Below are positions 1 to 54,380 of a DNA stretch of 54,380 bases, piece by piece; within the stretch, counting starts at the first letter, position 1, and each line of letters opens with the position of its first letter. Under the pieces are notes generated by a model, which made no database searches, was not told the origin of the DNA, and worked only from the letters and a program-made list of their open reading frames with translations. The position numbers were made by a program, and so were the translations under genes. Source of the DNA: Lachnospiraceae bacterium (GTDB taxonomy: Bacteria > Bacillota > Clostridia > Lachnospirales > Lachnospiraceae); NCBI GenBank assembly GCA_017532145.1, contig JAFXJR010000007.1:1-54380 (forward strand), in the 5' to 3' direction.

Positions 1-1
1 T

Positions 2-277
2 CATCATTTGGCAAAGTCTATAAGTGATGTATCGTGGTATGAGCTGACAAGACAGTTCGAATATAAAGCAAAGTGGAATGGCAGGGAATATATCAAAATA
101 GATACATTTTATGCTAGCAGCCAACTATGTTCGGCTTGCGGATACCAAAATACAGAGACAAAAGATTTATCAATAAGAGAATGGTTGTGTCCTGTTTGCG
201 GTGCAAAGCATGATAGAGACATCAATGCGGCAAAGAATATACTGGCAGAAGGATTAAGACAAAGACAAATAGCATAA
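2..277 (+). CDS. tnpB: TnpB (IS200/IS605 OrfB) C-terminal part, 5' cut by the window edge
   Basis: This is the last 91 residues of a TnpB-type RNA-guided nuclease encoded by an IS200/IS605 (IS1341-like) element. The open frame runs off the left edge, so the true start is outside the window. The visible part carries the OrfB zinc ribbon, with cysteine pairs CSAC and CPVC about 20 residues apart, followed by HDRDINAAKNI, whose aspartate matches the third RuvC catalytic acid of the family. The C-terminus is intact and ends at a normal stop. It is followed directly by the element's right-end hairpin, so this end of the transposon is complete. Whether the N-terminal RuvC motifs and any tnpA are present cannot be seen. 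Confidence 0.9.
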   Translation, partial: HHLAKSISDVSWYELTRQFEYKAKWNGREYIKIDTFYASSQLCSACGYQNTETKDLSIREWLCPVCGAKHDRDINAAKNILAEGLRQRQIA

Positions 278-384
278 GAAGAATAAATAGGGCAGGGACT
301 GCCCGAATTAACGCCTGTGGAGATAGTAGGTTACGAGGTCTGCGAAGCAGGAAGCCCATTGGCTTTAGACAATGGGTAGTTCAC
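278..384 (+). ncRNA. IS605 right end, probable omega-RNA scaffold 3' part
   Basis: The 107 nt after tnpB form the likely right end of the element. A stem CCCATT (355-360) pairs with AATGGG (371-376) around the loop GGCTTTAGAC, followed by TAGTTCAC at about 377-384, where the element probably ends. In this family the transcript covering the tnpB 3' end and right end is the omega-RNA that guides TnpB, and the guide is the flanking DNA beyond the boundary. The same loop and TTCAC ending recur at 1836-1864, supporting the boundary. The exact RNA ends are inferred. Confidence 0.6.
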
Positions 385-427
385 AGTTTAGTTATACAAA
401 CATAGAAAAGTGAAAAATATTTATAAG

Positions 428-446
428 AATAGTAATAATTACTATT
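428..446. promoter_or_regulatory. Operator-like inverted repeat upstream of the SDR gene
   Basis: AATAGTAAT (428-436) and ATTACTATT (438-446) form a perfect 9-bp inverted repeat around one base. It lies just upstream of the -35 at 459, a position suited to a dimeric regulator. The AT-rich context lowers confidence, and no cognate regulator is adjacent. Confidence 0.3.
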
Positions 447-458
447 TCTATCTTTATC

Positions 459-488
459 TTTACATTAGAAGAATCTCCATGATATAAT
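459..488 (+). promoter_or_regulatory. Sigma-A-type promoter for the SDR gene
   Basis: TTTACA (459-464) and TATAAT (483-488) are separated by 18 bp. Transcription would begin near 495, so the family A repeat at 510-606 would be part of the 5' leader of the hydroxysteroid dehydrogenase-like gene. Confidence 0.55.
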
Positions 489-509
489 ATTTTTATTATA
501 AAGAAAATG

Positions 510-606
510 GTAACTATTCAATCGGTCTGTACACTGTACACTTGCTGTGCTCGCTGTAGGAAAACGTAGCGGTAACAAGGTAATGGTAAGGATACTGAAC
601 AGTTAC
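510..606 (+). repeat. Family A intergenic repeat, copy 1
   Basis: This 97-bp element begins GTAACTATTCA and ends TACTGAACAGTTAC, so its ends are imperfect inverted repeats. The interior holds TTGCTGTGCT, GTAGGAAAACGTAGCGGTAAC and related segments shared with the copies at 6321, 23959, 34319, 38083 and 45644. It lies between the predicted promoter at 459-488 and the SDR start at 635, so it should be transcribed in the leader. No ORF is present. Confidence 0.85.
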
Positions 607-634
607 TGTGGACGAATAAAAGGAGGACATCAAT

Positions 635-1435
635 ATGGGTTTTTTAGAGGGTAAGACTGCAATTGTGACTGGTGCAGGAAGGGCATTGCTAAGTGATGGA
701 AGATGTGGTTCTATTGGATATGGTATCGCTACAGCCTATGCCAAGGAAGGGGCAAATCTGGTGATTACAGGCCGTAATCTACAGAAGCTGGAGGATGCAA
801 AAGCTGAACTGGAATCTCTTTATCAGGTTAAGGTTTTGGCCATTCAGGCAGATGTAAGTGCAGGGGCAGACAATGAGGCAGTGGTAGCTCATGTGGTAAA
901 GCAGACGGTAGATACCTTTGGCGGTGTGGATGTGCTGATTAATGTGGCACAGGCTTCCGCTTCTGGAGTGACTCTGGCAGACCATACAACGGATCAGTTT
1001 AATCTGGCAATGTATTCCGGTTTATATGCAACCTTTTATTATATGCAGGCTTGTTATCCTTATTTAAAAGAAAGTAAAGGCTCTGTGATTAATTTTGCTT
1101 CCGGCGCAGGACTGTTTGGTAACTATGGGCAGTGTGCTTATGCAGCAGCAAAAGAAGGAATCCGTGGACTTACTCGTGTAGCAGCAACAGAATGGGGTAA
1201 GGATGGAATCAATGTAAATATTATCTGTCCGATTGCCTGGACTGCCCAGCTGGAGAATTTTGAAAAGGCTTATCCGGAAGCATTTAAGGCAAATGTACAT
1301 ATGCCTCCTATGGGACATTATGGTGATCCGGAGACAGAGATTGGTCGTGTCTGTGTGCAGTTGGCTTCCCCGGATTTTAAATATCTGACGGGAGAGACCT
1401 TGACATTGGAAGGTGGTATGGGGCTTAGACCATAA
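635..1435 (+). CDS. NADP-dependent 12-alpha-hydroxysteroid dehydrogenase-like SDR
   Basis: This 266-residue protein is a classical short-chain dehydrogenase, predicted to oxidise or reduce a secondary alcohol with NADP(H) in the cytoplasm. An extended glycine-rich loop (TGAGRALLSDGRCGSIGYG, residues 12-30), TGRN at 45-48 (Arg47 favours NADP), and catalytic Ser156, Tyr169 and Lys173 are visible. From memory, motifs such as QASASG, YSGLYATFYYM, NFASGAGLFGN and GETLTLEGGMG match clostridial bile-acid 12-alpha-hydroxysteroid dehydrogenases strongly. The usual NNAG motif reads NVAQ (103-106); the family has NNAQ, so Val104 is odd. AGGAGG at 621-626 sets the start. The gene is monocistronic, with a promoter at 459 and a terminator at 1471. 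Bile-acid substrate is an inference; other bulky alcohols are possible. Confidence 0.7.
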   Translation: MGFLEGKTAIVTGAGRALLSDGRCGSIGYGIATAYAKEGANLVITGRNLQKLEDAKAELESLYQVKVLAIQADVSAGADNEAVVAHVVKQTVDTFGGVDVLINVAQASASGVTLADHTTDQFNLAMYSGLYATFYYMQACYPYLKESKGSVINFASGAGLFGNYGQCAYAAAKEGIRGLTRVAATEWGKDGINVNIICPIAWTAQLENFEKAYPEAFKANVHMPPMGHYGDPETEIGRVCVQLASPDFKYLTGETLTLEGGMGLRP

Positions 1436-1470
1436 GGATAGATAGAATATTTGTAATGCAGACAATGTTT

Positions 1471-1500
1471 CATCCCCTGGAAAGGATTTTCCTGGGGATG
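1471..1500 (+). terminator. Hairpin after the SDR gene
   Basis: CATCCCCTGGAAA pairs with TTTCCTGGGGATG around a short loop with one mismatch, 35 bp after the SDR stop. The following AATTGTTGTG is only weakly T-rich, so it is a strong hairpin but a modest intrinsic terminator. Confidence 0.6.
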
Positions 1501-1605
1501 AATTGTTGTGTAGGTTGAATGATATTATAGAAAGTGTGTAGGATTATTAAATGAATGTTTGAAGTTTTTTAATAGATTTTCTTGAAGGATTGGTAAAAAA
1601 TAGAT

Positions 1606-1633
1606 TGTATAATTTAAAAAACTATGCTATACT
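1606..1633 (+). promoter_or_regulatory. Extended -10 promoter before a small ORF
   Basis: TTGTAT (1606-1611) and TATACT (1628-1633) are 16 bp apart, and TGC before the -10 box makes an extended -10 (TGnTATACT). It lies 44 bp upstream of the small ORF at 1677. Confidence 0.5.
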
Positions 1634-1676
1634 GCAAAAGTAACTGATGATACTTGTGGAAAGGAGGACGATTGCT

Positions 1677-1775
1677 ATGTTAGAGGAAAAATATGAGAAC
1701 AATATCATAAAGATCAACATAGACATAAGGCATGATTGTCTTTCCTCTTTATACGGGTATTCATATTTTTTGTAG
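1677..1775 (+). CDS. Small hypothetical protein, 32 residues
   Basis: A 32-codon ORF starts MLEEKYENN and ends GYSYFL. It is too short to recognise. AAAGGAGG (about 1660-1666) lies a good distance before the ATG, and an extended -10 promoter lies upstream, so expression signals are better than chance would give. The composition is charged at the N-terminus and aromatic at the C-terminus, with no clear membrane segment. The stop is 60 bp before an IS605 right-end scar, so this may be the 5' stump of a gene truncated by IS activity rather than a true small protein. Confidence 0.35.
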   Translation: MLEEKYENNIIKINIDIRHDCLSSLYGYSYFL

Positions 1776-1835
1776 GTATTTATCTGTTTAGTTGTATGAT
1801 AAGCAAATACAGGTTTGAAATAAGGCAACTATATT

Positions 1836-1864
1836 CCATTGGCTTTAGACAATGGTTGGTTCAC
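1836..1864 (+). repeat. Solo IS605 right-end hairpin (scar, copy 2)
   Basis: CCATT (1836-1840), the loop GGCTTTAGAC and AATGG (1851-1855), then TTGGTTCAC, repeat the right end of the element at 355-384 almost exactly. No tnpB sequence lies upstream. This is a remnant of a lost element or a non-autonomous derivative. Confidence 0.7.
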
Positions 1865-1896
1865 CGGAATATTTAGGAAAAAGAGAGAATTGGAAT

Positions 1897-1923
1897 CAAA
1901 CACCCTTATGAGGTGTTTTTTTT
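1897..1923 (+). terminator. Rho-independent terminator
   Basis: AAACACC pairs with GGTGTTT around a short loop and runs into a stretch of eight T's. It would end transcripts from the 1606 promoter before the MoxR gene. Confidence 0.8.
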
Positions 1924-2005
1924 GTGCCTGTTTTACAACCTGTTGGAAGATATTCTTTTATTCTGTTTACTGAATACTTTTCAATAGGTACTGGAAAGGA
2001 AAAAG

Positions 2006-3061
2006 ATGAATTTAGCAATTACAGTTAATCAGGAAGAATTAGCAGAGGTATTATTAAATATTGCACCAATCCGTCCCGTGTTTATTTGGGGAGCACCGGG
2101 AATCGGAAAGTCTGCACTGGTAGAGCAGTTTGCAGAAAATGTAGGACTGCCCTGTGTCTCCTTGCTGGGCAGTCAGCTGGCACCAGAGGATATTATAGGT
2201 ATTCCTCAGATTAAGGGAGAGGTATCTGAGTTTTTGCCGCCTAAAATGATTGCCCGAAAGGAGCCGTATGTGCTGTTTTTGGATGAATTGAATGCCTGCA
2301 GTCAGGATGTGCAGAAAGCTTTCTATTCTTTGATTCATGAAAGAAGGATTGGAGAATATTATCTGCCTCAGGGAAGTATCGTTATTGGTGCAGGAAACAG
2401 GGCAAAGGATGGAGCCATTGTAAAGACGATGTCGTCGGCACTGATTAACAGGATGTTTCATGTGCAGATGAAGCCTGATGTAGATCGGTGGATTGCCTGG
2501 GGATATGAAAATCTCCTTCATCCTTGGGTACTGGAATATATTTCACAACGGCCGGATCACCTGTTTTCCGAGCCACCGAAAACAGAAGAGCCATATTCTA
2601 CTCCTCGCTCCTGGCATATGCTGAGTGATGCGTTAAAGGAATGGGGAGACAAAATTCCAGAAACCCAGCTCAAAATACTTGCCTATGGTAGTATTTCTCC
2701 TGCTCATGCAGGTATGTTTCTTGCCTTTACCAAACAGGCAGGAAATAAATTTTTATTAAATGAGATTGTGAAAGGGACAGAAAAGTGGCCTGACAAGCCA
2801 GAGGAAAGGGATGTACTTTATTTTTTGGCTCAAACCTTTCGTGCAAGGCTGTGGCATGATTTGCCTGAGAACAGACAGAAGATGAACAGAGAAGCCAATT
2901 TTTTGGTACATAGAGGAAAAGCTTTAATCAAGGATTTGGCCTCCATCAATATGGAGATAGCCCGTATGGTGGTAGCAGAGGAAGGCATGAACCGACTGCC
3001 GGACTGGTTTTTGCTGGAGATTGTCCGCGATATTCCCAGGCTGATAGAGAAGGGAAGGTGA
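2006..3061 (+). CDS. MoxR-type AAA+ ATPase
   Basis: This 351-residue protein is an AAA+ ATPase of the MoxR/RavA type, expected to act as an ATP-driven chaperone that remodels a partner carrying a VWA domain. Walker A GAPGIGKS is at 29-36, Walker B FLDELN at about 91-96 (Asp93, Glu94), a sensor-1-like GAGN follows, and an arginine-containing ALINRMF segment comes after it. The C-terminal third is a helical extension without a motif I recognise. GGAAAGGAAAAAG precedes the ATG. The stop overlaps the start of the VWA gene, so the two are translationally coupled and almost certainly work together. A clear promoter was not found between 1924 and 2005. Confidence 0.88.
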   Translation: MNLAITVNQEELAEVLLNIAPIRPVFIWGAPGIGKSALVEQFAENVGLPCVSLLGSQLAPEDIIGIPQIKGEVSEFLPPKMIARKEPYVLFLDELNACSQDVQKAFYSLIHERRIGEYYLPQGSIVIGAGNRAKDGAIVKTMSSALINRMFHVQMKPDVDRWIAWGYENLLHPWVLEYISQRPDHLFSEPPKTEEPYSTPRSWHMLSDALKEWGDKIPETQLKILAYGSISPAHAGMFLAFTKQAGNKFLLNEIVKGTEKWPDKPEERDVLYFLAQTFRARLWHDLPENRQKMNREANFLVHRGKALIKDLASINMEIARMVVAEEGMNRLPDWFLLEIVRDIPRLIEKGR

Positions 3062-4887
3062 GGATAATGGCAAGGAAGGAAAGGAAACAGAAGGAAGAAA
3101 AGAAGGAGGATTTTTTTGAAGGAATCTGGCTCTTTAAAAATCATAGTCTGTTTGGCAGAATCTATGGAATCAATATCTGGTTTCGGGATAATAGAAATGC
3201 ACCAGCCTGTACAGTGAATGGGAAGGGAGAAATCATCATCAACAGAAAGGTAAAGCAGGAGCTGTCTGCAGGAGAATGGTTTTATTTGATTGCCCATCAG
3301 TACCTGCATAGTGCCTTCGGACATTTTGATCAAGACAAGTTGCCAGAAAGGACGTTGGTTATAGGAGAAGAAAAGGACTGGTTGGATGAAAAGTGTTGGA
3401 AGCTGGCCTGTGACCTGTATAATAGGAAGTTTTTAAAGGATATGAGGATAGGGAATTGTCCTTTTCCGGAGGAAAGCTTCGACATTGGAAGTATGGATGA
3501 GAGAGGTATCTATAAATATCTGCTGGAAAATGGGTGGACAGAGGCTCTGCAGGAAGAAGCTGCTACTATGTCCAGACTGGTGACTATGGAAGGACTGTCT
3601 CATCCCAACGTATATGCCAAAAAAAATCCTGATAGGGAAGCCTTTGCCAAAGCATTGGCAGAAGTAGTCCGGGATGTGCTTCGGAATGCCGGAGAGGAGG
3701 CAGGGAACAGCAGCTGTAGTGAAAGAGTGAGACTGGCAAAGGAGTGGTTTATTAGTCACTATCCCCTATTGGGAGGATTGGCTGCCGGTTTTCAGATTCA
3801 GGAGGATTATGGAATATGCTGTCGGGAAGAAATTCAGATTGCGGCAGTGGATATAGAGGAAGGAATGATTTTCCTGAATCCTGCTGCCCGTCTGGAAATG
3901 GAGGAGTTGAAATTTGTACTGGCTCATGAATTTCTCCATGCGGCCTTGCTTCATCATGAGCGATGTCAGGGTCGGGATGCCTATCTATGGAATGTGGCCT
4001 GTGATTATATAATCAACGGATGGCTGGTGGAGCTGGGAGTGGGCTGTATGCCGGAGGGAGCTTTGTATGATCCTGCTCTGAAAGATTTGTCTGCGGAGAG
4101 TATTTATGACAGGCTGGTGGGGGATTTACGGAGAGCCAGAAAGCTGCTGACCCTGAGAGGTTATGGAAAGGGAGACGTGATAACAGGAGGATACCATGGA
4201 GGAAGAGAAGGAAAGCTGGGCAGAAATCTGGAGGATTTTTACAAAGAGGCCATCAGACAGGGGTTGGAATTTCATGAAAGCAGTAGACGAGGGTGCCTTC
4301 CGGCAGGTCTGGTGGAGGAAATCCGGGCTATTGGTATGCCTCCCATTCCCTGGGATGTACAGCTGGCACAATGGTTTGAAGATTATTTTCCCCTGCCGGA
4401 AAAGTATCGTAGCTATGCCAGACCCAGCAGAAGACAGGGCAGTAGCCCGGATATTCCTCGTCCCAGACTAACGGATTTGGACAGAGAGGAGCGGAGCAGA
4501 ACTTTTGGTGTAGTGATTGATACTTCTGCTTCCATGTCAGTAAAAATGCTGGCAATGGCCTTGGGCAGTATTGCCAGCTTTGCGACATCCAGGGAAGTAC
4601 CCTTAGTACGGGTGATTTTTTGTGATGCAGCAGCCTATGATGCCGGCTATATCAGACCGGAGGAACTGACGGAACAAATAGAAGTAAAGGGCAGGGGAGG
4701 TACACGTCTCCAGCCTGGTGTGGATTGTTTGCTACAGGCTAAGAATTTTCCCAAGGATGGTCCCATACTGATTATTACAGATGGAGAGGTGGAATCAGAT
4801 TTAAGAGTGAAACGAGAGCATGCCTTTCTGATACCTAAGGGAAAGAGACTACCGTTTCGGAGTTGGGGGAAGGTGTTTTATTTGTAA
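3058..4887 (+). CDS. VWA-like protein with duplicated metallopeptidase domain (COG3864/DUF2201 type)
   Basis: This protein of about 609 residues joins putative zinc-peptidase modules to a C-terminal VWA-like domain. The second module has HEFLH at 290-294, followed by an HHERCQG segment and a WNVACDYIINGWL segment. The N-terminal part repeats the same plan: HQYLH at 80-84, GHFD, then WKLACDLYNRKFL, a G..CPFPE loop and a GIYKYLL helix matching SIYDRLV in copy two. In copy one the catalytic Glu is Gln, so it looks inactive. The VWA domain begins near 482 with a DTSAS metal-site motif (Asp488, Ser490, Ser492). The GTG start at 3058 overlaps the MoxR stop; ATG at 3067 is an alternative. Family proteins usually pair with MoxR ATPases. 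Substrate is unknown. Confidence 0.8.
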   Translation: MRIMARKERKQKEEKKEDFFEGIWLFKNHSLFGRIYGINIWFRDNRNAPACTVNGKGEIIINRKVKQELSAGEWFYLIAHQYLHSAFGHFDQDKLPERTLVIGEEKDWLDEKCWKLACDLYNRKFLKDMRIGNCPFPEESFDIGSMDERGIYKYLLENGWTEALQEEAATMSRLVTMEGLSHPNVYAKKNPDREAFAKALAEVVRDVLRNAGEEAGNSSCSERVRLAKEWFISHYPLLGGLAAGFQIQEDYGICCREEIQIAAVDIEEGMIFLNPAARLEMEELKFVLAHEFLHAALLHHERCQGRDAYLWNVACDYIINGWLVELGVGCMPEGALYDPALKDLSAESIYDRLVGDLRRARKLLTLRGYGKGDVITGGYHGGREGKLGRNLEDFYKEAIRQGLEFHESSRRGCLPAGLVEEIRAIGMPPIPWDVQLAQWFEDYFPLPEKYRSYARPSRRQGSSPDIPRPRLTDLDREERSRTFGVVIDTSASMSVKMLAMALGSIASFATSREVPLVRVIFCDAAAYDAGYIRPEELTEQIEVKGRGGTRLQPGVDCLLQAKNFPKDGPILIITDGEVESDLRVKREHAFLIPKGKRLPFRSWGKVFYL

Positions 4888-4984
4888 GGATATGAATGAA
4901 CCACATCTTAAAGGAAACAAGGAAGGGAATAGACTTCATTATTATTGTGATCAGATTCAGGGAGTGCAAAAATCCCAATTTCCC

Positions 4985-5013
4985 TTGTACTTCCCCATAG
5001 AATCTGCTATAAT
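4985..5013 (+). promoter_or_regulatory. Sigma-A-type promoter for pfp
   Basis: TTGTAC (4985-4990) and TATAAT (5008-5013) are 17 bp apart. The start would lie near 5020, leaving a 72-nt leader before the pfp ATG at 5092. The rest of the gap 4888-4984 shows nothing recognisable. Confidence 0.7.
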
Positions 5014-5091
5014 CGTTAAGAAATAATTGACTGGAGACACAGCCAATTAATGAGTAAAGGAAATATCATAAAGACAAAAGGAGAGGTAACA

Positions 5092-6321
5092 ATGAAAGGA
5101 AATATTGTTGTTGGACAGTCTGGCGGACCTACTGCTGTAATTAACTCATCAGTAGCTGGTGTGTATGCAGCGGCTAAGAAGCTGGGAGTAAAAAAGGTAT
5201 ACGGTATGGTACACGGTATCCAGGGATTTTTGCAGGATAATCTCTGCGATTTGGACGAGTATCTGGCAGATGAGACAGGAATTGAGCTTCTGAAGAGAAC
5301 TCCCTCTGCCTTCCTGGGATCTTGCCGTTTTAAGATGCCCAAGATTGAAGGACATGAGGAGGTGTATGAGAAGGTATTTGAGATTATGGAGAAGCATGAT
5401 ATCGAATGTCTGTTCTATGCAGGAGGAAACGACTCCATGGATACAGTAAAGATGCTTTCTGACTATGCAGCAGCACACAATAAGCCTCAGAGATTTATGG
5501 GTGTACCCAAGACCATCGATAATGACCTTCCGATTACCGACCATTGTCCGGGATATGGTTCTGCAGCAAAATATATTGCAGCCAGCTTAAAGGAAATTAT
5601 CCGTGACAACGAGTCCTTCGGTGTAGAAAAGCCTACCGTATGTATCGTAGAGATTATGGGTCGTCATGCAGGATGGCTGACTGCAGCAGCAGCTTTGGCA
5701 AAGGGTGAGGACTGCAGTGGCGTAGACGCTATCTACCTGCCGGAAGTAACCTTCGATATGGATAAGTTTATGGCTAAGGTAAAGGATTTGGCTGCAAATA
5801 AGCATTCTGTTGTTATTGCAGTTTCTGAAGGTGTTTCTCTGGCAGATGGACGTTTCGTATGTGAGCTGGCAGATGCAGACAAGAAGGTAGATGCTTTTGG
5901 GCACAAGCAGCTTTCTGGTACAGCAGCTTATCTGGCTTCTCTGGTAGCAGCAGAAACCGGATTAAAGACTCGTGCAGTAGAGTTTTCTACTCTGCAGAGA
6001 GCAGCTACTCACTTAGCTTCTCTGACAGACATTAACGAGGCATTCCAGGTTGGTTATGATGCAGTTGTGGCAGCTGAAGAAGGCAAGACTGGTATGATGA
6101 TTACTCTGGACAGAAACGGAGATGCTCCTTATCAGTGCGGTACCAGTGCGTATGATATTCATGCTATCGCTAATGTGGAAAGACCGGTTCCTGCTGAGTG
6201 GATTACAGAGGATGGCTGTGGACTGAATGAGGGCTATGAGAAGTATGCAAGACCGTTGATTATGGGCGAGCTTCAGCCTCTCTTTGTCAATGGACTTCCC
6301 AGACATTTAGTAAGGAAATAG
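5092..6321 (+). CDS. pfp: Pyrophosphate-dependent 6-phosphofructokinase
   Basis: This 409-residue enzyme phosphorylates fructose 6-phosphate to fructose 1,6-bisphosphate, probably using pyrophosphate. The phosphate-binding GGPTAVIN is at 11-18, GGNDS at 111-115, the catalytic TIDND at 141-145 and MGRHAGW further on. In place of the ATP-type GGDGS there is GGNDS, and Lys140 precedes TIDND; both features mark PPi-using members. The upstream in-frame ATG at 5050 was rejected because AAAGGAGAGG sits just before 5092 and the protein from 5092 begins with the usual MKGNIVVGQSGGPT. The gene has its own promoter and is followed by a family A repeat. PPi-linked glycolysis is common in gut Clostridia. 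Confidence 0.92.
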   Translation: MKGNIVVGQSGGPTAVINSSVAGVYAAAKKLGVKKVYGMVHGIQGFLQDNLCDLDEYLADETGIELLKRTPSAFLGSCRFKMPKIEGHEEVYEKVFEIMEKHDIECLFYAGGNDSMDTVKMLSDYAAAHNKPQRFMGVPKTIDNDLPITDHCPGYGSAAKYIAASLKEIIRDNESFGVEKPTVCIVEIMGRHAGWLTAAAALAKGEDCSGVDAIYLPEVTFDMDKFMAKVKDLAANKHSVVIAVSEGVSLADGRFVCELADADKKVDAFGHKQLSGTAAYLASLVAAETGLKTRAVEFSTLQRAATHLASLTDINEAFQVGYDAVVAAEEGKTGMMITLDRNGDAPYQCGTSAYDIHAIANVERPVPAEWITEDGCGLNEGYEKYARPLIMGELQPLFVNGLPRHLVRK

Positions 6322-6411
6322 TCATTATTCAATAGGTCTGCACACTTGTTGCGCTGACCGTAGGAAAACGTAGCGGCAGCGATGGTAACTGTGCAGGTAC
6401 TGAACAGTTAC
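6321..6411 (+). repeat. Family A intergenic repeat, copy 2
   Basis: This 91-bp copy starts at the last base of the pfp stop with a diverged end (GTCATTATTCA) and finishes GTACTGAACAGTTAC. The interior has AGGTCTGCACACTTGTTGCGCTGACC and GTAGGAAAACGTAGCGGCAGC-like segments in common with the other copies. Confidence 0.85.
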
Positions 6412-6440
6412 AGAAAATAAAACGGATAGATTAGATAAGA

Positions 6441-6493
6441 AGGAGTCTGCGATGAAGAACCAATTTGGTTTTTTTATCGCAGGCTCCTTTTTT
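6441..6493 (+). terminator. Rho-independent terminator before dpaA
   Basis: GGAGTCTGCGAT (6442-6453) pairs with ATCGCAGGCTCC (6476-6487) and is followed by six T's. The long loop contains a second small hairpin, AACCAA/TTGGTT. It should end pfp transcription downstream of the repeat. Confidence 0.85.
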
Positions 6494-6531
6494 GGCTAAA
6501 AAGCTAAACAAGTGCAAAAGAGGTGACAGGC

Positions 6532-6560
6532 ACAACTTACTACAATCCTCATAATAATAA
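6532..6560 (+). promoter_or_regulatory. Possible sigma-K-like promoter for dpaA
   Basis: AC (6532-6533), 16 bp, then CATAATAATA (6550-6559) resembles the sigma-K pattern AC-N16-CATAnnnTA, with the final TA shifted by one. Dipicolinate synthase is a late mother-cell product in Bacillus, which fits, but AT-rich sequence gives such matches easily. Confidence 0.3.
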
Positions 6561-6587
6561 TAGATAGAGCCGGTAAGGGAGGAGAAT

Positions 6588-7421
6588 ATGGCGGAATATG
6601 ATATTGCTGTAATTGGAGGAGACAAACGAACCGCTTATATGATTCCTTTTTTTATGGAGAGGGGATATCGTGTAATCGGCTATAAAGTATGTCATACCAA
6701 GGAGGAGATTCAACCGGATGGCAATGCGGATACTCTGCGTCAGGCTTTAGAGTCAGCAGGGACTATTGTGGGAGGGATTCCTATAGAAAAAAAAGGAGTG
6801 CTGAATCTTCGGGAATTGTCTCGTCATCTCAGAAGATGCCACACAGTGTTTGGGGGAGTGATTCCAGAGGCATTTCGTCAGGAATGCGGAGAAAGAGGAA
6901 TCCCCTGCCATGACTTTATGAAGGATGAGGGGCTGGCTATTTTTAATGCAATAGCTACAGCGGAGGGAGCTATTTTAGAAGCACTCCAGCATAAGGAAAC
7001 CAATATACACCAAAGCAAAAGCCTGGTACTGGGCTATGGGCGATGCGGAAAGGTACTGAGTGATAAGCTGAAGGCTCTTTGTGCAGAGGTAACAGTATGT
7101 ACAGCCAATCAGACAGAACTGGCACTGGCAGAATCCCTGGGAATGAAGGTATTTCCTGTCAGTCAATTGACAGAGAAGCTTTCATCGTTTGAATATATTT
7201 ATAATACCGTTCCGGCAGTACTTTTGACTAAGGAGAGGTTAAAGCGGATAAGAACGGATGCTTTGGTTATTGATATTGCATCAGGCAGAGGCGGACTGGA
7301 TTATGACCAGGCTAAACAGCAGCAGCTAAAGGCTTTCCATTGTCTGGGATTGCCAGGAAAGTATGCAGCCAGAGTATCTGCAGGACGTTTGGCTGACTAT
7401 GTAATAGAAAAATTAATGTAA
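6588..7421 (+). CDS. dpaA: Dipicolinate synthase subunit A
   Basis: This 277-residue protein is the NAD(P)-binding subunit of dipicolinate synthase (SpoVFA), which with DpaB turns dihydroxytetrahydrodipicolinate into dipicolinic acid in the mother cell during sporulation. An N-terminal GGDKR segment is characteristic, and the Rossmann loop LGYGRCGK lies near residue 150, followed by DIASGRGG and a CLGLPGKYA motif near the end. GGGAGGAG just before the ATG sets the start. The gene is followed after 30 bp by dpaB, so they form an operon. The stop overlaps a short fragment matching the family A repeat end (7419-7431). Confidence 0.92.
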   Translation: MAEYDIAVIGGDKRTAYMIPFFMERGYRVIGYKVCHTKEEIQPDGNADTLRQALESAGTIVGGIPIEKKGVLNLRELSRHLRRCHTVFGGVIPEAFRQECGERGIPCHDFMKDEGLAIFNAIATAEGAILEALQHKETNIHQSKSLVLGYGRCGKVLSDKLKALCAEVTVCTANQTELALAESLGMKVFPVSQLTEKLSSFEYIYNTVPAVLLTKERLKRIRTDALVIDIASGRGGLDYDQAKQQQLKAFHCLGLPGKYAARVSAGRLADYVIEKLM

Positions 7422-7431
7422 CTATTCAGTG
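7419..7431 (+). repeat. Family A repeat end fragment
   Basis: GTAACTATTCAGT, identical to the family A left end, begins within the last codon of dpaA and includes its stop. No interior or right end follows. It may be a decayed copy or a chance match. Confidence 0.35.
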
Positions 7432-7451
7432 GAAAAAGGAGTGATTATTAT

Positions 7452-8048
7452 ATGGAGCTGGAAGGCAAAAAGATAGGAATTGCACTGACAGGATCCTTTT
7501 GTACCTTTGAGAAAGTGTTTCAGGAACTGGAGAAGCTGGTAGAAAAAGGAGCTGAGGTATATCCTATTGTTTCAGATTCTACCCAGACTATCGATAATAG
7601 ATTTGGAAAAGCTGAGCAATTTTTAAAAAGAGCAGAAGCCATTACCAACAGACCGCCTATTCGGAGCATCGTTCAGGCAGAGCCTATTGGACCTAAGGGC
7701 TATCTGGATGTATTGGCTATCTTACCCTGTACGGGCAATACAGCTGCTAAGCTGGCAGGAGGTATTACCGACACTCCTGTATTGATGGCAGCCAAGGCAC
7801 ATTTAAGAAATAATAAGCCACTGGTGATTTTTATTTCTACTAATGACGGACTGGGAATGAATATGAAAAATATTGGACTTTTGCTGAATACAAAGAATAT
7901 CTACTTCGTCCCCTTTGGTCAGGATGATCCAAAAAAGAAGCCTAATTCCCTGGTTGCCCACTGTGACCGTTTGCTTCCTGCTTTGGAACTGGCATTAGAG
8001 GGTAAACAGCTTCAGCCTTTATTGGAATCACATACGGAAGGCAGATAA
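7452..8048 (+). CDS. dpaB: Dipicolinate synthase subunit B (flavoprotein)
   Basis: This 198-residue protein belongs to the flavoprotein fold of SpoVFB and acts with DpaA in dipicolinic acid synthesis in the spore mother cell. The N-terminal GIALTGSFCTF segment, the PCTGNTAAKLAGGITDTP core and KAHLRNNKPLVIFISTNDGLG are characteristic of this subunit. The length is normal. AAAAAGGAG precedes the ATG. It lies 30 bp after dpaA and 72 bp before asnB, so all three may be cotranscribed. Having dpaAB distinguishes this organism from Clostridium cluster I species that use an EtfA-type protein instead. Confidence 0.92.
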   Translation: MELEGKKIGIALTGSFCTFEKVFQELEKLVEKGAEVYPIVSDSTQTIDNRFGKAEQFLKRAEAITNRPPIRSIVQAEPIGPKGYLDVLAILPCTGNTAAKLAGGITDTPVLMAAKAHLRNNKPLVIFISTNDGLGMNMKNIGLLLNTKNIYFVPFGQDDPKKKPNSLVAHCDRLLPALELALEGKQLQPLLESHTEGR

Positions 8049-8120
8049 ATTCGGATAAAATGGGAATAATAGTGTGAGCTTGGAAAGTAAAGGCAGATGG
8101 GAAAGGCAGGGAAAAGAAGA

Positions 8121-9971
8121 ATGTGTGGAATTGCAGGATTTTGCAGCCGTAGAATAAATTATGAAAAGGAGACACCAAAATGGCAGGCAGTACTGAAGGA
8201 GATGAATCAGCTGCAAAAGCACAGGGGACCCGATGAGGAAGGGAGCTTTTTAGACTCCCATTGTGGGCTTGCTCAGGTAAGGCTTTCCATTATTGATTTG
8301 GCAGCAGGACAGCAGCCGATGAAACGCAGGGTGGGCAGCAGAGAGTGCATAATTGTATACAATGGCGAAATCTACAATATGAGGGAATTAAAAAAAGAAT
8401 TGAAAAAAGAAGGGGTCTCTTTTGAGACAGACAGTGATACAGAGGTGATTCTGGCAGGCTTTATGTATCAGGGAGTAGAGTTTGTAAAAAGGCTGAATGG
8501 AATTTTTGCCTTTGCCATATGGGAGCCGGGGGAACAAAAACTGCTGCTGTTCCGTGACAGGATGGGAGTAAAGCCTTGTTTTTACAGCCAACAGGAGCAT
8601 ACACTGATTTTTTCTTCGGAGATTAAAGGCATCTTAAGCTTTCCGGGAATGGAGGCTGTAGTAGACAGGGAAGGCCTTTGCGAGGTACTGGGACTAGGTC
8701 CTGCCAGAACGCCAGGAAAAGGTGTTTTCCGGGGAGTCAGGGAGCTGCTTCCCGGACATTATCTGGAGTTTCAGGGAGAGGAGTGCAGACAGTATTGCTT
8801 CTGGAGGCTGGAGAGTTGTCCGCATCAGGATTCCTGGGAGGAAACTGTGGAGAAAATGCAGTTTTTGGTGGGAGATGCAGTTCGTATGCAAATGCTTTCA
8901 GATGTTCCTGTCTGTACCTTTTTATCAGGAGGAGTAGACAGCAGTCTGGTTACGGCTATCTGCAGCAAAGAACTGCAGAAACAGGGAAAGGTACTGTCTA
9001 CCTATTCCTTTGATTTTAAGGATAATGACAGAAATTTTCAGGCAAATGCTTTTCAGCCCTCTCAGGACAGACCTTGGGTGGATGTGGTAAAAGAGTATGC
9101 CCATACCAACCATACTTATCTGGAGTGTCGCAATGAGGAACTGTATGATGACCTGTTTACAGCGGTGGAGGCCAGGGATTTGCCCTGTATGGCAGACGTA
9201 GAATCCTCCATGCTTTATTTTTGCAGAAAGGTGGCAGCCAGACATAAGGTAACACTCACTGGAGAGTGTGCAGACGAGATTTTTGGAGGCTATCCCTGGT
9301 TTCATAAAAAGGAGTGTCTGGAGGCAGGTACCTTTCCTTGGTCCATGGATTTTACCACCAGAACCATGCTGTTAAAGGAGGAGGTAGTCAGTCAACTTTC
9401 TCTGCAGGAGTATATGCAGGCTGCCTATGAAACAACGGTGAATGAAACGCCCTTGTTAGCAGGAGAGAGCAGAGAGGAAAGGCAGCGAAGAAAAATGGCT
9501 TATCTGAATCTGCGTTGGTTTATGCAGACGTTGCTGGAGCGGATGGATAGAACCAGTATGCATGTAGGGTTGGAGGCCAGAGTTCCCTTTGCTGACCATC
9601 GTATAGTGGAATATGCATGGAATGTACCCTGGGAAATGAAATGCAGCGGTGGTATCGTCAAGGGTCTGCTGAGGGCGGCCGGACAGGAATATCTGCCTTC
9701 TGAAGTACTTTATCGGAAGAAGAGTCCTTATCCTAAAACCTATGACCCGGCTTATGAAGGTCTGGTAAAAAGGAAATTGAAGGAAATCATTCATGATATA
9801 CAGGCACCAATCAATGCTCTTTTGGATGGCAGGAAGGTAGAGGCATTTATGGATAGTCCCACCGACTATGCCCGTCCCTTTTATGGACAGCTGATGGCAG
9901 GACCGCAGCTTTTGGCTTATCTGTTGCAGATAAATTATTGGTTGGAGCATTACCATATCCGTTTGGTATAA
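8121..9971 (+). CDS. asnB: Asparagine synthetase, glutamine-hydrolysing
   Basis: This 616-residue enzyme makes asparagine from aspartate, ATP and glutamine. The N-terminal Ntn glutaminase domain must expose Cys2, so the ATG at 8121 (MCGIAGF) is chosen over the in-frame ATG at 8097, which would add eight residues before it. HRGPDEEG and the RLSIIDL segment complete the glutaminase pocket. The synthetase domain has the PP-loop SGGVDSS, an ECADEIFGGYPW motif and the EARVPFADH segment. The length is typical. It follows dpaB by 72 bp and may share its transcript; a link with sporulation is only positional. Confidence 0.93.
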   Translation: MCGIAGFCSRRINYEKETPKWQAVLKEMNQLQKHRGPDEEGSFLDSHCGLAQVRLSIIDLAAGQQPMKRRVGSRECIIVYNGEIYNMRELKKELKKEGVSFETDSDTEVILAGFMYQGVEFVKRLNGIFAFAIWEPGEQKLLLFRDRMGVKPCFYSQQEHTLIFSSEIKGILSFPGMEAVVDREGLCEVLGLGPARTPGKGVFRGVRELLPGHYLEFQGEECRQYCFWRLESCPHQDSWEETVEKMQFLVGDAVRMQMLSDVPVCTFLSGGVDSSLVTAICSKELQKQGKVLSTYSFDFKDNDRNFQANAFQPSQDRPWVDVVKEYAHTNHTYLECRNEELYDDLFTAVEARDLPCMADVESSMLYFCRKVAARHKVTLTGECADEIFGGYPWFHKKECLEAGTFPWSMDFTTRTMLLKEEVVSQLSLQEYMQAAYETTVNETPLLAGESREERQRRKMAYLNLRWFMQTLLERMDRTSMHVGLEARVPFADHRIVEYAWNVPWEMKCSGGIVKGLLRAAGQEYLPSEVLYRKKSPYPKTYDPAYEGLVKRKLKEIIHDIQAPINALLDGRKVEAFMDSPTDYARPFYGQLMAGPQLLAYLLQINYWLEHYHIRLV

Positions 9972-9974
9972 GGA

Positions 9975-9993
9975 TATCAAAACTGTTTTGATA
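9975..9993 (+). terminator. Hairpin after asnB, weak terminator
   Basis: TATCAAAA pairs with TTTTGATA around CTG immediately after the asnB stop, but no clear T-run follows. The second palindrome of the adjacent family B repeat may add to termination. Confidence 0.35.
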
Positions 9994-10062
9994 GGTTAAT
10001 TTTCATACCCACGCCCTTCTCTGCGGGGCGTGGAGAGAACGTATAAATTCAGTCAATGCATC
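9994..10062 (+). repeat. Family B palindromic repeat, copy 1
   Basis: A block of about 70 bp reads GGTTAATTTTCATAC, then CCACGCCC (10009-10016), nine bases and GGGCGTGG (10026-10033), then GAACGTATAAATTCAGTC and ATGCATCATC. The same order of segments occurs in reverse orientation at 20428-20500. It is non-coding. Confidence 0.65.
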
Positions 10063-10154
10063 ATCTTTAATTAACTGCCCCTTTGACTAGTCAGCTGGCT
10101 GATAGGTGAATGGTAGTATGACCAGTAATCGTTCAGAAGCTGTCTTGGAGCATC

Positions 10155-10183
10155 TTGAAAAGAAACGAAATACAGGATATAAT
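10155..10183 (+). promoter_or_regulatory. Sigma-A-type promoter for the diguanylate cyclase
   Basis: TTGAAA (10155-10160) and TATAAT (10178-10183) are 17 bp apart. Transcription from about 10190 would leave the ATG at 10195 almost leaderless, which supports the downstream start at 10234. Confidence 0.7.
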
Positions 10184-10233
10184 AGAGATAAAAGATGAAC
10201 CGTGATTACAGAGGAGAAAGCAGAGGGGAACGG

Positions 10234-11568
10234 ATGGCAGCTGGAGATAAACAATATAGAGAACATAAACTGAGAATCGTAAATATTTGGAATTTGGTTT
10301 TGATTTTGATTTTGCTTCTGGTGAGCTTAGGGGATTGTTACCTCCTGTATCGAACCGCCAGTGAGCAGTATCAGATTCGGCTGGAGGAAACAGGAGAAAG
10401 ACTGGCAGAAGCCGTTCAGGATAAAATGAATATGGCATTACAGTATCTGGAGGGATTAGCAGAATGTTTTTTCAACAAGGAAGATATTCACTCTCGGGAG
10501 GCGTTGGATACTTTAATTCGGGTGGAGCAGAGGAACCTTTTTACAAAGATGTGGCTGACTAAGATAGACGGCAGGGCGATTTCTTCTGATATGGAGGAAG
10601 CAGATGCTGCAGACCAGGAATATTTGGAGCGGGCCAAAAAGGGAGAAAGTGGTATTTCTCAGGTACAGACCTGGCAAATGAATGGAGAACATAACGTGGT
10701 ACTCTTTGCCCCCACCTACTATCAGGGAAACGTAAGTGGTATGCTTATCGGTATTCTCCAGTTGGACACCCTTCTGGAAGTAATGAAGGTTCAGGGATTT
10801 AGCGGAAGGGGATATTGTGCAGTCATAACAGAGACGGGAGAGGTACTGGTAAGTAATGGTGAGGCAAAAGTAGAGTCGGAAAGCAGATATGATTATTTAA
10901 TACAAACGTCAGTTCTTGACTGGAGCATCCTGGTTTCTTTCCCTGAAAGTGTGATAGCAGGAGAGATTCAGTATGACTTGATTCTGACGGCTGTGATAGG
11001 GCTGATTTATGCTTTGGTATGTGGTTTGATTATCGTCAATACCTTTAGGGATAGAAGCCGAATACTAAGGGAAAAAGCATCTCAGGATTCTCTTACCCTG
11101 TTGTCTAATCGGGGAACCATTGAGCAGATTGTGGGACAAATGAGAGAAGGAAGAGAGAAGGATGCAGTACTGATGATTTTCGATATTGATAAATTCAAAC
11201 AGGTTAATGATACCTTGGGACATAGTGTGGGTGATATTCTGTTAAAGGCAGTAGCTGAGCTGATGCGCAGAGAATTTAAGGATGCAGACTGTCTGTGCAG
11301 AATGGGTGGAGATGAGTTTGGTATTTTTATTCGGGAAGTGGCAGACAGGGAAGCCTTACTGCAGAGGGTAGATAGATTAAGAGATAAGGTAGGACAGCTT
11401 TCTCTGGCAGGAAGTCTGAAGTGTACAATCAGTATTGGTTTAGTGTTTGTAGCTGGCAGTGGGGAATTAAATACATTTGATACTATTTACCAGAGAGCCG
11501 ATAAGGCCATGTATATCAGCAAAAAGGCTGGCGGCAACAGGGTTACAGTATATTCTGCAGAACAATAA
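10234..11568 (+). CDS. Membrane diguanylate cyclase (GGDEF) with extracellular sensor
   Basis: This 444-residue inner-membrane protein is expected to make cyclic di-GMP. A transmembrane segment (NLVLILILLLVSLGDCYLL) near residues 20-40 is followed by about 210 extracytoplasmic residues of a Cache/PAS-like sensor, a second membrane helix (LILTAVIGLIYALVCGLII) and a C-terminal GGDEF domain. The active-site motif GGDEF is intact. The inhibitory RxxD site is KDAD, so product inhibition may be lost. ATG at 10234 is preceded by GAGGGG and fits the promoter; ATG at 10195 would add 13 residues. It lies 21 bp before glycogen phosphorylase, suggesting cotranscription of signalling and storage genes. 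Confidence 0.88.
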   Translation: MAAGDKQYREHKLRIVNIWNLVLILILLLVSLGDCYLLYRTASEQYQIRLEETGERLAEAVQDKMNMALQYLEGLAECFFNKEDIHSREALDTLIRVEQRNLFTKMWLTKIDGRAISSDMEEADAADQEYLERAKKGESGISQVQTWQMNGEHNVVLFAPTYYQGNVSGMLIGILQLDTLLEVMKVQGFSGRGYCAVITETGEVLVSNGEAKVESESRYDYLIQTSVLDWSILVSFPESVIAGEIQYDLILTAVIGLIYALVCGLIIVNTFRDRSRILREKASQDSLTLLSNRGTIEQIVGQMREGREKDAVLMIFDIDKFKQVNDTLGHSVGDILLKAVAELMRREFKDADCLCRMGGDEFGIFIREVADREALLQRVDRLRDKVGQLSLAGSLKCTISIGLVFVAGSGELNTFDTIYQRADKAMYISKKAGGNRVTVYSAEQ

Positions 11569-11589
11569 AAGAGCAAGGAGGAATCCAAC

Positions 11590-13893
11590 ATGGAGCAGGT
11601 AAAGCGGCAGAAGGACATGACGGTGGAAGAGCTGGAAACAGCATTGGAAAGACTTTCACAAAAAAGGTATAACCGTAATGTAGAAGAACTGACGGACAAG
11701 GAAGCATACGTCTGTCTGTTGGAACTGACAAAGGAGGCAATGGCGACAACAGAGCCAATTAAAGGAGCAAAGAAGGTCTATTATATTTCCGCAGAATTTT
11801 TGATTGGAAAGCTGTTGTCCAATAATCTGATTAATCTGGGTATCTATGATAAGGTTGCTGAAGTATTAAAAGTTAAGGGAAAGGAACTGGCAAAAATGGA
11901 AGAAATAGAGCCGGAGCCATCTCTGGGAAATGGAGGACTGGGAAGGCTGGCAGCTTGCTTTTTAGACTCTATTGCTACTTTGGGACTGCCGGGAGAGGGA
12001 ATCGGTCTGAACTATCATTTTGGTCTGTTCCGTCAGGTATTCAGGGACAGGCTGCAGAAAGCAGAAAAGAACGACTGGATAGAAGAAGCTTCCTGGTTAA
12101 ACAAGACAGATATTGGCTTTCAGGTAGCTTTTGGAGAGCGTAAGGTAACTTCCAGACTGTACGATATTGATGTGGCAGGATATGGGAATGGAATCAATAA
12201 GCTTCGACTGTTTGATATAGAATCTCTGGATGAAAGTATCGTGGAAGAAGGCATCGATTTTGACAAGGAATTAATAGAAAAGAATCTGACTCTCTTTCTT
12301 TATCCCGATGATTCGGATGAGGCAGGCAATCTGCTGCGTATTTACCAGCAGTATTTTATGGTAAGCAATGGAGCACAGCTGATTCTTCATCAAATGAAGG
12401 AGGAAGGATATAATCTGCATCGGTTATATGACCATGCTGTGATACAGATTAACGATACTCATCCTACTATGGTCATTCCTGAGTTAATCAGGCTTCTGGT
12501 GAAAGAAGAGGGCTTTGGTATGGAAGAGGCGATTAATGTAGTCAGCAAAACCTGTGCCTATACGAACCATACTATTCTGGCTGAAGCATTGGAAAAGTGG
12601 CCGTTAAGATATTTGAAGAAGGTAGTGCCTCAGCTGATTCCGATTATTAAGGAATTGGACAGGCGGATAAAGGCAAGGAATAAGGATCCCAAGGTACAGA
12701 TTATCGATAAGGATGGCAGAGTGCATATGGCTCATATTGATATTCATTATGGCTTTTCCGTAAATGGTGTGGCTGCTATTCATACACAAATTTTAAAGGA
12801 TACTGAGTTGAATGCGTTCTATAAGCTGTATCCGGGTAAGTTTAACAATAAGACTAATGGTATCACCTTTAGAAGATGGCTTCTGGCATGTAACAGGGAA
12901 CTGGCTGATTTCCTTGGGGAAACCATAGGAGAGGACTATAAAAAGGATGCAGGCTGTTTGGAAAAGCTGCTGGAATATCAGGATGATCAGACAGTACTGG
13001 ATAAATTGGCTGAAATTAAGATGAATAGAAAGAAGGAGCTGGCTGCCTATGTGAAGGAGGCAGAGGGCGTTGTACTGAATCCGGATTCTATTTTTGATAT
13101 TCAGATTAAAAGAATGCATGAATATAAACGTCAGCAGATGAATGCATTGTATATCATTCATAAGTATTTGGAGATTAAAGCAGGGAAAAAGCCTGCTACT
13201 CCTTTGACCTTCTTATTTGGAGCCAAAGCAGCCCCTGCCTATGTGATTGCACAAGACATTATTCATCTGCTTCTTGTCCTGCAGGAGATTATCAATAAGG
13301 ATTCGGAGGTTAATCCTTATATGACTCTTCTTATGGTAGAAAACTATAATGTAAGCTATGCAGAAAAGTTGATTCCGGCCTGTGATATTTCTGAGCAGAT
13401 TTCTTTGGCATCCAAGGAAGCCTCTGGTACCGGAAATATGAAATTTATGCTGAATGGAGCAGTAACATTGGGTACATCTGATGGAGCTAATGTAGAGATT
13501 CATGAGCTGGTAGGAGACGACAATATCTATATTTTTGGAGAAAAGTCGGAAACGGTAATTAAGCATTATGAAAAGGCAGACTATGTTTCCAGAGATTACT
13601 ATGAAAAGAGTCCTGTTATCAAGGAAGCAGTAGACTTTATCGTAGGTGAGCAGGCTTTAGCACTGGGACATAAGGAAAATCTGGAGAGACTGTATAAGGA
13701 ATTGCTGAATAAGGACTGGTTTATGACTCTTCTGGATTTGGAGGATTATATTAAAGCCAAGGACAGAATATTCCAGGATTATGAGGATAGACAAAAGTGG
13801 AAAAAGATGATGTTGGTTAATATTGCAAAAGCAGGCTTCTTCTCCTCCGACAGAACGATTGCTGAATATAACAGAGATATCTGGAAACTATAA
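11590..13893 (+). CDS. glgP: Glycogen phosphorylase
   Basis: This 767-residue GT35 enzyme releases glucose 1-phosphate from glycogen or maltodextrin. Clear family blocks are [12 protein letters not shown] near the N-terminus, [38 protein letters not shown] and the pyridoxal-phosphate site [14 protein letters not shown], whose lysine binds PLP, followed by [10 protein letters not shown]. The length is slightly short but within the bacterial range. AAGGAGG lies before the ATG. It is preceded by a diguanylate cyclase 21 bp upstream and ends at a bidirectional terminator. 4-alpha-glucanotransferase is encoded nearby at 15906, so both support use of glycogen. Confidence 0.95.
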
Positions 13894-13913
13894 AAAATCA
13901 GACTATTGGATAA

Positions 13914-13963
13914 ATAAAAAACCCCTAATGCTTCTGTATTTTTCAGAGCAATAGGGGTTTTTA
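13914..13963. terminator. Bidirectional terminator between glgP and the chemoreceptor
   Basis: AAAAACCCCTAATGC pairs with GCAATAGGGGTTTTT with small mismatches; A's on the left and T's on the right let it work on both strands. It separates the convergent glgP and MCP genes. Confidence 0.85.
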
Positions 13964-13969
13964 TCAAGT

Positions 13970-15697
13970 CTATTGACGAAGCTTAAACTGTTCTATCATA
14001 GCGTTTAAGGTATCCGCATTTGCACTCTGTTCCTGACTGGTTGCTGCAGTTTCCTCCGCAGCAGCGGAGGTATTTTGGACAAGACTGGAAATATGTCCTA
14101 CATTCACAGTAATATGATTGAAGGCATTGGTCTGTGCATTCAAAGTCTCAGCAGCAGATTTCATTAACTCTACCGATTCTCCGGCTTTGTGGAGAACAAT
14201 ATTCAATGCTACTACCGTATCATCTGCGATGGTAAGGGCAGAGTTGACTGCACTAATCGCTTTTTCAATCAGCTTGTCGGTGTGGCTGACCGCACTGGTA
14301 GAGTCGTTAGCCAGGCTCTTTACTTCATCAGCAACGACAGCAAAGCCCTTGCCGGCTTCACCCGCTCTGGCCGCTTCAATGGCAGCATTCAATGCCAGCA
14401 GATTGGTCTGGTTGGCAATGCCATCAATGGTTTTCGTAATCGATTCGATTTCTACAGCAGCTTCCTGAATGTCGTTCATCGACAGCTTCAGCTCCTCCAG
14501 CTTCTGGCTGCTGGTAATCAGATACTGGCTGGCATCACTGGCTAAATCAGCAGATTCCTTAGTGGTTTTTGCTGTTTCTATCATCTGAGTATTCAACTCA
14601 TTGGCTGCAGAGGAAAGACCATCAATTTCAGCAGCCTGATGAGTCGCACTTTCTGCCATATCAATAGAAGCATGGGACATCTGTCTGGCTCCTTCGGCTA
14701 CACTGTCGGCTGTTTCTGTCATTTCATGAAATACATGGTTCATATTGTCCAGCAGAATAATCATGGATTCTTTAATACTGGAGAAGTCCCCGATATAATC
14801 AAGAGTAGGAGTAAAGCTAAAGTCTCCCACAGCCATTTTTTCAAATTTTTCTGAAAGGTCAGAAATGGTAGTGCCTAAGAACGTTTTCATCTGGTGGATA
14901 GAAGCAATCAAGCAGCCTACTTCTGTATCTCCAGACTTCAGTTCAAAAGGAACCGAAAGATGACCATCAGCAATTTCCTCCATCTGTTTCTGAATAGTAA
15001 TAACAGGCTGTAATAAATCCCTGTTGACAAAGTTATAGTATTTTTTCATTACACTGTAGATGATAAACAGGTTGATGAGAATTATGCCTTCTAAAATAAA
15101 ATTAAGAATCTTCAGCAAAAGTCCCCGCTGTCCAGCACGATGTTCCAGTTCTGCAACCAAAGCATCTGTTTTGGTGCCAACGTCCGCCACACCATGTAAG
15201 TAGTCACCAGTGTAAATTTCAGCCAATGCACCTTCCTGGTCTCCTGCCAGCAGCTTTTTGACCGCTTCCATTTCAAAGGTTTCCAGATAGCTGGAAAGCT
15301 CAAAGATACTGTAGAGAATGGAGGCTTCTGTATCGGTAATACCGGTGTCCTCCAGCTTGGCAACGGCAATTTCTCTTACTTTAGTATTGACGATTTCCAT
15401 ATAGTCGTCATAGTACTCTGAATTGCCGGTGGCCACATAAGCCCGGATATCACTGGTTAAATCCCGGCTGGCTTCCCGCAAATCTAATGCTGCATTTACC
15501 AGAATGTACTGTTCATCCTTGGCTATAGAAGCCTGCTCTGTGACAAAAAGGGTGAAAAGCATCGTTACCAGTGCAAAGACTACCGTAACGATAAAGGTAC
15601 GCCCAAGCCTTTGATTATATTTTAGCTGAGAGCCTCCTTGTGTCGTAGTGTATGTTCCGTTTCCATTCTGTTGATTCTTTTTTTCTGCTGTCGTCAT
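13970..15697 (-). CDS. Methyl-accepting chemotaxis protein
   Basis: This 575-residue membrane receptor senses an extracellular ligand and signals to CheA. A first membrane helix lies at about 34-52 ([18 protein letters not shown]). The outside helical domain of about 145 residues resembles a four-helix-bundle sensor. A second membrane helix lies near 193-213, then a HAMP region and a second HAMP-like segment ([10 protein letters not shown]). The cytoplasmic hairpin tip [33 protein letters not shown] is the family signature. No C-terminal pentapeptide tether for CheR is seen. It is monocistronic and divergent from malQ. With the flagellin gene at 40611 it implies motility. The ligand is unknown. 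Confidence 0.93.
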
Positions 15698-15750
15698 GTA
15701 CGAACACCTCCGTATTTTAGTCTCGCTTCATCAGAATGATTTGTGCTAAC

Positions 15751-15824
15751 AGTATAACATAAATTTTCCTTCGATGCCATATCTTAGAGAAACTTTCCTA
15801 TACTTTATATAGTATATTACTATA
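15751..15824. promoter_or_regulatory. Divergent control region between the chemoreceptor and malQ
   Basis: On the - strand a TATACT box (15751-15756) could serve the receptor gene; its -35 is poor. On the + side TATAGTA (15808-15814) and TACTATA (15818-15824) form a perfect 7-bp inverted repeat around TAT, about 80 bp before malQ. It could be an operator or simply an AT-rich promoter segment. Confidence 0.35.
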
Positions 15825-15905
15825 GTATAAAAGAAGCTTACATAAAAAGATTGCAAAATAGGTGGTATAATGCTAAGCTTTAGCTAGAAAGGTACGGTGA
15901 TTTAC

Positions 15906-17381
15906 ATGAGAAAAGGTGGTATTCTGCTTCCTATATCCAGCCTTCCATCTTCCTATGGAATTGGAGCTTTTTCAAAGCAGGCATATGAATTTGTAGATTT
16001 TTTGGAGAGGGCAGGTCAGACCTATTGGCAAATTCTGCCGCTGGGACCTACCAGTTATGGAGATTCTCCCTATCAGTCTTTTTCTACCTTTGCAGGTAAT
16101 CCTTATTTTATTGATTTAGAGGAGCTGATAGCGAAAGGGTGGCTGACAGTAGAGGAGTGTATGTTCTGTGATTTTGGTGAAAGTGACAGGTATGTGGATT
16201 ATGAAAAAATGAGTCAGAAGCGTCTGAACATACTGAAAAAAGCTTATGAAAAAAGTGAGATAGCAAAGGATAGCGCATTTCAGAAATTCCGAGAGGAAAA
16301 TACAGCCTGGTTGGCAGATTATGGACTGTATATGGCGCTAAAGACAGTGTTTAAAGGAGAAAGCTGGACAGAATGGGAAGAAGACCTTCGGCTGCGTAAA
16401 CCGGAAGCTTTGGCAATCGCCAGACAAGAGCAGGCAAGGGAAATAGAATTTCAGGAATTTCTTCAATATCTGTTTACCAAACAGTGGCAGAGCCTGAAAG
16501 CGTACGCAAATCAGAAAGGAATCCGGATTATTGGTGATTTGCCTATCTATGTAGCTTTGGATAGTGCAGATGCCTGGGCAAATCCATCTCTTTTTCAGTT
16601 GGATGAAGGCGGGATGCCTGTAGCTGTGGCAGGCTGTCCTCCGGATGCCTTTTCCAAAACGGGACAGCTTTGGGGAAATCCACTGTATCGCTGGGATTAC
16701 CATAAGGAAACAGGGTATAGCTGGTGGATGGAAAGGATTGGCTTTAGCTTTCGTCTTTATGATATCCTACGAATCGATCATTTCCGGGGATTTGACGAAT
16801 ATTATTCGATACCTTATGGAGATCCTACTGCAGAATATGGACATTGGGAAAAAGGACCAGGCTACGATATTTTTCGGGTGATGGGACAGCAGCTGGGAAA
16901 AAAGCCGGTAATCGCTGAAGATTTAGGCTTTTTGACTCCGGGAGTTCGGAAACTGCTAAAGAAGTGCGGATATCCGGGAATGAAGGTGCTGCAGTTTGCC
17001 TTTGACTCCCGAGAAGAAAGTGATTATCTGCCCCATAATTATGAAAAAAATTGTGTAGTATATACCGGAACTCATGATAATGATACTACAGTAGGCTGGT
17101 ATCAGACCTTCAATCCCCGGGATAAGGCTTTTGCAAAACGCTATCTGAATATTAAAGGCAGGAAGGATATCCACTGGGAGTTTATCCGGGCGGCATTGTC
17201 CAGTGTGGCAGATACTGCCATTATTCCCTTGCAGGATTATATGGGACTCGGTTCAGAAGCTCGGATTAATACGCCTTCCACTTTGGGAGAAAACTGGAAA
17301 TGGCGGTTATTGCCAGGGGAGCTGCCGGAGGAACTGGCAGAGAGGATATGGAGGATGACAAAGCTTTATGGAAGGCTGTAA
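15906..17381 (+). CDS. malQ: 4-alpha-glucanotransferase (amylomaltase)
   Basis: This 491-residue GH77 enzyme transfers glucan chains between maltodextrins in the cytoplasm. Typical blocks are RKGGILLPISSLPS at the start, WQILPLGPTSYGDSPYQSFS, GDLPIYVALDSAD, the nucleophile region LRIDHFRGFDEY, AEDLGFLTP with the acid/base Glu, and GTHDNDTT. ATG at 15906 is chosen with GGTGAT before it; GTG at 15897 would add three residues. The gene is separate from glgP but functionally matched to it: phosphorylase trims chains and MalQ rearranges the short ones. It ends 11 bp from the convergent CYTH gene, with no obvious terminator between. Confidence 0.94.
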   Translation: MRKGGILLPISSLPSSYGIGAFSKQAYEFVDFLERAGQTYWQILPLGPTSYGDSPYQSFSTFAGNPYFIDLEELIAKGWLTVEECMFCDFGESDRYVDYEKMSQKRLNILKKAYEKSEIAKDSAFQKFREENTAWLADYGLYMALKTVFKGESWTEWEEDLRLRKPEALAIARQEQAREIEFQEFLQYLFTKQWQSLKAYANQKGIRIIGDLPIYVALDSADAWANPSLFQLDEGGMPVAVAGCPPDAFSKTGQLWGNPLYRWDYHKETGYSWWMERIGFSFRLYDILRIDHFRGFDEYYSIPYGDPTAEYGHWEKGPGYDIFRVMGQQLGKKPVIAEDLGFLTPGVRKLLKKCGYPGMKVLQFAFDSREESDYLPHNYEKNCVVYTGTHDNDTTVGWYQTFNPRDKAFAKRYLNIKGRKDIHWEFIRAALSSVADTAIIPLQDYMGLGSEARINTPSTLGENWKWRLLPGELPEELAERIWRMTKLYGRL

Positions 17382-17392
17382 AGCTTACTGCT

Positions 17393-17890
17393 TCAAAGCT
17401 CCTGTCTGCTCATGTTTGAATTATGATAGGCTGGATTTTCTGTAACATCTTCTCCCAACCAGGAGGGGGGAAGGAATGCATAAGCAGCGGCTTCTGAAGG
17501 AAATTCTACCTCTGCTAACACAAGAGGATAAAAGGGTGGGTCAAACACATCCAGTTCAATGGTCAGAGAGGTATTGCGCTCCTCTTCAGAGAGGAGTGCA
17601 GTCTCCAAAAAACAGGAAGAATCCAGAGGAATCAGATACCTTTTTTTTGAGATAATATTGCCATCTGCTTTGGTTTTCAGATGCTCATAGGCTTCTTTAG
17701 TCAACGGCAGATTGTATTCCTCCCGAACCAAAAGTCCCTGACCTTTATAGGTGAGATAATATTCTTCATCCTGTTGGCGAATCCGTATGACCGGGTGGAT
17801 ATTCAGATAGGCCTGTTCTATCATATGGAAGCGATAGTCTTCCAGATTGTCCGGCAACTTATTGATTTTAAACTTTCTTTCGATTTCCAT
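17393..17890 (-). CDS. CYTH-domain protein
   Basis: This 165-residue protein has a CYTH (triphosphate tunnel) fold. The N-terminal EIERKF matches the ExExK metal/triphosphate motif, followed by basic strands (RIRQQDEEYYLTYKG) and acidic ones (SLTIELDVFD, LVLAEVEFPSE) that line the tunnel. Members hydrolyse inorganic triphosphate or thiamine triphosphate, or make cAMP; the bacterial short form most often works as a triphosphatase, so no exact reaction is assigned. It has its own promoter at 17939-17968 on the - strand and is monocistronic. Confidence 0.88.
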   Translation of the reverse strand: MEIERKFKINKLPDNLEDYRFHMIEQAYLNIHPVIRIRQQDEEYYLTYKGQGLLVREEYNLPLTKEAYEHLKTKADGNIISKKRYLIPLDSSCFLETALLSEEERNTSLTIELDVFDPPFYPLVLAEVEFPSEAAAYAFLPPSWLGEDVTENPAYHNSNMSRQEL

Positions 17891-17938
17891 AATATCAAAT
17901 CCTTTCCCTTATGTTGAAAATTTTCCCGAATATATCTT

Positions 17939-17968
17939 AGTATATATTTTCCTGAAAGCAATTGTCAA
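17939..17968 (-). promoter_or_regulatory. Sigma-A-type promoter for the CYTH gene
   Basis: Read on the - strand, TTGACA (17968-17963) and TATACT (17944-17939) are 18 bp apart, about 50 bp before the CYTH ATG. Confidence 0.7.
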
Positions 17969-18014
17969 ACATACCTGAATTTATATTTTTTTTATAAGTT
18001 TTGCATTTATTTTC

Positions 18015-18043
18015 TTTAAAAAAACACAAATAAATGGTAAAAT
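18015..18043 (+). promoter_or_regulatory. Extended -10 promoter for the DJ-1 gene
   Basis: TTTAAA (18015-18020) and TAAAAT (18038-18043) are 17 bp apart, and TGG makes an extended -10. The leader would be about 105 nt. Confidence 0.45.
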
Positions 18044-18079
18044 AGTAGTATAAACTTGGTACACTGAATATTACTACAT

Positions 18080-18121
18080 AGCGGATAAGTGGACCTGCTT
18101 GTGTCAGGTGGAGTAAACGCT
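18080..18121 (+). promoter_or_regulatory. Structured 5' leader of the DJ-1 gene
   Basis: AGCG (18080-18083) can pair with CGCT (18118-18121), and ACCTG (18093-18097) with CAGGT (18105-18109), leaving a purine-rich internal loop (GATAAGTGG opposite GGAGTAAA). I do not recognise it as a known riboswitch class, and it is short. It could be a small regulatory fold or chance. Confidence 0.3.
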
Positions 18122-18155
18122 TAAATGGATAATCTGAAAGGAGTAGGATGTAAAG

Positions 18156-18716
18156 ATGGGGAAGGTATGTGCTTTTTTTGCGGAGGGATACGAAGAAATT
18201 GAGGCATTGGCAGCAGTAGATTTACTGAGACGGGTGGGAATAGAGACAGAAACGGTATCCGTCACAGGGGAGTATATAGTAATGGGATCCCATGGGATTC
18301 CGGTAAAAATGGACAGACTATTGGAAGAATTGGATTTTCATGGTGTGGATGTGTTGATGTTGCCGGGAGGTATGCCGGGAACAAAGAATCTGGAGGCATG
18401 TGAACCGCTGATGAATCAGTTGGATGCTTTTTATCAAAAGAATAAAATAATTGCTGCCATCTGTGCAGCTCCAAGCATTCTGGGACATAAGGGGATGTTG
18501 AAAGGCAGGAGAGCCTGTGCTTATCCTGGATTTGAGGCACAGCTGGAAGGAGCAGAGATTTCCGATAAGCCGGTAGAAATTGCAGGTAATATAATTACCT
18601 CCAGAGGAATGGGATGTGCCATAGACTTTGGTCTGGCTATAGTGGAAATACTGTTAGGAAGGGAACAGGCAGCAGAGCTGGCAGACAGGATTGTATATAC
18701 ACACTACACAGGATAG
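18156..18716 (+). CDS. DJ-1/PfpI family protein
   Basis: This 186-residue protein belongs to the DJ-1/ThiJ/PfpI family. The conserved nucleophile is Cys103 in AAICAAPSILG, with an acidic residue in the N-terminal EGYEEIE segment and LMLPGGMPG before it, as in YajL/DJ-1-type members; the C-terminal CAYPGFEAQL region also matches. Such proteins are linked to protection from reactive carbonyl or oxidative stress, although the exact reaction varies. AAAGGAG lies ahead of the ATG. It is followed nine bases later by the CBS-domain gene, so they form an operon. Confidence 0.9.
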   Translation: MGKVCAFFAEGYEEIEALAAVDLLRRVGIETETVSVTGEYIVMGSHGIPVKMDRLLEELDFHGVDVLMLPGGMPGTKNLEACEPLMNQLDAFYQKNKIIAAICAAPSILGHKGMLKGRRACAYPGFEAQLEGAEISDKPVEIAGNIITSRGMGCAIDFGLAIVEILLGREQAAELADRIVYTHYTG

Positions 18717-18724
18717 GAGGCTTT

Positions 18725-19159
18725 ATGAATATTTTATTTTTTTTAACTCCTAAAAGTGATACTGTTTATATTTATGATAATGACTCCCTGGGGCAGGCAC
18801 TAAAGAAGATGTGGTATTACCGATGTACAGAAATGCCCGTCATAGACCATCGGGATGGTCAGTATATGGGGACAGTCACAGAAGACGAGCTGCATTGGGC
18901 GATTGAAGACGGATATGGCAGGTCGTTATGGGAGGCTGAAGGTGGACTGGTGGCAGACATCAGGCATATGTTGAGAAAATACAATCATGGACCGGTGGAA
19001 GTGGATACGCATATTGAGGAGCTGGAGGATATGGTAATTGAGAGAAATTTTGTACCGGTTATCGATGATGCCAAATGTTTTATCGGCTTTGTGACCAAGG
19101 AGGATGTTCTTCGGTATATGGCGGAAAAATCTGCTGAGGAAGAAGCTATGACAGGATAA
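18725..19159 (+). CDS. CBS-pair protein
   Basis: This 144-residue protein consists almost entirely of two CBS repeats: the first around DSLGQALKKMWYYRCTEMPVIDHRDGQYMGTVTEDEL, the second around VDTHIEELEDMVIERNFVPVIDDAKCFIGFVTKEDVL. Such stand-alone pairs usually bind adenine nucleotides and regulate a partner. ATG at 18725 is chosen because AGGAGG (18715-18720) lies just before it; the longer open frame upstream lies inside the DJ-1 gene. The overlap of that ribosome site with the DJ-1 stop implies coupled translation. The partner is unknown. Confidence 0.85.
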   Translation: MNILFFLTPKSDTVYIYDNDSLGQALKKMWYYRCTEMPVIDHRDGQYMGTVTEDELHWAIEDGYGRSLWEAEGGLVADIRHMLRKYNHGPVEVDTHIEELEDMVIERNFVPVIDDAKCFIGFVTKEDVLRYMAEKSAEEEAMTG

Positions 19160-19188
19160 AAAGACGATTTTTTCTGGAAAAACTTACC

Positions 19189-19218
19189 GTAATAATAAAT
19201 TTATCTCCGTTTATACTA
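19189..19218 (+). promoter_or_regulatory. Possible sigma-G promoter for the spore protein gene
   Basis: GTAATA (19189-19194), 17 bp, then TATACTA (19212-19218) is close to the sigma-G pattern TGaATA-N17-CATACTA. SASP genes are controlled by sigma G in Bacillus, which agrees, but a sigma-A reading is also possible. Confidence 0.4.
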
Positions 19219-19267
19219 ATAGCAGGATAAGCGATTCGGAACAGGGTTCATCTGATACAGATAGTAT

Positions 19268-19300
19268 GGGATAAGCCCCGGATGCAGGATGGCTTATCCC
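19268..19300 (+). other. Strong hairpin in the SASP 5' leader
   Basis: GGGATAAGCC (19268-19277) and GGCTTATCCC (19291-19300) form a perfect 10-bp stem with a 13-nt loop, 50 bp before the SASP start. No T-run follows, so it is not an ordinary terminator. It may stabilise the forespore mRNA. Confidence 0.6.
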
Positions 19301-19356
19301 AGGATAACTATAAACAATCAGCGAAGGCTGAAAAACAAAAACGGAGGTAAATGAAT

Positions 19357-19557
19357 ATGTCAGGCAGCAGATCGAATAGAGTAGAGGTTCCTGAAGCAAA
19401 AGCAGCATTAGATCGTTTTAAGACAGAGGTAGCGTCTGAATTGGGCGTAAATCTGAAGGAGGGTTACAATGGAGACCTTACTTCCAAGGAAGCCGGTTCT
19501 ATCGGTGGAGAGATGGTTCGTAGAATGATTAGAAAACAGGAAGAGCAGATGAAATAA
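19357..19557 (+). CDS. Alpha/beta-type small acid-soluble spore protein
   Basis: This 66-residue protein is an alpha/beta SASP that coats and protects spore DNA in the forespore. The sequence RVEVPEAKAALDRFKTEVASELGV holds the recognition site for germination protease, cutting after TE, and the C-terminal GDLTSKEAGSIGGEMVRRMI is the family DNA-binding segment. GGAGG (19343-19347) lies 9 bases before the ATG at 19357 but only 3 before the in-frame ATG at 19351, so the shorter form (MSGSRSN) is preferred. It is monocistronic with a terminator at 19571. Confidence 0.93.
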   Translation: MSGSRSNRVEVPEAKAALDRFKTEVASELGVNLKEGYNGDLTSKEAGSIGGEMVRRMIRKQEEQMK

Positions 19558-19570
19558 TCAGCAAAACTTC

Positions 19571-19594
19571 AACCCGCCTGGAAACAGGCGGGTT
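19571..19594 (+). terminator. Terminator after the SASP gene
   Basis: AACCCGCCTG and CAGGCGGGTT form a perfect 10-bp stem with a GAAA tetraloop. The following GTCTATGT is a weak T-tract, but the stem is very stable. Confidence 0.75.
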
Positions 19595-19641
19595 GTCTAT
19601 GTATAAAAACGGGAAAGAGATACAAAAGGAGACATATATGA

Positions 19642-20388
19642 ATGGAAAAAATAGAACAGGATGCTTATAATATATTAAGAAGTGGAAGAGATGCAGAACT
19701 TTTGGAGGCTCTGCTGCAGCGAAGCGGAGAGATGGAAAAATTCCGCAGAATGGTGATGCAGTATGAATGTGCCATGCTGGAGGTAAAGACCAAGCTGGAT
19801 GTACTGAATGCACAGCTTTCTTTAGCGAATAGCAGAAATCCCTTTGAAACCATAAAGTGCAGGATTAAGTCACCGGCCAGCATACTGGAAAAATTAAATA
19901 GAAATAACATACCTTTGAGTATTGCCGGTGTAGAAAATAATCTCAATGATATTGCTGGTATTCGGGTAATCTGTTCCTTTCCTGATGATATCTATATGCT
20001 GGCAGACTGCCTGCTGGCTCAGGATGATATTGTTCTGGTACAGAGAAAGGATTATATAAAAAATCCCAAGCCCAATGGCTATCGAAGTCTGCATTTGATT
20101 CTGGAAGTACCAATTTTTCTGACCGATGAAAAGAAGATGATGCGGGTAGAGGTGCAGTTTCGGACGATTGCCATGGATTTTTGGGCCAGTCTGGAACATA
20201 AGATGAAGTATAAAAAGCATGTGGCTAATCCGGAAAGCATTTCTGAGGAACTGTTTTATTGTGCAGAGTTGATTGCCCAGTTGGATGGAAGGATGCAGCA
20301 GATTAGACAAAAGATAGAAAAGAATGGAGATGAACAGGAAGGGAAACGTTACCATTCACATGTCAGCCAAATGACCGGTAAATGGTAA
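19642..20388 (+). CDS. Small alarmone synthetase (GTP pyrophosphokinase)
   Basis: This 248-residue protein has the RelA/SpoT synthetase domain alone, as in YjbM/YwaC-type enzymes that make (p)ppGpp from GTP or GDP and ATP. Visible blocks are RIKSPASILEKL, NDIAGIRVICSF, the G-loop region DYIKNPKPNGYRSLHLIL, and EVQFRTIAMDFWASLEHKMKYK with the catalytic Glu. No HD hydrolase, TGS or ACT domain is present. AAAAGGAG lies 10 bp before the ATG; another ATG at 19638 is in a different frame. It sits alone between a terminator and a repeat-rich gap. Confidence 0.9.
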   Translation: MEKIEQDAYNILRSGRDAELLEALLQRSGEMEKFRRMVMQYECAMLEVKTKLDVLNAQLSLANSRNPFETIKCRIKSPASILEKLNRNNIPLSIAGVENNLNDIAGIRVICSFPDDIYMLADCLLAQDDIVLVQRKDYIKNPKPNGYRSLHLILEVPIFLTDEKKMMRVEVQFRTIAMDFWASLEHKMKYKKHVANPESISEELFYCAELIAQLDGRMQQIRQKIEKNGDEQEGKRYHSHVSQMTGKW

Positions 20389-20427
20389 CGGGTATCGCTT
20401 GCATATAAAGTCGCCTATGGTGAGGCA

Positions 20428-20500
20428 GGCGATGCATGGGCTGAATTTGTATGTTCACGCCACGCCCCGCAGAAGAGTGCGTGGTGTGAAAGGTAACAGG
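20428..20500 (-). repeat. Family B palindromic repeat, copy 2 (reverse)
   Basis: Read on the - strand this matches copy 1 at 9994: GTTACCTTTCACAC, CCACGC...GCGTGG, GTGAACATACAAATTCAG and CCCATGCATCGCC in the same order. The palindrome TTCACGCCACGC (20454-20465) pairs with GCGTGGTGTGAA (20479-20490). The rest of the 307-bp gap 20389-20695 holds the tig promoter and an IS605 right-end remnant; next to the repeat is a small hairpin TCGCC/GGCGA at about 20411-20432. Confidence 0.65.
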
Positions 20501-20536
20501 GAAACCCTGTGATGCAGATAAATAATTTTTCTATTG

Positions 20537-20565
20537 TTGTTTTTTCATATTTGATGTGCTATAAT
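20537..20565 (+). promoter_or_regulatory. Extended -10 promoter for tig
   Basis: TTGTTT (20537-20542) and TATAAT (20560-20565) are 17 bp apart and TGC gives an extended -10. Transcripts from about 20572 would carry the IS605-like hairpin in the leader. Confidence 0.65.
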
Positions 20566-20614
20566 CGTAAAATGACTATGATTGGGTGCGTTTTGGATGA
20601 ATGGTAACGGCAAT

Positions 20615-20640
20615 CCCTCTGGCTTTGGACAAGGGAGCGT
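20615..20640 (+). repeat. Diverged IS605 right-end hairpin (copy 3) in the tig leader
   Basis: CCCTCT, the loop GGCTTTGGAC, AAGGG and then AGCGTTCAT parallel CCCATT-GGCTTTAGAC-AATGGG-TAGTTCAC at 355-384. The arms have changed in both halves (CCCT with AGGG), keeping some pairing. It is probably an old right-end remnant. Confidence 0.5.
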
Positions 20641-20695
20641 TCATGGAAGACATTTGGCACATAACCGTCCATTCTTGAAGGAGGAAATTGTAAAA

Positions 20696-21982
20696 ATGAG
20701 TTTACAGGTGGAAAGATTAGAAAAAAACATGGCAAAGCTTACGATAGAAGTGGATGCCAGTGAACTGGAAAAAGCCATTGAGAGTGCTTACCAGAAAAAT
20801 AAGAAACATATCAGTGTGCATGGCTTCAGAAAAGGTAAGGTTCCGCGTCAGATGATAGAGAGAGTATATGGCAAGGAGGTCTTTTATGAGGATGCAGTAA
20901 ATCATCTGCTTCCCATAGCTTATGAGAAGGCACTGGAGCAATGCGAGGAAACGATTGTATCTTCTCCCAAGATTGAGTTGGTTCAGGTAGAAGCAGGAAA
21001 GCCTTTTATCTTTACTGCTGAGGTAGCGTTAAAGCCGGAGGTAAAACTGGGCAAATACAAGGGCATTCAGGTTGATAAAATGGATGTAGAGGTAACAGAG
21101 GAAGAAATCCAGGAAGAAATCGATAAGGAACGGGAGAGAAATGCCAGAACAATTACCATAGAGGATAGAGCGGTACAGGATGGAGACATGATTACTTTGG
21201 ACTTTGAAGGCTTTGTGGATGGAGAAGCCTTTGAGGGTGGAAAGGCAGAGGATTATGCACTTACCATTGGTTCAGGTGCGTTTATTCCGGGCTTTGAGGA
21301 GCAGCTGATTGGTGTGGAGCTGGAGAAAGAGGTAGAGGTTAATGTTACTTTCCCGGAAAACTACCATGCAGAGGAGTTAAAGGGCAAGCCGGCAGTCTTT
21401 AAATGTACGGTTCATGAAATCAAGGAAAAGGAGCTTCCTGAATTAGATGATGAATTTGCTGGTGAGGTTTCTGAATTTGAGACTTTGGCAGAGTATAAAG
21501 AGGATATAAAGAAGAAGCTGGCTGAAAAGAAGGAAAAGGATGCAAAGAACGAGAAGGAAGATGCCATTATTGATGCCATTATAGCCGATGCAGATATGGA
21601 GATTCCGGAAGCTATGCTGGAAACTCAGCAGCAGCAGATGGTAGATGATTTTGCCCGCAGGATTCAGATGCAGGGAATCAGCATGGAACAGTATTATCAG
21701 CTGACCGGAGGTACCCGGGAGATGCTGCTGGAGCAGGTGAAGCCTCAGGCTGATAAAAGAATCAAATCCCGACTGGTACTGGAGGCAGTAGCAGCAGCTG
21801 AGAATATTCAAGCTTCAGAAGAGGATTTTGAAAACGAAATAGAAAAGATGGCTGCTATCTACCAGATGGATAAAGAACAGATTAGGGAATCCCTGGGAGA
21901 AAGTGAAAAGAAGAACATAATGAATGACATAGCAATCAGGAAAGCTGTGGAGTTTGTAGTGGAAAACGCAGAAGAGAAGTAA
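20696..21982 (+). CDS. tig: Trigger factor
   Basis: This 428-residue ribosome-bound chaperone and peptidyl-prolyl isomerase folds nascent chains. The N-terminal domain carries [11 protein letters not shown], close to the GFRxGKxP ribosome-docking loop. The FKBP-type domain follows ([32 protein letters not shown]), then the long helical C-terminal chaperone arms. ATG at 20696 is chosen because GAAGGAGG (about 20677-20684) precedes it and the length is normal; the longer frame from 20582 reads through the leader. It is followed by clpP after 28 bp and clpX, the common order for this operon. Confidence 0.95.
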
Positions 21983-22010
21983 TAAACGGATTAGACTTGG
22001 AGGATTAAAA

Positions 22011-22610
22011 ATGAGTTTAGTGCCTTATGTCGTTGAACAGACGAGCAGAGGAGAAAGATCCTATGATATTTATTCCAGACTGCTGAAGGACAGAATTATC
22101 TTTCTGGGAGAAGAGGTGCATGATACCTCTGCCAGTATTGTGGTAGCTCAGCTTTTATTTCTGGAATCGGAGGATCCGGAAAAGGATATCCATCTTTATA
22201 TCAACAGTCCGGGTGGTTCCATTACCGCGGGTATGGCAATCTATGATACGATGAATTATATTAAATGTGACGTTTCTACCGTATGTATCGGTATGGCAGC
22301 CAGCATGGGGGCATTTCTGTTAGCCGGTGGTGCTAAGGGAAAGAGGATGGCTCTGCCTAATGCAGAGATTATGATTCATCAGCCACTGGGTGGTGCCAAG
22401 GGTCAGGCTACGGAAATTGAAATTACAGCCAGACATATTTTGGCAACCAAGGATAAGATGAATCGTTTGATGGCTCAAAACACAGGACAGCCCTATGAGG
22501 TAATCGCTGCAGACACGGAGAGAGATAACTGGAAGACTGCCCAGGAAGCTTTGGACTATGGTTTGATCGACAGGATTATTGAAAACCATGCAAGCCTTGA
22601 AAATCAATAA
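22011..22610 (+). CDS. clpP: ATP-dependent Clp protease proteolytic subunit
   Basis: This 199-residue serine protease forms the tetradecameric proteolytic chamber used by ClpX and ClpC. The catalytic triad Ser98 (GMAASMGAF), His123 (MIHQP) and Asp172 (DTERDN) is complete, and the substrate-binding INSPGGSI motif is present. The length is typical. It lies between tig and clpX with 28-bp and 26-bp gaps, so the three are one operon. No CtsR-type direct repeat was found upstream of the cluster. Confidence 0.96.
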
Positions 22611-22636
22611 ATTAGAAGTAAAAGCAGGGAGAAAAG

Positions 22637-23893
22637 ATGGCAGGAAAGAATTCCGATAATATCAGATGTTCTTTCTGCAATAAACCGCAGGATCAGGTAA
22701 AAAAACTGATTGCAGCTCCAGCAGGCGTCTATATTTGTGACGAGTGTGTCGAGATTTGTGCGGATATTATTGAAGAAGAATATGAAGAGGGGACGGCAGA
22801 AGAAGAGGTATTTGATATTAATCTGCTGAAGCCTGTAGAAATTAAAGAGTTTTTGGATGAGTACGTGATTGGACAGGAAGAGGCAAAGAAGGTACTTTCT
22901 GTGGCTGTGTACAATCATTATAAAAGGGTGACTGCTCCTAGTGGCAATGACGATGTGGAGCTGCAAAAGAGTAATATTATTATGATGGGACCTACAGGTT
23001 CAGGTAAAACTTTTCTGGCTCAGACCCTTGCCAGAATTATTAATGTACCATTTGCCATTGCAGATGCAACTACGCTGACAGAAGCTGGATATGTGGGTGA
23101 AGATGTGGAGAATATTCTGCTGAAGCTCATACAGGCTGCAGACTATGATATAGAGAGAGCTCAGCTGGGAATCGTCTATATTGATGAGATAGACAAGATT
23201 ACAAAAAAGAGTGAAAATGTATCGATTACCAGAGACGTTTCCGGAGAAGGTGTACAACAGGCATTGTTAAAGATTGTAGAGGGTACCATTGCCAGCGTAC
23301 CGCCTCAGGGAGGAAGAAAGCATCCCCATCAGGAACTGCTGCAGATTGATACGACCAATATCCTGTTTATTTGCGGGGGAGCCTTTGATGGATTGGAAAA
23401 GATTGTGGAATCCAGGCTGGATCGCAGTACCATTGGATTTAATGCAACAATCACCTCCAAGAGTACGAAGGATGTAGGTGCCTTACTGCGTGAAGTATCA
23501 CCTCAAGATTTGGTAAAATATGGTTTGATACCAGAATTTATTGGACGTGTTCCTATCAATGTTACCCTGCAAGGACTGGATAGGGATGCGCTCGTCAGAA
23601 TATTAAAAGAACCCAGAAATGCGTTAATTAAGCAGTATCAGAAGCTGTTTGGCTTAGATGGGGTAAAGCTGTATTTTGAAGAAGATGCGATTGAAGCAAT
23701 TGCTGATAAGGCTTTTGAACGAAAGACCGGCGCAAGAGGACTTCGTTCCATTATGGAAAGTGTGATGATGGATGTGATGTACCGGATTCCTTCTGATGAT
23801 ACCATTGTGGAATGCAGGATTACAAAGGAGGCAGTAGATGGAACCAGCCAGCCTTTGCTTATCCATCGGGAGGTTATGCGTCCGTCTATATAG
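22637..23893 (+). CDS. clpX: ClpX unfoldase subunit
   Basis: This 418-residue AAA+ unfoldase feeds substrates into ClpP. The N-terminal C4 zinc-binding domain (CSFCNKPQ...CDECVEIC) recognises adaptors. Walker A is GPTGSGKT, Walker [11 protein letters not shown], and sensor and arginine-finger regions ([20 protein letters not shown]) are intact. The IGF-type ClpP-binding loop appears as TIGFNA. The length is typical. A strong terminator at 23911 closes the tig-clpP-clpX operon. Confidence 0.96.
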
Positions 23894-23910
23894 GAATGGA
23901 TGAAACAGAT

Positions 23911-23941
23911 AAAACGTCGCCGGTACTGGCGGCGTTTTATT
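23911..23941 (+). terminator. Rho-independent terminator after clpX
   Basis: AAAACGTCGCC pairs with GGCGGCGTTTT (one G-U pair) around GGTACT, followed by ATT. It separates the tig operon from the family A repeat and lon. Confidence 0.85.
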
Positions 23942-23958
23942 AAAATAATTGATGAAGA

Positions 23959-24046
23959 GTAACTATTCAGTAGGTGTACTTGCTGTGCTGAATGTAGGAA
24001 AATGCAGCAGTAGCAAGCAGATAACTGTGACGTACTGAACAGTTAC
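23959..24046 (+). repeat. Family A intergenic repeat, copy 3
   Basis: This 88-bp copy has GTAACTATTCAGTAGG at the left, CTTGCTGTGCTGAATGTAGG inside and GTACTGAACAGTTAC at the right. It fills the gap between the clpX terminator and lon, ending 18 bp before the lon start, so any lon promoter must lie inside the repeat or upstream of the terminator. Confidence 0.88.
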
Positions 24047-24064
24047 CATGAGGATATAATAAAA

Positions 24065-26452
24065 ATGATGAATACGGATGCAATAAAGGAAAGTCTTCTT
24101 CCGGTAGTTACCCTTCGGGGAATGACGATACTTCCTGGAACGATTATACACTTTGATTTAAGCAGAGATAAATCTGTAGCAGCAGTGGAAAAGGCAATGC
24201 TGGAGGGAAGCAGGATTTTTCTGGTGACTCAAAGGACAATGGAGGGAAATGCACCGGGTTTGGACCAGGTTTATCATATAGGGACAGTGGCTTTGGTAAA
24301 ACAGATTACTAAGATGCCCGGACATTTAGTCAGAGTATTGGTAGAAGGTCTGGAAAGAGGACAATTGTTGGAGTTTATCGAACAGGAGCAATATCTGGAG
24401 GGAAGAATAAAAAGGCTGCAGGAAGATACTTCTCTGCGGGGAACCGTTAGAGAGGAAGCCATGATGGAACAAATTCGGGATTTATTTTCTACCTATGCAG
24501 GATATTATCCAAAGATTGCCGAGACACTGTCTCGTTACATTGAGGAAAGTCGTGAACTGGGAATTTTATTGGATCAGGCGGTAATCAATATGCCGTTGGG
24601 ATTTGAGGATAAGCAGAAGGTTCTGTCTGCTTTGGACTGGGAGGAAAGATATGAGGTATTGGCAGAGATTCTCGTCAATGAGATAGAAGTGGCAAAAATC
24701 AAGATGGAGTTGACTGGTAAGCTGAAGGAGAGAGTGGATAAGCATCAAAAGGATTATATGCTTCGGGAGCAGCTTCAGTTTATCCGGGAAGAACTGGGAG
24801 AGGATGATAGCTTTTCTGATACAGAACAGTATGAGGCAGGTTTAAAAAAGCTAAAAGCAGGCAAAGAAGTAAAGGAAAAAATCAAAAAAGAAATTTCACG
24901 CTTTAAAAGTTTGCCGCCCAGCAGCTCAGAGAGTGCTGTGGAAAGGGGATATTTGGAGACACTGTTGAATTTGCCCTGGGATAAGCGTTCAAAGGACAGT
25001 ACCGATATAGTGAAGGCAGAGAAAATATTGGAGGCAGACCATTATGGGTTGGAGCAGGTAAAGGAAAGGGTACTGGAGTCTTTAGCTGTTCGTTGTATGA
25101 CGAAAAAAGGGCAGGCACCAGTAATCTGCCTGGTAGGACCTCCGGGTACAGGAAAAACTTCTATTGCCAGAAGTGTGGCAAGGGCTATGGCGAAAGAGTA
25201 TGTAAGAATTTGTTTGGGAGGCGTAAAGGATGAAGCAGAAATCAGAGGACATCGGAAAACCTATGTAGGAGCCATGCCGGGGCGTATAATCAAGGCTTTA
25301 AAGCAGGTCGGAGTAAAGAATCCGGTAATGCTGCTGGATGAAATTGACAAGGTAAGCAGCGATTATAAGGGAGACCCGTCTTCCGCTTTGCTGGAAGTTC
25401 TGGACGGAGAACAGAATGGAAGATTTAGAGATCATTATGTTGAGATACCGGTAGACTTATCAGAGGTGCTTTTTATTGCTACAGCAAATACTACAGATAC
25501 TATTCCCAGACCGTTATTGGATCGTATGGAATTAATTGAAGTAACCAGTTATACCGCTAATGAAAAGTTTCATATTGCTAGAGAGCATCTGGTGGAAAAG
25601 CAGATTGAACAGAACGGATTAAAAGGTGGGCAGCTGCAAATCAGTGACCAGGCACTGCATAAGATTATCGAAGCCTATACCAGAGAAGCAGGAGTCCGGG
25701 AATTAGAGAGAAAACTGGGACGAATCTGCCGAAAGGTGGTTAAAGAGATTCTGCAAAGCCGTGGAAAGGAAGAGCTGCAGTTTCCTATAGAAGTTCTGGA
25801 AACTAATCTGGAGAAATATCTGGGGAAGGAAAAATACAATACCAATAAGGTCAATGAAAAGGATGAGATAGGAATCGTCAGAGGACTGGCCTGGACCAGT
25901 GCCGGAGGAGATACCCTGCAGGTAGAGGTGAATAAGATGCCGGGTAAGGGAGAAATAGAACTGACAGGTCAGATGGGTGACGTAATGAGAGAGTCTGCTT
26001 TGATTGGTCTAAGCTATGTACGTTCTGTCAGCAAGGCATATGGGATTTCTCAGGAGGCATTTAAAAAGAATGATTTTCATCTCCATATTCCGGAGGGAGC
26101 AGTACCTAAGGATGGTCCCAGCGCAGGAATCACTATGGCAACGGCTTTACTGTCAGCTCTTACCCTGATACCAATAAAGGCAGATTTGGCGATGACAGGA
26201 GAAATTACGCTAAGAGGAAGGGTATTGCCCATAGGAGGGCTGAAGGAAAAGCTTTTGGCAGCAAAAATTGCGGGGATTCATACTGTTTTAGTACCGGAAA
26301 AAAACAAAAAGGATGTGGAGGAGATATCAGAGGAGATTAAAGAGGGGCTTACGATTCAGTTTGTGGAAACGATGGAGGAGGTACTCTCCCATGCATTAAT
26401 CAGACTTCCTGAACAGGGGAAGGAAAAGAAGGGAGGGGGTCAAGCGGTATGA
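24065..26452 (+). CDS. lon: Lon protease
   Basis: This 795-residue ATP-dependent serine protease degrades damaged and regulatory proteins. It has an N-terminal substrate domain ([14 protein letters not shown]), an AAA+ module with Walker A GPPGTGKT and Walker B MLLDEIDK, and a protease domain with the catalytic Ser in [15 protein letters not shown] and the Lys in [14 protein letters not shown]. The length is normal. AGGA lies 10 bp before the first of two adjacent ATGs. The stop overlaps the engB start in ATGA. Its upstream region is almost entirely a family A repeat. Confidence 0.95.
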
Positions 26453-27039
26453 TAATTAAAAATGTATGCTTGGAGACGGTCTGTGGTATTACCAGTAAGC
26501 TGCCGGAAAATTCCTTTATGGAGTTTGCCTTTGCCGGTAAGAGTAATGTGGGAAAATCCTCACTGATTAACGGATTGATGAATCGAAAGTCTCTGGCAAG
26601 AACCAGCGCCCAGCCGGGGAAGACACAGACCATTAATTTTTATCAGGTGAATAATCAGCTGTATCTGGTAGATTTGCCAGGTTATGGTTATGCCAGGGCA
26701 AATCAGGAGGTGAAGGCTGCCTGGGGAAAAATGGTGGAGAATTATTTGCATAAAAGCAAGATGTTAAAGGCTGTTTTTCTTTTAATTGATATCCGACATG
26801 AGCCGTCAGAGAATGATAAGACGATGTATGCTTGGATTGTGGAGCAGGGATTCAATCCGGTGATTATTGCTACTAAATTGGATAAAATTAAAAGAAGTCA
26901 GCTACAGAAGCATATCCAAATGATTCGGACGGAATTGCAGGCAAAGCCGGATACCATAGTGATTCCTTATTCTGCCCAGACCAAGCAGGGAAGAGAAGAA
27001 ATTTACCAGTTGCTGGATCAGTATCTGGAGGAGCAATAG
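26449..27039 (+). CDS. engB: Ribosome biogenesis GTPase EngB
   Basis: This 196-residue GTPase (YsxC/YihA) assists 50S ribosome assembly. G1 is GKSNVGKSS at 30-38, G3 is DLPGYG and G4 is TKLDK; RTSAQPGKTQTINFY is typical of the family. It overlaps lon by four bases (ATGA), a conserved pairing in Firmicutes, and is followed by the ytvI-like gene 14 bp later. The AAGGGAGGGGGT stretch inside the lon end provides the ribosome site. Confidence 0.95.
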   Translation: MIIKNVCLETVCGITSKLPENSFMEFAFAGKSNVGKSSLINGLMNRKSLARTSAQPGKTQTINFYQVNNQLYLVDLPGYGYARANQEVKAAWGKMVENYLHKSKMLKAVFLLIDIRHEPSENDKTMYAWIVEQGFNPVIIATKLDKIKRSQLQKHIQMIRTELQAKPDTIVIPYSAQTKQGREEIYQLLDQYLEEQ

Positions 27040-27053
27040 CAGGAGGGCAGCAG

Positions 27054-28304
27054 ATGAAAGGATGGCTTAGAACTTACCTTAAGGTATTTGTCAATCTTGG
27101 AGTAGCTGCCATAGGATTGTGGGTAGTGGTGGTTGTACTTCCCAGACTGATTATTTTCTTTATGCCTTTTGTGGTAGGATGGATTATTGCCCTGATAGCA
27201 AATCCTTTGGTACATTTTTTTGAACAAAAGCTGAAAATTAAACGGAAGGCAGGAACTGCCTTTGTGATTATTACTGTAATCGGATTGGTGGTGCTGGCAG
27301 GTTATTTAATTGGTGCTAAGGTGGTACAGGAAGGGATTGACCTGATTGGAGATTTGCCCCGGCTCTGGGAGGAATGGGAAGAAGACTTCCGGATGATTGG
27401 AAAAAACATGGAGGATATCTATGGTCAGCTGCCTGTACAAATTCGGGATACCCTTGTAGCCTTTGGTGACCAGATGGAAGATTTGGCAGGAAAGGCAGTA
27501 GGTATCTTGGGAACACCTACTATAGAAGCCTTGGGAAATTTTGCCAAACATCTGCCTACGGTGATTATCGGGATAATTATGTGTCTGCTTTCTGCCTATT
27601 TTTTTGTGGCAGAGAGAGACTATCTGGCAGTCAACATAAAAAAGCATATCCCGGAGGGAATCAGACTGCGTTGGGAAATGGTAGCTCACAGCTTAAAGCG
27701 GGCAGTAGGAGGTTATTTTAAAGCACAGTTTAAAATTGAGATATGGATGTATCTGCTGCTGGTGATAGGATTTTTGCTGTTGGGTGTGGAGCATGCCCTG
27801 CTGATTGCTTTGGGTATTGCCTGTCTTGACTTTCTTCCCGTCTTTGGTACAGGAGCAGTACTGATTCCCTGGACGGTTGTTAAGGTACTCAGTGCAGATT
27901 ATCAGATGGCACTGGGATTGATGATTATGTGGTGTGGAGGACAGCTGGTGCGTCAGCTGATTCAGCCAAAGATTGTGGGGGATTCTATCGGTATGCCACC
28001 GATTCCCACCCTGTTTTTGCTGTTTATCGGTTATAAGCTGGGAGGAGTGGTAGGAATGATAGTAGCAGTGCCTCTGGGAATTATCCTGGTGAACCTGGAT
28101 CGGGAGGGAATGTTTGATACAGTAAAAAAAAGTATAAGAATCTTAATTGCAGGTATCAATAGCTTCCGCAGGCTGGAACCATCGGATATAAAGATGGTAG
28201 AGGACTATGAGGCATATGAAAAGGAGCTGAGGGAGCAGGAAGGAAAAGAAATAATGACGAAAAAATCAGGTGAGGGAGAGCGGGATGAGGGTAACAGTAT
28301 ATAG
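27054..28304 (+). CDS. ytvI: YtvI-like AI-2E family membrane protein
   Basis: This 416-residue multispan protein belongs to the AI-2E/PerM transporter family and looks like the sporulation membrane protein YtvI. It begins with two close helices (LGVAAIGLWVVVVVLPRLIIFFMPFVVGWIIALI), a long soluble segment of about 100 residues rich in acidic helices, then five or so further helices with the family motif DFLPVFGTGAVLIPW and the RQLIQPKIVGDSIG segment. Transport substrate is unknown. It lies in the lon operon and overlaps the next gene by 20 bp. The tail is highly charged. Confidence 0.8.
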   Translation: MKGWLRTYLKVFVNLGVAAIGLWVVVVVLPRLIIFFMPFVVGWIIALIANPLVHFFEQKLKIKRKAGTAFVIITVIGLVVLAGYLIGAKVVQEGIDLIGDLPRLWEEWEEDFRMIGKNMEDIYGQLPVQIRDTLVAFGDQMEDLAGKAVGILGTPTIEALGNFAKHLPTVIIGIIMCLLSAYFFVAERDYLAVNIKKHIPEGIRLRWEMVAHSLKRAVGGYFKAQFKIEIWMYLLLVIGFLLLGVEHALLIALGIACLDFLPVFGTGAVLIPWTVVKVLSADYQMALGLMIMWCGGQLVRQLIQPKIVGDSIGMPPIPTLFLLFIGYKLGGVVGMIVAVPLGIILVNLDREGMFDTVKKSIRILIAGINSFRRLEPSDIKMVEDYEAYEKELREQEGKEIMTKKSGEGERDEGNSI

Positions 28305-29268
28305 CTGCAGGCAGTTTGATGAAAGAGAACTGTTTTTAGAATATGGAAAGGAGCTGGGAATAGAGATGGTACTCTGTCCCGATGCTCCTGATTTGGAGAA
28401 TATGGACTTGTGCCAGGGGAGTCAGTGCGTCAATATTCTTACTTCCAAGATAACCAGACCACTGTTGGAGCGGATGAAGGAAAATGGGGTCGGCTATCTT
28501 ACCACAAGAACCATTGGATATGACCATATTGATGGAAAAGCGGCGAAGGAGTTGGGGATACGGGTAGCCAATGCACCTTATGGTCCTCATGGAGTGGCGG
28601 ACTATACCGTAATGCTTATTCTTATGTCCATTCGTAAGGCAAAAAGGATTATAGAAAGAACAAATATTCAGGATTATTCCCTTCAGGGTATTCAAGGAAG
28701 AGAACTCAAGGATTTAACAGTGGGGATTATTGGCACCGGACGGATTGGCACTACGGTACTGCGTTCTCTTTCCGGATTTGGTGGTAAGCTGCTGGCATAT
28801 GATATTAAAGAAAACGAAGAAGCCGGGCGGCTGGCTTCCTATGTTTCTTTAGAGGAAATCTGGCAGCAGGCAGATGTGATTTCTCTGCATACTCCGCTTA
28901 GAGAAGAAAATTACCATATGATAGGACGAAACACCATAGAACAGATGAAAAAAGGAGTCGTGATTATCAATACGGCAAGGGGTGGTCTGATTGATTCTCA
29001 GGCATTGATTGAAGGCATTGAGTCAGGAAGAATAGGTGCAGCCGGTATGGATGTGGTGGAAAATGAATTTGGACTCTATTATTATGACAGGAAATCCGAT
29101 ATATTGGATCACAGACAGCTGGCCATTCTCCGCAGCTTTCCTAATGTGACAGTGACCCACCATATGGCTTTTTATACGGATGACTGTGTAAGGACAGTAA
29201 TCAGAGACTCTCTAATGGGCTGTAAGCTATTTGCAGAGGGTAAGGAAAATCCATGGGAGGTTATATAG
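28285..29268 (+). CDS. D-2-hydroxyacid dehydrogenase, D-lactate dehydrogenase-like
   Basis: This 327-residue enzyme reduces a 2-oxoacid to a D-2-hydroxyacid with NADH; D-lactate is the most likely product. The Rossmann loop GIIGTGRIG is at 148-156 and Asp173 (AYD) suggests NAD. The catalytic residues are Arg232 (NTARGG), Glu259 (VVENE) and His293 (THHMAFYT). The VVENEFGLYYYDRKSDIL stretch resembles the VanH/D-LDH subgroup. ATG at 28285 gives the standard N-terminus; GTG at 28270 is less likely. It overlaps ytvI and is followed at once by truA. With the VanZ-like gene downstream a link to the cell wall could be imagined, but no vanA or vanX is here. Confidence 0.85.
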   Translation: MRVTVYSCRQFDERELFLEYGKELGIEMVLCPDAPDLENMDLCQGSQCVNILTSKITRPLLERMKENGVGYLTTRTIGYDHIDGKAAKELGIRVANAPYGPHGVADYTVMLILMSIRKAKRIIERTNIQDYSLQGIQGRELKDLTVGIIGTGRIGTTVLRSLSGFGGKLLAYDIKENEEAGRLASYVSLEEIWQQADVISLHTPLREENYHMIGRNTIEQMKKGVVIINTARGGLIDSQALIEGIESGRIGAAGMDVVENEFGLYYYDRKSDILDHRQLAILRSFPNVTVTHHMAFYTDDCVRTVIRDSLMGCKLFAEGKENPWEVI

Positions 29269-30006
29269 TTGGAGAATATCAAGGTAATACTTCAATATGA
29301 GGGAACTAGATATCAGGGCTGGCAGCGCCAGGAACGGACAGAAAATACGATTCAGGGACGATTGGAGGCTCTGCTTTCTAAGATGTGTGATAAGAAGGTA
29401 GAATTGACAGGCTCCGGCAGGACGGATGCAGGAGTCCACGCTTTGGGACAGGTAGCCAACTTTCATCTGGATACAGAAAAGACACCGGAAGAAATTATGG
29501 AGTATATGAACCGGTATCTGCCGGAAGATATTGCGGTGATTCATGCACAGAAAGTACCGGAGAGGTTTCATAGTCGATTAAATGCCAAAGGCAAAACCTA
29601 TGTATACAGAGTGTTAAACAGTCCGATTCCACATATATTTGATAGAAGATACGTCTATCAGTTGGTAGAAAAGCTGGATATGGAAGTTATGCAGCAGGCA
29701 GCAGGTTTGCTGGTGGGTACTCATGATTTTCAGGCATTTACTTCTGCCAAAAAGGGAAAAAAATCTACCATTCGTCGATTGGATGCCATTGAAATAGAAC
29801 GGATAGGAGATGAAATACGTTTTACCTTTCGGGGAGAGGGATTTCTTTACCATATGGTACGGATTCTGACAGGAACCATTCTGGAGGTAGGGATGCATAA
29901 GAGAGAGGTAGCAGGAATGAAGGAACTGCTGGCAAAAGGAATACGGGAAGAAGCTGGTTTTCTGGTACCGGCAAAAGGACTGACTCTGGTGGAGGTTCGT
30001 TATTAG
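29269..30006 (+). CDS. truA: tRNA pseudouridine synthase A
   Basis: This 245-residue enzyme makes pseudouridine at positions 38-40 of tRNA anticodon stems. Catalytic Asp53 lies in GSGRTDAGVHALGQ, and the YQGWQRQ N-terminal motif and GEGFLYHMVRILTGT are typical. The start is TTG, directly after the preceding stop; GGGAGG (29255-29260) lies 8 bp before it and no suitable ATG exists nearby. The stop TAG shares its G with the GTG start of the next gene, so the genes are tightly coupled. Confidence 0.94.
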   Translation: MENIKVILQYEGTRYQGWQRQERTENTIQGRLEALLSKMCDKKVELTGSGRTDAGVHALGQVANFHLDTEKTPEEIMEYMNRYLPEDIAVIHAQKVPERFHSRLNAKGKTYVYRVLNSPIPHIFDRRYVYQLVEKLDMEVMQQAAGLLVGTHDFQAFTSAKKGKKSTIRRLDAIEIERIGDEIRFTFRGEGFLYHMVRILTGTILEVGMHKREVAGMKELLAKGIREEAGFLVPAKGLTLVEVRY

Positions 30007-30482
30007 TGAAGAAAACAAAAAACATAAAAATTGTGTTTTTTATCTATGTGGCTATTGTAATCAGAGTCATTATTTTTAAATATCCTTGGGAGAAGCTGAA
30101 AACGGTGATAGATACCTGGGAAAAGGGCATGATTCTGGCAGGTTTGGAAAGTGCAAATTTTACTCTTTTTAAAACGATTCGGATGTATGTGGACTATTCT
30201 TATAAACTCAACAGTTTTGAAAATCTGGCAGGGAATATTGTAGTTTTTATTCCATTGGGTTTTTTACTGCCTTATCTTCAGCAAAGATGCAAAAAATTTA
30301 GTGTGTTGATGATAAATGCACTGGTATTTGTCCTAGGCATAGAGGTATTTCAGCTCTTTAGTGCCTTTGGAGCTTTTGATGTGGATGATATTCTGCTGAA
30401 CTGTGTGGGAGCAGGTTTAGGATGGCTGTTTCATATGTGGTGGCAGCAAATAAAAGGGAAGGATGAAAATATTTCAACTTGA
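30006..30482 (+). CDS. VanZ-like membrane protein
   Basis: This 158-residue protein has a VanZ-like domain with about four membrane helices. The hallmark NLAGNIVVFIPLGFLLP and the acidic GAFDVDDILLNCVGAGLG segment are clear. VanZ gives low-level teicoplanin resistance in enterococci, but most chromosomal homologues have no known role. The GTG start overlaps the truA stop by one base. It appears to be the last gene of the lon operon. No van resistance genes are nearby, so resistance should not be inferred. Confidence 0.85.
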   Translation: MKKTKNIKIVFFIYVAIVIRVIIFKYPWEKLKTVIDTWEKGMILAGLESANFTLFKTIRMYVDYSYKLNSFENLAGNIVVFIPLGFLLPYLQQRCKKFSVLMINALVFVLGIEVFQLFSAFGAFDVDDILLNCVGAGLGWLFHMWWQQIKGKDENIST

Positions 30483-30603
30483 ATGTCGTTTGGGATTCAT
30501 TTTGAAATATTTTTTTTAATTTTGCAGTATTTTGGTGAGGTATTGGATATTATAGTCAGAAAGACTTATGGAATGAAACCACAGGGAGAGATGAGACATA
30601 CAT

Positions 30604-31161
30604 ATGGAAAAGACAGATAAAGGTATTATAAAAACCGCTCCCGGACTATCAGATGCTGAGGCAATACAGCAGAAAATAGATGAATACAGCAGGATGCTAT
30701 ATACGATAGCCTTCCTCCAGCTGAAAAATAACCATGATGCAGAGGATGTAGTACAGGAAACATTTTATCAGTTGATTAAACATAAAAAAGAATTTGAATC
30801 ACCGGAGCATGAAAAGGCCTGGCTGATTAAGGTAACATTAAATGGTTGTCGTAAAATATGGCGTTCAGCCTGGTACAGACATAGGGGAGAGATTCCCGGA
30901 GAGTTGGGAACAAGGAATGAAGTGGGGGAAGGTATGGAAGGGGATTTTCTACAGAAGGAGAGAAACCGGGAAATTTTAAAAGCAGTGATGGAGTTGCCAA
31001 TGAAATATCGAGAGGTTATCCATTTGTTCTATTATCAACAAATGAGTATCAGGGAAATTTGTCTGGCTACGGGACGAAAAGAGTCCACAGTAACGTCTCA
31101 GCTGACACGGGGCAGAGAGATGCTTAGGAAAAAAATGAAGGAGGAGTATCACTATGAATGA
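30604..31161 (+). CDS. ECF-type RNA polymerase sigma factor
   Basis: This 185-residue sigma-70 family protein directs polymerase to a special promoter set. Region 2 shows LYTIAFLQLKNNHDAEDVVQETFYQLIKH, and region 4 shows LPMKYREVIHLFYYQQMSIREICLATGRKESTVTSQLTRGREML with its helix-turn-helix. There is no region 1 or 3, as in ECF factors. It overlaps by 8 bp the next gene, which encodes a membrane protein of anti-sigma layout. The signal is unknown. A weak -35/-10 pair upstream has poor spacing, so the promoter is not assigned. Confidence 0.9.
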   Translation: MEKTDKGIIKTAPGLSDAEAIQQKIDEYSRMLYTIAFLQLKNNHDAEDVVQETFYQLIKHKKEFESPEHEKAWLIKVTLNGCRKIWRSAWYRHRGEIPGELGTRNEVGEGMEGDFLQKERNREILKAVMELPMKYREVIHLFYYQQMSIREICLATGRKESTVTSQLTRGREMLRKKMKEEYHYE

Positions 31162-32320
31162 TTTTGAATCTTGTTATCGCTCAGCAGTGCAGGACATAGT
31201 GGATAAGAAGGAAATTCATATCGATGCTCAGTCCTGTATGGATAGGAAAAGGCACAAAAGGCGAGTGGCCAGACAGCTGGGAAGAAGTGTATATGCCATA
31301 TTGTCTGCTGCAAGCCTGCTTCTGGTCTGTGGATTGGGTACAGTGAAGGCTGCCACCTATCTGAGAAATATTATCCGGGTGAAGGAATGGGGATTTATGT
31401 CAGGGGATGCAGCAACTGTGGCAGACCAGGAAAATCAGGTATGGGTGATTAAGGAGGAACTGGAAGTTGTATCAGAAAAAAAGGAGAAAACAGAAGAAAT
31501 TGAGAGAAATCATGAGAAATCTATATCTGCAGAAGTGGTTTCTGGATATAGTACAAAGTCTCCGGCAGAGACCGCTCCGCATACAGAGACAGCCCATACG
31601 GTTTCAGATGAAAAGTTTTCCCCAGATGCTGAAGCCACAACAGAAGCTACCGAAAGTGTCAATAACCGTATAGTGTCTGAATCTACAGAGGAAACCGGAA
31701 TAAATCCTCAGACAACAGCAGAAACTACAGAAACTTCTGTTCATGAAGAAGAAAAGACAGATTTTCTGCTGGCAGAGGGTATACCTGTTACACAGGATAC
31801 ACCTGTTGCACAGGAAAGTGGAAAGCAGGAGGAGGAACTAAGTTTTTTGACAACCTCTGAAGCAAAAGAAATGATGGAGGAGGAAATTCTTACAAAAACC
31901 TATTATTCTATACAGGAATTTCAGGAAAATGAAAAGATTGTCTTTCCCCAGCCATCGCTTCCTATTCTGGGAACGGTGGAGATTGTGGTTTGTGATACCT
32001 GGGCAATGTCTCGTTATGATACAGAAGGAAGGATTCTCTGGCTGGAAAGAACCGACTATGCAGATACTCAAGGGCATTCAGCCTCCAAGGTTTTTCCGGA
32101 AGGAGTACACAATGAGAGAACCTATACAAATACAGGAGGTTATACCTATACACTGGTTGATTCAGTTCAAACAGATCAGCAGGAGCCTTTACGGATACAT
32201 GGAGCTATTGCCGTGGGTACTTATGAAGTATTTATTGATTTTTATGGATATACAGAGGCAGAAGCCAAACAGATAATAGACAGCATCGATCTGAGCCTGT
32301 ATGAGACTGCAGAAGGGTGA
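31154..32320 (+). CDS. Probable membrane anti-sigma factor with Thr/Glu-rich linker
   Basis: This 388-residue protein is probably the anti-sigma partner of the ECF factor. A short cytoplasmic N-terminus of about 45 residues holds basic residues (DRKRHKRRVARQLG). One membrane helix follows (SVYAILSAASLLLVCGLGTV, about 44-64). The outside part has a low-complexity Thr/Glu/Ser region at about 100-235, likely extended, and a folded C-terminus ending GTYEVFIDFYGYTEAEAKQIIDSIDLSLY that recalls DUF4367, found in other clostridial anti-sigma-like proteins. No zinc-binding anti-sigma motif is seen at the N-terminus. The role is inferred from layout and overlap with the sigma gene. Confidence 0.7.
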   Translation: MNDFESCYRSAVQDIVDKKEIHIDAQSCMDRKRHKRRVARQLGRSVYAILSAASLLLVCGLGTVKAATYLRNIIRVKEWGFMSGDAATVADQENQVWVIKEELEVVSEKKEKTEEIERNHEKSISAEVVSGYSTKSPAETAPHTETAHTVSDEKFSPDAEATTEATESVNNRIVSESTEETGINPQTTAETTETSVHEEEKTDFLLAEGIPVTQDTPVAQESGKQEEELSFLTTSEAKEMMEEEILTKTYYSIQEFQENEKIVFPQPSLPILGTVEIVVCDTWAMSRYDTEGRILWLERTDYADTQGHSASKVFPEGVHNERTYTNTGGYTYTLVDSVQTDQQEPLRIHGAIAVGTYEVFIDFYGYTEAEAKQIIDSIDLSLYETAEG

Positions 32321-32350
32321 CAGAAGCATGGGAAGGAGCGGGATGACAGG

Positions 32351-33037
32351 ATGAAAAATGTATTAATGTTTAATCTACAGAAAAAAGATGGAGAGGCAGT
32401 AAAAGTTTTTCTTGCACAGGAGGGCTATCAGATTTTTATGGAAATGGAGTTGGAAGCAGCAATAGAGAGACTGCAAAGAAAGGATATTCAGCTGGTGATT
32501 ATGGATGTGGCTTCTGCCCATAAGGATAGTATGGAATCGCTGAAGGCACTAAGGAATGCTTATCGAATGCCGATTATCGTACTATCCTCCAATGATAGGG
32601 AACAGATGAAGATAGCGGCATTAAATGCAGGAGCCGACGATTATATTATTAATCCTTATCATCCATTGGAGTTTATTGCCAGGATTAACTCTCAGTATAA
32701 AAGATATATTCAGCTTACCAGGCTGTATGACAATATCGACAGAATATACAAAGTAGATGAACTGGTCATTGATGATGGTCTGAGAAAGGTAACAGTGGGG
32801 GAGAGGGAGGTAAATCTGACCCCATTGGAATATAAAATTCTTCGTTTGTTGGTACAGAAGCGGGGGCAGGTATTTTCTAATGGAGAAATTTATGAAGCAA
32901 TTTGGAATATGCAGGCAGTAGGGGTGGAAAATACAATAGCAGTACATATCCGGCATATTCGGGAAAAAATTGAAAGCAATCCCGGAAAGCCCCGTTATCT
33001 GAAGGTAGTATGGGGAACAGGATATAAGGTAGGATAG
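32351..33037 (+). CDS. OmpR-type response regulator with degenerate receiver
   Basis: This 228-residue protein has a receiver and a winged-helix DNA-binding domain (LTPLEYKILRLLVQKRGQVFSNGEIYEAIW ... NTIAVHIRHIREKIE). Asp52 (VIMDVAS) is present, but the acidic pair normally near residues 8-9 is replaced (LMFNLQ) and the conserved Lys of the KP motif is Asn101 (IINPY). Normal phosphorylation therefore looks unlikely. There is no adjacent histidine kinase. It lies 30 bp after the anti-sigma gene and may belong to the same operon, giving an unusual sigma/anti-sigma/regulator set. Confidence 0.87.
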   Translation: MKNVLMFNLQKKDGEAVKVFLAQEGYQIFMEMELEAAIERLQRKDIQLVIMDVASAHKDSMESLKALRNAYRMPIIVLSSNDREQMKIAALNAGADDYIINPYHPLEFIARINSQYKRYIQLTRLYDNIDRIYKVDELVIDDGLRKVTVGEREVNLTPLEYKILRLLVQKRGQVFSNGEIYEAIWNMQAVGVENTIAVHIRHIREKIESNPGKPRYLKVVWGTGYKVG

Positions 33038-33090
33038 GCAGTGTAAATGGTGCAGCTAACTGTGTTTATCTTTGAATGCTCTGCTCATGT

Positions 33091-33119
33091 TCTATGTCAT
33101 AGACTGCTTATGACACAGA
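33091..33119. other. Hairpin after the response regulator
   Basis: TGTCATA (33095-33101) and TATGACA (33109-33115) form a perfect stem around GACTGCT, extended weakly outwards. It has no T-run. It could slow decay or end the sigma operon transcript. The remainder of the 390-bp gap 33038-33427 is occupied mostly by the inverted-repeat element at 33241. Confidence 0.4.
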
Positions 33120-33240
33120 ATATGGATGAACTGTTACGAGGATTCCATAAATTGTCTGAAAGCCCCTTGTAAAACAAGCAGGATTTTACTATAATAATTG
33201 AAGCAAAGTAGGCATTTAGACTGGTATATCAAATAATGAA

Positions 33241-33373
33241 TAACTGCTCCCTTGGCTGAGGCGTGGTTTTCCGCATACATAGCAAAAGACACAGGCGTAG
33301 TGGTGCTGCGCTGAGGCTTTTTAAGCTGTACTGCGAAAATAAAAAGCACAGACTGACCAAAGGGGCAATTAAT
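33241..33373. repeat. MITE-like element with imperfect terminal inverted repeats (family C)
   Basis: The left end TAACTGCTCCCTTGGCTGAG and the inverted right end (TAATTGCCCCTTTGGTCAG on the - strand) match at about 15 of 19 positions, bounding 133 bp without an ORF. A fragment matching the right end (TTAACTGCCCCTTTGAC) is found at about 10071-10087. No target-site duplication could be confirmed. Confidence 0.45.
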
Positions 33374-33427
33374 ATTCGATGTACTGGGTAAATGAGGCTG
33401 AATCCTGAATAAAACGGAGGGAATACA

Positions 33428-34309
33428 ATGGCAATTTATCAAATAGGTAATGGAAAGCTGGCTGTGGAGGTAGACAGTCGGGGAGCTGAACTGAAATCAT
33501 TGCGCAGAATATCAGATGGAGCAGAATATCTTTGGTATGGGGATGAAGCATATTGGGCAAGACGCTCTCCTCTTTTGTTTCCGGCAATAGGAGGACTGAA
33601 AAATGGAGAGTATCGCGTTAAGGGCCAGACCTATCATTTGGAAAGGCATGGTTTTATCAAGGATACCGAATGTAAGCTGATATCTCAGACTGATACAGAG
33701 ATTTGGTTTGTAGCGGAGGCAGATGAGGCTTCTAAAAAGCTCTATCCATTTGATTTTCGATTGGAGATTGGCTATCGTCTGGAAGGAATGGCATTAAAGG
33801 TGATGTGGAAAGTGGAAAATCCTTCAGAGGAACCTCTGTATTTTTCCATAGGAGGTCATCCGGGCTTTAACTGTCCGTTAAAGGAAGGAGAAAAGCAGGA
33901 GAGCTATTATATGGCCTTTGATGTGAAGGACAGTCTGCAAAGTACGGTGATAGACCCCGATGGATTTGCGGCTGACCATGCGGTGACCTATCCTCTGGAG
34001 GACGGCATAACAGCAATTAAAAAGGAGTTGTTTGAGTACAGTACCCTGGTAATGGAAAATTCGCAGATACATAAAGTCTCTCTGTTGACTCCGGACAAGA
34101 AGCCGTATATTACGGTGGAACTGGATGCACCGGTTCTGGCTATATGGACTCCGATAGAAAAACAGGCTCCCTTTATCTGTATTGAACCTTGGTATGGTTT
34201 GTGTGACCTGTCAGACTTTAATGGAACCTGGGAGGAGAAAAAGTGGAATAATGCCTTGGAGCCGGGAGCAGAGTTTGCAGCAGGCTATTGTATTACGATA
34301 GAAGAATAA
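33428..34309 (+). CDS. LacX-like aldose 1-epimerase family protein
   Basis: This 293-residue protein has the galactose mutarotase fold in the LacX branch. Family segments are SRGAELKSLR, WGDEAYW-like YGDEAYWARRSPLLFPAIG, YHLERHGFIKD with a conserved His, the GGHPGFNCPL loop with the second His, and IWTPIEKQAPFICIEPWYG with the catalytic Glu. It likely interconverts anomers of an aldose or sugar phosphate; the natural sugar is unknown. CGGAGGGAATACA precedes the ATG. It stands alone, flanked by repeats on both sides. Confidence 0.86.
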   Translation: MAIYQIGNGKLAVEVDSRGAELKSLRRISDGAEYLWYGDEAYWARRSPLLFPAIGGLKNGEYRVKGQTYHLERHGFIKDTECKLISQTDTEIWFVAEADEASKKLYPFDFRLEIGYRLEGMALKVMWKVENPSEEPLYFSIGGHPGFNCPLKEGEKQESYYMAFDVKDSLQSTVIDPDGFAADHAVTYPLEDGITAIKKELFEYSTLVMENSQIHKVSLLTPDKKPYITVELDAPVLAIWTPIEKQAPFICIEPWYGLCDLSDFNGTWEEKKWNNALEPGAEFAAGYCITIEE

Positions 34310-34318
34310 AAAATAATC

Positions 34319-34451
34319 GTAACTGTTCAGTACCCTTATCGTTACCAGGAAAAAATCCATAAAAATTGCCTATGGTGATGGCATTTTTGCTTGGTATCGC
34401 TACGTTTTTCTACGATTAGTCCAGCAAGTGTACAGACCTACTGAATAGTTA
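34319..34451 (-). repeat. Family A intergenic repeat, copy 4 (reverse, long form)
   Basis: This 133-bp copy is in reverse orientation: GTAACTGTTCAGTACCC at the left, CGTTTTTCTACGATTAGTCCAGCAAGTGTACAG and CTACTGAATAGTTAT at the right. It carries an extra internal hairpin, with AAAAATTGCC (34361-34370) pairing with GGCATTTTT (34380-34388), as in the long copy at 38083. It lies 10 bp after the epimerase stop. Confidence 0.88.
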
Positions 34452-34549
34452 TGAATAATCCATGGTTATAGAAGCTGCTGAATATTACATAAAAAGCAGG
34501 CAAAAGGCATAAAGCTATAATAACAAGCAATGATAAGGAATAGAAACTG

Positions 34550-35170
34550 ATGAAGGTTTTACTGATTAACGGAAGTCCAAACGAAAAGGGCTGTACCTAT
34601 ACTGCTCTGGAGGCGGTGGCAGCAGAAATCGAAAAGCAGGAAATAGAAACCGAGATTTTCTGGATAGGCAAGCAGCCGGTACGAGGCTGTATTGGCTGTA
34701 AGGGTTGTGCAGGTAAGCCTAACTGTGTATTTGATGATGATATAACGAATAGAGTGTTGGCAAAGGCAGAGGAGGCGGACGGCTACATTATAGGCTCTCC
34801 TGTCTATTTTGCTTCACCAAACGGTACGCTGATGGCTTTGCTGGATCGGATATTTTATGCGGGAAAATGCTTTTCTCGAAAGCCGGCAGCAGCAGTGGTA
34901 TCAGCCAGACGAGCAGGTACTACTGCCAGTTTGGATGCAATAAATAAATATTTTTTGATTAGAAATATGCCAATTGTATCCTCCAGGTACTGGAATATGG
35001 TACATGGCAATACACCAGAGGAGGTAAAGCAGGATTTAGAAGGTATGCAGACCATGAGAGTACTGGGAAAAAATATGGTCTGGCTGCTGAAATCCCTGGA
35101 GGCAGGTAAACAGGCAGGAGTTCTGATGCCGGAGGAAGAGACACCCGTTCGGACGAATTTTATCCGATAG
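34550..35170 (+). CDS. Iron-sulfur flavoprotein-like FMN reductase
   Basis: This 206-residue protein has a flavodoxin-like fold (MKVLLINGSPNEKGCT for FMN phosphate; GSPVYFASPNGTLMALLDR). A compact cysteine motif CX2CX2CX5C at Cys47, Cys50, Cys53 and Cys59 matches the 4Fe-4S site of iron-sulfur flavoproteins, which shuttle electrons in anaerobes, for example against oxidants. Many close homologues are annotated simply as NAD(P)H oxidoreductases. A TATAAT at 34516-34521 may be its -10. The gene is monocistronic with a terminator at 35198. Confidence 0.82.
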   Translation: MKVLLINGSPNEKGCTYTALEAVAAEIEKQEIETEIFWIGKQPVRGCIGCKGCAGKPNCVFDDDITNRVLAKAEEADGYIIGSPVYFASPNGTLMALLDRIFYAGKCFSRKPAAAVVSARRAGTTASLDAINKYFLIRNMPIVSSRYWNMVHGNTPEEVKQDLEGMQTMRVLGKNMVWLLKSLEAGKQAGVLMPEEETPVRTNFIR

Positions 35171-35197
35171 AACATAGGATATTGCCATAAGAAAATT

Positions 35198-35248
35198 GGG
35201 GAAAAGATGAAGCCATTTACTTACATCCTTTCCCCGGTTTTTATTTTT
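35198..35248 (+). terminator. Terminator after the flavoprotein gene
   Basis: GGGGAAAAGATG pairs with CATCCTTTCCCC (one G-T/A-C type irregularity) and is followed by GGTTTTTATTTTTG. Confidence 0.8.
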
Positions 35249-35253
35249 GTTTC

Positions 35254-35275
35254 GTTAACAGTTCAGTACCCTCAC
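35254..35275 (-). repeat. Family A repeat end fragment
   Basis: GTTAACAGTTCAGTACCCTCAC matches the family A end that reads GTACTGAACAGTTAC on the other strand, without the remaining interior. It lies between two convergent genes. Confidence 0.5.
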
Positions 35276-35317
35276 TATTTTTTTGCTTACAGCAATCCAG
35301 ACTCAGTAGTACAGATT

Positions 35318-36238
35318 TTATGCCCAAAGAGTTTCAGGATAAAGACCATCTGCCTTCATCTTGGCAATGGCATCCATAACCGTCTGCTTATCTTCTTTAT
35401 AGGTAACACCATACCAGCGGTCAAAGGATTTCAGTACAGTGACCTCAGCCTTGTCTTCAGTAATCAGTCTGTCTACTACACTGGGCAGGAAGTATTCACA
35501 TTTTAAAGGATTTTCTGCCAGACCCTTTTCCAGGAAGGGGGCAAATCCCACCTCCAGCTCCTTCATAAAGCCAGCAGTAAAGCCCCACATATTCATGGAT
35601 ACAATGCTTCCGGCAGGAATGATATGCCAGGTTGCACCGTCATCCTCTGTATAGGCAGTTTCGTCTCCTCTTTTTTCAATGCGGGTACGCTCAGTAATTT
35701 CTGCCAAGTGACTGCTTTCGTCAGTACGGCATACACCTCTTGCCACATGACCATTTTCCGTCAGAGTGTTTTCCAGTACATAGCCTACCATGGCATACTG
35801 GTATTTTTCTCCATCTTCATGGGAAGCAAGATAGTCATAAATCTGAGAAAAAGCACTGCGTCCATAATAGTCATCGGCATTGATTACTACAAAAGGACTG
35901 TCAATCAATTCCCTGCAGCTAAGTACAGCATGGGCTGTTCCCCATGGCTTTACCCGACCTTCCGGTACAGTAAAAGAGGAAGGGATATCGTCAATATTCT
36001 GGAAAGCATATTCCACCTGCATTACTTTTGCAATCCTGTCTCCAATTACTTCTTTGAAGTCCTGCTCATTTTCTTTTTTGATAACAAAAACTACTTTTTC
36101 AAATCCTGCCTTAACAGCATCAAACAGGGAAAAGTCCATAATAATATGTCCCTGGTCGTCTACTGGGTCAATCTGCTTCAGTCCTCCGTACCGACTGCCC
36201 ATTCCTGCTGCCATAATTACCAAAACTGGTTTTTTCAT
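35318..36238 (-). CDS. Sugar-phosphate nucleotidyltransferase family protein
   Basis: This 306-residue protein has the nucleotidyl transferase fold. The N-terminal VIMAAGMGSRYGGLKQIDPV carries the GxGxR-type nucleotide loop and an active lysine, and INADDYYG supplies the metal-binding aspartates. The family activates sugar phosphates to NDP-sugars, but this subgroup has no assigned sugar. The C-terminus is not a left-handed hexapeptide helix. It is divergent from the AraC regulator at 36452, with a perfect palindrome between them. GGAGG precedes the ATG on the - strand. Confidence 0.82.
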   Translation of the reverse strand: MKKPVLVIMAAGMGSRYGGLKQIDPVDDQGHIIMDFSLFDAVKAGFEKVVFVIKKENEQDFKEVIGDRIAKVMQVEYAFQNIDDIPSSFTVPEGRVKPWGTAHAVLSCRELIDSPFVVINADDYYGRSAFSQIYDYLASHEDGEKYQYAMVGYVLENTLTENGHVARGVCRTDESSHLAEITERTRIEKRGDETAYTEDDGATWHIIPAGSIVSMNMWGFTAGFMKELEVGFAPFLEKGLAENPLKCEYFLPSVVDRLITEDKAEVTVLKSFDRWYGVTYKEDKQTVMDAIAKMKADGLYPETLWA

Positions 36239-36319
36239 TGCATTTCCTCCTTTGACCCCAAATCATTTGTAATTCTGTGCTTTCTTTTTTTGCACATTTG
36301 ATTTATACTTTTAGTAAGT

Positions 36320-36341
36320 CTATTTCATTATAATGAAATAG
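36320..36341. promoter_or_regulatory. 22-bp perfect palindrome between divergent genes
   Basis: CTATTTCATTA and TAATGAAATAG abut to form a perfect 22-bp palindrome about 80 bp from the nucleotidyltransferase start and 110 bp from the AraC start. Its centre contains TATAAT on both strands, so it may be both operator and divergent -10. Confidence 0.5.
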
Positions 36342-36451
36342 TGTATCATTTTTCTTTATCCGATTATACATCTTATTGTTAAAATATGTTATATCAGCAA
36401 AGATACTGGCAGAAGGGATAAAATCTGCAGACAGAAGAAATGAGGAGTGGC

Positions 36452-37360
36452 ATGGTTTCGTATAAAAGTATAACGTTGAAAAAAGAATTAACGATTGATC
36501 AAATTGTATCTATTCACTATTTTGAGTATATGTGTGACTACGCCTTTGAGGGAGAGTTTCACGATTTCTGGGAATTTTTATATGTAGATAAGGGGACGGT
36601 GAATGTAATAGCAGGAGAAGAATCCTATATTTTAAATAAGGATCAGATTATTTTTCATAAGCCCAATGAGTTTCATAATGTATTGGCTAATGGTGTAGTA
36701 GCTCCCAATCTTGTAGTCATTGGTTTTGAGTGCCTTTCCCCAACGATGGACTTTTTCCGGGACAGGATTCTGGAGGTAGGACCTGCAGAAAGAACCTTGT
36801 TGGGAAATATTATTAAGGAAGCACGAATGACCTATTCCAGCCAGTTAAACGATACCTACTGTGAACAGCTGGTGAGGAAGACGGATGGCAGTATTCCGTT
36901 TGCTTCTGAACAGCTGATTCAGTGTTATCTCCAGCAGTTACTAATTCAGTTGATTCGTAATAATGGCAGTGACAGCTCTCTGGCGACAATTCCCAAATCT
37001 CACCGTCGGAAGAATGAAGATGAACTTTTTTATAATATTATTGCTTATATGGAGGAAAATATTAATAAACAGCTTACCATAGAGAGGATTTGCCGGGACA
37101 ATCTGGTAGGGCGTTCTCTGCTGCAGAAGCTGTTCAGAGACAATACTGGCTGTGGTATTATCGACTATTTTTCTTTGATGAAGATTAATGCAGCCAAGCA
37201 GCTTATCCGTAATAAAAAGATGAATTTTTCCCAGATTGCAGATTCTCTGGGCTATAATTCCATCCATTATTTTTCCAGAAAATTTAAGAAGCTCAGTGGA
37301 ATGACGCCTACAGAGTATGCAAGATCGATTCAGCTTATTGCAGAACATGCAGAAAAATAG
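36452..37360 (+). CDS. AraC family transcriptional regulator
   Basis: This 302-residue regulator has an N-terminal cupin-like sensor (GEFHDFWEFLYVDKGTVNVIAGEESYILNKDQIIFHKPNEFH) and a C-terminal double helix-turn-helix (LTIERICRDNLVGRSLLQKLFRDNTG; NFSQIADSLGYNSIHYFSRKFKKLSGMTPTEYARS). The ligand is unknown but the cupin plus AraC layout usually senses a sugar. GAGGAG (36442-36447) lies 4 bp before ATG 36452; ATG 36440 would add four residues. The neighbouring divergent nucleotidyltransferase is a possible target. Confidence 0.9.
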   Translation: MVSYKSITLKKELTIDQIVSIHYFEYMCDYAFEGEFHDFWEFLYVDKGTVNVIAGEESYILNKDQIIFHKPNEFHNVLANGVVAPNLVVIGFECLSPTMDFFRDRILEVGPAERTLLGNIIKEARMTYSSQLNDTYCEQLVRKTDGSIPFASEQLIQCYLQQLLIQLIRNNGSDSSLATIPKSHRRKNEDELFYNIIAYMEENINKQLTIERICRDNLVGRSLLQKLFRDNTGCGIIDYFSLMKINAAKQLIRNKKMNFSQIADSLGYNSIHYFSRKFKKLSGMTPTEYARSIQLIAEHAEK

Positions 37361-37382
37361 GGGGTGGATAGGATATATAGGT

Positions 37383-37433
37383 ATCAGGTTGGAGGATTTT
37401 CCGAAAGGAAGGTCTTTCCAGCCTGATTTTTTG
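37383..37433 (+). terminator. Terminator after the AraC gene
   Basis: ATCAGGTTGGA pairs with TCCAGCCTGAT with one G-U pair, followed by TTTTTTG. The loop contains a smaller inverted repeat TTTCC/GGAA. Confidence 0.8.
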
Positions 37434-37443
37434 TTATAGGCTG

Positions 37444-37500
37444 TTGACAGAATAAAAAAAGAGAGTATAATAAACATATGAACAATTATTCATATGTTTA
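37444..37500 (+). promoter_or_regulatory. Promoter and ArsR/SmtB-type operator of the Zn/Cd efflux operon
   Basis: TTGACA (37444-37449) and TATAAT (37466-37471) are 16 bp apart. A perfect 12-bp inverted repeat, TAAACATATGAA (37471-37482) and TTCATATGTTTA (37489-37500) around CAATTA, starts at the last base of the -10 box. Its core ATATGAAC...TTCATAT is the usual site of ArsR/SmtB/CadC metal sensors. The ArsR product at 37706 probably binds here and leaves on Zn or Cd. Confidence 0.85.
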
Positions 37501-37574
37501 AATGTACAAATATTTAACTGAATCAAGTAAGTTTATCTTTCAAATACACCAAGAGTAAGCCCATTCTGTGCTGC

Positions 37575-37633
37575 GTAGGGAACCCTACTGTGTAGGGAAT
37601 ATTACTTTGTAGACACAGGGAACCTACTTGTGG
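37575..37633 (+). repeat. Three degenerate tandem GGGAA units in the arsR leader
   Basis: Three imperfect units start at 37575, 37592 and 37615, each with GGGAA followed by a TACT-type segment (GTAGGGAACCCTACT, GTAGGGAATATTACT, ACAGGGAACCTACT). The first is itself a hairpin, GTAGGG/CCCTAC. They lie within a 5' leader of about 225 nt between the operator and arsR; no ORF with a good ribosome site was seen there. Confidence 0.45.
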
Positions 37634-37705
37634 CAGGGGAGTATAAGCTTTACTTGTTTCACTATGTTGACTGGAATAGATAAAACGGCAAAAGGGGGTG
37701 CAGGA

Positions 37706-38080
37706 ATGCAGAACAGACATGAGCAGGAAGCAGAATATGGATGTGAATATATTCATGTACATCAGGAGATTCTGGAAAAGGTGAATACTCAGATGCCAGA
37801 AGAAGATAAACTGTATGATTTGGCAGATTTTTTTAAGGTTTTTGCAGATTCCACCAGAATTAAGATACTCTATGTTTTAATGTGTGCAGAGGTATGTGTA
37901 TGTGATTTGGCACAGATACTCCATATGACATCTTCGGCAGTTTCCCATCAGCTACGGGTACTAAAGCAGATGGATTTAGTAAGGAGCAGAAGGGAGGGAA
38001 AGGTTGTCTTTTATACCCTGGCAGACAGTCATATCAAAACCATCTTAAGTCAGGGACTGGAGCATATTGAAGAAGAATAA
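37706..38080 (+). CDS. ArsR/SmtB-family metal-sensing repressor
   Basis: This 124-residue winged-helix repressor most resembles the CadC/SmtB branch sensing Zn, Cd or Pb. Cys64 and Cys66 (EVCVCDLA) lie in the alpha-3 metal site, and the N-terminal arm offers Cys13, His17 and His19 (CEYIHVH). The recognition helix is SSAVSHQLRVLKQMDLVRSRREGKVVFYTL. ATG at 37706 with AAAGGGGGTG before it gives a normal length; the longer frame from 37628 lies in the leader. It is first in an operon with the HMA protein and the P-type ATPase, though a family A repeat separates them. Confidence 0.9.
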   Translation: MQNRHEQEAEYGCEYIHVHQEILEKVNTQMPEEDKLYDLADFFKVFADSTRIKILYVLMCAEVCVCDLAQILHMTSSAVSHQLRVLKQMDLVRSRREGKVVFYTLADSHIKTILSQGLEHIEEE

Positions 38081-38082
38081 AG

Positions 38083-38217
38083 GTAACTATTCATCAGGTC
38101 TGCGCATTTGCTGTGCTGACCATACGAAAATGTAATGGTAACGAGCAAAAATCCCATCGCCATCGGCGATTTTCATGGATTTTTGTATCATAACAGTGAA
38201 GAATACTGAACAGTTAC
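38083..38217 (+). repeat. Family A intergenic repeat, copy 5 (long form)
   Basis: This 135-bp copy starts 2 bp after the arsR stop (GTAACTATTCATCAGG) and ends TACTGAACAGTTAC. It includes an inner hairpin, with AAAAATCCCAT pairing with ATGGATTTTT and CGCC pairing with GGCG, missing from short copies. It lies inside the efflux operon, 17 bp before the next ribosome site. Confidence 0.88.
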
Positions 38218-38247
38218 GAATAAAGATGAGAAAAGGAGCAGATGGCA

Positions 38248-38469
38248 ATGAAGAAAACGTATCTTTTAGAGGATTTAGATTGTGCACATTGTGCAGAAAA
38301 AATGGAGAAAGAGGTTGGAAAACTGGAGGGAGTAAGTGATAGTCGGGTAACCTTTCTTACCCAGAAGCTGGTGATTGAGGTAGAGGATGATAAGGCAGAC
38401 AAGATAACAAAGGAAATAAAAAAAATAGTAAAGAAGTTTGAGCCTGATGTAGAGGTAGTGGAAAAATAA
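38248..38469 (+). CDS. Stand-alone HMA metal-binding protein
   Basis: This 73-residue cytosolic protein is a single heavy-metal-associated domain of ferredoxin-like fold. The metal site is LDCAHCA with Cys12 and Cys15; the Asp before the first Cys resembles Zn/Cd-binding N-domains of ZntA (GMDCxxC) rather than copper chaperones (GMxCxxC with Thr/Ser). GGAG (38235-38238) is 9 bases before ATG 38248, so it is preferred to ATG 38242. It lies 25 bp before the P-type ATPase, which lacks an N-terminal HMA domain, so it probably delivers metal to that pump. Confidence 0.87.
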   Translation: MKKTYLLEDLDCAHCAEKMEKEVGKLEGVSDSRVTFLTQKLVIEVEDDKADKITKEIKKIVKKFEPDVEVVEK

Positions 38470-38494
38470 ATAGACAGACAGAATTGAGGCAGAT

Positions 38495-40363
38495 ATGAGT
38501 AAGAAATTAAAAAAAAGAATCCAACGAACTGCCACAGGTGCAGTAGTCTATCTGGTAGGAATCTTCTGTTCCCTCTTTTTATCTGACCACTTTTCCAATA
38601 TTCTGGTATTGGCTGTCTATCTGGCAGCTTATGTAATTATCGGTGGTGATGTAGTAAAAAAGGCAATAAAAAATCTGGGCAATCGAAGGATATTGGATGA
38701 AAATTTTCTGATGACAATCGCTACAATAGGTGCCTTTTTCGTGGGAGAATATCAGGAAGGTGTGGCAGTTATGCTATTCTATCAGGTGGGTGAATGTTTT
38801 CAATCCTATGCGGTGAATCGTTCCCGGAAGTCTATCGCAGCATTAATGGATATCCGTCCTGATTATGCAAATGTGCTGCGAAAGGGGCAGGCAGAGGAGG
38901 TAACCCCGGAAGAAGTAGAAGTAGGCGAAACCATTCTGATAAAGCCAGGAGAGCGGATACCCTTAGATGGAATAGTCACAAAAGGAAGTTCTATCCTGGA
39001 TACCAGAGCATTGACAGGGGAAAGTCTTCCCCGAGACGTGGCAGAAGGAGAGGCGATAGCCAGTGGCTGTGTCAATCTTTCTGGTGTATTGGAGGTACAG
39101 ACGACCAAAAGGTTTCAGGAGTCCACTGTGGCCCGAATTTTGGATTTGGTAGAAAATGCAGGCAGTAAAAAAGCAGAAGCGGAACATTTTATTACTAAAT
39201 TTTCCAGATATTATACTCCATTTGTAGTATGCTGTGCCGTTTTGCTGTCCCTACTGCCACCTTTGCTGTTGGGGGGAAGCTGGACAGAATGGATTTACCG
39301 GGCATTAAGCTTTTTGGTTATTTCCTGTCCCTGTGCCTTAGTCATCAGTATTCCTCTCAGCTTCTTTGGGGGACTGGGAGGAGCGGGAAAGGAAGGCATT
39401 TTGATTAAAGGCAGTAACTATTTGGAAGCCTTGGCAGCCACACAGACTGTAGTAATGGATAAAACGGGAACCTTAACTCAAGGCATCTTTCGGGTAACCA
39501 AAATCTGTCCACAAAGAGAGGGGATTACTTCGGAAGAACTATTGGAAATAGCAGCCTGTGTGGAGGGCTGTTCCAATCACCCTGTTTCTAAGTCCTTACA
39601 TCAGGTCTGTGATAAAGAGGTGGATAGAACCAGGCTGCAGAATGTAGAAGAATTGGCAGGGCAGGGGATGAGTGCCATTTTGGCGGGCAGGAAAGTCTAT
39701 GTAGGAAATGGCAGATTGATGAAGCATCTGGGACTACAGCCCACAGAAGCTGGGGAAGTTGGTACTATTGTGCATATAAGTCGGGAGGGCGAATATCTGG
39801 GTTATATTTTAATTGCGGATGAAATAAAATCGGATGCAAAATCTGCCGTGGAACAGCTTAAGGCTGTTGGTATCCAAAAGATAGTTATGCTTACAGGGGA
39901 TAGAAAGGAGGTAGCTGAACAGGTTGCAAAACAACTGGGAATTCATCAGGTATATGCCGAACTTTTACCGGAAGATAAGGTAAGGCTGGTGGAACAGCTG
40001 CTGAAGGAAAAGACACAGGAGAAAAAATTAGTATTTGTAGGAGATGGAATGAATGATGCTCCTGTACTGGCCAGAGCGGATATTGGAATTGCCATGGGAG
40101 GATTGGGCTGTGATGCAGCCATAGAAGCAGCAGATGTGGTGATTATGACGGATGAGCCGTCTAAGATAATCAAAGCCATTCAGATTTCAAAAAAGACGTT
40201 GACGATTGTTAAACAGAATATTGTTTTTGCCATAGGAATTAAGCTGCTGATACTGTTGCTGGCCGCCTTGGGAGCAGCCGGTATGTGGGCAGCAGTATTT
40301 GCTGATGTGGGTGTGGCTGTTATTGCCATATTGAATGCCATGAGAGCCATGAAAGTACGATAG
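38495..40363 (+). CDS. zntA: Zn/Cd/Pb-exporting P-type ATPase lacking its own HMA domain
   Basis: This 622-residue P1B-type ATPase exports divalent soft metals across the membrane. The metal site CPC is at 278-280 in helix 6, the phosphorylated Asp322 lies in DKTGT, TGES is the actuator motif, LTGDR and GDGMNDAPVLARADIGIAMG complete the nucleotide and hinge regions, and DVGVAVIAILNA in the last helix fits the P1B-2 (Zn/Cd/Pb) group. The protein starts directly with membrane helices; its metal-binding domain is encoded by the preceding gene. GAGG lies before the ATG. Expression is probably relieved from ArsR repression by Zn or Cd. Confidence 0.92.
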   Translation: MSKKLKKRIQRTATGAVVYLVGIFCSLFLSDHFSNILVLAVYLAAYVIIGGDVVKKAIKNLGNRRILDENFLMTIATIGAFFVGEYQEGVAVMLFYQVGECFQSYAVNRSRKSIAALMDIRPDYANVLRKGQAEEVTPEEVEVGETILIKPGERIPLDGIVTKGSSILDTRALTGESLPRDVAEGEAIASGCVNLSGVLEVQTTKRFQESTVARILDLVENAGSKKAEAEHFITKFSRYYTPFVVCCAVLLSLLPPLLLGGSWTEWIYRALSFLVISCPCALVISIPLSFFGGLGGAGKEGILIKGSNYLEALAATQTVVMDKTGTLTQGIFRVTKICPQREGITSEELLEIAACVEGCSNHPVSKSLHQVCDKEVDRTRLQNVEELAGQGMSAILAGRKVYVGNGRLMKHLGLQPTEAGEVGTIVHISREGEYLGYILIADEIKSDAKSAVEQLKAVGIQKIVMLTGDRKEVAEQVAKQLGIHQVYAELLPEDKVRLVEQLLKEKTQEKKLVFVGDGMNDAPVLARADIGIAMGGLGCDAAIEAADVVIMTDEPSKIIKAIQISKKTLTIVKQNIVFAIGIKLLILLLAALGAAGMWAAVFADVGVAVIAILNAMRAMKVR

Positions 40364-40416
40364 AAAAATTCCAGCCGTGGTGGCACAGTTTTACAGTACT
40401 ATTTTCTTATTTTCTG

Positions 40417-40445
40417 TTGACTGACTATATTTTATATATTATATT
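40417..40445 (+). promoter_or_regulatory. Sigma-A-type promoter for the flagellin gene
   Basis: TTGACT (40417-40422) and TATATT (40440-40445) are 17 bp apart, giving a leader of about 160 nt. I looked for a sigma-28 flagellar promoter (TAAA-N15-GCCGATAA) between 40364 and 40610 and found none convincing. Confidence 0.45.
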
Positions 40446-40610
40446 GAAAAAAATATAACTATTTAGGTGGGATAGGTCAAAATATCTGTTACTGAAACCA
40501 TAAAAAGTTGAATTCGCAGATTGTGCATATCTACTTTGGTATGGACTTTTACTTTGTAATAATCAGGGCAGCATGACATAAGGCAGTCAGGAAAAAGGAG
40601 AATAAGGAAA

Positions 40611-42926
40611 ATGATAGTAAAAAATAATTTAATGGCAATCAATAATGAAAGACATCTGTCTATGGTCACTAATGTAGAGGCGAAAATAGCACAAAAGTTG
40701 TCCTCTGGTTATCGGATTAACAGGGCAGCAGATGATACTTCAGGTCTTTCCATCAGTGAGAAAATGAGAAGACAGATCCGGGGATTAGAACAGTCTTGCG
40801 TAAATGCCCAGGACGGAATTTCTCTGGTACAGTCTGCAGAAGGGGCTTTGCATGAGGTACATGAGGTATTACAAAGAATGAATGCTTTGGCAGTACAGGC
40901 TGCTAATGGTACCTATACGACCATAGAGCGTCAGGATATTCAGGATGAAGTAAAACAGTTAAAGTCAGAAATAGACAGAATATCTACCACTACGAAATTT
41001 AACGATGTAAATCTACTGGATGGAACCTGGGAAAGGCAGCAGAGTGTTACCAATCCCAGTCTGCAGTTTAAGGGAGTGGTGATACATCATGTAGAGACCA
41101 TACAGACTCCACAGGGAGCCAATACTATGGCCGGTTATGATAAATTAAAGAGTGATTTGAAAAATCAGATTGTTCCTCAGGCTGTGGCAGCCCTGGTAAG
41201 TACTTTTGATAATGTTTTTGGTTATCTGAACGGTTCTGATATTGGAATAGGACTGAGGCTTTACAATGATACAAGTACATCTGCAGTGGCCTATGTACGA
41301 CTGGGATTTGAGGGTACCTTAAGCAGTGTGAGTCTGGAATATAGTCTGGGGGTGAATCTGGCTTCACTCAATATTGATTCAGCAGGAAATCTGTCGGCAG
41401 CCAGCAGGGAGAAACTGGAAACTACCATCACCCATGAGATGATGCATGCACTGATGGATGAGGCTTTGACCAGCGGAATGACAGCTTTGTCTGCAGATTT
41501 GATTAGTATGACAGAAGGTTTTCCCTATTGGTTTAAAGAAGGAGTAGCTGAGGCAGCGGGAGGAGGATTATATGGCAGCAACAGCTGGGTAGAAGGTGCG
41601 TTGAGAATTACTCCTGCCAGCACAGAGGATGAGATTCGGGCTGCTTTGGGAAATGCATCTTACAGACTGAGTTCTGGAACCAGTGCTTCGGCCTATGGAA
41701 CAGGCTATCTGGCAGCAATGTATCTAGGTTATCTGGTAAATGGCAGTACCTCTATCAATCCTACAGCAGTGGCTGAAGGATTGGATAAGCTTTTAGCTGA
41801 GGTAAAGGGTGGTAAGAGTCTGAATCAGGCCATTGCAGACAATACTTCTTATAGTGGAATCACTGATTTTGAAAATAAGTTTGCTCAGGATGGTGCAGGT
41901 TTTGTAAAACAGTTGGTGACAGCTACAGGAAGTGGGGCAGGCAGTCTGGTAACAGGCGATTATACAGATAATGATTTGCTTCCCAATCAGGTAAGAGATG
42001 ATGATTTGTTTAGATTGGATGTGACCAAGGAAGCAGTGTTGAATGAGTATCCTTGGGATTATGTAGTAATATCAGGAGGATCTGCTACGGATCCGGGAAC
42101 TGCGGGACCTACCGGAAATGGAACCGGGGGGAATGCAGGAACCGGAGGAGCAGACGGAACGGGAACCGGAGGAGCAGACGGAACAGGAACCGGAGGAGCA
42201 GACGGAACAGGAGCTGGAGGAGCAGACGGAACGGGAACTGGAGGAGCAGACGGAACGGGAACCGGAGGAACAGGTGGAACGGGAACCGGAGGAACAGGTG
42301 GAACGGGAACTGGAGGAGCAGACGGAACGGGAACCGGAGGAACAGGTGGAACGGGAACCGGAGGAACAGGTGGAACGGGAACCGGAGGAGCAGGCGGTAC
42401 AGGAACCGGAGGAGCAGGCGGTACAGGAACCGGAGGCAATACAGGAACCGGGGGCAATACAGGAGCCGGGGGCAATACAGGAGCCGGGGGCAATACAGGA
42501 GCCGGAGGAGCAGGCGGTGTAATTTCCCGCGGAGGTTTAGTTTTACAGGTGGGTAATGAACAAAGTGAGACGCTGACAGTTTACATAAGTGCTGTTAATG
42601 TGGAAAAGCTGGGAATTAAGGATATAGATATGAGTACACAGAAGGGAGCAGGAGAAGCCATTTCCCAGATTAAGGAGGCCATTAATCTGGTATCCACACA
42701 AAGGGCAGAGCTGGGGGCTTATCAAAACAGGCTGGAGCATGTAATCTTCAATCTGGATAATGTAGTGGAAAATACACAGGCTGCTGAAAGTCGTATCAGG
42801 GATGCTGACATGGCAAAGGAAATGGTGGATTGGAGTAATCAGAAAATTCTTCGGCAGACGGGACAAGCTATGCTGGCAAATACCAAGCAATCCAAAAACG
42901 GAGTATTAATGCTGCTTCAGGCTTAA
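40611..42926 (+). CDS. Flagellin with metallopeptidase insert (flagellinolysin type) and Gly-rich repeat
   Basis: This 771-residue protein has conserved flagellin ends: residues 1-140 (NERHLSMV..EAKIAQKLSSGYRINRAADDTSGLSISEKMR) and 665-771 (ESRIRDADMAKEMVDWSNQKILRQTGQAML). The variable middle carries a gluzincin-like zinc protease: HEMMH at 275-279 with Glu276 catalytic, then WFKEGVAEAAGG with Glu310 as the probable third ligand and Glu314 behind it. Known flagellinolysins place such a domain here and make a proteolytic filament. Residues 510-633 are almost pure Gly/Thr/Ala/Asp/Asn from a 24-bp tandem repeat, which is unusual. The gene stands alone between two metal ATPases, without other flagellar genes. 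Confidence 0.9.
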   Translation: MIVKNNLMAINNERHLSMVTNVEAKIAQKLSSGYRINRAADDTSGLSISEKMRRQIRGLEQSCVNAQDGISLVQSAEGALHEVHEVLQRMNALAVQAANGTYTTIERQDIQDEVKQLKSEIDRISTTTKFNDVNLLDGTWERQQSVTNPSLQFKGVVIHHVETIQTPQGANTMAGYDKLKSDLKNQIVPQAVAALVSTFDNVFGYLNGSDIGIGLRLYNDTSTSAVAYVRLGFEGTLSSVSLEYSLGVNLASLNIDSAGNLSAASREKLETTITHEMMHALMDEALTSGMTALSADLISMTEGFPYWFKEGVAEAAGGGLYGSNSWVEGALRITPASTEDEIRAALGNASYRLSSGTSASAYGTGYLAAMYLGYLVNGSTSINPTAVAEGLDKLLAEVKGGKSLNQAIADNTSYSGITDFENKFAQDGAGFVKQLVTATGSGAGSLVTGDYTDNDLLPNQVRDDDLFRLDVTKEAVLNEYPWDYVVISGGSATDPGTAGPTGNGTGGNAGTGGADGTGTGGADGTGTGGADGTGAGGADGTGTGGADGTGTGGTGGTGTGGTGGTGTGGADGTGTGGTGGTGTGGTGGTGTGGAGGTGTGGAGGTGTGGNTGTGGNTGAGGNTGAGGNTGAGGAGGVISRGGLVLQVGNEQSETLTVYISAVNVEKLGIKDIDMSTQKGAGEAISQIKEAINLVSTQRAELGAYQNRLEHVIFNLDNVVENTQAAESRIRDADMAKEMVDWSNQKILRQTGQAMLANTKQSKNGVLMLLQA
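42138..42509 (+). repeat. In-frame tandem repeat in flagellin: 12 x 24 bp then 4 x 18 bp
   Basis: Twelve 24-bp units (42138-42425) encode variants of GTGGADGT (also GTGGTGGT, GTGGAGGT). After GTGG, four 18-bp units (42438-42509) encode NTGTGG or NTGAGG. Unit lengths are multiples of three, so copy-number change keeps the frame. The GGAACCGGAGGA core makes all frames open, giving false ORFs on both strands. Confidence 0.93.
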
Positions 42927-43041
42927 GTGAGCTTTGGAGTAAAGCGGATATTTGCAGGCTGCTTTGCTGTCGGCAATGATAAAGGTCTACTGTTTAACAT
43001 ATGCTGTGCCTGTATTCAGTGTACTTGAAGTGACAAATTTG

Positions 43042-43066
43042 TTTTAATTTGGTTCTCAAATTAAAA
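43042..43066. promoter_or_regulatory. 10-bp inverted repeat before copA
   Basis: TTTTAATTTG (43042-43051) and CAAATTAAAA (43057-43066) form a perfect inverted repeat around GTTCT, ending 27 bp before the copA start. It could be an operator for a copper sensor or a leader hairpin. It is not the CopY box (TACANNTGTA). Confidence 0.5.
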
Positions 43067-43093
43067 GTGAAGAGGAAGGAAAACAGGAAGAAA

Positions 43094-45637
43094 ATGAAAC
43101 AGTATAAAGTAACAGGAATGAGCTGTGCAGCCTGCAGTGCCAGGGTAGAAAAAGCGGTAGGAAGGCTGCCTGGGGTAACGGTCTGTACAGTGAATTTGCT
43201 GACAGGCTCTATGGGAGTGGAGGGAACAATCCGACCTGAAGAGGTAGTTAAAGCAGTGGAAGATGCCGGCTATGAAGCCAGTCTGCAGGAAGCTGCTGGG
43301 ACTGTTTCTGAGAGAACAAAAAGTTTGGAAAAGAGCAGGGAAGAAGCAGACCATGTCATGAAGTGGCGGTTGGGTATTTCCATAGGATGTCTGATTCCCT
43401 TGATGTATGTGTCTATGTACCATATGTTTTATGAATGGTTGGGTTTGCCTATACCAGAGTTTATTCATCAGATATTTCATGGAGCAGAAAATGCGATAAC
43501 ATATGCGTTTACACAGTTTTTATTGCTGCTGCCTATTTTATATATGAATAGAATGTATTTTAAAATAGGGTTTAAAGCTCTTTTTCGTGGAAGTCCCAAT
43601 ATGGATACCTTAATTGCTATTGGGTCTTCAGCAGCAGTATTCTATGGTATATTCGCCATTTTCAGAATAGGATATGGATTGGGGCATGGAAATATTTCTC
43701 TGGCAGAGAGCTATACCATGGATATTTATTTTGAATCTGCCGGTACGATTCTGACTTTAATTACTGTAGGTAAATACCTGGAAACACGGTCAAAGGGAAA
43801 AACCAGTGAAGCAATTACAAGACTGATGGATTTATCGCCTAAAACTGCTCTGATACTGAGAGAGGATGGAACAGAGGAACAGATTCCCACAGAGGAAGTA
43901 CGGGCAGGAGATATTTTTCTGGTAAAGCCGGGCAGTCTGATTCCTGTGGATGGAGTAGTGCTGGAGGGTAGCTCCAGTGTGGATGAATCAGCCATTACCG
44001 GAGAAAGTATTCCCGTGGGAAAAAAGGCAGGTGACAAGGTAGTTTCGGCTACGGTAAATAAGGCAGGAGTTCTGCGTTGTCGTGCAGAAAAGGTAGGAGA
44101 GGATACTACTCTTTCCCAGATTATCCGACTGGTGGAGGAAGCCAGTGCTTCCAAGGCTCCTATTGCTCGTTTAGCAGATAAAATTTCTGGGATTTTTGTT
44201 CCTGTGGTGATGGGAATTGCCCTGCTGGCTGCTTTGGTCTGGTTTATCAGTGGTAGTGGCTTTGAATTTTCCATGTCGGTAGGAATTGCCGTATTGGTTA
44301 TCTCTTGTCCCTGTGCCTTGGGGTTGGCAACACCGGTAGCAATTATGGTGGGAACCGGTGTGGGAGCAAAGTATGGAATTTTAGTTAAATCAGGAGAAGC
44401 CTTACAGGAAACCGGAAGTATAGATACTATTGTATTGGATAAAACGGGTACGGTGACGGAAGGAAGACCCCATGTTACAGACATTATAAGTTGCAAAAAA
44501 AATTGGACAGACAATCAGATACTTACTCTGGCAGCCGCCTTAGAAAAGCCCAGTGAGCATCCCTTAGCCGAAGCGATTTGGACGGCAGCAGCAGAAAAGC
44601 GGTTATTGTCTCTACCGCCAGTACAGGAGTTTCAAGCTATGTTTGGTAAAGGGGTGGAAGGAAAAATAGAGGGAGAGACATATTTTGCCGGCAATCAGAG
44701 GTTTTTGGAAGAACAAGGAATCCTCATAACAAAAGAACAGGAGCAGCAGGTAAAGACGTTGGCTGAGGCTGGTCGGACTCCCTTGTTGTTTGGCAGCAGG
44801 AACGGGCTGGTGGCAATAATCGGGGTGGCAGATAAGATAAGAGATACTTCCTTAGAGGCCATAGAGAGTTTGAAAAAAATGCATATTCACACCATTCTGC
44901 TGACCGGTGACAACAGGAAGACAGCAGAAGCTGTGAGGCAGAGGCTGGGAATACCGGAGGTAATTGCTCAGGTACTTCCGGGAGAGAAAGAGGCAAAGAT
45001 TCAGGAACTGAAGGCTCAGGGAAAAAAGGTAGCCATGATAGGAGACGGTATCAATGATGCACCGGCTTTGGCGGCAGCAAATGTGGGAATTGCCATAGGA
45101 GCAGGAACCGATGTAGCCATGGAAAGTGCAGATATTATTCTAATGAAGAATGATTTACGGGACGTAGTGACAGCCATTCGTCTAAGTAGGGCGGTGATTA
45201 GAAATATTAAACAGAATCTGTTTTGGGCATTCTTTTATAACAGTATTGGTATACCAGTGGCTGCAGGAATCTTATATCCGTTACTGGGATTGCGATTAAA
45301 TCCTATGCTGGGTGCAGCTGCTATGAGTCTTAGCAGTGTATGTGTGGTAGGTAATGCCCTTCGTCTGCGTAACTTTAGAGAACAGAAAAAATTACAGGAA
45401 AATAGAGAAGAAGAGAGGATTCAGACGATGACCAAGACGATGATAATTGAAGGAATGGCCTGTAGCCATTGCAGCGGCAGAGTACAGAAGGAGTTGGAGG
45501 CTTTAGAAGGGGTACAAGAGGTTTCTGTAAGCTTAGAGGAAAAAAAGGCAGAGATAACCATGGAGACTGAGATATCTGAAGAACGGCTGAGAGAGACCAT
45601 AACCAAGGCCGGCTATGAAGTAGTGGAGATTCGATAG
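43094..45637 (+). CDS. copA: Copper-exporting P-type ATPase with N- and C-terminal HMA domains
   Basis: This 847-residue pump exports Cu(I). An N-terminal HMA domain has Cys11 and Cys14 ([10 protein letters not shown]). Eight membrane helices follow with CPC at 405-407, DKTGT with Asp449, [24 protein letters not shown] and [20 protein letters not shown]. Helices 7-8 carry YNSIGIP and MGAAMSLSS-like [19 protein letters not shown], the copper signature. A second HMA (GMACSHC, Cys790 and Cys793) lies at the C-terminus at 779-847, which is uncommon and looks like a fused CopZ. ATG 43094 gives the standard N-terminus; GTG 43049 would add 15 basic residues over the inverted repeat. Confidence 0.94.
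45413..45637 (+). other. Possible internal start for a free CopZ (69 residues)
   Basis: Inside copA, GAGAGGA (45413-45419) lies 8 bases before an in-frame ATG at 45428 that begins the C-terminal HMA domain ([15 protein letters not shown]). Internal initiation would yield a 69-residue CopZ-sized chaperone. The sequence shows the signals; their use is a guess. Confidence 0.4.
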
Positions 45638-45643
45638 AAGGAA

Positions 45644-45731
45644 GTAACTATTCAGCAGGTCTGCATGGCTACTGTGCTGACCGTAGGAAAATGTAGTGGC
45701 AACAACGTAACGGTGACATACTGAACAGTAA
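45644..45731 (+). repeat. Family A intergenic repeat, copy 6
   Basis: This 88-bp copy has GTAACTATTCAGCAGGTCTG at the left, GCTGACCGTAGGAAAATGTAG inside and ACTGAACAGTAA at the right. It fills the gap between copA and the convergent kdpE-like gene. A hairpin GGGACAGGC/GCCTGTTCC (45737-45759) follows, overlapping the kdpE 3' end. Confidence 0.88.
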
Positions 45732-45747
45732 TGAATGGGACAGGCAA

Positions 45748-46464
45748 TCAGCCTGTTCCATTGTCTTCCAGCATACGGTAGCCGATACCTATCTCGGTAA
45801 AGATATAGTGGGGGTCCGCAGGATTTTTTTCCAACTTTCTGCGGATATTGGCCATATTGACTCGCAGGATGCGATTGTTATTGTCGGCATAGGGTCCCCA
45901 CACCTTGGAAATCATGGAATCATAGGTAATCACTCTGCCGGAATTTTGAGCCAGAAGGGCAACAATTTTAAACTCCACCTGGGTAAGATGGATTTCATTA
46001 CCGGCCAGAGTGACCAGGTGCTTTTCAAAGTCGATAACCAGTCCATCAGCCTGGTAGGGTCTTTGACTTAACAGGCTATCGGTACGCAGGCGGTTGCTGT
46101 GTCTTAAGGCGGTGCGTATTCGAGCCAGAAGCTCAGAGGGGCCAAAGGGCTTGGTAATATAGTCGTCTGCACCGGTATCTAAAGCTAATACCTTTTCTTT
46201 TTCCTGAGTTCGGGCAGAGATAACAATAATCGGTATACTGGCCCAGGTACGGATTTCCTGAATAATTTCGATACCATCCCTATCCGGAAGTCCTAAATCT
46301 AACAGAATTAAATCCGGACAGGAGGAGGTAGACAGAGACAAACCGGTAGCTGCATTGGCTGCAGTAGAGACCTTGTAGCCCTGGGCTGACAGAGTGGTAG
46401 CCATAAAGCTGCAGATATTTTTTTCATCTTCAATAACCATAATATGTATTTTGCTGTTCATCAA
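45748..46464 (-). CDS. kdpE: KdpE-like response regulator
   Basis: This 238-residue OmpR-type regulator has an intact receiver: Glu12/Asp13, phosphorylated Asp56 (LILLDLGLPD) and the KPF lysine (DDYITKPFGPSELLARIRTAL). The winged helix follows (EIHLTQVEFKIVALLAQNSGRVITYDSMISKVWGPY, ILRVNMANIRRKLE), matching the KdpE pattern. It lies 41 bp after the kinase gene. In bacteria with Kdp this pair turns on kdpFABC when potassium is scarce; no kdp transporter gene is visible here. Confidence 0.88.
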   Translation of the reverse strand: MMNSKIHIMVIEDEKNICSFMATTLSAQGYKVSTAANAATGLSLSTSSCPDLILLDLGLPDRDGIEIIQEIRTWASIPIIVISARTQEKEKVLALDTGADDYITKPFGPSELLARIRTALRHSNRLRTDSLLSQRPYQADGLVIDFEKHLVTLAGNEIHLTQVEFKIVALLAQNSGRVITYDSMISKVWGPYADNNNRILRVNMANIRRKLEKNPADPHYIFTEIGIGYRMLEDNGTG

Positions 46465-46505
46465 AAAAATCCTTTCGGTTGTTGTTTTTAAAGTTGGTTA
46501 TTTCT

Positions 46506-47639
46506 TCATTCTTCATCAGAACGGGGCAGAGAAAAATAAAAATCACTGCCTTTGTCACAGTTGGTCACATCAATTCTGCCCTTGTGGGCAGTAATAATCG
46601 TTTTACAGATGGATAGCCCAATTCCCATTCCCCGGGAACTGTCAGAGGAACTGTTACCGGTATAAGCAGTACCGTCAAAAAGGCTTTCCATCCTGTCAGG
46701 AGGGATACCAATACCATAGTCCCTGATATGGAAGGTAATCATATCTTCATTTTCCTCCACATAGCAGAAAATAGGTTCTGTACTTTGGGAATGGTGAGCT
46801 GCATTTTCCAACAGATTAATTAAAACCTGTTCAATCAGGATGGGATCCATAGGAATCATAATCAGTTCTTCCGGTACCTGTACCCGGATTCGGACATCGG
46901 GAATCCGCTTTTTAAACCGGATAACAGCCTCTGAAACCACCTCTTCGATGGATTCATTGGATTTGGCAACATTAGCAACTCCTTCTTGAATACGAGTGAC
47001 AGAAAGGAGATTTTCTACCATATTTAACAGCCAGTTGCTGTCCTCATAAACCTGTTTTACCAATTCTTTTTTCTGCTGTTGATTCAAAAAATCTTCATTT
47101 CCCAGGTAGGAGGTGGCAGCTCCGATAATGCTGGTCAGGGGAGTACGCAGATCATGGGAGATGGCTCGCAGAAGATTGGCACGCATCATTTCTTTTTCTG
47201 CTTCTACCAGAAGTCTTTCGTTGTCTGCCAGTATTTGCATCTGCTGCTTCATATGGGTAGCAGCAGCACTGGTAATCAGAGAGATAGCCAGCATACCAAT
47301 GAAGGTGACAGGATAACCTGCTAAAGTGAAGTTGAAGGCAAAGAAGGGATAGGTGAAGAAAAAATTGACACCGATTACTCCTGCAAGAGAGGCAAAGATT
47401 CCCCAGAAATAGCCATCTGTCAGGTGGGCAATCAAAACCAGAGCCAGAATATATAAAAGTGCCACATTGGCTGAATTTTGGGAAATACCAAAGTAGATAA
47501 AGGACAGGGCTGTGGCCAGAATTAAGAGGAAGAGGGTAATAAGGGCATTTTGCAATACTCCGGTATTCTGTAATGTTTTTTTGGCAGACTGGGGATGATG
47601 GATATTTTGAGAGGAAAATAGGGAATGCAGGTGAAGCAT
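46506..47639 (-). CDS. Short KdpD-like sensor histidine kinase
   Basis: This 377-residue kinase matches only the C-terminal half of KdpD. A DUF4118-type block of four helices (ALITLFLLILATALSFIYFG, NVALLYILALVLIAH, GIFASLAGVIGVNFFF, FIGMLAISLITSAAATHM) is followed by the HisKA domain with His162 (LLRAISHDLRTPLTS) and an ATPase domain (NLLENAAHH, DYGIGIPPD, GMGIGLSICKTI). The N-terminal KdpD and universal-stress-like domains of full KdpD (about 400 residues) are missing, and the start is normal with GGAGGTG before it, so this is a natural short form rather than a fragment. It pairs with the regulator downstream. Confidence 0.88.
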   Translation of the reverse strand: MLHLHSLFSSQNIHHPQSAKKTLQNTGVLQNALITLFLLILATALSFIYFGISQNSANVALLYILALVLIAHLTDGYFWGIFASLAGVIGVNFFFTYPFFAFNFTLAGYPVTFIGMLAISLITSAAATHMKQQMQILADNERLLVEAEKEMMRANLLRAISHDLRTPLTSIIGAATSYLGNEDFLNQQQKKELVKQVYEDSNWLLNMVENLLSVTRIQEGVANVAKSNESIEEVVSEAVIRFKKRIPDVRIRVQVPEELIMIPMDPILIEQVLINLLENAAHHSQSTEPIFCYVEENEDMITFHIRDYGIGIPPDRMESLFDGTAYTGNSSSDSSRGMGIGLSICKTIITAHKGRIDVTNCDKGSDFYFSLPRSDEE

Positions 47640-47688
47640 GGAAGCACCTCCGTTGACCGTTTATTAAGTTCTATCATTGTGATGCTTC

Positions 47689-47694
47689 ATTATA
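47689..47694 (-). promoter_or_regulatory. Probable -10 box of the kinase-regulator operon
   Basis: TATAAT on the - strand lies about 50 bp before the kinase start; the -35 region is poor. The 337-bp divergent gap 47640-47976 holds this box, the + strand promoter at 47775 and otherwise AT-rich sequence. Confidence 0.4.
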
Positions 47695-47774
47695 CAATTT
47701 TTTTATGGAAATGACTATAAAAAATACTCATTATCTTTGTCTTGTGGAATTCGCATAAAAATTTTGGAATTCTC

Positions 47775-47803
47775 TTGTATAATCCTAGAATAAATGCTAT
47801 TAT
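47775..47803 (+). promoter_or_regulatory. Sigma-A-type promoter for the GH20 gene
   Basis: TTGTAT (47775-47780) and TATTAT (47798-47803) are 17 bp apart; an overlapping TATAAT at 47801-47806 has 20-bp spacing. The leader would be about 165 nt. Confidence 0.45.
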
Positions 47804-47976
47804 AATTACAGATAATGGAAGCGGATTGTTACTGATTTATGATTAATCAGGCAAAACCAGGTTTTATGAGTATGGGAAAATAAGGTAATTTTGCTGTTAC
47901 TTATAGGATGTGGTTTTTTTATTATTGAGAACAAACCGTGACCACCCTATACCAATTCATGAAGGAGGAGGACAAA

Positions 47977-50900
47977 ATGGTAAGGAGAAAGTCCAGATGG
48001 ATGAGGCTAATGGCCACATTACTGGTGTGTGGAATGGTGATTCCGGTACCTGCACTGCCGGGAGGAGCAGCGGCAGCTGAGGTAGCAGCTGTAGAAGAGG
48101 TACTGGTGAAGAATACTACGACAACTACAGAGACTACAGATGTGAATCTGAGTCGTACAGCGACAGCCAGTGCAGATAGTGTAGAGGATAATGCTGCAAG
48201 TTTTGTTGCTGGAAAGGCTAATGATGGAGACAGTACAACCCGTTGGGCAAGTTCTACTTCCGGTACTTCCCACTGGCTACAGCTAGCCTGGGATACAGCA
48301 AAGACGATTAAGACAGTCAATATTCACTGGGAAAGAACCAATGCTACCAGCTATAAATTGCAGAAATCTGAAGATGGCACAACTTGGGAGGATGTGCAGA
48401 CCTTTGATACTGCTCCCACAACTCATAGACAAAAGATTATCTTGACAGATGAAATTAATACCAAGTATCTGCGTCTGCAGATTGATGCATTTAATAGTAA
48501 AGGAGTAAAAGAGGATGGCTCTGAGGTAACCTGGAATACAGTCAGCGTATTTGAGATGGAAACCTATGCTACAATTCCGGTACAGAGTCCTCAGGAACTT
48601 GCAAATAGTTTGGAACTTCCGGAAAGGATTGAAACGGATACTCAAACATTTACATTACCTGAAGTACCAGAAGGATTTACTATTAACTTTATTGGTGCGG
48701 ATTACGAGCAGATTATAGCCAGAGACCGTTCGGTATATCATCCTTTGGTAGACAAGACGGTTAAGATGAACTTTGAAATTGTCAGAACATCAGATAATCT
48801 TAAAGTAACCTCTAAGGAGTATAGTATAGTAGTGGCTGGTACACATACTCCGGCTGAGACAGACAATGCAAAGCCGGCAGTGATTCCTGAGCTGGCAGAG
48901 TGGAAGGGCGGCAGCGGAAATTTTGAAATTACAGACAGCAGCCGTATTGTGGTAGCAACTAAGGATGAAACAGTACTTAAGCCTGTAGCAGAAGAATTTA
49001 AGGCAGACTATGAGGATATCACAGGAAGAACCATAGAAATTGTCTATGCGGATACGGCAAATGCAGGTGACTTCTTCCTTGCCCTTCAAAGTGCTGAAAC
49101 AAAGGATATGAAGCTGGATAAGGAAGGCTACTATATGACTATTGGGGATAAGGTAGAAGTAAAGGCAGAGGAAAATGCCGGAATCTATTGGTCTACCAGA
49201 ACGATTCTGCAGATTTTAAAGCAGAATGGCACTACTATTCCTCAGGGTACTACCAGAGACTATCCCAGGTATGCAGTAAGAGGTTTTATGCTGGATATCG
49301 GCAGACGGCCCTTCTCTAAAAAGATCGTGGATGAAGTTGCCAAAAATATGGCTTGGTATAAGATGAATGATTTCCAGCTGCATTTGAATGATAACTTTAT
49401 CTTTTTGGAAGACTACCCTGATGGAAATTTGGCAGGTAAAATGAGTGCTTATGAAGGCTTCCGTCTGGAATCCTCTATTAAAGAAGGCGGTGCAGATGGT
49501 TTATATAAGGCAGATTTGACCAGTCATGATTTCTATTATACCAAAGATGAAATGCGTACCATGATTCAGGATTATAGAAAGTTGGGAATCAATGTGGTAC
49601 CGGAGATTGATACACCTGCTCATTCCTTATCTCTGACTAAGACCAGACCTGATTTACGGATGGGAGATACTTATAGGGATCCTGACCATCTGAATTTAAG
49701 AAAAACTGGTGATAATGCTAAATACGATGAATCTTTGGAATATGTAAAGACCATCTGGGATGAGTATCTGACAGGAGAAAATCGTGTCTTTGATGAAGAA
49801 ACCATTATCAACATTGGTACAGACGAGTATAGTGCTACATATACTGAGGAGTTCCGTCAGTTTACCGATGATATGCTGAAGTATGCCCAGTCCAAGGTGG
49901 AAAGAGTACGCCTTTGGGGAAGTTTGACCATGAGGGCAGGAAACGGCAGTACATCTGTCAGGTCGGAAAGTGATGATACTGGTGTAAATGGTGCAGGTAC
50001 CAAGGTAGAAATGATGATGTGGAACAGAAGCTGGGCAAATACCAAGTCCATGTACGACCAGGGCTATGCTATGGTGGATATCAATGATGGTAACCTTTAC
50101 ATTGTTCCTGCTGCAGGTTATTACTATGATTATCTGGGTAAATCAGCGATGTATAACTATGACCCCGGAAAGAATATGGGACTTCCTACAGGTTCTGAGC
50201 AGGTACTGGGCGGCTCCTATGCCATCTGGAACGATATGGTGGATAAGAGGGCTAATGGTCTTTCCGAGATGGAAATCTATGACAGATTCTATGATGCAGC
50301 CGGTATGATTGCCTGCGGACTCTGGGGAGGCAACAGCAGCCAGTTTGATACTGCTGTGGAGCTGAGAGACACTTTGGGAGCAGCACCTCGTACCAATGCT
50401 TATGATAAGGTGGAAAGTGCAGGAGATACTGTAGTTTCCTATGAATTTGAAGGTAACTATGAGGATTCCTCTGAAAATGGTTATGATGCAAAGGATGGCT
50501 CTAATACTACGGTAGAAGATGGTCAGTTAAATTTAAATGGTGATGCAAGCTGGGCAGAGACACCCATTCAGAAGGTTGGAAGCTGGGGAGATGGAAAGAG
50601 TCTGAGCTTTGATATTGAGCTGACAGAAGCACCTCAGCCGGGAGATATTCTCTTTGAGGCAGATGCAGAATATGAAACTCACAATATCCGTATTATGGAT
50701 GATGGATGTCTGGGCTTTAGCAGAGAAGGTTATGATTATACCTTTGGTTATAAGATTCCTTTAAATGAAAAGGTAACGCTGACCATTGAGGCATCTCAGG
50801 GAAGTACTGCTCTGTATTCCTCCAAGACAGGAAAACGTGCTTATGCAGCAGTAGGAAGCTTTACTTATGAGGGTGATGTAAAGGCTACCGGTCTTACCCG

Positions 50901-52716
50901 GTCTGCTATGTCTTTGCCTTTGGAAAGAATCGGTTCCAAGACCAATGCCATTTCCGCAAAGCTGGACAATATTGTGGTAGGAGCAATAGAAGAATGGGAC
51001 AAGGATGCGAATGCGATTCCTTCTGCGCAATTGACAGTAACTTCTGATAATCAGCAAAATGGAGAAGGAATTGAGAAAGCCTTTGATAATAATCTGCAAA
51101 CCATATGGCATTCTCAGTATACTCCTAAGAAGAATTTACCTGCAGAAATTATCATTAATATGGCACAGGATTATATGGTAGAGGGTATCTATTATCATAC
51201 CAGACCCGAAGGTACCAATGGTAATATTACCAAGTTCTCCCTTTATTATGAGAATGAAAATGGTGAATGGACTGCTTTGGCAGAGGATGCTGTATGGTCT
51301 GGTGATAGTGGGGAAAAGACCCTGTTCTTTGACCCTGTAACGGCTTCCAAAATTAAGATAGTGGTAAAAGAAGGCGCAGGCGGCTTCGGAAGTGCGGCAG
51401 AGATTAAGCTATTGGAAGCAAAGAGGTTTGACTTTGCAGCAACTGCAGAAGGAAATGGTACTGCTACAGTATCCAAAGAAACAGCCTCACAAGGAGAAAA
51501 AATAACTTTCCAGGCAGAGGCTGCCGAGGGATTTGAATTTAGTGGCTGGTATAATGCTGAGGGAAGTCTTGTAAGTAAGGATGCAAGCTATACCATAACA
51601 GCCGGAGAAAGCATGACATTGACAGCTAAGTTCCAGGAGAAGAGTGTTTCAGTAACCTTCAAGGTAACGATTGATGGCAAGGAAAGCATTGTCAATCAGG
51701 GTGAAACGGTTGCCAAGCCTGCAGACCCTACAAAGGAAGGCCATAAGTTCCTGGGTTGGGAGGTAGAGAGTACAGGAAAAATCTTTGATTTTACTACACC
51801 GATTACCTCTGATTTAGTACTGACTGCTAAGTTTGAGAAGCTGCCCGAGCAAACTGATCAGACAAAGGAAACGGTAGCGGCTCCTAAGTTCAGTATAGCT
51901 GGCGGAACCTATAACAAGGCCCAGAGTGTAGCGATTACTTCTGCTACGGCTGGTGCAACCATCTATTATACCACAGATGGAAAGACTCCTACTACAGCCA
52001 GCACCAAGTATACAAAGGCACTGACAGTAAGTAAGGATACCACCATCAAAGCAATTGCGGTAAAGACAGGAATGAACGACAGTACCGTAACTACCGCATC
52101 TTATGTAATTAAGGTACAAACGGATAAACCGCAAAGTAAGCCCTTCCCTTTCGAGGATGTGGAGCAGATTGCTGGTAACTGGAAATATGAGAATGTAAAG
52201 TATGTATATGAAAACAACATTATGAATGGTATTTCTGGTACAAACCTGTTTAATCCGGATGGAAATCTGACCAGAGCCATGTTTGCTACAGTGCTTTACC
52301 GTATGGCAGGAAGTCCGGAGATTAGCTTTAGTCCCAAGTTTAAGGATGTTAAGGATGGACAGTACTATAGCAAAGCAATTATTTGGGCAAATGCCAAGGG
52401 TATTGTAGCTGGTTATACCGATGGAAACTATGGAGTAAACGATGATATTACCCGTGAGCAGATTGCCAAGATGCTGAATCTGTATGCAAAGGTACAGAAT
52501 TATGACATTAGTGCAAAGAAGGATTTGAGCAGCTTTACTGATGTGAAGAAGGTAAGTAACTGGGCAACTGAGTTTATGCAGTGGGCTGTTGCTGTAGAAA
52601 TGATTAGTGGCAAGCCTAATGATGATAAAACCTTCCGTCTTGATCCAGGAGGAAAGGCAACCAGAGCTGAGTGTGCAAAGATGCTGACTATGTTTATGAA
52701 AAGATATACAGAGTAA
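47977..52716 (+). CDS. Secreted SLH-anchored GH20 beta-N-acetylhexosaminidase
   Basis: This 1,579-residue surface enzyme probably removes N-acetylhexosamine from glycans. A signal peptide (RRKSRWMRLMATLLVCGMVIPVPALPGGAAA) is followed by an F5/8C-type carbohydrate module (about 57-200), the GH20 N-terminal domain (about 300-425) and the catalytic barrel from 429 (YAVRGFMLDIGRRPF) with the Asp616-Glu617 pair in NIGTDEYS. Then come a LamG-like region, a second F5/8C module, InlB/Flg_new-type repeats (SGWYNAEGS, FLGWEVES), a chitobiase C-terminal-like domain (IYYTTDGKTPTTAST) and three SLH domains (from about 1389) for cell-wall binding. GGAGGAGG fixes ATG 47977. GH20 also includes lacto-N-biosidases, so mucin or milk-glycan use is possible. 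Confidence 0.9.
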   Translation: MVRRKSRWMRLMATLLVCGMVIPVPALPGGAAAAEVAAVEEVLVKNTTTTTETTDVNLSRTATASADSVEDNAASFVAGKANDGDSTTRWASSTSGTSHWLQLAWDTAKTIKTVNIHWERTNATSYKLQKSEDGTTWEDVQTFDTAPTTHRQKIILTDEINTKYLRLQIDAFNSKGVKEDGSEVTWNTVSVFEMETYATIPVQSPQELANSLELPERIETDTQTFTLPEVPEGFTINFIGADYEQIIARDRSVYHPLVDKTVKMNFEIVRTSDNLKVTSKEYSIVVAGTHTPAETDNAKPAVIPELAEWKGGSGNFEITDSSRIVVATKDETVLKPVAEEFKADYEDITGRTIEIVYADTANAGDFFLALQSAETKDMKLDKEGYYMTIGDKVEVKAEENAGIYWSTRTILQILKQNGTTIPQGTTRDYPRYAVRGFMLDIGRRPFSKKIVDEVAKNMAWYKMNDFQLHLNDNFIFLEDYPDGNLAGKMSAYEGFRLESSIKEGGADGLYKADLTSHDFYYTKDEMRTMIQDYRKLGINVVPEIDTPAHSLSLTKTRPDLRMGDTYRDPDHLNLRKTGDNAKYDESLEYVKTIWDEYLTGENRVFDEETIINIGTDEYSATYTEEFRQFTDDMLKYAQSKVERVRLWGSLTMRAGNGSTSVRSESDDTGVNGAGTKVEMMMWNRSWANTKSMYDQGYAMVDINDGNLYIVPAAGYYYDYLGKSAMYNYDPGKNMGLPTGSEQVLGGSYAIWNDMVDKRANGLSEMEIYDRFYDAAGMIACGLWGGNSSQFDTAVELRDTLGAAPRTNAYDKVESAGDTVVSYEFEGNYEDSSENGYDAKDGSNTTVEDGQLNLNGDASWAETPIQKVGSWGDGKSLSFDIELTEAPQPGDILFEADAEYETHNIRIMDDGCLGFSREGYDYTFGYKIPLNEKVTLTIEASQGSTALYSSKTGKRAYAAVGSFTYEGDVKATGLTRSAMSLPLERIGSKTNAISAKLDNIVVGAIEEWDKDANAIPSAQLTVTSDNQQNGEGIEKAFDNNLQTIWHSQYTPKKNLPAEIIINMAQDYMVEGIYYHTRPEGTNGNITKFSLYYENENGEWTALAEDAVWSGDSGEKTLFFDPVTASKIKIVVKEGAGGFGSAAEIKLLEAKRFDFAATAEGNGTATVSKETASQGEKITFQAEAAEGFEFSGWYNAEGSLVSKDASYTITAGESMTLTAKFQEKSVSVTFKVTIDGKESIVNQGETVAKPADPTKEGHKFLGWEVESTGKIFDFTTPITSDLVLTAKFEKLPEQTDQTKETVAAPKFSIAGGTYNKAQSVAITSATAGATIYYTTDGKTPTTASTKYTKALTVSKDTTIKAIAVKTGMNDSTVTTASYVIKVQTDKPQSKPFPFEDVEQIAGNWKYENVKYVYENNIMNGISGTNLFNPDGNLTRAMFATVLYRMAGSPEISFSPKFKDVKDGQYYSKAIIWANAKGIVAGYTDGNYGVNDDITREQIAKMLNLYAKVQNYDISAKKDLSSFTDVKKVSNWATEFMQWAVAVEMISGKPNDDKTFRLDPGGKATRAECAKMLTMFMKRYTE

Positions 52717-52780
52717 AGTATGGTAATTAGGTGAAGTGTAAGCTTTATCTGTTTTGGCTCTGATGAAGTAGAGAAAAAAG

Positions 52781-52825
52781 GACAGTGGGTTATAGATTTT
52801 ATCTATAATCAGCTGTCTTTTTTTT
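52781..52825 (+). terminator. Strong terminator after the GH20 gene
   Basis: GACAG-TGGGTTATAGAT pairs with ATCTATAAT-CAGCTGTC (small internal mismatch), followed by eight T's. Confidence 0.85.
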
Positions 52826-52829
52826 CTTA

Positions 52830-52859
52830 TTGGACAGAAGAAAAAAGTCGTGTTAAGAT
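52830..52859 (+). promoter_or_regulatory. Extended -10 promoter for metY
   Basis: TTGGAC (52830-52835) and TAAGAT (52854-52859) are 18 bp apart, with TGT making an extended -10. The leader is about 70 nt; no SAM riboswitch or T-box fold was seen. Confidence 0.45.
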
Positions 52860-52935
52860 AAGGATAAAAAACAGATAGGAATTACATGACAGCTCTGGTA
52901 TGGAGTGTCAAATCAAAGGAAGAGAGGAAAGAAAG

Positions 52936-54243
52936 ATGAGTAAAAAAACGTATACAGAAAGAAATCTACAGTTTGAAACTTTACAGCTACATGTAGGACA
53001 GGAGACACCGGATCCGGCAACAGACGCCAGAGCAGTGCCAATCTATCAGACGTCTTCCTTTGTATTTAGAAACAGTGAGCATGCAGCAGACAGGTTTGGT
53101 TTGAGGGATGCCGGAAATATTTATGGAAGACTGACCAATCCTACACAGGACGTATTTGAAAAGAGGATTGCCGCACTGGAGGGTGGAGTAGCTGCTTTGG
53201 CAGTGGCATCGGGAGCAGCAGCGTTAACCTATACCTTCCAGAATCTGGCAAGGGCAGGAGAGCATATTGTGGCTGCCAACAATATCTATGGAGGAACTTA
53301 TAATCTGTTGGCACATACTCTGCCTGAGTATGGAATTACAACCACCTTTGTAGACCCCTTTGATGATGCTGCTATTCAGGCAGCAATTAGAGAAAATACC
53401 AAGGCACTGTTTATTGAGACATTGGGAAATCCTCATTCGGATGTGGTGGATATTGAAAAGCTGGCAAAGCTTGCCCATGCGAATAAGATTCCTCTGGTGA
53501 TAGACAATACCTTTGCCACTCCTTATCTGGTGCGTCCTATCGAATATGGTGCAGATATTGTGGTACATTCAGCGACCAAGTTTATTGGAGGCCATGGGAC
53601 TACCATTGGTGGTGTAATTATAGACAGCGGCAAATTCGACTGGGAGGCCAGCGGCAGATTTCCTGCTCTTACTGAGCCGAATGCAAGCTATCATGGGATT
53701 AGCTTTACCAAGGCAGTGGGAGCAGCAGCCTTTGTTACAAAGATTAGAGCTACCCTTCTTCGAGATACAGGAGCGACCCTTTCTCCCTTCCATGCCTTCT
53801 TCTTTTTACAGGGATTGGAGACGCTATCCTTACGAGTGGAAAGGCATGTGGAAAATGCTTTGAAGGTAGTAAAGTTTCTGGAGCAGCATCCTCAGGTGGA
53901 GGCAGTGCATCATCCCTCTGTATCAAGGGATGCCGTGCAGCAGGAGCTTTATAAAAAATACTTTCCTCAGGGTGGTGGTTCTATTTTTACCTTTGAGATT
54001 AAGGGAGATGCCCAAAAAGCAAAAGCATTTATTGATGAACTGGAGCTATTTTCCCTGCTGGCTAATGTAGCAGACGTAAAATCACTGGTTATTCATCCGG
54101 CTTCTACTACTCATTCTCAGTTGAGTGAGTCAGAACTGGAAGAGCAGGGTATCCGCCCCAATACCATTAGACTTTCTATAGGAACAGAGAATATCCAGGA
54201 TATTTTGGAGGATTTGGAGGAAGCATTTAAGCAAATCAAATGA
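52936..54243 (+). CDS. metY: O-acetylhomoserine sulfhydrylase (homocysteine synthase)
   Basis: This 435-residue PLP enzyme makes homocysteine from O-acetylhomoserine and sulfide, a step to methionine. The N-terminal FETLQLHVGQETPDPATDARAVPIYQTSSFVF, YGRLTNPT with the cofactor-binding Tyr/Arg, and SATKFIGGHGTTIGG with the PLP lysine are clear. The length and the 50-residue inserts before PHxxFFFLQGLETL are typical of MetY rather than the shorter cystathionine gamma-synthase. ATG 52936 has GAGG eight bases before it; ATG 52900 would add 12 residues. It is monocistronic. Confidence 0.92.
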   Translation: MSKKTYTERNLQFETLQLHVGQETPDPATDARAVPIYQTSSFVFRNSEHAADRFGLRDAGNIYGRLTNPTQDVFEKRIAALEGGVAALAVASGAAALTYTFQNLARAGEHIVAANNIYGGTYNLLAHTLPEYGITTTFVDPFDDAAIQAAIRENTKALFIETLGNPHSDVVDIEKLAKLAHANKIPLVIDNTFATPYLVRPIEYGADIVVHSATKFIGGHGTTIGGVIIDSGKFDWEASGRFPALTEPNASYHGISFTKAVGAAAFVTKIRATLLRDTGATLSPFHAFFFLQGLETLSLRVERHVENALKVVKFLEQHPQVEAVHHPSVSRDAVQQELYKKYFPQGGGSIFTFEIKGDAQKAKAFIDELELFSLLANVADVKSLVIHPASTTHSQLSESELEEQGIRPNTIRLSIGTENIQDILEDLEEAFKQIK

Positions 54244-54247
54244 TGTT

Positions 54248-54269
54248 GGGGTCAAAAGCATTTGACCCC
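54248..54269 (+). terminator. Perfect hairpin after metY
   Basis: GGGGTCAAA and TTTGACCCC form a perfect 9-bp stem with an AGCA loop, five bases after the metY stop. The T-tract is short (TT), so termination may depend on the A/T-rich stem end. Confidence 0.6.
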
Positions 54270-54279
54270 TTGATGCTTA

Positions 54280-54351
54280 CGGATTTCTTCGCGTTTCACG
54301 CTCACGAAATCCTAAAAGATTCGAAATCCGCACATTTTTCTACGAAAAATG
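54280..54351. repeat. Cluster of nested inverted repeats at the window end
   Basis: CGGATTTC (54280-54287) can pair with GAAATCC (54306-54312) or GAAATCCG (54323-54330); GCGT/ACGC lies inside the first option, and CATTTTTC (54333-54340) pairs with GAAAAATG (54344-54351). This looks like the start of a structured intergenic repeat continuing out of the window; no gene is present from 54244 to the end. Confidence 0.55.
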
Positions 54352-54380
54352 GCTACTTTCTCATGTTTTGTGGGTCCCAA

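Follow-up and report, generated by a model that had tools for sequence, protein, structure and literature searches.

Does the gene studied here encode a flagellin that would carry a working protease on the flagellar filament and, if so, what part could be played by the long glycine- and threonine-rich tract behind its peptidase domain? The gene lies on contig JAFXJR010000007.1 of a Lachnospiraceae bacterium (assembly GCA_017532145.1, a draft of 134 contigs, 87.41% complete) with a probable gut habitat, judging from its relatives (goat caecum, water deer rectum). The stretch analysed, here called the window, comprises positions 1 to 54,380. The initial annotation had proposed a protease flagellin of the flagellinolysin type to which a Gly/Thr-rich stalk was added. 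The protease flagellin and all three predicted zinc ligands were borne out; the idea of a stalk added to a known design was not. The explanation which we favour, with good confidence, is a flagellinolysin with its peptidase on the filament exterior and the tract forming a slack loop on the C-terminal side (C-side) of that domain. The relevant features are:

40611..42926, + strand: flagellinolysin gene (771 amino acids, ATG start), one of two in the genome
40617..41030, + strand: flagellin N-terminal D0/D1 domain, residues 3-140 (Pfam PF00669 Flagellin_N, E 1.9e-40)
41040..41087, + strand: short linker on the N-side, residues 144-159, the tighter of the two tethers that hold the peptidase (pLDDT below 50, AlphaFold2 model)
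41088..42074, + strand: predicted zinc-peptidase domain, approximately residues 160-488 (profile and AlphaFold2 model; confident part to about residue 500)
41433..41447, + strand: HEMMH zinc motif, residues 275-279, with His275, Glu276 and His279 (sequence)
41529..41552, + strand: WFKEGVAE motif, WFKEG at residue 307, with the predicted third ligand Glu310 and basement Ala313 (sequence)
42117..42527, + strand: predicted disordered Gly/Thr tract, the long C-side linker, residues 503-639 (pLDDT below 50; composition)
42138..42436, + strand: 24-bp tandem array of GTGGADGT-type units, 12.5 copies (Tandem Repeats Finder)
42422..42505, + strand: 18-bp tandem array of NTGAGG-type units, 4.7 copies (Tandem Repeats Finder)
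42663..42917, + strand: flagellin C-terminal domain, residues 685-769 (Pfam PF00700 Flagellin_C, E 5.3e-21)
40417..40445, + strand: weak sigma-70-type promoter-like site TTGACT-17-TATATT upstream of the gene (promoter-site scan)

Flagellin ends flank the insert on both sides, as is described for the flagellinolysins (FlaMP) FliA(H) of C. haemolyticum and HgrFlaMP of Hylemonella gracilis, which combine common flagellin ends with a metallopeptidase in the variable region (PMC5595980, PMC7643111). The D0/D1 regions are complete at both ends and share up to 54% identity with solved filament flagellins; helices are predicted at residues 2-31, 43-99 and 104-127. The insert itself contains every residue of the FlaMP zinc motif, that is His275, Glu276, His279, Glu310 and Ala313, and the ligands which the initial annotation had named (His275, His279 and Glu310) are thereby found in the sequence. 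The likeness to FlaMP extends to the combination of HExxH with a downstream Glu and a basement Ala, and to collagenase as the nearest solved relative, as these are described in the two reports. The spacing between His279 and Glu310 differs, at 31 residues as compared to 25 in FliA(H) (237 to 262; PMC5595980).

An alignment (A1) of 22 rows was drawn from the loci with peptidase matches plus the window protein and its paralogue, limited to frames of more than 300 amino acids with HE[MLV][MTLV]H. Left out were L027 (the same protein as L023), L031 and L033 (both closely related to L030), L042 (whose HEMIH escaped the filter and whose frame is cut at the locus end), L044 (interrupted by an internal stop), L045 and L052 (start truncated or wrongly placed), L047 (of great length), L053 (HGLMH) and those proteins that are not flagellins (L037, L038, L050, L051, L057 and L058); L063 was identified later. 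In these rows, preselected for HExxH, 20 peptidase residues are invariant, Glu310 is present in 22 of 22, and Ala313 in at least 90%. Since the row filter demanded it, the invariance of HExxH is partly one of choice; a check without the motif filter covered 36 loci, 35 of which have HExxH with W(F/Y)xEG behind it. The sole exception, L053, has HGLMH instead, so that probably inactive family members exist. The window protein possesses every motif residue and looks catalytically intact. Absence of the third zinc ligand was rejected on this check together with the alignment to ColG described below. Residue 314 (41550-41552) is Glu in the window protein while at least 90% of the 22 rows have Gln; Glu also occupies this position in L059-L061 and in ColG.

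Assignment to a family is less straightforward. The NCBIfam flagellinolysin model NF033876 scores 193.7 bits, as against a cut-off of 205, and is outscored by six general flagellin models through the flagellin ends. That cut-off is a naming rule of NCBI and does not belong to the features that define the family, so the protein is filed here as a divergent FlaMP branch and not as an NF033876 equivalog, in which respect it differs from the known FlaMP. The cut-off is passed in just three of 391 genomes (L059-L061). Pfam reported no family at cut-off in the insert of the window protein, and the peptidases of the 22 members, scanned alone, gave weak zincin matches only (best E 0.0017, M48). Peptidase_M9 was not listed for the window domain and appeared for one of the 22 members at E 0.063. 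The peptidase columns of the 22 rows were also compared, apart from the flagellin ends, with those of L059-L061. This hhalign comparison gave 99.3% probability and E 1.1e-20 over 242 columns (0.7% probability for the reversed control) with the zinc motifs in register, in agreement with the ligands first proposed.

A search of the PDB with the window peptidase as lone query yielded weak matches (best E 0.039), and a profile built from the peptidase domains of the 22 rows (A4) matched the clostridial collagenases ColG and ColT at E 0.0012 to 0.004. In this alignment HEMMH is paired with HEYTH and WFKEG with WFDEG, the Glu310 motif corresponding to WFDEGTAE of ColG. The zinc-site segment of the M9B peptidase domain is thus what the two groups have in common; the alignment covers only a segment of approximately 70 residues, and the collagenases are without flagellin ends. 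A relationship between the flagellinolysin peptidase and collagenases has been reported by Eckhard et al. (PMC5595980). The listing of similar structures is uninformative on the peptidase fold because it was filled by flagellins. Taken from its sequence, the window protein is probably an active flagellinolysin of a known kind, on a divergent branch.

The same genome encodes a second complete flagellinolysin (L018:9908-12064, contig C75) with HEMMH and WFVEG. It is a full flagellinolysin like the window protein, with 49% identity over the peptidase, and differs from it in its linker, which is of the TTPGGG type and 75 residues long, and in its place in the tree, where it groups with a goat-caecum MAG apart from the window gene. 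By eye, this paralogue follows apparent arginine-synthesis genes and not flagellar genes. The window protein has a counterpart in a sister species, MAG SUG290 (L023/L027), with a peptidase 68% identical; the two are joined in the tree with support of 99/98, and together they join five others with 98/92, L063 among the five being no flagellin. L044, L053 and L059-L061 were dropped from the tree by the filters; L045, labelled secreted in it, is a flagellin with a cut frame, and L047 forms a long branch.

Peptidase matches were obtained in three of 61 relatives and in 19 of 397 genomes of the family, the source genome being included in both counts; some of the latter have the match solely in non-flagellin proteins. 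Six peptide patterns taken from the window protein, run against species genomes in one scan that detects near relatives only, returned 12 loci. One relative, L028, belongs to the cultured Clostridium porci. Within the available frame the peptidase is without flagellin ends in L037, L038, L050, L051, L057, L058 and L063, and by sequence the domain is thus shared between flagellins and exported proteins of other kinds. In one of these, L051:46-2220, it stands together with a type I dockerin and a lengthy APTT repeat. In two other genomes, giant flagellin-like open frames of more than 1500 amino acids (L030:6457-10989 and L034:6379-11025), which run off the locus end, stand beside flagellinolysin genes.

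The Gly/Thr tract is encoded by two overlapping tandem arrays, the first (score 430) of 24-bp units with a 92% match and the second (score 147) of 18-bp units; the best array elsewhere in the window scores 54. Since the genome is a draft, their copy numbers may be an assembly artefact. Together they cover 42138-42505 (368 bp, about 123 residues), in good agreement with the tract of GTGGADGT-type repeats of about 125 residues that had been noticed ahead of the C-terminal flagellin domain. The composition is extreme: residues 489-642 (n=154) include 81 Gly, 37 Thr, 16 Ala, 7 Asp and 6 Asn. Eight-residue units run from 510 to 613 with AD, TG and AG variants in blocks, followed by the six-residue units. 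As 24 and 18 bp are each divisible by three, slippage alters the length of the tract and leaves the frame intact, and the tract behaves as an in-frame minisatellite. RTX calcium repeats are nonapeptides of the form GGxGxDxUx with a hydrophobic residue; a tract of this type was rejected, the units being of 8 or 6 residues without any large hydrophobic residue.

The C-side stretch varies from 0 to 322 residues across the 22 rows. It reaches at least 35 residues in nine, eight of which contain roughly 35% Gly or more, the ninth (L041) having an insert of another kind. Gly-rich linkers of at least 35 residues therefore sit at the same spot in 7 of the 21 other aligned relatives, with other sequences and lengths, which does not support a tract added to the known design. 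Comparison with these inserts upheld the presence of Gly-rich sequence in relatives and not any constancy of sequence or length. Large hydrophobic residues number 0 of 148 in the window stretch, 0 of 96 in that of the sister species, and 0 to 6 in the other six Gly-rich rows. The sister SUG290 resembles the window in having a Gly/Thr tract at the same place, and differs in that its tract, of 96 residues, consists of about 13 TGGTGG units of 18 bp, (GGT)n, and not of 24-bp GTGGADGT units. The window tract is the longest Gly-rich C-side linker among the 22 rows and hence lies at the far end of a feature that recurs; on present evidence it is not a new principle. Term searches of the main texts on FliA(H) and HgrFlaMP (PMC5595980, PMC7643111), with which it was compared by description, brought up no Gly/Thr C-side linker like the 137-residue one found here.

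Outside this gene, the tract as query found no further Gly/Thr tracts in the source genome. The pattern GTGGTGGTG occurs in 11 of 397 family genomes, the source genome included, and the frames containing it in the ten others showed no flagellin motif when checked on 3-kb pieces (those of L091, L097 and L099 are shorter than 200 amino acids and may not be genes). The tract was consequently rejected as a marker of flagellins. These tracts in frames that are not flagellin by motif are also what would be expected if the window tract were neutral filler, a minisatellite produced by replication slippage and tolerated in a surface loop without a selected role. The near-exact units, the different unit length in the sister species and C-side lengths from 0 residues upward fit this reading too, and we regard it as a real possibility, if one we are inclined to doubt. 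Against it, 8 of the 22 rows have a Gly-rich, hydrophobic-poor linker in this position, of differing sequence, and slippage from any seed would not by itself favour such a pattern. A second reading, that the tract carries O-glycans on its threonines, is decidedly unlikely. It draws on the abundance of Thr (37 in 154 residues) and on the glycosyltransferase, LicD and nucleotidyl/aminotransferase genes which follow the C13 flagellin gene of this genome, but no enzyme is tied to the window gene and the linkers of relatives are often poor in Thr (0.00-0.15 in L036, L028, L032 and L035).

We infer the role as a slack loop from chain topology. The AlphaFold2 model of the full chain, made with the 22-row alignment, has a mean pLDDT of 75.5 and a pTM of 0.51; the latter value leaves the position of the peptidase with respect to D1 unpredicted. 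Within the insert pLDDT falls below 50 at residues 144-159 (16 residues, before the peptidase) and 503-639 (137 residues, after it), and averages 75 to 97 in blocks of ten residues between 161 and 500. An extended chain spans at most 3.6 A per residue, which gives predicted maxima of less than 60 A for the N-side linker and nearly 500 A for the C-side. Because both ends anchor in the same D1 domain, the short N-side tether would set the range of the peptidase, and the tract, as long as the N-side is uncut, would be a slack loop and not a stalk. The stalk first envisaged is accordingly rejected for the intact chain on the predicted topology, in which the tract would not lengthen the reach.

If the enzyme or another protease did cut the N-side linker, the peptidase would remain tied by the tract and could sweep a radius of tens of nanometres. 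The family cuts at hydrophobic residue types, as described in PMC7643111, and the N-side region (about 144-160) includes Val, Leu and Phe, residues of the kind cut, while the tract has no large hydrophobics. Given Ca and Zn, the H. gracilis enzyme is also described as trimming itself by approximately 1-2 kDa, but this was seen in the isolated recombinant domain (PMC7643111). The C-side linker is of 0-8 residues in 7 of the 22 rows, so such an arrangement could not be general, and we consider it highly improbable. More improbable still is its elaboration, in which self-cleavage on the N-side leaves the enzyme held by a protease-proof, slippage-tuned tract, with the reach set in each strain by repeat number.

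Returning to the slack loop, its setting in the genome bears upon whether the protein enters a filament at all. The window gene adjoins metal-ATPase genes, not flagellar genes: genes for an AraC and an ArsR regulator and for a metal P-type ATPase lie upstream, and one for a P-type ATPase that bears heavy-metal domains lies downstream. In the sister SUG290 the upstream genes stand in the same order (translations read by eye). A link through zinc to the ArsR and P-type ATPase genes was considered on account of this order and rejected, there being no evidence of co-regulation; a conserved upstream control site was likewise rejected, as the corresponding region of the sister aligns poorly. The sigma-70-type site is weak because the scan found 17 sites in the region as against 16.6 expected from shuffles. 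Further along the window, 47938-52716 encodes a protein of 1592 amino acids whose GH20 hexosaminidase, F5/8C and S-layer domains are those one would look for in a surface glycan degrader.

The 350 bp upstream of the window gene contain no good match to the sigma-28 consensus, the best (8/12) being ordinary for random stretches. In a control of 2000 random stretches 15 reached 12 and 35 reached 11, under a rule slightly stricter at the first four bases. Other best scores in this genome are 9 for the C75 paralogue, which is likewise ordinary, 12 for C13 (a short flagellin next to FliW, FlaG, FliD and FliS), 8 for C9 (a further flagellin gene) and 11 for C121; among relatives they are 8 for the sister, L028, L032 and L034, 10 for L035, and 11 for L030 and L036. 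The window gene may thus not be co-expressed with the main flagellin (8/12 versus 12/12), though the scan is a weak guide because the C9 flagellin, too, scores no more than 8. Some relatives may have a sigma-28-type site, two of them reaching 11. The C121 flagellin (L019:10988-13213, 741 amino acids) has a different insert with repeated GGG and NN motifs, beta-helix-like by eye, and its 11/12 match lies about 300 bp upstream. The genes after the C13 flagellin (L020:10427-15604: glycosyltransferase, LicD and a fused nucleotidyltransferase/aminotransferase) form a possible flagellin-modification island.

The lack of a sigma-28-type site, the non-flagellar neighbours and the presence of the same peptidase in non-flagellin proteins such as the dockerin protein L051 would suit export and release of the protein as a soluble protease, or an expression separate from that of the flagellum. 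We think this unlikely, in view of the complete D0/D1 at both ends and the description of the C. haemolyticum flagellinolysin in filaments (PMC5595980).

In the reading that we prefer, the flagellin would carry a collagenase-related zinc peptidase on the filament exterior, its D0/D1 helices polymerising with the cell's ordinary flagellin. The peptidase would be inserted at the D1 tip and kept near the shaft by the N-side linker. On the C-side the Gly/Thr tract would complete the chain in a long slack loop, allowing the domain to sit and fold independently of D1; since it is without large hydrophobic residues, the tract should be a poor substrate for the enzyme itself. In-frame repeat slippage would lengthen and shorten it, so that its composition would be kept and its length and sequence would not.

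A flagellin that cuts protein is already known as a kind, and what is unusual here is the length of the linker. Enzymatic flagella are thereby suggested for Lachnospiraceae-type bacteria, the genome studied having two different copies, and the unequal N-side and C-side linkers make it possible to test clearly how a filament displays an enzyme.
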